DNA from: Gemmatimonadota bacterium
GTDB taxonomy: Bacteria > Gemmatimonadota > Gemmatimonadetes > Gemmatimonadales > GWC2-71-9
Length of the DNA: 36,643 bases
NCBI GenBank assembly: GCA_003221995.1
Contig: QHUR01000043.1
Coordinates: forward strand, 1-36,643
Direction of reading: 5' to 3'
The position numbers were made by a program, and so were the translations under genes. Under the pieces are notes generated by a model. That model did no database searches. It saw only the letters and a program-made list of their open reading frames with translations, and had not been told where the DNA came from. Shown in pieces: positions 1-36,643 of the stretch; positions within the stretch are counted from its first letter, which is position 1; each line of letters opens with the position of its first letter.

Positions 1-107
1 TCAACGCCGACGCGCTGCTGGTGATGCTGGTCCAGCCGTCCACCAACGTGGGCGCGCTGCTCTACGACCTCCGCCGTCACCGCTCCGCGATCGCCGGCCT
101 GCTCTGA
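1..107 (+). CDS. C-terminal end of a possible Roadblock/LC7 (MglB-like) protein, partial
   Basis: The window opens inside a reading frame that ends at TGA 105-107. The 34 visible residues run NADALLVMLVQPSTNVG and then a basic helix, LYDLRRHRSAIAGLL. A hydrophobic strand, a short loop with xNxG, then an amphipathic helix is how Roadblock/LC7 domains such as MglB end; these proteins regulate small Ras-like GTPases or act as scaffolds. The fragment is too short to prove the family. A single-domain response regulator follows after 11 bases on the same strand, so the two are probably cotranscribed and may share a signalling role. Confidence 0.45.
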   Translation, partial: NADALLVMLVQPSTNVGALLYDLRRHRSAIAGLL

Positions 108-118
108 GCGGAGCGCCG

Positions 119-523
119 GTGGCTCCCTCCCCACGGCACCTCCTCCTCGTGGACGATGAGCTGCACATCGGGCTGTTGCTCCGTCCCCACCTCGAGCACC
201 ACGGCTATCGGGTGAGCCTCGCGCGCACCCTCGCCGACGCGCGCCGCTCGCTCGCGGGCAGCGGGGGGCCGCCCGACGGCCTGCTGCTCGATCTCCATCT
301 TCCGGACGGCTCCGGGCTCGACCTGCTGAGGGAGCTGCGGAGCGCGGCCGGCACGCGTGCCCTGCCGGTCATGGTGCTCACGGCCGAAGGAGAGGAGCGC
401 GTGCTCGCCGAGGCGGAGCGGCTGGGCGCGACCCTCTTGACCAAGCCCTTCAGCCCTACGAAGCTGACCGCCCGCATCGCCGCGATGCTGGGGGACGCCC
501 CTCCCTCCGAGGACGATCCATGA
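119..523 (+). CDS. single-domain response regulator (CheY-like receiver)
   Basis: This is a 134-aa stand-alone receiver domain with no output domain. All phosphorelay residues are present: acidic pair D12-D13 in LLVDDE, phospho-acceptor D58 in LLLDLHLPDGSG, T88 in VLTAEG and K109 in TKPFSP. It should be phosphorylated by a histidine kinase and act by protein contact; no kinase is visible nearby. The start is GTG with GGAG five bases upstream (110-113). Its stop overlaps the next start as ATGA (520-523), so it is translationally coupled to the sugar nucleotidyltransferase, which may mean control of polysaccharide synthesis (inference). Confidence 0.9.
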   Translation: MAPSPRHLLLVDDELHIGLLLRPHLEHHGYRVSLARTLADARRSLAGSGGPPDGLLLDLHLPDGSGLDLLRELRSAAGTRALPVMVLTAEGEERVLAEAERLGATLLTKPFSPTKLTARIAAMLGDAPPSEDDP

Positions 524-1530
524 CGCTCTGGGCCGCGATCGTGGCGGGCGGCTCGGGCACGCGCTTCTGGCCGCTCTCCACGCCCGAGCGCCCCAAGCAG
601 CTGCTGCCGCTCGCCGGCGACCGCCCGCTCGTGGTGCAGGCCGTCGAGCGCCTGGAAGGCCTCGTGCCGCCGGAGCGCATCCTGATCCTCACCGGGGCCC
701 TGCTCGCCGAGCGGATCGCGGCGCTCGTGCCCCAGGTGCCGCGCGCCCAGGTGCTGGTCGAGCCCCGCGCCGCCTCCACCGCCCCGGCGCTCGCCTGGGC
801 GGCGCAGTGGATCTCGCGCCACGACCCCGGCGCCCAGATGCTGTCGCTGCACGCGGACTGGGCGGTCGGCGACGACCGCGCCTTCCGCGCCGCGGCCCGA
901 AACGCTCTGGGCGTCGCTGCGGAGTACGACGTCCTCGTGACCGTCGGCGTCAAGCCGAGCCGCAACGAGACCGCTTACGGCTATATCGTGCCGGGCAAGT
1001 CGCTGGGGAGCGCGCGCGCGGTGCGCCGCTTTGTCGAGAAGCCGAGCGCGGCGCGCGCGATGCTGCTGCGGCGCCGCGGCGCGCTGTGGAACACGGGCCT
1101 CTTCGCCTGGGGAGTCGCCCGGTTCCTGGGAGAAGCGGGGGCCTACGCGCGCGAGCTGCGCGACGCCTGGCCCGCCCTCTCGGCCGGGGACGTGTCGGGG
1201 TTCTTCGCCAAGGCGCGCCCCGTGGCCGTGGACGTCGCCGTACTCGAGCGTACCCGACGCCTCGCCGTCGTCACGGGTGCGTTCCGCTGGGACGACATCG
1301 GATCCTGGGACGCCCTGCTCCGCATCCGACGGGCCGACGCGCGCGGCAATGTCGTCGTGGGCAACGCGACGGTGGCCGACGACGTGCGGCGCTCGGTGAT
1401 CTGGACGGAGAACGAGCATCTCGCGGTGATCGGGATCGAGGACATGATCGTGGTGCGGGCGAACGGCCACACGCTGGTGATGCCGACCGGTCAGGCGGAC
1501 CGTCTAAAGGAACTGGTGCAACGCGTGTGA
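520..1530 (+). CDS. manC: mannose-1-phosphate guanylyltransferase
   Basis: This 336-aa enzyme should make GDP-mannose from mannose-1-phosphate and GTP, for cell-surface glycans. Visible motifs are the nucleotide-binding GGSGTRFWPLS followed by RPKQLL (residues 10-29), the EPxAxSTAPA segment (81-90), FVEKP (171-175), WNTGLF (190-195) and WDDIGSWDAL (257-266). Its length matches the monofunctional form; the C-terminal phosphomannose isomerase domain of bifunctional ManC/AlgA is absent. The usual PADH-type motif reads HADW (111-114), a modest deviation at a conserved acidic site. It overlaps the response regulator by ATGA and the next gene by GTGTGA. Confidence 0.9.
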   Translation: MTLWAAIVAGGSGTRFWPLSTPERPKQLLPLAGDRPLVVQAVERLEGLVPPERILILTGALLAERIAALVPQVPRAQVLVEPRAASTAPALAWAAQWISRHDPGAQMLSLHADWAVGDDRAFRAAARNALGVAAEYDVLVTVGVKPSRNETAYGYIVPGKSLGSARAVRRFVEKPSAARAMLLRRRGALWNTGLFAWGVARFLGEAGAYARELRDAWPALSAGDVSGFFAKARPVAVDVAVLERTRRLAVVTGAFRWDDIGSWDALLRIRRADARGNVVVGNATVADDVRRSVIWTENEHLAVIGIEDMIVVRANGHTLVMPTGQADRLKELVQRV

Positions 1531-2696
1531 CGCACGCCCTGCACATGCTCGATCCGGATCCCTCTCCCGCCTGGGCGCCGTTCGCCGGCATCCGGCCGCT
1601 GTCGGAGTTGCGGGTCGGCGCGGCGCTGGTGCGCGAGCGTTGGGAGGCGTTTGTGGGCGCGGAGACCACGGCCATCTTCGCGCTGCCGCATCTCGCCGGG
1701 TTCCGCGAGCCCGGCGTCCCCGCGGTCGCGGCGGTGCGCCCCGTCGAGGGCCCCGCCGTGGTCGGCGCGTCGGCGTTCGCGCCCCGCGGGCTCGCGCCCG
1801 CGTTCCCGGCTGGCGACGTCCGGCTCGCGCACGCCGGGCGCACCGTTGGGTGGGTCGTCGGGCCGGGCTCCACCTGGACGCGACCCACCGACGCGGGGCC
1901 CGCCCTCGAGGTGGCGGGCCTGGCGCTGCGCGGCGTGTTCGACCTCGTGCCGGCGCTCGAGCGGCTGCTCGCCGCGGACCTGGCGACGCGGCTCGCGGAC
2001 AGCGACCCGATCCCGCGCGGCAGCACCCTCATCGGCGACCCGGCGTGGCTCGCGCTGCACGAGACGGCCGTCGAGCCCGGTGTGGTGTTCGACACGGCGG
2101 CGGGGCCGATCGTCCTGGAGAGCGGCGTCGCCGTGAAGTCGGGGACGCGGCTCCAGGGCCCGCTGTGGGTGGGGGCCAACACGCAGCTCCTGGGCGGGCC
2201 GATTCGGGCCTCTGCGATCGGTCCGCATTGCAAAGTTCGCGGCGAGGTCTCGAGCTGCGTGTTCCTCGGCTACGCCAACAAGGCCCACGATGGGTTCGTC
2301 GGCCATTCGGTGATCGGCCGCTGGGTGAACCTCGGCGCCGGCACCGTGACCTCGGACCTCAAGAACACCTACGGGCCGGTGCGCCTGGAGGTGGACGGCA
2401 ACGCGCTCGAGACCGGGCTGCAGTTCCTGGGCAGCCTGATCGGCGATCACGCCAAGACGGCAATCGGCACGCTGCTCGGCACGGGCACCGTGATCGGCGC
2501 GGGAGCCAACGTGTTCGACGCGGTGCGCCCTCCGAAGTACGTACCGCCCTTCGCCTGGGGCGGCAGCGGGCAGGAGCGGATGCGCCGGGAGGGGTTCCTC
2601 AAGGTCGCGGAGCGGGTGCTGCCGCGGCGCGACGTGCCCGTGGACGAGGCCGCCCGCGCCAGTCTCTCGCGGCTGTACGACTGGGCGACTCGCTGA
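1527..2696 (+). CDS. GlmU-like putative sugar nucleotidyltransferase (NTP_transf_4 plus left-handed beta-helix)
   Basis: This 389-aa protein has an N-terminal half with the RPLSELRVGAALVRERWE segment (23-40), typical of the NTP_transf_4 family of uncharacterised GlmU relatives. The C-terminal half (about 181-335) is a left-handed beta-helix of hexapeptide repeats containing NKAHDGFVGHSVIG, NLGAGTVTSDLKNTYG and IGAGANVF, as in GlmU acetyltransferases. It probably handles a nucleotide-activated amino sugar; the substrate is not readable. I chose GTG 1527, which overlaps the manC stop and has AAGGAA upstream at long spacing; ATG 1545 is a real alternative. The pair suggests a sugar-nucleotide operon. 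Confidence 0.75.
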   Translation: MTHALHMLDPDPSPAWAPFAGIRPLSELRVGAALVRERWEAFVGAETTAIFALPHLAGFREPGVPAVAAVRPVEGPAVVGASAFAPRGLAPAFPAGDVRLAHAGRTVGWVVGPGSTWTRPTDAGPALEVAGLALRGVFDLVPALERLLAADLATRLADSDPIPRGSTLIGDPAWLALHETAVEPGVVFDTAAGPIVLESGVAVKSGTRLQGPLWVGANTQLLGGPIRASAIGPHCKVRGEVSSCVFLGYANKAHDGFVGHSVIGRWVNLGAGTVTSDLKNTYGPVRLEVDGNALETGLQFLGSLIGDHAKTAIGTLLGTGTVIGAGANVFDAVRPPKYVPPFAWGGSGQERMRREGFLKVAERVLPRRDVPVDEAARASLSRLYDWATR

Positions 2697-2701
2697 CCCT
2701 G

Positions 2702-2730
2702 TTGCCCCAGCGAGGGCCGCCGCGCATTAT
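2702..2730 (+). promoter_or_regulatory. candidate sigma70-type promoter of the Ser/Thr kinase gene
   Basis: TTGCCC (2702-2707) lies 17 bases before CATTAT (2725-2730) in the 60-base gap between the GlmU-like gene and the kinase gene. The predicted start near 2737 leaves a leader of about 20 bases without an obvious Shine-Dalgarno sequence. Confidence 0.45.
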
Positions 2731-2756
2731 GCACGTCCCGTGCGAATCCCTGTCGG

Positions 2757-4601
2757 ATGACCCAAGCCAAGCAGTACCGGCGACTCGGCAAGTTCGAGCT
2801 GCACCAGCTCATCGGCGAGGGCGCCATGGGCGTCGTGTGGAAGGCCTACGACTCCGTGCTGCGGCGCTACGTCGCCCTCAAGCTCCTCCCCGCCAGGGTG
2901 AGCCGCACCGGCGACATCCGTGAGCGCTTCCTGCGCGAGGCCCGCGCCGCCGGCGTGCTGCAACACTCCAACATCGTCACGATCTACGACCTCGGCGAAG
3001 CCGAGAACCAGCTCTTCATCGCGATGGAGCTGGTCGACGGCCGCGACCTGAGCGCGATCATCACCGAGCACGAGCCGCTGCCGCTCGAGCGCAAGCTCGA
3101 TATCGTGATCGAGGTGCTCGAGGCGCTGACGTACGCCCACAACCGCGGCGTGATCCACCGCGACATCAAACCGTCGAACGTGCGCATCGCCACGGACGGC
3201 GGCATAAAGATCATGGACTTCGGGATCGCGCGGCTGCAGTCGGCGGAGTTCACCGGGTCCGGCGCCATCGTGGGGACACCCAGCTACATGGCGCCCGAGC
3301 AGATCACCAACGGGGCGATCCGCCCGGCCACCGACCTCTTCGCCGTGGGCTGCCTGCTGTACGAGCTGCTGGGCTACCACAAGCCGTTCGAGGCCGAGAC
3401 GATCCACGGCGTGCTGTACCAGGTGCTGACGACGGACCCGCCCGCGCTGCGCACCATGGCGCCCTCGATCCCGGCGGCGCTGGAGCGCGTGGTGACGAAG
3501 GCGATGAACAAGGTCCCCGAAGACCGCTACGACAGCGCGCAGCAGATGCAGTCGGCGCTGGTCGCGATCCGCGCGGCGCTGTCGGGCGCAGGGCAGACCA
3601 CCGAACGGCTGGGGCCACGCTGGACCCCCCTCCCCGCGCCGGTGTTGCGGCTCATCAGTCACGCGCCGATGCGATGGCGCGTCGTCGTGCTGGCGAGCCT
3701 CGCGCTCGTGGTCGCGCTCTTGGTCTCGCGCAGCTCGGGGCCCCCCTCCCTTGTGGCACCGCTCGCGCCACCGGCCGCGACTCTGGAGCAGCTGATCGCC
3801 GAGCCCCTTCCGGGAGGGCTCAGCCTCGCGCTGCTGCAGTCACGCGACTCGGCCCTGGCAGCGCGCATCCGCGCCCAGCAGGCCGGCGCCATGAAGAACA
3901 GCGTCCCCGCCCTGGCGCTGGCCGAAGCGGCGCTCCAGAACGCCGAGCGCGGGACTCGCGTCGGCGACCTGGCCCAGGCCACGAGCAGCTACCTCACGGC
4001 CATCAGCCAGTACGCCGTCGCGGCACGCCAGGCGGAGGCGCTGCGCCGCGAAGCCGAGACAGTGATCGTGCGCACGCGTCCCGTCGTGCTGGCGCTCGGC
4101 ACCGGCCCCGGCGCGACGCGGGCAGGCACCTCGCTGGCGCGAGCGGAATCACTATTCAGCACGATGGACTACCCGCTCGCGAAGATTGCGGCGCTCGACG
4201 CCGAGCAGGCGGGTCTCATCGCCGGCGTGGCGCCGCCCAGTCCCCAGCCCACCGACCCCCGGGCGGCGATCGATGTGCTGCTGCGCGACCTCGAGCGGGC
4301 GGTGGCGAGCGAGCGCGTGGCGAACCTCCGCGTCCTCATGAGCCCGTCGATGGAGCGGCCGAGCACGACGGAATGGGAGGCCTATTTTCAGCACCGCACG
4401 CACCTCGCCGCCAGCTACCGGGTGCAGCAGTTCTCGGTCCGCGGCACGACGGCGCGGGCGCTGGTGCAGGCCCAATACAGCTATGTGCCGGAGGGCGGGG
4501 GCGCTCTGCGCCAGGACCGGCCGCGGCTGGTGATGAGCTTCACGAAGACATCCGAGGGCTGGCGCATCGGCGGCGTGCGCTGCGTGGCCAGCTGCCGCTG
4601 A
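2757..4601 (+). CDS. transmembrane serine/threonine protein kinase (PknB-like) with extracytoplasmic C-terminal region
   Basis: This 614-aa protein has a complete eukaryotic-type kinase domain at about residues 12-272: Gly-rich loop IGEGAMGVVWKA, lysine K42, helix-C glutamate E61, catalytic HRDIKPSN (134-141), DFG (154-156), APE (179-181) and late arginine R258. One membrane helix (about 308-324) separates it from a C-terminal part on the other side of the membrane. That part has an Ala-rich helical stretch and then an alpha/beta domain (about 500-614) that looks NTF2-like. PASTA repeats are absent. It should phosphorylate cytoplasmic proteins in response to an envelope cue. It stands alone, with its own promoter and a palindrome at its stop codon. 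Confidence 0.92.
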   Translation: MTQAKQYRRLGKFELHQLIGEGAMGVVWKAYDSVLRRYVALKLLPARVSRTGDIRERFLREARAAGVLQHSNIVTIYDLGEAENQLFIAMELVDGRDLSAIITEHEPLPLERKLDIVIEVLEALTYAHNRGVIHRDIKPSNVRIATDGGIKIMDFGIARLQSAEFTGSGAIVGTPSYMAPEQITNGAIRPATDLFAVGCLLYELLGYHKPFEAETIHGVLYQVLTTDPPALRTMAPSIPAALERVVTKAMNKVPEDRYDSAQQMQSALVAIRAALSGAGQTTERLGPRWTPLPAPVLRLISHAPMRWRVVVLASLALVVALLVSRSSGPPSLVAPLAPPAATLEQLIAEPLPGGLSLALLQSRDSALAARIRAQQAGAMKNSVPALALAEAALQNAERGTRVGDLAQATSSYLTAISQYAVAARQAEALRREAETVIVRTRPVVLALGTGPGATRAGTSLARAESLFSTMDYPLAKIAALDAEQAGLIAGVAPPSPQPTDPRAAIDVLLRDLERAVASERVANLRVLMSPSMERPSTTEWEAYFQHRTHLAASYRVQQFSVRGTTARALVQAQYSYVPEGGGALRQDRPRLVMSFTKTSEGWRIGGVRCVASCR

Positions 4602-4624
4602 GGGGCGCAGCATGCTGCGCCCCT
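4601..4624. terminator. 24-base perfect palindrome between convergent genes, probable bidirectional terminator
   Basis: A perfect inverted repeat begins at the last base of the kinase stop codon: two 10-base arms (AGGGGCGCAG and its complement) around CATG. It sits between the kinase gene (+) and the small secreted protein gene (-), whose stop is at 4630. There is no clear T-tract on either side, so the hairpin may act as an RNA 3'-end stabiliser rather than a strict Rho-independent terminator. Confidence 0.6.
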
Positions 4625-4629
4625 ACATC

Positions 4630-5019
4630 TCACCAGGCCCGCTCGGTCGCCGGCGGAGGCGGCGGGATGGCCACCGAGTCGGCTCTCGCCGTCGCGGGTC
4701 CGATGCGTCGCAGCGTGACGGGCTTCTCGAGATCGCCGCCCGAGACGGTCAGCTTCTCGCCGTCGAGCTTCATCCCATACACCTGCCACACGCCGTCGCC
4801 GACCGTGATCCAGAGGCTGTCCCCCACCACGCGCCACCGCGCGACCTGCTCGCCGAACTGCGCCGAGCTGTCGGTCCGCACGGTGATGTTGCGGATCTCG
4901 TCTTCGGTCTTCGCCTGCCAGGTGCCCTCGAGCCGCGCGTGGCGAGGTGCCGTCGATTGGGCGGCGAGCGGCACGGTGACGGCCACGAGGGCGGCGAGCA
5001 GCAGCGGCAAGCGGGTCAT
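4630..5019 (-). CDS. small secreted protein of unknown function
   Basis: The 129-aa product begins MTRLPLLLAALVAVTVPLAAQ, a signal peptide with a likely cut after LAAQ. The mature part has GTWQAKTEDE, several short strands and a Pro-rich tail (PPPPP). The strand-rich layout with GTW near the N-terminus recalls small lipocalin-like extracytoplasmic domains, but I do not recognise the family. I chose ATG 5019 because it begins the signal peptide; an upstream ATG at 5046 would add nine residues and reach into the groEL terminator. No promoter of its own is clear, so it may depend on read-through past groEL. Confidence 0.6.
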   Translation of the reverse strand: MTRLPLLLAALVAVTVPLAAQSTAPRHARLEGTWQAKTEDEIRNITVRTDSSAQFGEQVARWRVVGDSLWITVGDGVWQVYGMKLDGEKLTVSGGDLEKPVTLRRIGPATARADSVAIPPPPPATERAW

Positions 5020-5040
5020 GAAGGAAAGATACCCCTGACA

Positions 5041-5076
5041 AAGCAAGAGCGCCCCGGAGATCGCTCTCCGGGGCGC
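5041..5076 (-). terminator. Rho-independent terminator of groEL
   Basis: A perfect 12-base stem (5049-5060 with 5065-5076) closes a four-base loop. Read on the minus strand it is followed by TCTTGCTT, a T-rich run at 5048-5041. It lies 33 bases past the groEL stop codon. No T-run follows in the plus direction. Confidence 0.75.
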
Positions 5077-5077
5077 C

Positions 5078-5105
5078 CTGTGCGTCTAGGCATCTGTGCG
5101 TCTAG
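5078..5105. repeat. 12-base direct repeat (CTGTGCGTCTAG) just after groEL
   Basis: CTGTGCGTCTAG occurs at 5078-5089 and again at 5094-5105, a 16-base period equal to two octamers. It fills the space between the groEL stop codon (5109) and the terminator hairpin. It may be a decayed member of the short-period arrays found elsewhere in the window. Confidence 0.7.
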
Positions 5106-5108
5106 CTT

Positions 5109-7078
<1,970 letters not shown>

Positions 7079-7143
7079 GACGCGCAACCTCCAACAGGTA
7101 GGTCAGCTAACTCTTTGAGAAATAACACTGTTAGTACACAATC

Positions 7144-7170
7144 TTAGCACTCAACACCGGTGAGTGCTAA
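7144..7170. promoter_or_regulatory. CIRCE operator (HrcA binding site)
   Basis: TTAGCACTC (7144-7152) and GAGTGCTAA (7162-7170) form a perfect inverted repeat with a nine-base spacer, identical to the classical CIRCE consensus. It lies 66 bases upstream of groES. HrcA bound here represses groESL until heat stress; hrcA itself is not in this window. Confidence 0.97.
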
Positions 7171-7182
7171 GAACCGCGCAGG

Positions 7183-7211
7183 AATCTCGCCGCGGTCGGC
7201 CGACGTGTCAA
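7183..7211 (-). promoter_or_regulatory. candidate housekeeping promoter of groESL
   Basis: On the minus strand a perfect TTGACA (7206-7211) is followed after 17 bases by GAGATT (7183-7188), a weak -10 match. Transcription would start near 7176, just before CIRCE, the usual geometry for HrcA repression. The -35 box contains the stop codon of the upstream gene. Confidence 0.5.
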
Positions 7212-7660
7212 GGGGGGGAAATCGGCCGCCGCAGAGCCGCCTGGCTGCGTAGCGAATCGGCGAGCGCCTGGGCCCGGGAGTCCGGGGCGGGACCGAGCGA
7301 GTCCTCCGGTACCGAGACCGCCGCCACGATGACCCCGTTGCGCGTGTCGGCCAGCCGCAGGTGCAGCCAGTGGGTCTCGGGCGGGGTGTCGTCCCTCGAG
7401 GTGAAGATGATCACGGCCGCGGTGGGGGCGCTGCCTCCGCGGATCTTGCGCCGCACCGTGAACCCCCGGCGCCGCAGCGCCAACGCGAGCCGGTCGCTGA
7501 GCGAGTCCTTGTTCGTGATCAGGATGTCGTAGCCGCGCAGGGAGGCGGGCGGACGGCGCCCGGAGCCCGTGGTGCAGCACAGCCCAAGTAGGCCAGATGC
7601 TAAGAGGCTAAGATGCAAAGCGCGTGCAACGTAGCCTCTTCGCCTCTGGCTACTGGTCAT
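7208..7660 (-). CDS. small exported protein, possible lipoprotein, unknown function
   Basis: The 150-aa product has a signal peptide: charged n-region (SQRRRGYVAR, residues 4-13) and hydrophobic h-region (HLSLLASGLLGL) ending in C28-C29. The cysteines suggest a lipoprotein, but the residue before C28 is Leu, so the lipobox is imperfect. The mature part (about 40-140) looks alpha/beta, with GYDILITNKDSLSDRLALAL, AAVIIFTSRDD and GVIVAAVSV. I do not recognise the family. ATG 7660 overlaps the stop of the NlpC/P60 gene as ATGA. Its signal-peptide codons are made of inverted octamer repeats (7591-7651), and its stop codon lies inside the groESL -35 box. Confidence 0.7.
   Translation of the reverse strand: MTSSQRRRGYVARALHLSLLASGLLGLCCTTGSGRRPPASLRGYDILITNKDSLSDRLALALRRRGFTVRRKIRGGSAPTAAVIIFTSRDDTPPETHWLHLRLADTRNGVIVAAVSVPEDSLGPAPDSRAQALADSLRSQAALRRPISPP
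7591..7651. repeat. inverted pair of octamer arrays encoding a signal peptide
   Basis: Octamers of the type GCTAAGAK run from 7591 to about 7618. The same family in opposite orientation (TAGCCTCT, TCGCCTCT) runs from 7632 to 7651. The arms 7591-7610 and 7632-7651 pair over 20 bases with three mismatches and a 21-base loop; 7602-7610 and 7632-7640 match perfectly. In the mRNA the hairpin base is seven nucleotides after the start codon of the exported-protein gene. Confidence 0.85.
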
Positions 7661-8631
7661 GGAATTATCCGCCTCGCCCCCACCCACCGATTGATCCAGT
7701 AGGCGCCATCGGGATCGTGGACCTCGAGGAGCGAGAGCTTCACCCCATTGCTCGAGCTATGGATGAACTTGAGCTCGCCGACGTACATGCCCACGTGGGT
7801 CACCCCGGATCCCGGCGCGGCCGAGAAGAGCAAGATGTCGCCGGGCCGCAGCGCCTCGATGACGGGGGCCACCTCGGCGCCGGCCGAGGCCTGGGCGCGG
7901 CCCATCCGCGGCAGCCGGATGCTATGCTGGCCGTAAGCGTACTGGATGAGCCCCGAGCAGTCGAACCCGTTTCCCGCCGTGCCGCCCCAAACGTACGGCG
8001 TGCCCAGGGCGTCGAGCGCGGTGCGCACGACGTCCGCCGCGTTCCCCGTGATCGTGGCCGGCGGCTCGGGAGGCAGCCGCGGCGGTGAGCCGTAGCCACC
8101 GCTCCCCCGTCCCCCTTCCCCCCTCCCCAGCCTTAGCGTGATCCCGACCGCGCCGCTGAATCCCGTGCGGGCGTCGGAGGTGCGCCAGAAGCCGCGGGGC
8201 CCCCGGTCTTCGACCCGGTAGCGTGCCTCGACGCCGAGCGCGAAGCGCGTAACCGGCCGCCACTCGAGGCCGCCGCCCATGCTCCACTGAGCGGCGAGCT
8301 CCTGCGTGGTCGTATCCGTGGAAAGGCCCAGCGCGACGCCGGTGAGTGCGTACGGCCCGAGCGCGCGGCGGCCGCGGAACGCCTGCAGCTCGTAGGCCAG
8401 CCCGTAGAAGGCGCGCCGGCGGCCCAGCGAGTCGTGAAGGACTACCTGCGCCCCGAAGCCGTGCGTGAACGGCCCGCCCCAGTGCGCGCTGGTGCGGAAT
8501 TCGTAGCTGTCCGAGCGGTTACCGTTGTACCAGCGGCCGCGGTGGAACTCCCAGTCGCGACCCTGGGCGGCGAGCACTGCGGGAATGCAGAGCGTGAGCG
8601 GGAGCCACCCGAGCTCAGTCGGCTGCCGCAA
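7657..8631 (-). CDS. exported protein with barrel-like N-terminal domain fused to an NlpC/P60 endopeptidase
   Basis: This 324-aa protein starts with a signal peptide (about 1-23, ending VLAAQG). Residues 25-170 are alternating strands with aromatic and Gly residues (SYEFRTSAHW, LGPYALTGVALGL, FALGVEARYRV), resembling a small outer-membrane beta-barrel. A Gly/Pro linker (171-195) leads to an NlpC/P60 domain with catalytic C225 in NGFDCSGL, H279 in THVGMY and likely third residue H291 in FIHSSS. The enzyme should cut peptidoglycan stem peptides. The start is TTG 8631: no better start precedes the signal peptide, and AGGAG lies ten bases upstream. It overlaps the upstream gene by 17 bases and the downstream gene by ATGA. 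Confidence 0.85.
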   Translation of the reverse strand: MRQPTELGWLPLTLCIPAVLAAQGRDWEFHRGRWYNGNRSDSYEFRTSAHWGGPFTHGFGAQVVLHDSLGRRRAFYGLAYELQAFRGRRALGPYALTGVALGLSTDTTTQELAAQWSMGGGLEWRPVTRFALGVEARYRVEDRGPRGFWRTSDARTGFSGAVGITLRLGRGEGGRGSGGYGSPPRLPPEPPATITGNAADVVRTALDALGTPYVWGGTAGNGFDCSGLIQYAYGQHSIRLPRMGRAQASAGAEVAPVIEALRPGDILLFSAAPGSGVTHVGMYVGELKFIHSSSNGVKLSLLEVHDPDGAYWINRWVGARRIIP

Positions 8632-8899
8632 CCGCCGTGTACTCCTGCGACGGCCGGGGCGCCATGTGATGCGACAGGAGGTGCGGAAGCCGGCGCATGA
8701 AGCGCACCCAGGTCCAGAGGGCCGCGAACCCGAGCAGCGCCGCGCCCAGCCCCGCCACGACGAGCATCGTGAGGGGACGAGAGAATCGGGTGGCGACGAG
8801 CGCCCCGAGCCAGAGACCCGCGTACGACGCCCCCCAGGTGAGCACCGGGGTGACGAGCCAGCCGAGCACGACGAACAGGTGAGCCAGCCAGCGCGGCAC
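8615..8899 (-). CDS. small membrane protein of unknown function
   Basis: The 94-aa product has two or three hydrophobic segments (LAHLFVVLGWLVTPVL at 5-20, then GLWLGALVA and LTMLVVAGLGAALLGFAAL at about 48-66) and a polar, His-containing tail (RRLPHLLSHHMAPRP). I do not recognise it. The start chosen is GTG 8899, which follows GGGGAGGG at short spacing and lies 14 bases after the preceding stop. Its end overlaps the TTG start of the barrel-NlpC gene by 17 bases, so translation is probably coupled. Confidence 0.6.
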   Translation of the reverse strand: MPRWLAHLFVVLGWLVTPVLTWGASYAGLWLGALVATRFSRPLTMLVVAGLGAALLGFAALWTWVRFMRRLPHLLSHHMAPRPSQEYTAVAAAD

Positions 8900-8913
8900 C
8901 GTCCCTCCCCGCT

Positions 8914-9531
8914 CTAGGACTTCCGGGCGAGGGCGACGACGGCGAGCACCGCCAGGGCGATCGTGAACCCCGCCCCCGTCTGGACCGGCAGCGCCAGTTG
9001 CAGGCCTGCCAGCCGCGCGACGATGACGAGCAGGACCGCGCCCACGACTGCCGGGCCCGCGGTGCGCGTGAGCGTCGCCTCGCCGCGCGCCGCTTGCGTG
9101 GCCGTGACGATGCCGCCCATCCAGGCGAGGAAGGTGCCCAGCATCCACCAGATCGGCAGATACCACCAGCTACTCCCGCCGCCGATCGCGTCCCAGGTCC
9201 AGGGATAGGCGCGGAACGGCCGCAGCAGGACGATGTCGAACGCCATGAACACGATCGTCCCCCAGAGGCCGATCGCGGCCGCGCCGGCGATCCCCTCGGC
9301 ATGGCGGGCCGCGGCCCACCGGCCGGGCAGGAAGCTCGCGAGCACGCCCGCCGCGAGCACGATGAGCGTCTCCATCCCGCGCCGCGCGCCGCCCGTGCCG
9401 GGAACGAAGCGCGCGACCACGAGAAAGAGCACGACCGCCGCCGCCGTGAGGGCGCCCATCTTAGTGCCACTCACCATGACCGTGCGGAAATCCGAGCGAT
9501 CCGTTGTCGTGGGGGCGACGCTAGCCGACAC
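8914..9531 (-). CDS. polytopic membrane protein of unknown function
   Basis: The 205-aa protein is mostly hydrophobic, with about six candidate membrane segments, among them MGALTAAAVVLFLVVARFV, METLIVLAAGVLASFL, GTIVFMAFDIVLL, WMLGTFLAWMGGIVTA and FTIALAVLAVVALA. There is a polar N-terminus and an aromatic loop (YPWTWDAIGGGSSWWYLP). I do not recognise a family or catalytic motif. GTG 9531 is supported by AGGAG nine bases upstream. It lies 62 bases after the prenyltransferase gene and 14 before the next membrane protein, so it probably belongs to the same transcript. Confidence 0.65.
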   Translation of the reverse strand: MSASVAPTTTDRSDFRTVMVSGTKMGALTAAAVVLFLVVARFVPGTGGARRGMETLIVLAAGVLASFLPGRWAAARHAEGIAGAAAIGLWGTIVFMAFDIVLLRPFRAYPWTWDAIGGGSSWWYLPIWWMLGTFLAWMGGIVTATQAARGEATLTRTAGPAVVGAVLLVIVARLAGLQLALPVQTGAGFTIALAVLAVVALARKS

Positions 9532-9593
9532 GCTCAGCTTCTCCTCGCTCGAGGGGTGTTGCCGATTGGCCCGCCAAATCTAGCGCGCGGCCC

Positions 9594-10514
9594 TCATCGA
9601 GCAAACACCAGCAGGACCACGAGATCCGTGACCGCCCACGCGGCGAGCGCCCGATACATTCCCTGCTGGTGCCGCGCGGCCGTCCACGACTGATACCCCA
9701 CACGCCACGGCACGACCACCCACAGCCAGGCAGCAAGCGGGAGGAGGAGCGGTACGCCCCCCACCCGCAACACGACGGCCGCCCAGCCGAACAGCGCGAA
9801 CGCGAGCAGGATGCACCCGATTGCGACGTCCAGGCTGCGCCGCATCCCGATAATGAGTGCGAGCGTTCGGTCGCCGCGGCGCCGGTCCTCGTCGAATTGA
9901 TACAGCTGCGTCAGCGGATAGAGCCCCGCGAAGAGAGGACAGAAGGCGAGCAGCACGAGACCGTGCCCCAAGTCCAGCGGCCGACCCGTCGCGGCCCAGG
10001 TGGCGAACGGCGTCAGCGTCCCGAAGCCCCACATGTTGATCAGCCAATCGACGCCTGCGACCGCCTTGAAGCGGAACGGCGGCACCGAATAGAGGATCGA
10101 CAGTGCGAAGCAGATCGCGTAGGCGATCTGAAACGGGGGCGGCAGGGTCAGCGCCGCGAGCTGGCCGCCCGCGAGCAGCGCCACGCTGAAGGGGAGGAGG
10201 TGCCGTGGCAGGCGTGGTGGCGCGATCAGATAGCCGATGTCTCCCTCGTCCCGGTCGAACACGCTGTTGATCGCGAGCGTCCCGCCGTTGAGCAGGACCA
10301 CCCAGATCCCCAGGCCCCAAACGGCCTGCCCCAGCCGCTCGCCCCGCGCGACGCCCCCGAAACCGACGGCCAGCACGTACCCCAGGGCCGTGTGCCCCGC
10401 CATGATGGGCCACTCGGCCGGACGCATGTGGAGCAGGTAGGAGAACGCCTCGCCCGGGAGCAGTCGGTACCCCCAGCGCCGCCAGGCGTTGAGCGCCCTC
10501 GCGTCCGCTACCAC
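9594..10514 (-). CDS. UbiA-family prenyltransferase
   Basis: This 306-aa polytopic enzyme attaches a polyprenyl chain to an aromatic or other acceptor in the membrane. The first Asp-rich motif is NSVFDRDEGD (83-92), the second is DEDRRRGD (208-215), and the family's LYSVPPFRFK loop is at 141-150. The first motif lacks the usual Asp directly after Asn (N83-S84), so it is somewhat divergent. The substrate cannot be read from the sequence; homologues serve quinone, haem O or chlorophyll pathways. GTG 10514 overlaps the coaX stop by seven bases. Confidence 0.85.
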   Translation of the reverse strand: MVADARALNAWRRWGYRLLPGEAFSYLLHMRPAEWPIMAGHTALGYVLAVGFGGVARGERLGQAVWGLGIWVVLLNGGTLAINSVFDRDEGDIGYLIAPPRLPRHLLPFSVALLAGGQLAALTLPPPFQIAYAICFALSILYSVPPFRFKAVAGVDWLINMWGFGTLTPFATWAATGRPLDLGHGLVLLAFCPLFAGLYPLTQLYQFDEDRRRGDRTLALIIGMRRSLDVAIGCILLAFALFGWAAVVLRVGGVPLLLPLAAWLWVVVPWRVGYQSWTAARHQQGMYRALAAWAVTDLVVLLVFAR

Positions 10515-11287
10515 CTGAGGCCGAGCGCGCTCGCCGCGATCCGCAGCCCCACGAGCGTCAAGTCCGGATGTTGTGACTCGATCTCCTTGGAGAGGGGCGC
10601 GACGAGCGGCGCGAGGCCGCCCGTGGCGACTACCTTCGGCGTGTTTCCGTTGGGCCACTCGGCCTTGATGCGCCGTACCAGTCCGTCCACCGCCTCCGCT
10701 GCGCCCCACAGCACGCCTGAGCGGATGCAGTCCTCGGTGCGCCGCCCGATTACCCGCTCCGTGGGAACGAGCTCGGTGGCGGGGAGTTTGGCGGTGTTGC
10801 GAATCAGGGCGTCGGCGCTGGTGCGGAGCCCCGGCATGATGACGCCGCCGAGGAAGCGGCCTTCGCTCGTGATGCAGTCGAACGTCGTGGCGGTGCCGAA
10901 GTCCACGACGATCGTGTCCCGGCGGAACAGCGTGGCGGCCGCGAGCGTGTTGAGGATGCGGTCCGCGCCCACGGAGAGGGGCTCCTCCACGTCGAGGGTG
11001 ATGGGGAGCTGCGAGCGGCCGTCCACCACGAGCGGCTTCACGGTGGTCGCCCGCTCCACGGCCTCGCACAGCGTCTGCGTGACGGGCGGCACCACCGAGG
11101 CGAGGATCGCGGCGCGGACTTCCTGGGTGGAGCGTCCCGCCTGCGTGAGGTAGGACGTGAGCGCCTGCGCCCACTCGTCGGGGGTGCGCGAGGGCGTGGT
11201 CGTGAGCCGCCAGTGGGCCTCGAGGCTGTCGCCGCGGAACAGCCCGACCTTCGTCTCGGTGTTGTTGATGTTGATTGCCAGCAGCAT
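10508..11287 (-). CDS. coaX: type III pantothenate kinase
   Basis: This 259-aa ASKHA-fold kinase performs the first step of coenzyme A synthesis, pantothenate to 4'-phosphopantothenate. Motifs in order are LLAININNTETKVGLF (phosphate loop), LSVGADRILNTLAA, VVDFGTATTFD and GGVIMPGL, matching CoaX rather than CoaA. In the phosphate loop the usual acidic residue of DxGNT is Asn (N6), a change also seen in some family members that might affect metal binding. It begins a minus-strand transcript and overlaps the prenyltransferase gene. BirA, its frequent neighbour, lies 672 bases away beyond an opposing gene. Confidence 0.95.
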   Translation of the reverse strand: MLLAININNTETKVGLFRGDSLEAHWRLTTTPSRTPDEWAQALTSYLTQAGRSTQEVRAAILASVVPPVTQTLCEAVERATTVKPLVVDGRSQLPITLDVEEPLSVGADRILNTLAAATLFRRDTIVVDFGTATTFDCITSEGRFLGGVIMPGLRTSADALIRNTAKLPATELVPTERVIGRRTEDCIRSGVLWGAAEAVDGLVRRIKAEWPNGNTPKVVATGGLAPLVAPLSKEIESQHPDLTLVGLRIAASALGLRW

Positions 11288-11297
11288 GCGCGGCGTA

Positions 11298-11303
11298 AGT
11301 ATA
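11298..11303 (-). promoter_or_regulatory. possible -10 box of coaX
   Basis: TATACT on the minus strand ends 11 bases before the coaX ATG. No convincing -35 is present and the coaX start has no Shine-Dalgarno, so the mRNA would be leaderless or nearly so if this box is used. Confidence 0.3.
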
Positions 11304-11385
11304 GACGCTTTAACAGACTACCGCCACGCTTGACAGGCTGGATGGCAACTCGAATCCTTCGGCACCTCCGACTCGCCAGGAAACG

Positions 11386-11952
11386 ATGGCCATCCCCACT
11401 GCAGCCATCAGCGGCGCTGTCACAATCGTCATCGTATCGTGGCTGTTCCGGCTAGCTCGCCGGCCGGTCCCGACCCTCCCCGACGGCTCGATCATGGTGC
11501 GCTACGGCAGGTGGATGCTGGCGGTCGGAATGCTCTGCGGTGTGCTCGTGCCGATCGGTCTGGTCGGTTTGGTCCTCAAGGCGGGGTTCCGAACCCCCGA
11601 GGATCCCTACTACTTCGGCGGCATGGTGGTTTTCTTCTTGGTGCTCGGCTGGTGGGTGCTGCTGGAATCGCTGAAGCGCCGCGTCATCGTGTCCGACAGC
11701 GGCCTCGTGTCGAACTCGCCTTGGCACCGGGAACCTACGCGACTCGCGTGGACCGAAGTCGCACAGATGAAGTTCTCGCCCACCTCCGGTCAGCTCGTGT
11801 TCGTCAACCGGTCTGGCGGAAAAATCCGGGTCGGCACGTTGATGAGCGGTCTCGATCAGCTCATTACCGCCGCCCGTCAGCGCGTCCCTGCTGACGTGTC
11901 CCGCGATGCGCTCGCGAAACTCGAGCAGCGGCGCTCCCGGGGCGGGGTCTAG
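11386..11952 (+). CDS. membrane protein with a bacterial PH-like domain
   Basis: The 188-aa protein has three hydrophobic segments (about 7-23, 42-66 and 77-94), then a soluble part starting RRVIVSDSGLVSNSPW. The pattern of strands, LAWTEVAQMKFS and LVFVNRSGGKIRV, then a helix (GLDQLITAARQRV) resembles the bacterial PH-like domain of small membrane proteins. Its role is unknown. ATG 11386 has AGGA close upstream. TTGACA at 11330-11335 could be its -35, but the matching -10 (AATCCT, 17 bases on) is poor. It is the only plus-strand gene between 4630 and 31791, and its stop is six bases from the convergent birA stop. Confidence 0.7.
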   Translation: MAIPTAAISGAVTIVIVSWLFRLARRPVPTLPDGSIMVRYGRWMLAVGMLCGVLVPIGLVGLVLKAGFRTPEDPYYFGGMVVFFLVLGWWVLLESLKRRVIVSDSGLVSNSPWHREPTRLAWTEVAQMKFSPTSGQLVFVNRSGGKIRVGTLMSGLDQLITAARQRVPADVSRDALAKLEQRRSRGGV

Positions 11953-11958
11953 GCCGCC

Positions 11959-12717
11959 CTACGCGAGCTCCACGTGCCCCTCCCGCACGCCGATCGTCCC
12001 GGTCCCCGCATCGACGAGCAGGGCGCCGTCCGGACGGATGCCGCGCGCGAGCCCTTGGGCCGGTGACCGAAGCATCCGACCGTGCAGCCAGTCGCGCGCG
12101 GCGAACGCGGCGCACTCGGCCTCGGCGAGTAAGGCCCCCGGGCCGCCGATGCGGGCGAGCGTCGGCACGAGCCGGTCCAGCAGGTCGATGCGCTCCACCG
12201 CGGGCGCCACCTCGCGCAACGCCACCGCCCGCGCGCCGAGCTCCGGCGGCAGCTCGTTCGCCAGGTTGACGCCGAGCCCGAGGGCGATCCACTGCAGCGC
12301 CTCGCCGTGCCAGCGACTCTCGCACAGGATTCCCGCGAGCTTACGGTCGTGGACCAGGACGTCGTTGGGCCACTTGAGCCACGCCAGCGGCCGGCCCACC
12401 AGCTCGTCCACGGCGTCGGCGACCACGAGCCCCGCGCGGATCGCGAGCGAGCCCGGCTCGAGCCGGACGTCGCCGGGGCGGAGCAGCATCCCGAGCCACA
12501 CGCCGCCCGCGGGCGAGCGCCAGGTGCGCCCGTCGCGTCCCCGCCCCGCCGTCTGTTCCTCGGCGAGCACGACGGTGCCGTGGGGCGCGTCCTGCGCGCC
12601 GAGGTCGTGGATCGCGTCGAGCGTGGACCCGAGACGCCGGAAGAGCCCGACCTGCGGCACGCCCCACCGTTGCGCGAGGACGTTCCCAGGGAGGCCGTCG
12701 AGCCCTAGGCGACCCAC
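11959..12717 (-). CDS. birA: biotin--[acetyl-CoA-carboxylase] ligase, catalytic type
   Basis: This 252-aa enzyme activates biotin with ATP and attaches it to the carrier lysine of acetyl-CoA carboxylase. Motifs: FRRLGSTLD (26-34), GRGRDGRTWRSP (58-69), KWPND (115-119), KLAGIL (126-131) and GLGVN (147-151). The N-terminal helix-turn-helix of E. coli BirA is missing, so it cannot act as the biotin operon repressor. GTG 12717 overlaps the uppP stop by 13 bases; the earlier frame lacks homology. It is the last gene of the long minus-strand train and ends against the convergent PH-like gene. Confidence 0.92.
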   Translation of the reverse strand: MGRLGLDGLPGNVLAQRWGVPQVGLFRRLGSTLDAIHDLGAQDAPHGTVVLAEEQTAGRGRDGRTWRSPAGGVWLGMLLRPGDVRLEPGSLAIRAGLVVADAVDELVGRPLAWLKWPNDVLVHDRKLAGILCESRWHGEALQWIALGLGVNLANELPPELGARAVALREVAPAVERIDLLDRLVPTLARIGGPGALLAEAECAAFAARDWLHGRMLRSPAQGLARGIRPDGALLVDAGTGTIGVREGHVELA

Positions 12718-13487
12718 CGCGCGTATACGAGCGTGAGCACGCCGACGCCCCAGCAATACGGCGCGAACGCGTAGAACTTGCCGCGTCGCAGCAAGGCCAC
12801 GAGGAACCGGATGGACCAGAGGCCGCTCACGAACGCGAGCACGAAGCTCACCGCCCACGGCAACGCCCCCACGGCCGCGACGTTGAGCACGGCCTGGTGC
12901 CCCTCGAGCAGCGCGGCCCCAGCGATCACCGGGACCGCCATTAGGAAGCCGAACTCCGCCGCCGCGGTGGGAGTGAGGCCGCTCCACAGGGCTGCCGCGA
13001 CGGTCGCGCCCGACCGAGAAATGGCTGGGAGGATGGCGAACGCTTGGCCGAACCCGATACCGACGGCTGCTGCCAGCGAGGGAAGGTCCCGGTCACCCCG
13101 TGACCATCGGGTCGCCCAGAGCATCATGCCGGTGATGATGAACTGGACCCCGAGCCAGGTCAGCGAATGGAAGCGCTCCTCGATCTGGCGATGAAACAGC
13201 ACCCCGATCACGCCCGCGGGGATCGTGGCGACGACGAGCAGAGCCGCGTAGCGCAGGCTCGGGCCGTCGCCGCGCAGCAGGCCGCGGCCGATGCCCCAGA
13301 GCCGGGCGCCGTAGAGCACCAGCAGGGACCCGAGCGTGGCCACGTGCAGGGACACCTCCACGGTGACGTCTGTGAAGTGCACGCCCGTGAGCGCCTCCAC
13401 CAGGACCAGGTGCCCGGAGCTCGAGACCGGCAGAAACTCCGTCAGCCCCTGCACCAGCCCCAACAGGACTCCCTGCCACAGGTTCAC
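12705..13487 (-). CDS. uppP: undecaprenyl-diphosphatase (UppP/BacA)
   Basis: This 260-aa integral membrane enzyme dephosphorylates undecaprenyl diphosphate to recycle the lipid carrier for peptidoglycan and O-antigen. The two signature regions are present: EFLPVSSSGHL (17-27) and PAISRSGAT (154-162, usually PGTSRSG), within about seven or eight hydrophobic segments. GTG 13487 overlaps the prenyltransferase stop as GTGA, and its end overlaps birA. Pairing with a prenyltransferase suggests a shared polyprenyl-lipid theme. A role in bacitracin tolerance is known for the family. Confidence 0.95.
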   Translation of the reverse strand: MNLWQGVLLGLVQGLTEFLPVSSSGHLVLVEALTGVHFTDVTVEVSLHVATLGSLLVLYGARLWGIGRGLLRGDGPSLRYAALLVVATIPAGVIGVLFHRQIEERFHSLTWLGVQFIITGMMLWATRWSRGDRDLPSLAAAVGIGFGQAFAILPAISRSGATVAAALWSGLTPTAAAEFGFLMAVPVIAGAALLEGHQAVLNVAAVGALPWAVSFVLAFVSGLWSIRFLVALLRRGKFYAFAPYCWGVGVLTLVYARWVA

Positions 13488-14317
13488 GTGACGCGGCCGG
13501 CCACGAGCGCGATCAGGCCCACCACCATGGCGCCCTTGAGCAGGGCGCTGACGCGCTCGATCCGTCCCACCACGAGTCGGGCCGCGGCCACGAGCACGGC
13601 GAGCTGTGCGACCAGGGCGACCGCGAAGTAGGCGCCCCCGTACTGCGCCCGGTACGGGAGCACGAGGCTCACCGGTACGAACGCGAGGGCGATCGCCGCA
13701 GCGACCCTCGCCGCCCCCGCGCGGCCGATCAGGATCGGCAGGGTGCGGCGGCGCACCGCCTGGTCGCCGGGCTCGTCCTCGATGTCCTTCACCAGCTCGC
13801 GCAGCACGTGGATCCACGCGGCGATGGCCCAGGGGACGAGCCCGTCGCGCGGCCGGTTCACCGCGGCCGCGCCGAAGAACAGCGGCAATCCGCCGACGAG
13901 CGCCACAGCCACGTTGCCGAGGCCGAGCCGTTTGAGGCCGGGCGAGTAGCCACCCAGGGCCCCCCATGCGGCGAGGAAGCACGGGAGCAGGGCGAGGGGC
14001 GGTGCGCCCGCGCGCAGCGCCCACAGCAGCAGCCCCATTGCCGCGAGCAGGGCCCAGCGCGCGTACCAGTCCGCGGTCTCGGGATGGATGCGGCCGCTCG
14101 GGATGGGGCGGTCGGGGTGGCTCACCGCGTCCGCCGCGAAGTCGGCGATGTCGTTGCGGATGAATCCGTAGGCGCCGAGCGCGGCGCCGCACAGGGCGGC
14201 GAGCGCGAGCGGCGCGGGCAGCGCGATGCGCGCCAGCGCGATCCAGCCGCCGGCGAGTACGCCGGCTGCGGCAAGCACGAGGTTCGGCAGCCGCACGAGG
14301 CGGGCGAGTTCAGTCAC
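13484..14317 (-). CDS. UbiA-family prenyltransferase resembling geranylgeranylglycerol-phosphate geranylgeranyltransferase
   Basis: The 277-aa polytopic protein has two strong Asp motifs: NDIADFAADAVSHPDRPIPS (55-74) and RELVKDIEDEPGDQ (173-186), with TLPILIG just after. HPxRPIPSG plus RELVKDxED is the pattern of DGGGP-synthase-like UbiA proteins, which add a second prenyl chain to prenylglycerol phosphate; bacterial members often have unproven substrates. A quinone or other lipid substrate is possible. GTG 14317 overlaps the bshA end by eight bases and its stop overlaps uppP as GTGA. A prenylglycerol-phosphate synthase partner is not in this window. Confidence 0.8.
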   Translation of the reverse strand: MTELARLVRLPNLVLAAAGVLAGGWIALARIALPAPLALAALCGAALGAYGFIRNDIADFAADAVSHPDRPIPSGRIHPETADWYARWALLAAMGLLLWALRAGAPPLALLPCFLAAWGALGGYSPGLKRLGLGNVAVALVGGLPLFFGAAAVNRPRDGLVPWAIAAWIHVLRELVKDIEDEPGDQAVRRRTLPILIGRAGAARVAAAIALAFVPVSLVLPYRAQYGGAYFAVALVAQLAVLVAAARLVVGRIERVSALLKGAMVVGLIALVAGRVT

Positions 14318-15437
14318 CGAGCACGCCCCGGTACAGCGTCTCGTAGTGCGGGACGATCCGCTCAGTCGAAAAGTCGCGCGCCCGCGCGGCGGCGCTCGCG
14401 CCGAGCCGGCCGTGCAGCGCGCCGTCCCGCAGGATCGCGAGCGCCCGCTCGGTCATTTCGTCGACCGCCCCCGCCGGTGCGAGGTAGCCCGTCTCCCCGT
14501 TCACGACGACCTCGGGGAGGCCCCCCACGGCGCTCGCGATCACGGGCACGCCGCACGCCATGGCCTCGAGGGCGGCCAAGCCGAACGATTCGGTCTCCGA
14601 GGGGAGCAAGAACAGGTCGCTCCCCCGCAGCAGGTCGGCCACCTGATCCACCTTGCCAAGGAACCGGACATCGTCGCCGAGGCGCAGGCGGTCCGTCTCC
14701 TGCTCCGCCGCGTCGCGGTCCGGCCCATCCCCGATGAGCACGAGCGTGGCGGGGAGGGCCTTCCGCACGCCGGCGAAGATGCGCACCACGTCGCGCACGC
14801 GCTTGACGGGGCGGAAGTTCGAGACGTGAGTCAGGATCTTGTGGTCTGGAGGGGCCAGGGCGCGTCGGCAGGAGCCATCCCGGGCCGGATAGTACTCCGC
14901 GGTCGACACAAAGTTCGGGATCATCTGGACGTCGCAGTCGACGCAGCCGAAGGCGCGGTAGGTCTCGTCGCGCAAGTACTGCGACACGGCGGTCACGCGA
15001 TCGGATTGCTCGATCGAGAACTTCGTGATGGTGAAGTACGAGGGATCCTGTCCCACGAGCGTGATGTCGGTGCCGTGCAGCGTGGTGACGACCTTGAGGT
15101 CGCGCTCCGTCTTGAGCATCTGCTTGGCGAGCCAGGCGGTCGCGGCATGCGGGATGGCGTAGTGCACGTGCATCAGCTCGAGCTCCTCGCGCAGCGCGAC
15201 CTCGTGCTGCTTGACGGCCAGCGCGAGCGCGTAGGGCGAGTGCTCGAACAGCGGGTAATCGGCGGTCACGACCTCGTGGAAGGTCACGCGCTCGGCGAAG
15301 CCGCCCCGCAGGCGGAACGGGCTCGCGTACGAGATGAAATGGACCTCGTGTCCGCGCCGCGCGAGCTCGAGCCCCAGCTCGGTGGCGACGGCTCCCGAGC
15401 CGCCGTAGGTGGGATAACAAGTAATCCCAATGCGCAT
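14310..15437 (-). CDS. bshA: N-acetyl-alpha-D-glucosaminyl L-malate synthase (bacillithiol pathway)
   Basis: This 375-aa GT4-family glycosyltransferase joins GlcNAc from UDP-GlcNAc to L-malate, the first step of bacillithiol synthesis. Characteristic segments are [18 protein letters not shown] (5-22), HVHYAIPHA (90-98), [16 protein letters not shown] (118-133), SNFRPVKR (206-213) and the nucleotide-sugar-binding [19 protein letters not shown] (281-299). The match to BshA is strong over the full length. bshB and bshC are not in the window. ATG 15437 has a short-spaced GAGG (15442-15445) that is partly formed by the heptamer array filling the gap after miaA. Confidence 0.95.
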
Positions 15438-15444
15438 GAGACCT

Positions 15445-15482
15445 CAGACGTCAGACATCAGACATCAGACATCAGACGTCAG
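15445..15482. repeat. five tandem heptamers CAGACRT at the miaA/bshA junction
   Basis: CAGACGT, three copies of CAGACAT, then CAGACGT and CAG run without interruption from 15445 to 15482. The miaA stop codon (15472-15474) lies inside the array and the array ends at the bshA Shine-Dalgarno. It is inverted relative to the array at 15568-15597. Confidence 0.95.
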
Positions 15483-16440
15483 CACGAATGGTGCACCAGC
15501 GCCTATGGATCATTGCGGCAAGCTCCTCGGGCCGGGCTGTCGCATCGAGAGTCCAAACGTCGTCCGACTGATATCTGACGTCTGACGTCTGACGTCGCAG
15601 TTGATTTCGGAACCACGTCTCCTGCCGTTTTGCGTACCGCCGCGTCGCCGCGACGATGGCGTCCCGCAGCCGCGCTTCTGGCAGCCGCCCCTCGAGCGTC
15701 GCCACGACCTCACGATAGCCCACGCCGTCCAGTCCCGGCGCCCGCGCGGCAACACCGCGGGCGAGCAGCGCCCGCACCTCGGCGACCAGGCCCGCGGCGA
15801 GCATCTGGTCCACCCGCTCCCCGATGCGCCGGTGCAGCGCGTCGCGCGGCAGCGTCAGATGAATGTACCACGGCCGCATGATCCCGGTCTCGCGCGCCTC
15901 GCGCTGCCACCAGCTCAAAGCCCGACCGGTGAGCAGCGCCACCTCGATTGCGCGTGCCGCCCGCTGGCGCCCGCCGCCCGCGAACCGCCTGTCCAGCCGC
16001 GCCGCCCAATGGGCCAGCCGCGTGACGGGCAACCGCTCCCCCCAGGTCCGCAGTCGCTCGCGCCGCACCGGGTCGAGCGGCGGCTCGCGGAATAGCCCCT
16101 CTGCCAACGCGCGCACGTAGAACCCGGTTCCGCCGACGACGACCGGCTCGCGCCCGTCGGCCCGGACGCTCGCGAGCCAACCGGCGGCATCCCGAGCGAA
16201 GCGGCCCGCGCTGTAGCGCTCCCCCGGCTCGATCAGATCGAGGCCCAAGTGGGGCACGCGCACCTGCAGCTCGCGCGGCGGCTTCGCCGTGCCGATGTCG
16301 AGCCCGCGGTACACCTGCCGCGCATCGGCCGAGATGACGGTGATGAGCGTGCGGGCACCGAGCCCTACGGCGACGGCGGTCTTGCCGACGCCGGTGGGGC
16401 CGACGAGGACTGGGACGAGAGGGAGGTCAGGTGCGACCAA
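15472..16440 (-). CDS. miaA: tRNA dimethylallyltransferase
   Basis: This 322-aa enzyme transfers dimethylallyl to A37 of tRNAs that read UNN codons. Motifs: P-loop GPTGVGKT (14-21), SADARQVYRGLDIGTAKP (37-54), GGTGFYVRAL, the QRAARAIEV segment and C-terminal RRYAKRQETWFRNQ. The usual Ser in SADSRQ is Ala, and NPQR reads GRQR. After RNQL the protein continues with RRQTSDVRYQSDDV, encoded by an inverted copy of the heptamer array at its own stop codon, then WTLDATARPEELAAMI, the normal type of MiaA tail. TTG 16440 overlaps the mutL end by 14 bases and follows GAGGAG at long spacing. Confidence 0.95.
   Translation of the reverse strand: MVAPDLPLVPVLVGPTGVGKTAVAVGLGARTLITVISADARQVYRGLDIGTAKPPRELQVRVPHLGLDLIEPGERYSAGRFARDAAGWLASVRADGREPVVVGGTGFYVRALAEGLFREPPLDPVRRERLRTWGERLPVTRLAHWAARLDRRFAGGGRQRAARAIEVALLTGRALSWWQREARETGIMRPWYIHLTLPRDALHRRIGERVDQMLAAGLVAEVRALLARGVAARAPGLDGVGYREVVATLEGRLPEARLRDAIVAATRRYAKRQETWFRNQLRRQTSDVRYQSDDVWTLDATARPEELAAMIHRRWCTIRADV
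15568..15597. repeat. three to four tandem heptamers (TCTGACG) inside the miaA C-terminus
   Basis: Three perfect TCTGACG heptamers occupy 15574-15594, preceded by a degenerate copy at 15568-15573. They are the reverse complement of the CAGACRT family at 15445-15482. Pairing of the two arrays would give an imperfect stem of about 30 bases around an 85-base loop. They encode RRQTSDVRYQSDDV in MiaA. Confidence 0.92.
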
Positions 16441-18121
16441 ACCGTCTCGCTAACTCCTCTTTGGGCAGCTGCACGATGGTCGGCCGCCCGTGCACGTCGT
16501 GGGCCGGCAGGGTGGCGCCGAGGACACGCACCACGAGCTCCCGCATCTCATCCTGCTCGAGCCGCTGGCCGGCCTTGATCGCGGCGCGGCAGGCGAAGGT
16601 GGCGGCGAAGCGCTCCAGCCGGTTCGCCAGGCCGCCGAAGCGGCCGCCCGCGAGATCGGCCACGAGCTCCTGCAGGCAGCGCGTCGCGTCGAACCGTGGA
16701 TGCGGGTTGGGCGCCGTGTGAACGACCACCGAGCGGCCCGAGAACGGCTCGATCTCATACCCGACGCGCCGCAGCAGCTCCCCGTGGGCGTCCACGGCCT
16801 CGAGCTCCGCCGCCGAGAAGTCGAGCGTCAGTGGCAGCAGCAGGCGCTGCGCGGGGGCGCCGTCGCCCGAGAGCTGGCGCATCACGGTCTCGTATAGCAC
16901 GCGCTCGTGCGCCGAGTGCTGATCCACGATGGCGACGGCGGTGTCCGTCTGGAAGAGGATGTACGTGTCGAACACCTGAAGGAGCGGAGGGGTCAGGTGT
17001 CGGGTTTCGGGTGTCAGGGACTCCCCGGGGAAGAGTTCCGGGGCTGCGGCGCCGGGCATCAAGGCACCGAGACCGGCCCAGGGCCCCCCGACACCTGACA
17101 CCTCACCTCCGACACCGAGCGGGGAGGCCGCGGCGAGGGGCCCGAGGGCCCCGCGCACCGCCTCCTCGACCACCCGTTCCACGAAGAACTTGTCGCGGAA
17201 GCGCACCTCGAGCTTCGTCGGATGGACGTTGATGTCCACCGCGTCTCCCGGGAGCTCGAGGAACAGGATGAGCGTCGGGCGGTCGCCGGGCGCGATGGTC
17301 GAGCGGTACCCCGACTCCCCCGCGCGCAGGATGAAAGGATCGCGGATGGGGCGTCCCCGCACCAACACGTAGCCTTTGCGTCCCGCGGGCTTCGCCTGCG
17401 CGGGCCGCTGCGCGAAGCCCCGCACCTCTAGTGGGCCCTCGCGGTGGCCGATGGGGAGCAGCGTGTCGGCGAGCTCCCGCCCCCACAGCTCGTGCACGCG
17501 GTCGATGGGTCGCGCCGCCGGCCCCACGTCGAGCAGCGCACGCTCGTCGCTTGCGAGCGCGAAGGCCACGTCGGGCCGCGCGAGCGCGAGCGCAGTCAGG
17601 GCCTCCACCACGGCGCGGGTCTCAGTCTGCTGCGCGCGCAGGAATTTCCGCCGGGCGGGCGTGTTGAAGAACAGCGCGCGCACCGTCACCGTGGTGCCGC
17701 GCTGGCGCACCGCGTCCTCCACGGCCATGCCCTTGCCGCCCACCAGCCGAACCCGGCTGCCGCTCCGGCCGTCGGGCGAGGTCTCGAGCTCGAAGCGCGA
17801 CACGGACGCGATGGCGGGGAGCGCCTCGCCGCGGAAGCCGAATGTGCCGACCCCGATCAGGTCGGCCGCGCCGCGGATCTTGCTCGTCGCATGGCGCGCC
17901 AGCGCGAGCTCGGCGTCCTCGCGGCTCATCCCCTCGCCGTCGTCGCTCACCCGGATCAGCGTCTTGCCGCCGTTCTCGATGGCGACGCGTACGGTGCGCG
18001 CACCCGCGTCGAGCGCGTTCTCGACGAGCTCCTTCACCACGGACGCCGGGCGCTCCACCACCTCGCCGGCGGCGATCTGGTCGGCCACCTGCGCCGGGAG
18101 CACGGCGATCTTCGGCGTCAC
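16427..18121 (-). CDS. mutL: DNA mismatch repair protein MutL
   Basis: This 564-aa GHKL ATPase couples MutS mismatch recognition to strand removal. The N-terminal ATPase has IAAGEVVERPASVVKELVEN with catalytic E34 and N35, DDGEGM (60-65), GFRGEA (95-100) and the FFNTPARRKF motif. The C-terminal dimerisation domain has endonuclease-type motifs: DQHSAHERVLYE (400-411), ACR (510-512), HGRP (544-547) and FGR (561-563). The Cys that normally begins C[PN]HGRP is Asp here (DVHGRP). The linker (about 331-381) is partly encoded by two inverted heptamer arrays. GTG 18121 overlaps the upstream Bat gene as GTGA. Confidence 0.95.
   Translation of the reverse strand: MTPKIAVLPAQVADQIAAGEVVERPASVVKELVENALDAGARTVRVAIENGGKTLIRVSDDGEGMSREDAELALARHATSKIRGAADLIGVGTFGFRGEALPAIASVSRFELETSPDGRSGSRVRLVGGKGMAVEDAVRQRGTTVTVRALFFNTPARRKFLRAQQTETRAVVEALTALALARPDVAFALASDERALLDVGPAARPIDRVHELWGRELADTLLPIGHREGPLEVRGFAQRPAQAKPAGRKGYVLVRGRPIRDPFILRAGESGYRSTIAPGDRPTLILFLELPGDAVDINVHPTKLEVRFRDKFFVERVVEEAVRGALGPLAAASPLGVGGEVSGVGGPWAGLGALMPGAAAPELFPGESLTPETRHLTPPLLQVFDTYILFQTDTAVAIVDQHSAHERVLYETVMRQLSGDGAPAQRLLLPLTLDFSAAELEAVDAHGELLRRVGYEIEPFSGRSVVVHTAPNPHPRFDATRCLQELVADLAGGRFGGLANRLERFAATFACRAAIKAGQRLEQDEMRELVVRVLGATLPAHDVHGRPTIVQLPKEELARRFGRT
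16992..17019. repeat. four tandem heptamers of GTCRGGT type in the mutL linker
   Basis: The heptamers GTCAGGT, GTCGGGT, TTCGGGT and GTCAGGG follow each other exactly from 16992 to 17019. On the coding strand they encode LTPETRHLT of the MutL linker. An inverted array of the same family lies 66 bases away at 17086-17113. Confidence 0.9.
17086..17113. repeat. four tandem heptamers, inverted partner of the 16992 array
   Basis: CCCCGAC, ACCTGAC, ACCTCAC and CTCCGAC run from 17086 to 17113, the reverse-complement orientation of the GTCRGGT family. They encode the GVGGEVSGVGG part of the MutL linker. The pair could form an imperfect 28-base stem with a 66-base loop. Confidence 0.88.
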
Positions 18122-20487
18122 AGGGGCTCTTGCGGCAGCCGCACCGCCTCGCGCTCGAGCAGCCAGCCATGGATGCCGTCGGGCCGCCGCACCTCGAGCC
18201 AGCGCCCGTCGCGCCGCTCGACGAGCAGCGCGGCGCCCGCCTCAAGGGTGGCGACGGCGCTGGCGCCGCCGTACGGGGCCACCCGCACTGGCGTCGCCGG
18301 GTTCGTCACGACGGCGAGTGCCTGCTGGCGCCGCAGGGTCTCGCGCGCGGCCTGCGTTCCCGCCACGGCCATGCACACCGCCAGCCCGAGGAGCAACGCG
18401 CGTGGGCGGCGTTGCCGGGCCAGCACCGCCCACAAGCCGACCCAGCACGCCGCGGCCACGAGGCCCCATTCCCCGGGGGCGCCGATGCCGACCGTGAGCA
18501 GGCGCTCGCTGGTGGCGTCCGGTGCGGGCAGGAGCTCGCGGGCGCGCTGGATCATGCGGTCGCGCGGGGCGAGCCGCGCCGCGACGGCCCACGCCGCCGC
18601 CGCCTTGCCATCCGCGCCGGCCCGGTACAGCGTGGCGCCCACGTTGTACCAGTGCGCGGCGATGCGCGGGTCGGCCGCGGCCCGGGCGGCGAAGGAGTCC
18701 GCCGCCGCCCGCAGCGCGCCCGCGGCGTACAGCGCCTCCGCGCTCGGCCCCTGGGCGAGGCCGCCGCGTGGCGCGAGCAGCACCGCGAGGCACAGCGTCG
18801 AGAACAGCCGGACCCGCCGCCCGCCGTGCGGGTCCGCTTCCAGCACCCGCAGCACCTGCTCGAGCTCGGCGGCCAGCTCCGCCGCGTCGCCCAGGCCGTG
18901 CGGCCCGTAGCGCGCCGCCCGCAGCCGATCGCGCAGCCGCATGATATGGTCCGCGACGGCGCTCTCGATGCCCGCCGCGCGCAGCGCGCGAGCCAGTCCG
19001 TCTCCGTCTCGGGCGACCGGATCGGAAACGTGACTCGCGAGCACGACGTGGAATTCCCGCTCCAGCCGTCCCAGCCGCGTGACCTGCGGCGCGACCGAGG
19101 GCGCGGGCTCCACCTCGCCGCGCGGCCGCGACCGGCGGCGCCACGCCAGCGCGATGAGCGGCGGCGCGCACAGGAGCGCACCCCAACCCCAGGGGAAGAG
19201 ATCGCGCGCCACCGCGCTCGCCCACGCCTCACCGCCGACGGGCGCGAGCGGCGGCAGGGCACGGGCGGCACGCGGCTCGGCACCCGGCGCAACGACGAGC
19301 GTCCGCGGTGCCGCGCCCGCCACGGCGTAGCCACCCCGCCCAAGGTCGTAGTACAGGTAGCGCAGCTCGGGCAGCACGAACGTGCCCGCGGAGTCCGGCA
19401 CGACGAGGTAGCGGAACACCTTGCTCCCGGAAATCCTCCCGCCTTGCCAGTCGATCCGCGCGTCGGGCTCGGCCGGGTAGGGGCGGAAGCCCGGCGGCCA
19501 GCGCAGCGACGGCTCCGGCCACAGCGCCACGTTGCCGACGCCCGCGACCGTGGTCGTCACCTCGAGTGGCTCTCCGACGCGCGCGTCGGCCGGTTGCACG
19601 TCCACAGCGAGGACGAGCCCCCGTCCCGTCACCCGCCGGTCGTCGGCCGGGCGCCCCTCGGCCGGCAGGGGCAGCACGACGATCGTCACCGAGTCGCTCT
19701 GCAACGCGTAGCGCTCCTCCCGACTGAAGAAGGAAAAAGTCGTCGGCACGGCGAACTCCACCGACGCGGGCGGGATCACGACACGGCCCGCGGCGAGCGG
19801 GAAGACCACCTGATGGGCAACGTAGAGGTCCAGCCAGGAGCCGCGCACGAGCCGCGAGGCCGCGACGTCGCTCGAGCGCGCTGCCGGATACGCCCACACC
19901 CGTTGCGGGGTTTCGAGCGTGACCTGGGGCGGGCGGTGCAGCCGGTTCCGGAGCTCGCGGGGGAACCAGGCCGCCGCCACGACGTCGAGCTGCTGACCCG
20001 CAAGCACCGTGTCCGTCGGCACGACGAGCGTGAGCGCGACTCGGTCGGTGCGCTCGGGGGGCGGCGCCGCGTCGACCAGGGCGTGCGCCAGGGGTGTGAG
20101 CGCGGGCGGCCCCCCCGCAGCCCCACTGTCGACCGTCACCACGATCGGGTCGGTCGCGACGCGGACCCGGCCCTGCCGCGCGTGCACGGAGCCGATCACG
20201 AGCGTTCCGACTTTAGTCGCGCGCAGTTGCAGCTCCCGCACGGTCGTGCGGACCGGCGCGCCCGCGCCCCCGACGCTGACGTCGGTGAGCTCGTGGGTGC
20301 TCAGGACCAGGAAGCCGGTAAGGGGCGGCAGCTCCAGGCTGACCGGTTCCGCCGTGCGGGCGCGCGCCCGCACGGTGAGCCCGATCTCGTCGCCGAGCAC
20401 GATCCGACCGCGGTCCACGCGCGCCGTGACGTCGAGCGGCGGGGTGCCCACCTGCAGCGCGAGCAGCACCACCAGGGACGCCGTCAC
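18118..20487 (-). CDS. BatD-like protein fused to a TPR/SH3 module (BatD-BatE fusion)
   Basis: This is a 789-aa envelope protein. It has a signal peptide (about 1-17), then BatD-type beta-sandwich regions starting DVTARVDRGRIVLGDEIGLT, with a repeat of the theme near VLAVDVQPADARVGEPLEVT. A membrane helix (about 450, WGWGALLCAPPLIALAW) is followed by a cytoplasmic helical stretch. Residues 560-579 (VRLFSTLCLAVLLAPRGGLA) look like an internal signal peptide, then come TPR-like helices (about 580-650), two hydrophobic segments (672-715) and an SH3-like domain (723-785) ending HGWLLEREAVRLP. The second half resembles BatE. It joins batB-batC as GTGA and mutL as GTGA. The Bat system is linked to aerotolerance and envelope stress; its biochemistry is unclear. 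Confidence 0.85.
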   Translation of the reverse strand: MTASLVVLLALQVGTPPLDVTARVDRGRIVLGDEIGLTVRARARTAEPVSLELPPLTGFLVLSTHELTDVSVGGAGAPVRTTVRELQLRATKVGTLVIGSVHARQGRVRVATDPIVVTVDSGAAGGPPALTPLAHALVDAAPPPERTDRVALTLVVPTDTVLAGQQLDVVAAAWFPRELRNRLHRPPQVTLETPQRVWAYPAARSSDVAASRLVRGSWLDLYVAHQVVFPLAAGRVVIPPASVEFAVPTTFSFFSREERYALQSDSVTIVVLPLPAEGRPADDRRVTGRGLVLAVDVQPADARVGEPLEVTTTVAGVGNVALWPEPSLRWPPGFRPYPAEPDARIDWQGGRISGSKVFRYLVVPDSAGTFVLPELRYLYYDLGRGGYAVAGAAPRTLVVAPGAEPRAARALPPLAPVGGEAWASAVARDLFPWGWGALLCAPPLIALAWRRRSRPRGEVEPAPSVAPQVTRLGRLEREFHVVLASHVSDPVARDGDGLARALRAAGIESAVADHIMRLRDRLRAARYGPHGLGDAAELAAELEQVLRVLEADPHGGRRVRLFSTLCLAVLLAPRGGLAQGPSAEALYAAGALRAAADSFAARAAADPRIAAHWYNVGATLYRAGADGKAAAAWAVAARLAPRDRMIQRARELLPAPDATSERLLTVGIGAPGEWGLVAAACWVGLWAVLARQRRPRALLLGLAVCMAVAGTQAARETLRRQQALAVVTNPATPVRVAPYGGASAVATLEAGAALLVERRDGRWLEVRRPDGIHGWLLEREAVRLPQEPL

Positions 20488-22157
20488 CAGTCCTTCACGC
20501 CCGGTTCCTCGGCCCGCCGCACGCGGCCCGTGCGACTCCTGCGGGTGGTGAGCTCCTCCTGGCCGATCGAACGCAGGATCTGATCGGCCTGGGCCTGGGT
20601 CAAGCCACCACCACCGCCGCCCTGCTGCCCTTCCCCGGCGGACCCTCCCCCACCTCCTGCCTCGACTTCGCTCGGCGGTGCCCCACCACCGCCGCCGCCC
20701 GCCGGCGGCACATTCCTGCTCGCCCCGCCCCCACCGCGACGGCGCACCGCGAGCTCCAGGTTCCATTTCGCCGCCAGCTGACGCGGATGGAGCAGCAAGG
20801 CCTCCCGGTAAGCGCGCTCCGCGTCCCCGAGGTGCGCGTCCCGGTTGCTGCTGTCCGCCGCGGACTCGCGCAGGGCGACGAGGCCGAGATTGTAGAGCGC
20901 GCGGAACCGGATCCCCGGATCGAGCGAAGCGGCGGCGTGGCCCAGGTTCGCCCGCGCGCTCTCGAAATCGTTCGCCGCGAGCGCCGCCGTGCCGGCGTTG
21001 TACCACGCCGTGTCATCCCGCTGCCGCGCCGCGAGCTCGGCGCGGTACGCGGCGTGGGCCCCCACGACGTCGCCCCGGTCCCAGGCCCGCTCCGCCGCCG
21101 TACGGGGGCGGCGGGCCTCCTGCGCCGGGGCGGCGAGCGGCACTCCGACGAACAGGGCGAGTCCGATGAGCGACGCGGTCCGCCGGTTCATGGCCTGCCC
21201 GAACAGCAGCGCCACGCCGAGGACGAGCGGGATCCAGGAGCGCGGTCGCCCGCGCTGCGTGTGCGTCTCACTCGCCCGCGCCCGCTTGTAGGACGCGACC
21301 AGATCGCGCACCGCGCCCGCCTGGTCGGGGAGCTCGGCGCCGACGATCGTGCCCTGAGACGCGTCGGCGACCGCGCCCAGCACGTCGTCCCGCCGCCAGG
21401 TTTCGATCACGTTCCCGGCCTCGTCCTTCTGGTGACCCAGCAACGTGCCGTGCTCGTCGCGCAGCGGAATGCGCGCCGGCGCCCGTCCCCCCTCCGCCAC
21501 CAGGATCAGGTGGATCCCGAGGGCGTTGAGGCGCTGCGCCTGGCGGATACTGCGGGCCACGGAGTCGTGCGCCTCCCCGTCGGTGAAAACGACCAGCACG
21601 CGGTCGGCGAGCTCCGAGCTCGCCCGCAGCAGCTCGCCGCCCTGCGCCAGAGGCTCCGCCAGGGCGGTCCCGCCCTCGGAGGCGACGTCCGGGTCGAGCG
21701 CGTCGAGATACAGCCCCAGGGCCGATCCGTCGACCGAGAGCGGCGACAGGATGTAGCTCGAGCCCGCGAACGCCACGAGTCCGAGGCGGTCGCCGTCGAG
21801 GTCCTGCACCAGGCGGCGCGCCTCCCGCAGCGCGCGCGCCAGCCGGCTGGGGCGCACGTCCTCGGCGAGCATCGAGCGCGAGATGTCCACCGCGAGCACC
21901 AGCGACAGACCGCGCGTCTCGGCCACGATCTTCTCCTCGCCCCAGCGCGGGCCCGCGAGGGCTGCGACGCCCAGGAACACCGCCAGCGAGAGCGCGGTCG
22001 GACCGAAACGGCCCGCGCCGAGCGCCGTCCGCGTCGCCTCCGCCGACCACTGGGCGGCGCGCCGCACCCGCACCCGCCGCGCCCACGCCGCCCCGAACCA
22101 TGCGGCACCGGCCACGAGCGGCGCGAGGGCGAGCACGAACGGGGCGTCGAAGCTCAT
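20484..22157 (-). CDS. BatB-BatC fusion: von Willebrand A domain plus TPR and Gly-rich tail
   Basis: This 557-aa membrane protein has N-terminal membrane segments (about 5-25 and 55-70) and a VWA domain with intact MIDAS: D91-S93-S95 in AVDISRSML, T164 and D193 in VVFTDGE. A membrane helix (308-322) runs straight into MNRRTASLIGLALFVGVPLA ending APAQ, which has every feature of a signal peptide, starting at an in-frame ATG (M323, base 21191). TPR-like helices (about 355-450) follow, then a Gly-rich low-complexity stretch (about 455-520). Separate batB and batC genes appear merged; internal initiation at 21191 is possible but has no good Shine-Dalgarno. ATG 22157 overlaps batA as ATGA. Confidence 0.88.
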   Translation of the reverse strand: MSFDAPFVLALAPLVAGAAWFGAAWARRVRVRRAAQWSAEATRTALGAGRFGPTALSLAVFLGVAALAGPRWGEEKIVAETRGLSLVLAVDISRSMLAEDVRPSRLARALREARRLVQDLDGDRLGLVAFAGSSYILSPLSVDGSALGLYLDALDPDVASEGGTALAEPLAQGGELLRASSELADRVLVVFTDGEAHDSVARSIRQAQRLNALGIHLILVAEGGRAPARIPLRDEHGTLLGHQKDEAGNVIETWRRDDVLGAVADASQGTIVGAELPDQAGAVRDLVASYKRARASETHTQRGRPRSWIPLVLGVALLFGQAMNRRTASLIGLALFVGVPLAAPAQEARRPRTAAERAWDRGDVVGAHAAYRAELAARQRDDTAWYNAGTAALAANDFESARANLGHAAASLDPGIRFRALYNLGLVALRESAADSSNRDAHLGDAERAYREALLLHPRQLAAKWNLELAVRRRGGGGASRNVPPAGGGGGGAPPSEVEAGGGGGSAGEGQQGGGGGGLTQAQADQILRSIGQEELTTRRSRTGRVRRAEEPGVKDW

Positions 22158-23140
22158 CAGGGCACCCGCACGGCGAACGTTCCCGAGAGCACGATCTCGA
22201 GCGCCAGCCCGATCAGCCCGAGCGCGAGCGGCCAGCGATAAGCTTCCTCGAAGCGGCGGTACACCACCTGCTCCACCGTCGATTTCTCGAGGCGGTTGAT
22301 CTCCGCAAAGATGTGGCGCAGCGACTCGCTGTCCGTCGCGCGGAAGTAGCGACCGCCCGTGCCCCGCGCCACGTCCGTCAACAGCGCCTCGTCGATCTCG
22401 ACCGGCATGCTCTGGTAGCGCAGGGCGCCCCCGGGCCCCTGCCCCGTCGGCACCGGCGCTTCGCCCTGCGTGCCGACGCCGATCGCGTAGATCCTGATCC
22501 CGAACGCCCCGGCCGCCTGGCCCGCGGTTCGCGGATCCACCGTGCCGCGGTTGTTCACGCCGTCGGTGAGCAGCACGATCACCTTGCTCTTCCCCGGCGC
22601 GCGCCGCAGCCGGTTCGCGGCGGTCGCGATCGCCGTGCCGATCGCGGTGCCATCTTCCAGCATCCCGATGCGGAGACCCTGCAGGGCCGCTTCCAGCACG
22701 GCGTAGTCCGTGGTGAGCGGCACCTGGGTGAGCGCCTGCGCCGCGAACGCGACCAGGCCGATGCGGTCGGACCGGCGCGCCCGCACGAAGTCGATCGCCG
22801 TCGCCTTGGCCACGTCGATGCGGTTGGCGGGCGCGAAGTCCTCGGCGAGCATGCTACTCGACAGGTCTACGCACAGCACGATCGAGATGCCCTCGCTGCG
22901 CGCCTCGATCCTGGCGGAGCCGAGCCGCGGACCCGCCGCCGCCACGATCCAGGCACCGAGGCACACGTTGCGCAGCTGGAGCGGAAGCCGCGCGATCCAG
23001 AGCCGCTCAGCCGTGCCCGCCGCCGGCCGGACGTCGCTCATGCGCACGCCCCGCAGCCGCCCCAGACGCCGCGCGCGCAGCCACCACCAGGCCGGCAGGG
23101 CCAAGAGGAGCAGCAGCACGAGCGGCCGGGCGAAGCTCAC
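22157..23140 (-). CDS. BatA-like von Willebrand A membrane protein
   Basis: The 327-aa protein has an N-terminal hydrophobic segment (LVLLLLLALPAWWWL), a second near LGAWIVAAAGPRLG, and a VWA domain with MIDAS residues in CVDLSSSMLAED, then LLTDGVNNRG and the GTAIGTAI threonine site. A C-terminal membrane helix (WPLALGLIGLALEIVLSG) closes it. This is the BatA architecture, a metal-dependent protein-binding domain held at the periplasmic face. GTG 23140 overlaps the preceding gene as GTGA, with GGGAG eight bases upstream. It works with the neighbouring MoxR ATPase and second VWA protein. Confidence 0.9.
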   Translation of the reverse strand: MSFARPLVLLLLLALPAWWWLRARRLGRLRGVRMSDVRPAAGTAERLWIARLPLQLRNVCLGAWIVAAAGPRLGSARIEARSEGISIVLCVDLSSSMLAEDFAPANRIDVAKATAIDFVRARRSDRIGLVAFAAQALTQVPLTTDYAVLEAALQGLRIGMLEDGTAIGTAIATAANRLRRAPGKSKVIVLLTDGVNNRGTVDPRTAGQAAGAFGIRIYAIGVGTQGEAPVPTGQGPGGALRYQSMPVEIDEALLTDVARGTGGRYFRATDSESLRHIFAEINRLEKSTVEQVVYRRFEEAYRWPLALGLIGLALEIVLSGTFAVRVP

Positions 23141-23997
23141 GGGAGGAACTCCCGGGCCAGCGCGCGCGCCCGCACGGCCAACGCCGCCACGTCCGTGCCG
23201 TGCGCCGACGCGAACTCCACGCGGTCGAGCTGCTCTACTACGGCGCGCAGCTCGCGCAGCGGGGCGTCGGGGCGCGCCCGCTCCACGACCGCCAGGCACT
23301 CGGTCGTGCTGAGCGCGAGGTTCGCCCCGGGGACCGTGTGCGCGATGGCGACGCGCAGCTGAAGCACCGCCCGCGCCGCGACCGCCTTGGGCTCCCCGGC
23401 CGCGAGCCAGCGGGCGTCGGGCACCTCAGGTTCCACTGGAACGTGAGGCGGCAGCGGCGGCGGCCGTGGCCGACGTCGACGCCAGCGGACCCCGGCCGCG
23501 AGGAGGCCCGCAGACAAGACGGCGGCGAAGGCCGCCGCCAGCGGGGTGCGCCGCTCGGAGCGGATCGGGGCGATCGCCGCCTTCGGCTCCGGCTGCCGCA
23601 CAGTGTCGGGGATGACGCTGCCGATCACGAAGGCGGCGGTGCCGCCGGGCAGCGAGTCGGCGCGTCCATCGGGGCCCAGGCGCCAGATGGGTGGCACGCT
23701 CACGGTGTGGGCCCCGGGCGCCCAGGCAGCGACCGGATAGCGCACGACCCAGCCGTCGGGGGAGGGACCGCGTCGCACCACGGGGTCGCCGAGCGGCTCC
23801 ACCCGCTCGGCTGCTTCGAGCTTGCCTGCGCGCACGCGCCAGCCCGGCAACGCGACCACGGTACGCTCGAGCCACACCGTGTCGCCGACCGTGGCGCCAT
23901 CGGGAGCGGCTACCCACCCCGCACCACCCTGCCCCGTTGCCAGTCGCCAAGACGCCAAGAGGCCAAGAAATGCAAACGCCGTGTGACGGCGATTCAT
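23137..23997 (-). CDS. Bat-cluster membrane protein with N-terminal extracytoplasmic domain (DUF4381-like position)
   Basis: This 286-aa protein has a signal peptide (MNRRHTAFAFLGLLAS, cut near ATGQ), a beta-rich domain (about 25-140) with GDTVWLERTVVALPGWRV, a membrane helix (PLAAAFAAVLSAGLLAAGV), an Arg/Pro-rich stretch and a cytoplasmic helical tail (about 195-286). The helix-plus-tail part matches the DUF4381-like protein usually found between DUF58 and BatA; the N-terminal domain I cannot assign. ATG 23997 overlaps the DUF58 stop as ATGA and its stop overlaps batA as GTGA. The hydrophobic core of the signal peptide is encoded by an octamer array (23945-23968). Confidence 0.75.
   Translation of the reverse strand: MNRRHTAFAFLGLLASWRLATGQGGAGWVAAPDGATVGDTVWLERTVVALPGWRVRAGKLEAAERVEPLGDPVVRRGPSPDGWVVRYPVAAWAPGAHTVSVPPIWRLGPDGRADSLPGGTAAFVIGSVIPDTVRQPEPKAAIAPIRSERRTPLAAAFAAVLSAGLLAAGVRWRRRRPRPPPLPPHVPVEPEVPDARWLAAGEPKAVAARAVLQLRVAIAHTVPGANLALSTTECLAVVERARPDAPLRELRAVVEQLDRVEFASAHGTDVAALAVRARALAREFLP
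23945..23968. repeat. three tandem octamers CGCCAAGA in a signal-peptide coding region
   Basis: CGCCAAGA at 23945-23952 and 23953-23960 and GGCCAAGA at 23961-23968 are contiguous. On the coding strand they read as LGLLASWRLA of the signal peptide. The family matches the octamers at 7591-7651, including the adjacent ATGCAAA sequence. No inverted partner is nearby. Confidence 0.92.
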
Positions 23998-24931
23998 CGC
24001 TTGAGGCGACGGGCGCGCTCGTGGAAGGCGCGGCGCAGCGGCCCGGCGTAGGGCACGTCGGTGCGCAGCGCGGCCCGGTCCACACCCGCCTGCACCAGCC
24101 GCCGGGTGCGTTCCTGCAGCTGCCGCACGGCCGCCGCGCGCACGCGGCCGCGCGCGGGGGTGTGGCTGGTATCGAGCAGGACGCGCTGCCCCGTCTCCGC
24201 GTCCTCGAAGTCCACCCAACCCACGTCCGGCAGCTCCAGCTCCCGCGGATCGTCCACCGTAATCGCCACGATCTCGTGCCGGGCGGCGAGCTGTGCCAGC
24301 GGCTCCTCCCAGCCGTCCGCGCGGAAGTCGGAGAGCACGACGACGATCGCCCGGTGGCGCAGCAGCTTCGCGGCGTAGCGCAGGGCCTCGGCGAGGTTGG
24401 TCCCCAGGCCCCGCGGGGTGAACGCGACGAGGTCGCGGATGACGCGCAACGCGTGCGGCCGTCCCTTCGCGGGTCGCACCACGAACTCCACCTTGTCGGC
24501 GAACATCAGCGCACCCACGCGGTCGTTGTGGCGCGCGGCCGCGAGCGCGAGCACGGCCGCGACCTCGACCGCGAGGCCCGCCTTGGTGTGGGGACGCCCG
24601 AACTGGCACGAGCCGGATTGGTCCACCAGCAGGAGCAGCGTGATCTCGCGCTCCTCGTGATAGGTCTTCACGAAGGGGTGGCCCATGCGCGCCGACACGT
24701 TCCAGTCGATCGCCCGGAAGTCGTCGCCCTCCTGGTAGGCGCGCACCTCGGCGAACTCGATGCCCTGTCCGCGGAACACCGACCGGTAGTCGCCTGTGAA
24801 GAGGGAGTTGACCAGGGTCCGCGTCCGCAGCTCGATCCCCTTGACCTGCCGCAACACCTCGGGGGTCACGAGCCGCCGGCGCGCGCGCAGCGGGGACGCC
24901 TCGGCGCGCCGACGATCCTCGCCTTCGTACG

Positions 24932-24935
<4 letters not shown>
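23994..24935 (-). CDS. DUF58 domain protein (VWA-like, MoxR partner)
   Basis: This 313-aa cytoplasmic protein has the DUF58 signature FAEVRAYQEGDDFRAIDWNV (61-80) and a VWA-type metal site, D105-S107-S109 in LLVDQSGS, which many DUF58 proteins lack. LVVLSDFRAD-type strand and helix alternation continues to residue 230. Family members usually partner MoxR ATPases in assembling or activating protein complexes. GTG 24935 overlaps the moxR stop as GTGA; a GTG about 23 codons in (VTPEVLRQV) is an alternative. Its stop overlaps the next gene as ATGA. Confidence 0.9.
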
Positions 24936-25902
<967 letters not shown>

Positions 25903-25906
<4 letters not shown>

Positions 25907-27372
25907 CGCAACGCCAACTCGGCCGCTTTCCGCACCGCCGGCTCCTTGTCTCGACTGTAGAGTTCCAACAGACCGCGCGCTTCAGGCAGGCCCAGGTGGG
26001 CGATAGCTTCGATCGCCGCCGCCCGCACCAGCGGGCTGCGCCGCTGTTGGGCAGCCCCCGGGTCGGCGAAGCGCGCCAGGATCTTGAGCGCCTCCCGCGC
26101 CCCGAGCCGCCCGATGGCGCGCAGGAGTTCTGCCTGTACCCCTTCGTCCTCCTCCTGCTCCAACCGTCTCACCAGGACCGTGGTCGAGGCGGCCTCGCCG
26201 CCCACCCCGATGGCCCGCGCCGCCGCCGCACGGACGAGCACGCTCTCGTCCTTCAGGGAGGGCATCGCCGGCCGCGAGATCTCCCGCCCCCCGGCTTCTG
26301 CCAGCCCCACCAACGCCGCCTCGCGCACGAACTCAGAACGATGCCGCAGCAGGGGCAACAGCAGCGCCACCGCCTGGTGGCCCCCGGTGAGCCCCATGAA
26401 CTCGGCCGCCACCGCCGCGATCTCCGGGTTCCGGTCCGCCAGGCGGCCCTGCAGCGGCTCCATCGCCCGGTCGCCCGCCCGGCGCATGGCCGCCCGGTAG
26501 GGGGCCCGCAGGTCGACCGGCGTGGCGAGGAAGGCGTCGATCACGAGCGGAACCGACACGGCGGCGAGCGCCCCCACGGCGGCGACCAACGACTCGCGCT
26601 CGTCCGGGGGCACGCGCGGCTCCCCCAGCCGCGCCACCATACGCTGCACCATCGCCGGGTCGGTGAGCGCCGAGGCCACCCGGTCGATCGCCTCGAGCAG
26701 CGCGGGCTCCTGGGTCATCGCGAGCAGCCGGTCGAGTCCCGCGATCGCTTCCGCCACGCTCACCACGTCGCGCTGCGCCACGAGCGTGGGGGCAAGCTCG
26801 ATCAGCTTGTCCACGGCCGCCCGCTGCTGCTCCGGCGACACACCGGGCGACAGCGCCGCGACCGCGCGTTTCGTCTCCACGTCCGCCGGGAGCTCATCCA
26901 ACTTCGGGGCCACCGGCGTTCGGCGCTCGGCGTTCGGTTCGACGGGCCCAGCCCCCACACTGCCCCGGTCCGGGGCGGACCGCTCGGACCTGCGCCCCCC
27001 CACGGTCAGCGTAAACGACCCGAGGCGCGGGTCGTCCGGGGGGAGCATGCCGAGTGCGACGCCGAACAGTGCCAGCACGTGGTCGCCGCTGAGCCCGGGG
27101 TCCACGCGCACGCCGCGAACGCCCCGTCCGTACAACAGGCCGGCGAGCTCGGCCACGTGCGCGTCGCCGGCCAGGAGGTGCCCACCCTCCCACTGCAGTC
27201 CCGTGGCGCCGACCTTCCACTCCTGCGCCCCGAGCTCGGCGAGCGCCGGCAACGCGGCCGTGACCTGACGCATCGACTCCACCACCGCCGGATGCGTCGG
27301 CGGATACAGCCGGGCGAGCCGGAAGGTGGTGGCGATGGCCCCGAGCGCGCGTTCGAGTCCGGCAGTATCCAT
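25903..27372 (-). CDS. HEAT-repeat protein
   Basis: The 489-aa protein has an N-terminal domain (about 1-125, FRLARLYPPTHPAVVESM) that recurs in Gly/Ala-rich HEAT proteins, a disordered linker (about 126-165), and then helical pairs through to residue 489. HEAT-type units such as SEFVREAALVGLAEAG, DESVLVRAAAARAIG and SPLVRAAAIEAIAHLG indicate a solenoid protein-binding scaffold. No catalytic motif is seen. It precedes moxR with an ATGA overlap, so it may scaffold the Bat machinery (inference). The linker carries a three-heptamer DNA array (26915-26935) encoding NAERRTP. Confidence 0.8.
26915..26935. repeat. three tandem heptamers GGCGYTC in the HEAT-protein linker
   Basis: GGCGTTC, GGCGCTC and GGCGTTC are contiguous at 26915-26935, followed by GGTTC. 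They encode part of the disordered linker. No clear inverted partner is found within about 200 bases. Confidence 0.85.
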
Positions 27373-27382
27373 GGCGCGGGCG

Positions 27383-29029
27383 TTACCGCTTGATCCGCTC
27401 CCCGCGGTCCTCGTAGTGGAACACCCAGGTAGCGAAGCGGGAGGGCGCGATCGCCTCGTCCGGGCCGATGCCCGTCCAGTCGTAATCGCTGCCCGAGTCC
27501 GTGGCGAGGAGGCGGCGCCGCTCCGCCTGCAGCATCATCTCCTTCGCCCGCTTGATCCAGATCCCGAACTGCTCGGGCCGCAGGTCCACCCAGCCGCGCG
27601 GCGCCGCGCTCAGCGGATCGGGCGGCTCGCCCGGCACGACCACCAGGCTGCCGCGGTACAGGCGCTCGCCGTCCGGCGCCAGGATGGGGATGCCCACGGA
27701 CAATATATGACTCCGCAGCGCGCCATCCTGCTGCACCAGCGCGTGGGCCTCCGCCGCGAGCCCCTTGGCCTGCGCCTCCGCCAGCGCCCGTACTGTGGGG
27801 CGCAGCCGCGAGCACAGGAACGCCTCGAACAAAAGCTTGGTGAGGCGCGGCGGGCCGAGCATCTCGTAGGCCACCGCGCGCGTCTTGCTGTGCTCCTCGA
27901 GCGCCCGCAGCCGCTCGATGGCGTGGCTCCGCAGGATACCGGCGCGGTATGTGGGGCCCGCCGTCGCGGCGTCGAGCGCCGCGACGATGTCACGACCGGT
28001 GGGCCTCCCCTCGATCTCCATCACCGCGTAGTCGGCCACCTCCTCCGGCGTGATGAACTCCATCTGGCCGAGCGCGGTCACGGTCTCGAACTCGTCCCGC
28101 GCGAAGAGGCCATTCTCGCCCACATCGATGAAAACGCCCTCGAGCGGCCTGCCGAGCTCGCGCCAGGGGCGGGCGTCCGGGCCGAAGGCCCGCGCGAGGG
28201 AAACGGGCTCGGGACAGTCCACGAGCGGAATCGGCTTGCCCTTCCGGCGCACGGGCCCGAAGCGGATCTCGCGCCAGGCGATGGTCGCCGTGGGCTTGAT
28301 CTCGATCGTAGCGGGGGCACCCGGCGTGCGTCCGAGCAGGAACAGCAGCAGCGAGTGCGCCCCTGCCACCGCGGACTTCATGAGCAGGGGGCGGCTCGGG
28401 CGCTGCTCCGAGTGCGTGTAGGGGATGTTGAACCCCATCCCCCCGGTGCCACTCGTGCCGATCTTCACGTAGACCTTGGTCTCGGCCCGCCGCAGGCCCT
28501 CGGCCAGGATCTGCATGTGCCGGATGAGCCGCGGCAATTCGATCGCGAGCGTGAGCTGCTCGACCGCGGCTCGGTCGGCCGTCTCCTGCGCCGCCCGCTC
28601 GAGCAGCTCGCGTGCCGCTTGCACCACGTCCTGATACGCGAACGCCGTGGCGGTATTGATGCTGTCCACCACGGCGTCGGGCCGGTACTTCATCAGGAGC
28701 TGGGCCAGGAAGCTGCGGCCCAGCGCGTCTTCCGTCAGCTCGCTCAGCAGGTCGTGCAGCAGCACGGCACGATGCTCGGCGCTCGCCACCACGGTGCCGC
28801 GCCCCAGTTTCGCGAGGGCGGCAGGGAGGAACACGTCGCCCCACTCCACGGCGATGGCCGCGCGGCCGCGGTGGGGCTCGAGCGACGCGGCCGCGGCCTG
28901 CACCTCCTCCTCGAACAGCGCCACGAGCACGACGCGCCGGGGGGATGCCGCCAGCACCCGCCGGGCCACCGCCTGCCCGACGAGCCCGCTGCCCCCGAGG
29001 ATCATCACCGTGCGATCACGCAGTTCCAT
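27383..29029 (-). CDS. large NAD(P)-binding Rossmann-fold protein of unknown function
   Basis: The 548-aa protein begins with a dinucleotide-binding fold: [19 protein letters not shown] (8-26, GGSGLVG), then an acidic strand end and [17 protein letters not shown], as in NAD-dependent epimerases or saccharopine-dehydrogenase-like proteins. The rest is not a standard short-chain dehydrogenase: there is a Gly-rich [18 protein letters not shown] stretch near 210-228 and long helical regions up to the C-terminus [17 protein letters not shown] do not recognise the substrate. It starts inside the end of the pseudouridine synthase gene (14-base overlap) and ends ten bases before the HEAT-protein gene. 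Confidence 0.7.
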
Positions 29030-29732
29030 TGAGTCGCTCGATGGCCGCTACCTCGCGCGGCGTCAGGCGCCGGTGCGACCCCTCGCCGAGCCGGCCCAGC
29101 CGCACCGGACCGTACGCGACGCGGTGCAGCCACTCGACTTTCAGGCCCAGCGCCTCCGCCAGGCGGCGCACGATGCGCTGCCGGCCCTCGGCCAGCGTCA
29201 GCTCCAGTTCCACGCCGCGCGCGACCGCGCGCACGCGCCACCGGACGATGCGCACCGGCCGGCCGTCGATCACCACCGCGCCGCCGAGCGCCCGCTCGAC
29301 CGCAGGCGCCGACAGGCCGTGCGCGCGCAGCCAATACGTGCGGGGCACGGCGAACCGCGGATGCATCAGCCGGTGCGCCGCCGCCCCGTCGGTCGTGAGC
29401 AGCAGCAGACCGGACGTCATCACGTCCAACCGTCCAACGTACGTGAGGCCGGGCACCTTCGGGAGGAGGTCGAAAACCGTGCGCCGGCCCTCCGGGTCGG
29501 CGCGGGTGACGACGAAGCCGATCGGCTTGTTGAGGGCGAGCCACGTCAGCGGCGCGATGCGGACCGCCCGCCCGTCCAGGGTGATGCGCTGGCGCACCGG
29601 ATCGACGCTCGAGCCCAGCTCGGCCACGGCGCCGTCGACGCGCACGCGGCCGGCGCGGATCAGGTCCTCCGCCTTGCGCCGCGACGTGACGCCTGCGCGC
29701 GCCAGGGCGCGCTGCAGGCGCATTGCCGTCAT
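29016..29732 (-). CDS. rRNA pseudouridine synthase of the RluB/RsuA family
   Basis: This 238-aa enzyme has an N-terminal S4 RNA-binding domain ([19 protein letters not shown]) followed by the catalytic domain with [18 protein letters not shown] and [18 protein letters not shown], catalytic Asp D103. [21 protein letters not shown] is the usual late motif with its RIxxLxR positions slightly changed. It should convert uridine to pseudouridine in rRNA; RluB is the likely match because of the scpA-scpB-rluB order. ATG 29732 overlaps scpB as ATGA. Confidence 0.93.
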
Positions 29733-30277
29733 TCGGGCTCGGCGGGCGCGGGAGGACGGAGCGCGACCGACAGCTCTTCGAGCCGCGGCAGCTCGTCCAG
29801 CTCCCGCAGTCCCAGGACCTCCAGGAATTGCGGCGTGGTGCCGTACAACAGCGGGCGGCCCAGTCCCTCGCCGCGCGTCACGACCTCCACGAGACCGCGC
29901 TCGACCAGCTTGTCGATCACGGCGCCCGAATCGACGCCCCGGATCTCGTCCACCTCGAGCCGGCCCACCGGCTGGCGGTAGGCGATGATGGCGAGCGTCT
30001 CGAGCGCCGCCGGGGAGAGGCGGCGCGGGCGCAACGTGAACTGCGCGCGGTCGATCGCTTCGGCGTACTCGCGCCGCGACAGGAACTGCCAGCCCTGCGC
30101 GATCTCGACCAGTTCCACGCCGTGGCCTCCCGTCGCGTACGTCTCCCGCACCTCGCTCAGCGCCGCCCGGACCGTGCCCTCACCCGCCTGCGGGTCGAGC
30201 GAGCACAGCTCGTCCACGGTGAGCGGGCGTGACGCGGCGAACAGGGCCGCCTCAAGCAGCTTCGCGAGCGGGCTCAC
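29729..30277 (-). CDS. scpB: segregation and condensation protein B
   Basis: The 182-aa kleisin-interacting protein has two winged-helix domains: [20 protein letters not shown] at the start and the highly conserved [18 protein letters not shown] (88-105) with [19 protein letters not shown]. It forms the Smc-ScpA-ScpB condensin needed for chromosome compaction and segregation. GTG 30277 overlaps the end of scpA by 26 bases; no clear Shine-Dalgarno is seen, so translation probably relies on coupling. The C-terminus is short and Pro-rich. Confidence 0.95.
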
Positions 30278-30992
30278 GGCGGATCACGATGGGGCCGAAC
30301 GCCCCGTCCTGGTGGACCTTGAGCGCGCCGCGCTTGGCGAGCTCGAGCAGCGCGATGAAGGCGGAGAGCACGTCCACGACCGTCGCGCGGGCTCCCACGA
30401 CATCCCGCCACGCGAGCTGCTCGCGCCCGGCCAGCAGCGCCTCGATCTTCGCAGTCGCGCCTTCCACGTCGAGCGGGCGCGGCACCACGCGGTGCAGCAT
30501 CGGCTCCGGGATCAGGGCGATCACGCGCTCGGCCGCGGCGAGCAGCTCGTTCAGCTCGATCACGAGCGGCGCGGGCGGTGCCGCCGCCGGCTCGGGGGCG
30601 AAGCCGCGCCCGAACTGTTCGGCACGGCGCGCCGCCGCTTGCTGCATCCAGTCGACCAGCTCCCGAATCTGCTGGTATTCGAGCAGGCGCCGCACCAGTT
30701 CCGCCCGCGGATCCTCCCACTCGTCGTCCCCCGCGCGACGCGGCAGCAACAGCTGCGCCTTGATGCGCAAGAGCCGCGCCGCCATCTCGAGATAATCCGC
30801 CGCCTGATTCAGCCCCAGCTCGTCGATCACGGCGAGGAACTGGTCGGCGATCTTCGCGATCGGGAGGTCGGTGATGTCGACCTCATCCTCGCGGATGAGG
30901 TGCAGCAGCAGGTCGAGCGGCCCGGAGAACTGGTCCAGCTCGACCACGAAGCCGGCCCGTTCGGGCGCCACGGGGGGGGGCACCGTCGTCAC
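30252..30992 (-). CDS. scpA: segregation and condensation protein A (kleisin)
   Basis: The 246-aa kleisin subunit bridges Smc heads. The N-terminal signature FSGPLDLLLHLIREDEVDI is intact and is followed by ITDLPIAKIADQFLAVID and AADYLEMAARLLRIKAQLLL. The C-terminal winged helix includes FIALLELAKRGALKVHQD. The middle has an Ala/Pro-rich linker (PEPAAAPPAP). GTG 30992 overlaps the M50 protease stop as GTGA. It precedes scpB, the standard order. Confidence 0.95.
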   Translation of the reverse strand: MTTVPPPVAPERAGFVVELDQFSGPLDLLLHLIREDEVDITDLPIAKIADQFLAVIDELGLNQAADYLEMAARLLRIKAQLLLPRRAGDDEWEDPRAELVRRLLEYQQIRELVDWMQQAAARRAEQFGRGFAPEPAAAPPAPLVIELNELLAAAERVIALIPEPMLHRVVPRPLDVEGATAKIEALLAGREQLAWRDVVGARATVVDVLSAFIALLELAKRGALKVHQDGAFGPIVIRREPAREAA

Positions 30993-31648
30993 ATCGCCCC
31001 CGGGATGGCGAATCCGCCCACGACCGCGATCCCGAGATCCAGCAGGCGGTGCGCCGGCCACAGAAACACGGCGATCACGCCGGGAGCGAGCCAGGAAACG
31101 ACGAGGATGGGCAGGAACCCGAACAGGTACAGCTGCCGATACTTGAGCCCCGCGCCCGGGGGAAGCAGGTGGTAGAAAACGTGACTGCCGTCGAGCGGCG
31201 GGATGGGGATGAGGTTGAAGAAGGCGAGCACGAGATTGAGCCACATCCCGTAGAACGTCATCCGTTGCAGGATGCCGAGCGACACCGCGAGCCCGGGGAG
31301 CGCGTGCGCCAGCATCCCGACCAGCGCGAACAGGCCAACGCACGCGACGAACAGCGCCAGGTTGACCGCGATCCCCGCCAGCGACACGATCACGTCGCCG
31401 CGCACGAAGTTGCGGTAGTTGCGGGGGTTCACCGGCACCGGCTTCGCCCCGCCGAACGTGTAGGTGCCGTTGGAGGCGAACCACAGCATCAGCGGCAGCA
31501 GCACGGTCATGAAGGGATCGATGTGCTTGACGGGATTCAAGGTGAGCCGCCCGAGCATGTAGGCCGTGTTATCGCCCTGGCGGTAGGCGGCCTCGGCGTG
31601 CGCGTATTCGTGGGCCACCATCGAGAACAGCAACACAGGGGCCCACAC
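30989..31648 (-). CDS. site-2 protease family (M50) intramembrane metalloprotease
   Basis: The 219-aa polytopic protein has the zinc motif HEYAH (H13, E14, H17) and NLIPIPPLDG with the third ligand D153, both inside membrane helices. This is the compact M50 type found next to scpA in many bacteria. Its substrate is unknown. The start is uncertain: GTG 31648 has no Shine-Dalgarno and clips the first helix, yet no ATG, GTG or TTG lies in frame between it and the promoter's -10 box (31696-31701). The residues encoded just upstream (AISFNIL) look like genuine helix, so a non-standard start such as ATC is conceivable. It is the first gene of the long train. Confidence 0.88.
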   Translation of the reverse strand: MWAPVLLFSMVAHEYAHAEAAYRQGDNTAYMLGRLTLNPVKHIDPFMTVLLPLMLWFASNGTYTFGGAKPVPVNPRNYRNFVRGDVIVSLAGIAVNLALFVACVGLFALVGMLAHALPGLAVSLGILQRMTFYGMWLNLVLAFFNLIPIPPLDGSHVFYHLLPPGAGLKYRQLYLFGFLPILVVSWLAPGVIAVFLWPAHRLLDLGIAVVGGFAIPGAM

Positions 31649-31669
31649 GAGGATGTTGAACGAGATGGC

Positions 31670-31690
31670 GGGGCTCGGGGGTCGGGACCG
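31670..31690. repeat. possible GC-rich heptamer array in the leader of the M50 gene
   Basis: GGGGCTC (31670-31676), GGGGGTC (31677-31683) and GGGACCG (31684-31690) keep a seven-base step. The array occupies the space between the -10 box and the coding start. The low complexity makes chance more likely here than for the other arrays. Confidence 0.4.
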
Positions 31691-31695
31691 GCCCC

Positions 31696-31725
31696 AAGAT
31701 AACGCAGGCGCCGGGCCGCGGTCAA
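31696..31725 (-). promoter_or_regulatory. promoter of the M50-scpAB train
   Basis: On the minus strand TTGACC (31720-31725) is followed after 18 bases by TATCTT (31696-31701). The same two hexamers form the divergent rpsT promoter. Transcription would start near 31689, about 40 bases before GTG 31648. Confidence 0.6.
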
Positions 31726-31737
31726 CAGCGTAGCGCC

Positions 31738-31766
31738 TTGACCGGCCTCAACTTACCCTCTATCTT
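31738..31766 (+). promoter_or_regulatory. promoter of rpsT
   Basis: TTGACC (31738-31743) and TATCTT (31761-31766) are separated by 17 bases, directly upstream of the rpsT ribosome-binding site. The start would fall near 31773, giving a leader of about 18 bases. Confidence 0.65.
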
Positions 31767-31790
31767 CTGCGCCGAACCAGGAGGCCGAGA

Positions 31791-32051
31791 GTGCCGCGCA
31801 TCAAGTCCGCCAAGAAAGCCATGCGCCAAGCGCGTGCCCGCTTCACGCACAACCGGGCGCAGCGCTCGGCCCTGCGCACCGCGCTGAAGCACGTGCGGCA
31901 GGCCGCATCAGCCGCTGCCGCCACGCAGGCCTATGCCGTCGCGGTTCGGCTGCTCGACCGCGCCGCGCGCAAGGGGCTGATCCACCGCAACAACGCGGCG
32001 CGGCACAAGAGTCGGTTGGCGAAGTTCGTTAAGGCAAAGGCGTCGACCTAA
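31791..32051 (+). CDS. rpsT: 30S ribosomal protein S20
   Basis: The 86-aa basic protein begins MPRIKSAKKAMRQARARFTH and keeps the S20 pattern RNNAARHKSRLAKFV near its C-terminus. It binds the 5' domain of 16S rRNA. GTG 31791 has a perfect AGGAGG (31779-31784) six bases upstream. It is a single-gene transcript with its own promoter, divergent from the M50-scpAB train, and is followed by a hairpin overlapping its stop codon. Confidence 0.97.
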   Translation: MPRIKSAKKAMRQARARFTHNRAQRSALRTALKHVRQAASAAAATQAYAVAVRLLDRAARKGLIHRNNAARHKSRLAKFVKAKAST

Positions 32052-32085
32052 GACGGACGTTTCTCCTCGACGCCTCTTTGGTTTT
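32038..32085. terminator. probable bidirectional terminator between rpsT and the zinc-ribbon gene
   Basis: AGGCGTCGA (32038-32046) pairs perfectly with TCGACGCCT (32067-32075) across a 20-base loop. A T-rich run (CTTTGGTTTT) follows on the plus strand and TTTGCCTT follows on the minus strand, so it may serve both convergent genes. The 9-base stem with a long loop is less than ideal. Confidence 0.45.
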
Positions 32086-32863
32086 ACATTGCCGCCAGTT
32101 CGGCGCCGCAATTCTCGCAGTACCACTCCGTGGGCAGATTCATCGTCCCGCAGTCCTTGCACTTCAGCGTCTTCGCCGCCTCCTCGTCCCCGTCCCCCTC
32201 GCCGGCTTGCGGCAAGATGGGCGCGGGAGCGGGGGTGGCGGCGCGCACGGAGCTCGGGGCGCGGGGCGTCTCGGTGGGCATAACCGGCTGAAACTGCGCG
32301 CCGCTCGCGCGCGTGGGCGATGGCCCCGCTCCCTTGTCGTCCTCGGTCACGGACTTGATGAAGGCCATCTCGTCCTGCGGGGTCTTGCGCTGGGGCGGGG
32401 CAGCGCCCTTGGGAGGGGGGGGCTGCTTGTCGCGGACCAGCGCGTCGAGCTCCTGCAGCTTCCCGATGTCCGCGTCGATCGCCTGCAGCTCTTCACGCAC
32501 CGCCACCAGCTCGGCCAGGATATCCTTGTGGACCTGGCTCCACTGCGCCTCGTCGTATTCGCCGACCGCGTGTCGCAGCTCGGTCTCGGTCAGCTTTTCG
32601 GCGACGCTCGCTTCCTTGCGCTGCAGCTCGGCGCGATGGTGCTGCTTCTGCTCGATCGCCTGGCGCGCGCTCGCGGCGTGCACCTTCAGCTCCTCGATGA
32701 CCGCCTCGAGGCGCGCCTCGTAGTCGGCGCGCACCCGCCCTCGCACCTGGTCGGGGGTCGCACCCGCTGCCGCGCTGAGGCGGGCGAGCCAGGCTTCGTA
32801 CTGGCGGCGCTCCTCGAGCAGGCGCTGGATCTGGGCGGTGCTCTTCGAGGATCCCTTAGGCAT
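32084..32863 (-). CDS. coiled-coil protein with C-terminal zinc ribbon
   Basis: The 259-aa cytoplasmic protein has a long charged helical region (about 8-150, heptad-rich, LEERRQYEAWLARL and VAVREELQAIDADIGKLQEL), a Pro/Ala-rich linker (150-230) and a zinc ribbon, CKDCG then CENCG (C235, C238, C249, C252). The layout suggests a structural or nucleic-acid-binding adaptor; no family is recognised with certainty. It is monocistronic with a candidate promoter at 32895-32922, convergent with rpsT. Confidence 0.75.
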   Translation of the reverse strand: MPKGSSKSTAQIQRLLEERRQYEAWLARLSAAAGATPDQVRGRVRADYEARLEAVIEELKVHAASARQAIEQKQHHRAELQRKEASVAEKLTETELRHAVGEYDEAQWSQVHKDILAELVAVREELQAIDADIGKLQELDALVRDKQPPPPKGAAPPQRKTPQDEMAFIKSVTEDDKGAGPSPTRASGAQFQPVMPTETPRAPSSVRAATPAPAPILPQAGEGDGDEEAAKTLKCKDCGTMNLPTEWYCENCGAELAAM

Positions 32864-32894
32864 CTGCGTCCTGGAACATACGTGGTGGATTAGA

Positions 32895-32922
32895 AATGTA
32901 AGGCATACCGGTCTAAGTTCAA
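32895..32922 (-). promoter_or_regulatory. promoter of the zinc-ribbon gene
   Basis: TTGAAC (32917-32922) and TACATT (32895-32900), read on the minus strand, are 16 bases apart in the 88-base gap after pyrC. The local A/T content is clearly higher than in the surrounding genes. Confidence 0.5.
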
Positions 32923-32951
32923 TGCTGATGGCAAGTTGTGCCGCCGCGCGG

Positions 32952-34253
32952 TCACCCCTCGGCCGCGGCTCGGGCGTCGTGCACGATCTTCCCAGCCACG
33001 AGCGTCAGCGCCGCGCGTCCCGTGAGCGATCGCCCGGCGAACGGCGTGTTGCGGCTCTTCGAGTGGAAGCGGGCGGCGTCGACGGACCAGCCCGCGGTGA
33101 CGTCGAGCGCCACGACGTCGGCGGGAGCGCCCGGCCGGAGCGTGCCGCCGGCCAGCCCGAACACCTGCGCCGGCACCGTGCTCATGCGGAGGATCAGCTG
33201 GGGCAGCGTCAGCGCCCCGCCCTGCACCAGCTCCGTGTACGCCACACCGAACGCGGTCTCGAGTCCCACGATCCCGAAGGGGGCGTCGTCGAACGCCGCT
33301 TCCTTCTCGTCGTAGGCGTGCGGGGCGTGGTCCGAGGCGACGCAATCGATCACGCCGTCCTGCAGGGCCTGGCGGAGCGCCGCGACGTCCGCCGCCTCGC
33401 GCAGCGGCGGGTTCATCTTCGCGTGCGTGTCGTACCGTTCGCACGCCGTCTCGGTGAGGCTGAGGTGGTGCGGCGTGACCTCCGCCGTCACGCGCAGGCC
33501 GCGCTCCTTGGCGCGGCGCATCAGCTCGACCGACCCCCGGGTGGACAGATGGCAGAGATGCACGCGCCCGCCGGTGAGCTCGGCGAGCAGGATGTCGCGC
33601 GCGACCATGATCTCCTCCGCCGCGGCGGGGATTCCCTTCAGGCCAAGCCTCGTCGCGACCAGGCCCTCGTGCATCACGCCCCCCGCAGAGAGCGATGGCT
33701 CCTCGCAGTGGTCGGCGACCGGGATGTCGAAGGTGCGGGCGTACTCGAGCGCGGTGCGCATCAGGTGGCTCGAGACGACGGGCTTGCCGTCGTCCGAGAC
33801 GGCGACCGCCCCCGCCCCCACCATCTCCCCGAACTCCGCGAGCTGTTGCCCGCGCTGGCCCACCGAGATCGCGCCGATCGGGTAGACGCGGGCGAAGCCG
33901 GCGCGCAGCGATTGCCGCACGATGAAGCCGACGGCGGCCTGGTTGTCGGTGACGGGGTCGGTGTTGGGCATGGCGCACACGGCCGTGAACCCGCCCGCCG
34001 CGGCCGCGCGCGCGCCCGTCGCGATGGTCTCTTCGTCCTCGTTGCCCGGCTCCCGCAGGTGCACGTGGACATCCACGAGTCCCGGCGCGACGACGGTGCC
34101 GCGCACGTCGCGCACCGTCGCTCCGGCGGGTGCGCCGAGCCCCGGGCCCACGGCGGCGATGCGGCCGTCCTGGATCAACACGTCCGCGGTCTCGTCCAGG
34201 TCGCGGCTCGGGTCCACCACGCGGCCGCCCTGGAGCAGCAGTGGTGCCGCCAT
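32952..34253 (-). CDS. pyrC: dihydroorotase
   Basis: The 433-aa enzyme closes carbamoyl aspartate to dihydroorotate in pyrimidine synthesis. Metal and catalytic motifs are all present: DVHVHLREPG (61-70, H63 and H65), MPNTDP (95-100), SDDGK (153-157), DHCEE with H182, CHLST with H235 and SDHAPH with D308. The SDDG motif marks the class I type of B. subtilis and Aquifex. ATG 34253 overlaps the pyrB stop by one base (TGATG). It is last in the pyrR-pyrB-pyrC operon. Confidence 0.96.
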   Translation of the reverse strand: MAAPLLLQGGRVVDPSRDLDETADVLIQDGRIAAVGPGLGAPAGATVRDVRGTVVAPGLVDVHVHLREPGNEDEETIATGARAAAAGGFTAVCAMPNTDPVTDNQAAVGFIVRQSLRAGFARVYPIGAISVGQRGQQLAEFGEMVGAGAVAVSDDGKPVVSSHLMRTALEYARTFDIPVADHCEEPSLSAGGVMHEGLVATRLGLKGIPAAAEEIMVARDILLAELTGGRVHLCHLSTRGSVELMRRAKERGLRVTAEVTPHHLSLTETACERYDTHAKMNPPLREAADVAALRQALQDGVIDCVASDHAPHAYDEKEAAFDDAPFGIVGLETAFGVAYTELVQGGALTLPQLILRMSTVPAQVFGLAGGTLRPGAPADVVALDVTAGWSVDAARFHSKSRNTPFAGRSLTGRAALTLVAGKIVHDARAAAEG

Positions 34254-35224
34254 CAGTCGGTCCCTCCCGCTGCCGGCCCCTTCGCCGCGTCCGCGAGCTC
34301 GGGTTTGCCTCCGGCGAGCAGATACAGCACGGCCATCCGCACGGCCACGCCGTTCGTCACCTGGTCCAGGATCACGCTGTGCGGCCCGTCGGCCACGCGG
34401 GAGTCGATCTCCACGCCGCGGTTCATCGGCCCGGGGTGCATGACCGTGAGCGCGCGTGGCGCCTTGGCGAGCCGTTCGACGGTCACGCCGAACACGCGGT
34501 AATACTCGCGCAGCGAGGGGATGAACCCCGCCTCCATCCGCTCGAGCTGCAGACGGAGCACGTTGAGGACGTCCGCCCACTCGATCGCCTCCTCGACCCG
34601 GCGCAGCACGGTGACGCCCAGCTCCTCGATGCCGCGCGGCATCAACGAGTGGGGGCCGCACACGGCGACCTGGGCGCCGAGCTTCGTGAGGCCCCAGATG
34701 TTGGAGCGCGCGACGCGCGAGTGCAGGATGTCGCCGACGAGGCACACCTTCACGCCCTCGATCCGCCCCAGCTTGTCGCGGATCGTGAGCAGGTCGAGGA
34801 GGGCCTGGGTGGGGTGCTCGTGCTTGCCGTCCCCGGCGTTCACGACGTTGGAGCGGATGCGGTCGCCCAGGAACTGCGCCGCGCCAGAGGAGGCGTGGCG
34901 GATCACCACCATGTCGATGCGCATCGCCTCGAGGTTCTTGGCCGTATCGACGAGCGTCTCCCCCTTCTGCACCGCGCTTCCCGTGGCGGCCACGTTCACG
35001 GTGTCCGCGGAGAGGCGCTTTTCGGCGAATTCGAAGGAGATGCGGGTGCGGGTGGAGGCTTCGAAGAAGAGATTGACGATCGTCTTGCCGCGCAGCGCGG
35101 GGACCTTCTTGATGGGGCGCTCCGACACTTCCTTGAACGGCTCCGCGGTGTCGAGGATGAGGCGGATCTGGTCGGGCGAGAGGCGCTCGAGGCCGATCAG
35201 ATCCTTGCCCAGCGCGGCCGTCAT
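34253..35224 (-). CDS. pyrB: aspartate carbamoyltransferase catalytic subunit
   Basis: The 323-aa enzyme joins carbamoyl phosphate and aspartate. The carbamoyl-phosphate site [13 protein letters not shown] (53-65), [24 protein letters not shown] (137-148) and MHPGPMNRG are all intact. No regulatory subunit gene (pyrI) is present, so control must come from PyrR or from direct association with PyrC as in some class A enzymes. ATG 35224 overlaps pyrR as ATGA. Confidence 0.97.
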
Positions 35225-35772
35225 TGCCTCGCCCCGCGCACCACGTCCACCTGGTCCCGCCCGTCCAGCTCCGCGACCTGCACCTCGACCACGTCCCCCG
35301 GCCCCGTCTTGACCACCTTGCCGACGACGTCCGCTTGGATCGGCAGTTCCCGGCCGCCGCGGTCCACCAGCACGCACAGCGAGATGCGCTTGGGCCGGCC
35401 GAAGTCGGCGAGCTCGTCGAGCGCCGCGCGCACGGTGCGGCCCGTGTAGAGGACGTCGTCCACGATGACGGCGTGCTTGCCCGTGAGGTCGCCCGGGAGT
35501 CGGGTCTCCCCGATCACGGGCTTCGGTCCCACGGTCTGGAGATCATCGCGATAGAGGGTGATGTCGAGGGCGCCGCGGGGCACGAGCACGCCCTCTTGCT
35601 GCTCGATCAGCTTGGCGATCCGCTCGGCCAGCTCGACGCCGCGCCGCTGGATGCCGATGAGCACGAGATCGTCGGTCCCGTGAGCCAGCTCGATCACGGC
35701 GACCGCCATACGCTGAAGCGCCCGCGACAAAGCGCGGGCGTCCAGGATGCTGGTCCGTTCGGGCCGGCTCAT
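35221..35772 (-). CDS. pyrR: pyrimidine operon regulator / uracil phosphoribosyltransferase
   Basis: The 183-aa PRTase-fold protein has the PRPP-binding motif [12 protein letters not shown] (102-113) and [14 protein letters not shown] (39-52), as in PyrR. PyrR classically binds leader RNA of pyr operons when UMP is high; it may also make UMP from uracil and PRPP. I chose ATG 35772 because homology begins at [20 protein letters not shown]; upstream codons in the frame are Arg-rich and run through the promoter. There is no room for a PyrR attenuator in the leader. It opens the pyrRBC operon. Confidence 0.95.
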
Positions 35773-35783
35773 CTCGAGGCTGG

Positions 35784-35811
35784 AAGTTAACCTCGGGGAC
35801 CCCAGGGTCAA
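35784..35811 (-). promoter_or_regulatory. promoter of pyrRBC
   Basis: On the minus strand TTGACC (35806-35811) lies 16 bases before TAACTT (35784-35789). The -35 hexamer equals those of the rpsT and M50 promoters. Transcription would start about six bases before the pyrR ATG, giving an almost leaderless mRNA. Confidence 0.45.
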
Positions 35812-35830
35812 CGGCGTCCGCCGACGCCGG

Positions 35831-35859
35831 TTGACGCGCGCGGCCGCACAGCGTCTTTT
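35831..35859 (+). promoter_or_regulatory. weak candidate promoter of the outer-membrane protein gene
   Basis: TTGACG (35831-35836) is followed after 17 bases by TCTTTT (35854-35859), a poor -10 match. It is the best candidate in the 122-base divergent gap between pyrR and the exported protein. Confidence 0.3.
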
Positions 35860-35894
35860 CGAGCCCCAGTTCTCCATTCGGGCTCGGAGGGCCT

Positions 35895-36643
35895 ATGCGG
35901 CACTACCTGTGGAGTCTCGTAGCACTGACGCTGGCCGCTACCTCGCTCGACGCGCAGGGGCTCCGCGACAAGATCTCCGACCTCTTCATCTTTGGGGCGG
36001 GCCAGGACCCGCTCTTCCTCAGCGGCACGGCCTCCGACCAGGCGACCGCGCTGCACGCCGACCACTTCGTCCCCTCCGCCGTATCCGATAACGGCACGCT
36101 CATTTCGTTCATCGGCACGGCGATCAGCCAGAACGTCGCGAACATACCGGTGAGCGCGACGAGCGGCGGGTCCACGTTCCACTTCGAGGGCGGCGCGCCG
36201 GTCAGGACCTCGGTCTCGCCTGGGCCGGTGTTCGCCGAGCGCGCCCAGACACTGGGCCGCGGCCGCGTCTTCGTCGGCGCGAACGTGAGCCGCCAGCACT
36301 TCGAGTCGTTGCGGGGCGTGAGCCTGAACGATATCCAGATGACCTTCACGCACGAGAACGTCACGGGCCCGAACTGCGACGCGCTCGTCGGCGCGAGCTG
36401 CGACCCCTACGGCGTCCCCACCCACGAGAACGACGTGATCGCGCTGCGCCTGGCGCTCGACATCGACATGACCGTCACGTCGTTCTTCGTGAGCTTCGGG
36501 CTGCTCGATCGCGTGGACATCGGCGTGGTGCTCCCGATCGTGTCCAGCTCGCTCCGCGGCACGAGCGACGCGCAGATCATTCCGTTCGGCGGCCCGCCCG
36601 CCCAGCACTTCTTCGGCGGCACGCCCGACAACCCGGTGCTCAC
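35895..36643 (+). CDS. exported outer-membrane barrel-type protein, partial at the window end
   Basis: The frame is open from ATG 35895 to the window edge (249 codons). It begins with a signal peptide, MRHYLWSLVALTLAATSLDA, likely cut near AQG. The mature part has alternating strands with amphipathic character (RVFVGANVSRQHFESLRGV, VTSFFVSFGLLDRVDIGVVL) typical of outer-membrane barrels; DRVDIGVVLPIVSSSLRG resembles phenol-degradation MetA-type transporters. Two Cys flank a loop (TGPNCDALVGASCDPYG). GGAGG precedes the start at short spacing. The competing minus-strand frame over this region is a shadow: it lacks any hydrophobic or domain pattern. Confidence 0.8.
   Translation, partial: MRHYLWSLVALTLAATSLDAQGLRDKISDLFIFGAGQDPLFLSGTASDQATALHADHFVPSAVSDNGTLISFIGTAISQNVANIPVSATSGGSTFHFEGGAPVRTSVSPGPVFAERAQTLGRGRVFVGANVSRQHFESLRGVSLNDIQMTFTHENVTGPNCDALVGASCDPYGVPTHENDVIALRLALDIDMTVTSFFVSFGLLDRVDIGVVLPIVSSSLRGTSDAQIIPFGGPPAQHFFGGTPDNPVL

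Follow-up and report, generated by a model that had tools for sequence, protein, structure and literature searches.

How did a palindrome made of tandem octamers come to occupy the first codons of a gene for a putative exported protein, and what does it do there? We addressed this question for a lipoprotein-like gene in the window (the whole stretch of DNA that was analysed, 36,643 nucleotides), which belongs to a Gemmatimonadota genome here called G000. In our judgement, with a probability of roughly 0.75, the block is one of many dispersed palindromes that are found across a clade of soil Gemmatimonadetes and have arms of facing tandem octamers; it lies in frame and has been co-opted as a signal peptide. 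The locus has the following features:

7208..7660, minus strand: lipoprotein-like exported-protein gene, 150 aa, without a Pfam match; its ATG at 7660 overlaps the stop of the upstream gene
7577..7660, minus strand: putative signal peptide, 28 codons, MTSSQRRRGYVARALHLSLLASGLLGLC, followed by Cys; the lipobox is degenerate (LGLC/C) in this genus
7625..7650, minus strand: palindrome 5′ arm (mRNA sense), GCCAGAGGCGAAGAGGCTACGTTGCA, coding for the charged n-region SQRRRGYVA
7592..7617, minus strand: palindrome 3′ arm (mRNA sense), TGCATCTTAGCCTCTTAGCATCTGGC, coding for the hydrophobic core HLSLLASG
7595..7620, plus strand: octamer array, unit AGAGGCTA, 3 copies; octamers AGATGCTA-AGAGGCTA-AGATGCAA at 7595-7618
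7632..7647, minus strand: facing octamer array, AGAGGCGA-AGAGGCTA, 2 copies
7657..8631, minus strand: upstream NlpC/P60 gene (PF00877, E 1.2e-27); its TGA (7659-7657) overlaps the ATG (ATGA)

Read on the minus strand from 7660, the gene starts with ATG ACC AGT AGC CAG AGG CGA AGA GGC TAC GTT GCA CGC GCT and continues with TTG CAT CTT AGC CTC TTA GCA TCT GGC CTA CTT GGG CTG TGC TGC, which together translate to MTSSQRRRGYVARALHLSLLASGLLGLCC. This reading confirms the claim of the initial annotation that one inverted octamer repeat encodes both halves of the putative signal peptide. The pairing over 20 bases with three mismatches described there was recovered as 17 of 20 positions at 7593-7612/7630-7649, and the seven nucleotides placed between the start codon and the base of the hairpin are ACCAGTA. 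A repeat search returned arms of 26 nt each (7592-7617 and 7625-7650) with 22 of 26 positions paired (85 % complementary) and a 7-nt gap. The 101 nt RNA fold of the hairpin has an energy of -42.4 kcal/mol (z -2.6), and 2 of 200 shuffles were equally good. The pattern GCTAAGANGCTAAGA, with up to two mismatches allowed, matched four times in the window, compared with 0.03 matches expected. Between the lipoprotein-like gene and groES/groEL lies a CIRCE-like operator, TTAGCACTC-N9-GAGTGCTAA (window 7144-7170).

The palindrome could be a by-product of coding, with biased Arg-rich and then Leu/Ala-rich codons being complementary by chance, and the fold of G000 taken alone is no better than that of synonymous recodings (z -0.37). 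We find this explanation hardly credible, as these octamers are also found outside coding sequence, in non-coding spacers, and in frames other than this one, and the arrays are far above composition-preserving shuffles. Moreover, the arms co-change between genera, and for the orthologous starts in G069 and G085 the natural sequence has a much more stable fold than synonymous recodings (z about -5).

We collected orthologues of the lipoprotein-like gene using a six-member profile over 102 family genomes. They were found in 29 of the 102 genomes, with a readable 5′ end in 27. An ATGA or GTGA start over the stop of the upstream NlpC/P60 gene, with the frame open, was present in 25 of the 27, which supports 7660 as the right start codon, as the initial annotation had it. 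The signal lengths range from about 14 to 46 aa. The facing array follows directly after the start codon in 16 of the 27 orthologues and is absent in 11. Most of these arrays consist of octamers of the kinds GCCACGAC, GGCACGAC and GCTACGAC; the unit in G000 is GCTAAGAG, which differs from the main consensus, and the orthologues in G106 and G115 have a longer, less regular unit. The arms of the relatives read TPRRHVAR (5′) and LGVVAS (3′), those of G000 SQRRRGYVA and LSLLAS. A simple charge/hydropathy plus Cys rule for a lipoprotein signal fits most orthologues, the lipobox being degenerate in G000 and G001. The likely start of the G064 orthologue falls within the loop, which we counted against our preferred explanation.

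When orthologues were compared, as the initial annotation had proposed, the block turned out to be present or absent as a whole in close relatives. The signal peptide of G016 has 21 residues, MKRRLFRQLGIALTGNVVALGC, and lacks the repeat; in its congeners G069 and G085 the signal peptide is 36 residues long and includes the palindrome. On a gene tree of 22 of the 27 sequences, which is weakly supported, the hairpin is patchy and about six changes are needed. The spacing from arm to arm at this site is exactly 28 nt in three genera, which suggests common descent of one element at the lipoprotein site.

Alternatively, the hairpin could be a selected functional RNA (a translation gate, pause or processing site) and the peptide incidental. 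Several orthologues have the base of the stem 7-10 nt past the start codon, pairing is maintained despite sequence change, and the z values of G069 and G085 given above would fit such a role. However, the gating of translation suggested in the initial annotation is not supported. In the congener G001 only 19 of 27 pairs of the hairpin are left (synonymous-codon z +2.8), yet the gene and its signal peptide persist. No hairpin is present in 11 orthologues, and most of these have unusually unstructured starts. The fold of G000, no better than its recodings, also speaks against selection on the RNA. Moreover, palindromes of this class also lie between genes and within tgt, positions at which a gate for a start site would make no sense, and an Rfam search gave zero matches. 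A functional RNA is in our opinion quite improbable, and we continue with the reading of a dispersed palindrome co-opted as coding sequence.

The scan of the home genome covered 692 kb including the window, about one third of G000. The genomes are draft MAGs and gene calls came from a home-made gene finder. Once two all-N contigs had been removed, we identified about 15 period-8 arrays and 61 period-7 arrays in the 692 kb, versus about 2 of either period in composition-preserving shuffles, and many of the arrays face one another as inverted repeats. The exact window octamer, when searched in the G000 genome, was found in the window copy only; looser patterns and the unbiased period scan revealed the others. 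The presence of the octamer family elsewhere in the genome, a check put forward in the initial annotation, was thus established for arrays of the same general family.

Beyond G000, the consensus element GACGCCACGACGCCACGTTGCACGA...inverse with up to three mismatches was recovered in 20 of the 102 family genomes, representing 8 of 41 genera, with a maximum of 26 matches per genome, and the reversed control of GACGCCACGACGCCACGTTGCACGA in the same 102-genome search gave zero matches. An exact search of 84,980 genomes resulted in 42 stretches, of which Gemmatimonadetes MAGs contribute 41. The remaining one (L279) is in an ANGP1 bin (Terrabacteria) that comes from similar soil samples, and its contig may be a misbinned Gemmatimonadetes contig. 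In six genomes, 62 element places at 33 distinct loci were inspected; 47 are intergenic and the rest lie within genes or at gene ends, and signal peptides are therefore a minority context. All six readings of the consensus arms are free of stop codons. In DnaE, TrpG and AroB only one arm of the element was matched, and in DnaE and TrpG the matching peptide resembles motifs conserved in these proteins; none of the three was counted as an insertion.

Other repeats of related form were seen as well. Facing heptamer arrays (CATCAGA / TCTGACG) lie about 90 nt apart at window positions 15435-15482 and 15574-15596, just upstream of a bshA-like start and extending into the C-terminus of a miaA-like gene. 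A heptamer-like facing inverted repeat with the purine-rich arm first is located within a mutL-like gene (window 16992-17011 / 17087-17106). The palindrome TGGGGAGTGGGGAGTGGTAC / GTACCACTCCCCACTCCCCA, slightly varied, is present in three copies with the same 38-nt spacer (L044:10514, L052:1992 and L081:5902), and GACGCTGAGTGGATGTGAGG-type palindromes in six copies (L035, L061, three in L077, and L078); both are further dispersed families.

Dispersed palindromes with a patchy presence would also be expected from a classical REP or MITE moved by RAYT or another transposase and inserted independently at each site, and Y1_Tnp genes were found in 14 of 18 genomes searched. However, the octamer element was not found near or flanking any of the Y1_Tnp loci retrieved, which also distinguishes it from the REPtron (REP with RAYT). 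The 28-nt spacing common to three genera favours inheritance in place, and the tgt site, occupied across many genera, favours inheritance over repeated insertion. We consider separate insertion at each site unlikely. Several Y1_Tnp loci (L257, L265) have a different, GGGCGCAAGCCCGG-type palindrome nearby; palindromes of this type are possibly the true REPs of these genomes.

Four further exported-gene families carry the element at the N-terminus, with signal peptides that are partly or wholly made of it, so that together with the lipoprotein-like gene the N-termini of five exported-gene families are affected. The element-bearing N-termini are MKSRCTTLRRHVARGTALVAVLAILGVVASWRRGAAQ in the BatD-like family, MVSRCTTPRRHVARSTRTAVRAGALVWLGVLASWNAVSAQ in the OMP-like family, MTVTRRHDATLQLSRRGFLTLGASSLFFTSWNMASWR in CcmH, where the arms flank a twin-arginine-like core, and MTRRQTPRRHDAKLHEVDRRAFVKVGLAGAGAALAAACG in Oxidored_molyb, where one arm precedes such a core. 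The labels BatD-like and OMP-like were derived from gene neighbourhood and a look at the sequence, neither having a Pfam match. The starts of several of these four genes overlap or adjoin the preceding stop. The BatD-like gene is found in the window:

23137..23997, minus strand: BatD-like exported-protein gene; begins MNRRHTAFAFLGLLASWRLATGQGG, with an octamer array in the signal peptide
23945..23968, plus strand: second octamer array, GCCAAGAC type, single orientation, in the signal peptide of the BatD-like gene

Its orthologues in G026, G115 and G064 have the element in the signal peptide. One frame pair is common to all three genes without a twin-arginine-like motif (the lipoprotein-like gene and two further ones), in which the 5′ arm reads PRRHVAR or LRRHVAR and the 3′ arm LGV[VL]AS. 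The initial annotation had named two findings that would speak against it, namely the same signal peptide encoded by non-repetitive codons throughout the clade, or a genome with no octamer family elsewhere; because the frame pair recurs in the two further genes, neither describes the situation here. In several apparently cytosolic genes (L203, L214, L193, L211 and L227) the element lies upstream and the likely start comes after it, the contrast between exported and cytosolic genes being judged by eye.

A different coding context is provided by tgt (tRNA-guanine transglycosylase). Five genomes (G026, G087, G119, G115 and G065) have the element inserted in frame into a linker, and comparison with a solved Tgt structure places an insertion of 22 residues exactly at the element. 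At the same codon, other genera have facing period-8 arrays with the units GGAACGAT, GACGGAAA, GGTCGGAC, GACGGGCG, GTCGGCAC and others (L319-L348). Several of these units have a GGA core and are therefore considered variants, not unrelated words. There are apparent short in-frame remnants, KASHDTQ, KASSDTQ (G000 and G016) and AVVASCDQ (G106), and the tgt of some relatives has no insert. The arms co-change between genomes (permutation P 0.0006). In this, tgt behaves as the lipoprotein site does, with position fixed, symmetry conserved and the unit changing.

At the lipoprotein site itself, arms within a genome match better than arms across genera (exact permutation P 0.006, 8 genera; permutation P 0.046 without the genus of G000). 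Another regularity concerns polarity. For the array-type inverted repeats in the 692 kb of G000 (about 14 units; L024-L082 and the window), the purine-rich arm comes first in 31 of 31 cases, versus 30 of 64 among the other inverted repeats. As a general explanation of the signal peptides, with a charged purine arm and a hydrophobic pyrimidine arm, polarity turned out to be weak, the 3′ arm being more hydrophobic in 19 of 31.

We propose that the palindrome probably arose as neutral or selfish DNA and would persist where its translation is harmless or useful. Symmetry and period would be maintained by template switching between the arms and by slippage in steps of one octamer, even as the unit drifts from lineage to lineage. 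Co-option would take place where the arms happen to read charged (5′) and then hydrophobic (3′). In the lipoprotein-like gene the element, in frame between the start codon and the Cys, would be translated and serve as the putative signal peptide, and similar recruitment may have occurred in at least four other exported-gene families. We infer translation of the element, working export and the mutational mechanism from these patterns. A broader reading, to which we give somewhat less than even odds, is that these are palindromes inherited at fixed sites, genic and intergenic, which keep position, period, inverted symmetry and purine-first polarity, have their octamer replaced between lineages, and were repeatedly recruited for the charged and hydrophobic parts of export signals.

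Parts of this picture are already known, i.e. in-frame palindromes in Rickettsia, REPs in ORFs and a dispersed repeat within a signal peptide in Yersinia. In the sections of the reports cited here, RPE are palindromic repeats of 105-146 bp, present also in intergenic regions, which have an open frame, are inserted in frame into unrelated genes, among them those of housekeeping enzymes, and are tolerated by the product (PMC2229807, PMC3733652). The Gemmatimonadetes element is likewise a palindrome dispersed in multiple copies and inserted in frame in unrelated genes, and absent from close homologues (tgt, lipoprotein-like gene). It differs in the phylum of its hosts, in its octamer-arm architecture and in sequence, that of RPE being Rickettsia-specific and the exact element occurring only in Gemmatimonadetes and the one ANGP1 bin; the same sections do not describe tandem octamers, unit turnover at fixed sites or a two-arm signal peptide for RPE.

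The initial annotation regarded the block as a new route to export signals. This needs some qualification, as the RU-2 / YPAL repeat was reported in 2007 to be part of the signal peptide of the Yersinia exported protein YPO1552 (PMC2759123); the part that stands is the use of two arms and of multiple genes. RU-2 is clearest in a single Yersinia gene, where the unit is MITE-like and 168 bp long; that case involves neither two facing octamer arms nor several gene families across genera.

REP/BIME sequences (GTAG- and CGTC-tagged), as summarized in the consulted part of one source, are short dispersed palindromes, mostly intergenic and some within ORFs, and the CGTC type has no linked transposase, stems of 8-9 bp and loops of 4-5 nt (PMC3733652). 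CGTC is found in the octamers, but most arms here measure 20-37 nt and enclose spacers of 0-36 nt, a comparison made by description. Template switching homogenises inverted-repeat arms (PMC8794818, PMC8604942), and Nematomorpha mitochondria have long inverted repeats within coding genes (PMC6649704); as far as the excerpts of these papers go, such hairpins and coding palindromes are not dispersed octamer arrays and are not described as export signals. Heptamer and octamer satellites of prokaryotes, such as the octamer dimer (AGGGGAGT)2 of Mesorhizobium ciceri, are short units in tandem that are known from several taxa, and the cited portion describes neither a facing arrangement nor a coding role (PMC6749651).

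To our knowledge, a signal with both halves supplied by a single palindrome, recurring across several genes and genera with unit turnover at fixed sites, would be new. The element would be a concrete example, repeated in several genes, of how a non-coding repeat can acquire a defined function in a protein, here that of a putative export signal. At fixed coding sites, the lipoprotein start and tgt, the structure persists with differing sequences, and these two sites let template switching, slippage and selection be tested by comparison of related genomes.

Follow-up and report, generated by a model that had tools for sequence, protein, structure and literature searches.

How outer-membrane growth and wall growth are coordinated in two-membrane bacteria is an open question. 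A gene in the window analysed here (the whole stretch of DNA, 36,643 nucleotides) may bear on it: does it encode a wall-cutting enzyme held in the outer membrane by a barrel of its own? The usual partners of an NlpC/P60 domain are SH3 or LysM domains, as the preliminary description of the locus had it, and the available part of a review agrees: the domains tabled there with NlpC/P60 are PGB, LysM, SH3, SLH, SPOR, SLAP, CWB and ChW, and an outer-membrane barrel is absent (PMC6403190). We found no description of a barrel joined to NlpC/P60 in a literature search of partial coverage, and the fusion is not described in the accessible portions of PMC8051824, PMC6403190, PMC12419801 and PMC11211486. 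As far as these searches go, both halves are of known kinds and their stable fusion across one class is undescribed.

The gene and its surroundings

The ORF of 324 aa runs on the minus strand from a TTG at 8631 to a stop at 7657–7659, the coordinates first reported for it (Table 1). Downstream of the in-frame stop at 8916 and ahead of the GTG at 8577 (residue 19), it is the sole ATG, GTG or TTG, and the gene start overlaps the upstream ORF 8615–9166 by 17 bases. A signal-like N-terminus was judged by eye in the window protein and its aligned homologues. Coordinates, the PF00877 match and conservation among homologues agree that an ORF with a barrel-like domain before NlpC/P60 is real; a chance ORF is ruled out, since both domains are conserved among homologues.

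Table 1. Positions of the barrel-NlpC gene and its parts in the window
Feature	Positions	Strand	Basis or remark
Whole gene	7657..8631	(-)	signal-like start, eight-stranded barrel, linker, NlpC/P60; 324 aa, TTG start
CAGGAG, possible ribosome-binding site	8642..8647	(-)	sequence reading; ~10 nt upstream of TTG
Residues 1–23, signal-peptide-like N-terminus ending VLAAQ	8563..8631	(-)	by eye; low-confidence model helix 10–21
Residues 24–169, eight-stranded outer-membrane-type barrel	8125..8562	(-)	model strands, fold matches, two-faced strands
Residues 170–195, Pro/Gly-rich linker	8047..8124	(-)	pLDDT <50 over 170–193
Residues 196–324, NlpC/P60 catalytic domain	7660..8046	(-)	PF00877 at 210–321 and model
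Codon of C225, putative nucleophile (DCSG)	7957..7959	(-)	invariant in 36 sequences
Codon of H279, putative catalytic histidine (THVG)	7795..7797	(-)	invariant in 36 sequences
Codon of H291, putative third catalytic residue (IHSS)	7759..7761	(-)	invariant in 36 sequences

The gene order is birA-like, coaX-like, ubiA-like, two membrane-protein-like ORFs, the barrel-NlpC gene, a small ORF, groES and groEL; these names come from reading the ORFs, except groES and groEL, which are supported by matches. Downstream groES is found in 17/17 loci from named genomes, all of them Gemmatimonadetes or Gemmatimonadales MAGs, and the intervening small ORF in 14 of these. In the window the small ORF (7208–7687, minus strand) has a cysteine-rich signal-like start and no Pfam match (residues from 7663 on); its identity in the 14 loci is 40–84%. 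The two overlapping hydrophobic ORFs just upstream of the barrel-NlpC gene (8615–9531, minus strand) are conserved with it in near relatives and have no Pfam match at E <= 1, bar one far below the cut-off. Just downstream, groES-groEL occupies 5109–7087 (minus strand), and the groEL DNA is 82.5% identical to the Gemmatirosa kalamazoonensis plasmid-record copy. A tblastn search of the plasmid collection with the window barrel found nothing at E 1e-3. None of the window neighbours was seen around 18 loci (L079–L096), nearly all of other families.

The source genome has eight Omp85 rows, five of them over the cut-off, and three PF00691 domains, a family found in 41/41 genomes searched; both are as expected of a diderm. 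PF00877 occurs in this assembly (87.6% complete) in the window protein and in one other, which has no signal by eye.

The NlpC/P60 domain and its pairing with the barrel

PF00877 matches residues 210–321 (E 1.2e-27, 96.3 bits versus a gathering cut-off of 23) and is the sole Pfam match of the protein, the remainder having none at E <= 1. At E <= 1 the PDB sequence matches, 3h41, LytE and MepS among them, are confined to the C-terminal half. In NCBIfam, NlpC families match below their cut-offs, and residues 79–139 give a faint match to T9SS PorG (E 0.056). We aligned 36 sequences, window included, at 94% to 34% identity to the window protein (alignment A2); PF00877 is present in all of them, and their N-terminal domains align. 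The alignment omits 13 of 48 loci: L001, which is the window; the copies or near copies L032, L035, L036, L046, L014 and L027; L042, L044 and L045, which are cut or frameshifted; and L002, L030 and L031. By analogy with the NlpC/P60 family we take C225, H279 and H291 to be nucleophile, catalytic histidine and third, polar residue, respectively.

The protein matches 53/61 genomes near the source at E <= 0.001, many via the NlpC domain alone. Within Gemmatimonadota genomes, barrel profiles were used as well: at E <= 0.001 profile A3 matched 62/295 genomes of the class and the broader profile A4 matched 144/395 genomes of the phylum, some of the weak matches being stand-alone barrel-like ORFs. 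NlpC/P60 shares the ORF with the barrel in 104 of the 112 distinct Gemmatimonadota sequences whose barrel match is under 1e-9; the search for the same domain pair, proposed with the preliminary description, thus finds it recurring as a conserved architecture. Fused members belong to six families of one class (f1, f2, f5, f7, f8 and f10), and the gap between their barrel and NlpC/P60 matches is 13–76 residues (median 41). Counted among the 104 are L105, which is a frameshifted copy, and some sequences cut by contig ends. The tally omits L032–L048 and barrel matches weaker than 1e-9; among the weaker ones, NlpC is present in the ORF of L172 and L173 and absent from that of L174 and L176–L179. 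Of the other 8/112, G100 contains a run of N, G032, G396 and G393 are truncated at contig ends, and G365, G399:C235, G388:C104 and G003 have no NlpC in the barrel ORF. In G388:C104 (L170:1348-2655, plus strand) barrel and NlpC/P60 lie in two neighbouring ORFs, and the NlpC/P60 one has a signal-like start of its own, an arrangement that may be either a split of the fusion or a state preceding it.

The cysteine motif is kept in 96/104 fused relatives. In the other eight, seven from f2 and one from f1, the catalytic cysteine is absent and FDAAG, FDAPG, FDGAG or FDSPG replaces FDCSG. The loci concerned are L087, L156, L157, L159, L162, L165, L166 and L168. Judged by sequence, these relatives are probably pseudoenzymes on the same barrel scaffold. 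That the architecture outlives the cysteine would suit a protein whose NlpC/P60 domain mainly binds peptidoglycan and so links outer membrane to wall in the manner of OmpA, with little or no catalysis, and RipD offers a precedent, as a non-catalytic NlpC/P60 protein adapted, per PDB entry titles, to peptidoglycan binding. For the window protein we consider such a tether improbable: it retains all three putative catalytic residues, most fused relatives have the cysteine motif, and OmpA-type tethers (PF00691) are already present in the source genome. RipD resembles the window protein in its NlpC/P60 fold (4jxb, Z 14.6, rmsd 2.2 over 111) and resembles the eight cysteine-less relatives in being non-catalytic, whereas the window protein keeps the cysteine; we know of no barrel in RipD.

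A predicted eight-stranded barrel of outer-membrane type

AlphaFold2 gives the window protein exactly eight N-terminal strands (26–35, 39–52, 55–68, 71–84, 91–106, 109–127, 130–143 and 155–167). The model was computed from a shallow alignment of 16 sequences (mean pLDDT 75.3, pTM 0.45), with ten-residue pLDDT means of 60–92 across residues 21–170. A second model, led by the divergent relative L048 (34 to 42% identity to the window protein, depending on the alignment) and likewise from a shallow alignment (13 sequences; mean 73.5, pTM 0.45), again has eight strands. Because pTM is 0.45 in both models, the relative placing of the two domains is undefined. Structure prediction of residues 25–170 had been set beforehand as the check on the barrel, and it returned one; the opposite outcome, a soluble domain that is not a barrel, did not occur and is ruled out by the eight-stranded barrel in both models.

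In a Foldseek search against the PDB, rows 1–16 of the best 50 listed are NlpC/P60-type structures and rows 17–50 (34) are all outer-membrane proteins; no lipocalin or other soluble barrel is among the listed fold matches. By VIA-align, the window model matches the OprF N-domain (Z 17.7, rmsd 1.7 over 125), NspA (Z 17.5, rmsd 2.9 over 141), PagL (Z 16.5, rmsd 2.3 over 127) and OmpA (1qjp; Z 16.0, rmsd 1.9 over 120), and the L048 model matches NspA (17.6, 2.4 over 137), OprF (16.2, 2.7 over 127) and OmpA (15.2, 2.6 over 121). With eight antiparallel strands in two AlphaFold2 models and listed PDB barrel neighbours that are outer-membrane proteins, the barrel-like domain of about 145 residues claimed to precede the catalytic domain stands.

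Sequence signals point the same way with less force. At E <= 1 a profile of 31 barrels matched four PDB sequences, a SurA-OmpX chain and three of OmpX itself; these matches, at E 0.0047 to 0.083, are weak but consistent. PF13505 (OMP_b-brl) matches 6/36 homologues at E <= 0.5 (best 2.5e-4) and leaves the window protein unmatched at E <= 1. Apolar alternation over residues 25–168 was equalled by 20/5000 column shuffles on one measure and by 8/5000 on the other; for the NlpC domain, taken as control, the counts were 3601/5000 and 3547/5000. All eight strands are two-faced, with an apolar fraction of 0.59–0.79 on one face and 0.10–0.35 on the other, and in strands 6–7 one face bears the conserved E123, E135, R137 and R139 together with glycines. 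Outer-membrane barrels typically carry a C-terminal pattern in their last strand, the beta-signal. The full beta-signal-like pattern occurs in the last 20 residues of 19/31 barrels versus 10.6% of shuffles, and a looser form, the only one met by the window protein, in 24/31 versus 23.6%; these counts give weak support, because several matches stop short of the barrel's C-terminus and the barrels are related to one another.

The two-faced pattern fits a membrane barrel, and by itself would fit a soluble one equally. We take a membrane-type direction of the faces from the fold matches, since alternation alone does not decide it. A periplasmic beta-barrel with an apolar core, for instance a ligand- or wall-binding domain that provides no membrane anchor, would be expected to alternate in the same manner and would also accord with the thin sequence evidence for an outer-membrane family (PF13505 and OmpX, above). 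We nevertheless hold it very improbable, given that the 34 barrel rows among the Foldseek best 50 are outer-membrane proteins and that conserved glutamates, arginines and glycines on one face would be uncommon in an apolar core. We reject export of the intimin/invasin type on the eight strands of both models, intimin-type barrels having twelve. That the barrel carries NlpC/P60 outward, with other cells or outside material as its target, can hardly be the case: the order, barrel first and passenger last, is that of intimin and invasin, which according to the available part of PMC3467248 export their C-terminal parts via the barrel, but a barrel of eight strands, one face of which bears conserved charged residues, would leave no obvious channel, and the cell's own substrate is periplasmic.

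A probable anchored endopeptidase and other arrangements within the class

We think it quite likely that this is a peptidoglycan endopeptidase integral to the outer membrane and active in the periplasm, on a MepS-like plan in which an OmpA-type barrel replaces the lipid; the preliminary description had likewise suggested that the barrel may anchor the hydrolase. OmpA has both barrel ends in the periplasm, followed by a linker and a periplasmic C-terminal domain that meets peptidoglycan. OmpA and OprF thus share with the window protein an N-terminal eight-stranded outer-membrane barrel, a linker and a wall-meeting C-terminal domain, but theirs is PF00691 and here it is NlpC/P60; OmpA proper is ruled out, PF00877 being the sole Pfam domain at E <= 1, with no PF00691. 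OmpX, NspA and Ail are likewise eight-stranded barrels, and OmpX entries are the sole PDB sequences found by the barrel profile; those proteins stop at the barrel, whereas the window protein continues into a linker and an enzyme. PagL is an outer-membrane hydrolase with an eight-stranded fold match, but its active site sits on the barrel itself, and here there is a separate C-terminal active-site domain.

MepS (Spr) of E. coli consists of a lipidation site, 37 disordered residues and then NlpC/P60, according to the accessible text of PMC11211486. The likeness extends over anchor, disordered linker (37 residues in MepS, the above median in the fused relatives) and NlpC/P60, with a fold match to 7v6t (Z 15.5, rmsd 2.9 over 116). 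The difference lies at the N-terminus, a lipidation site in MepS and a predicted barrel here, and in the NCBIfam model NF008096, on which the window protein scores 66.4 bits versus a cut-off of 186. By eye, the signal of the window protein does not end in a lipobox cysteine shared with its homologues; C15, in a TLC context, is unconserved in the alignment. The absent lipobox and the NF008096 score below cut-off rule out a lipid-anchored MepS orthologue.

The two domains, the eight-strand fold, the invariant Cys/His/His residues and the recurrence of the pair are computed results; export, membrane insertion and orientation of the protein, the bond that it cuts and its role in the wall we infer as follows. 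The signal peptide would export the protein, and the Omp85/BAM machinery would insert the eight-stranded barrel into the outer membrane. With both barrel ends facing the periplasm, as in OmpA, the flexible linker would carry the NlpC/P60 domain on the periplasmic side of that membrane. The barrel would then keep the enzyme where the sacculus faces the outer membrane, and the wall would be cleaved there during growth; endopeptidases cut cross-links, letting new strands be added (PMC11211486, in the portion available). A more speculative extension, which we regard as rather unlikely, is that one class of bacteria has turned wall cleavage into a function of an outer-membrane-integral protein. The hydrolase would then be in place only after barrel insertion, so that outer-membrane growth directly licenses wall growth, and in some lineages loss of the cysteine would have turned the protein into a tether, the architecture switching in evolution between cutting and holding. 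If the anchored endopeptidase is real, a single polypeptide of barrel and wall endopeptidase would connect outer membrane and wall physically and directly, with the cysteine-less relatives and the two-gene version as natural comparisons.

The barrel is not the only arrangement in the class. At 20 further hand-fetched NlpC places (16 in f2, 4 in f1) there was no barrel match. A loose lipobox pattern occurs in 6/21 barrel-less NlpC ORFs (L030, L182, L184, L188, L193 and L194), and by eye only L030 of these six has a lipobox at the end of a short signal. Around this enzyme the class thus shows several arrangements: a barrel, possibly a lipid, or no anchor at all. The barrel-less NlpC/P60 ORF of L030 (1360–1983, plus strand) has a lipobox-like VTSC, and its tail PPDKAPPP resembles the tail PPDSAPPP of the fused L031. 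On this sequence likeness, L030 possibly represents a change of anchor relative to L031.
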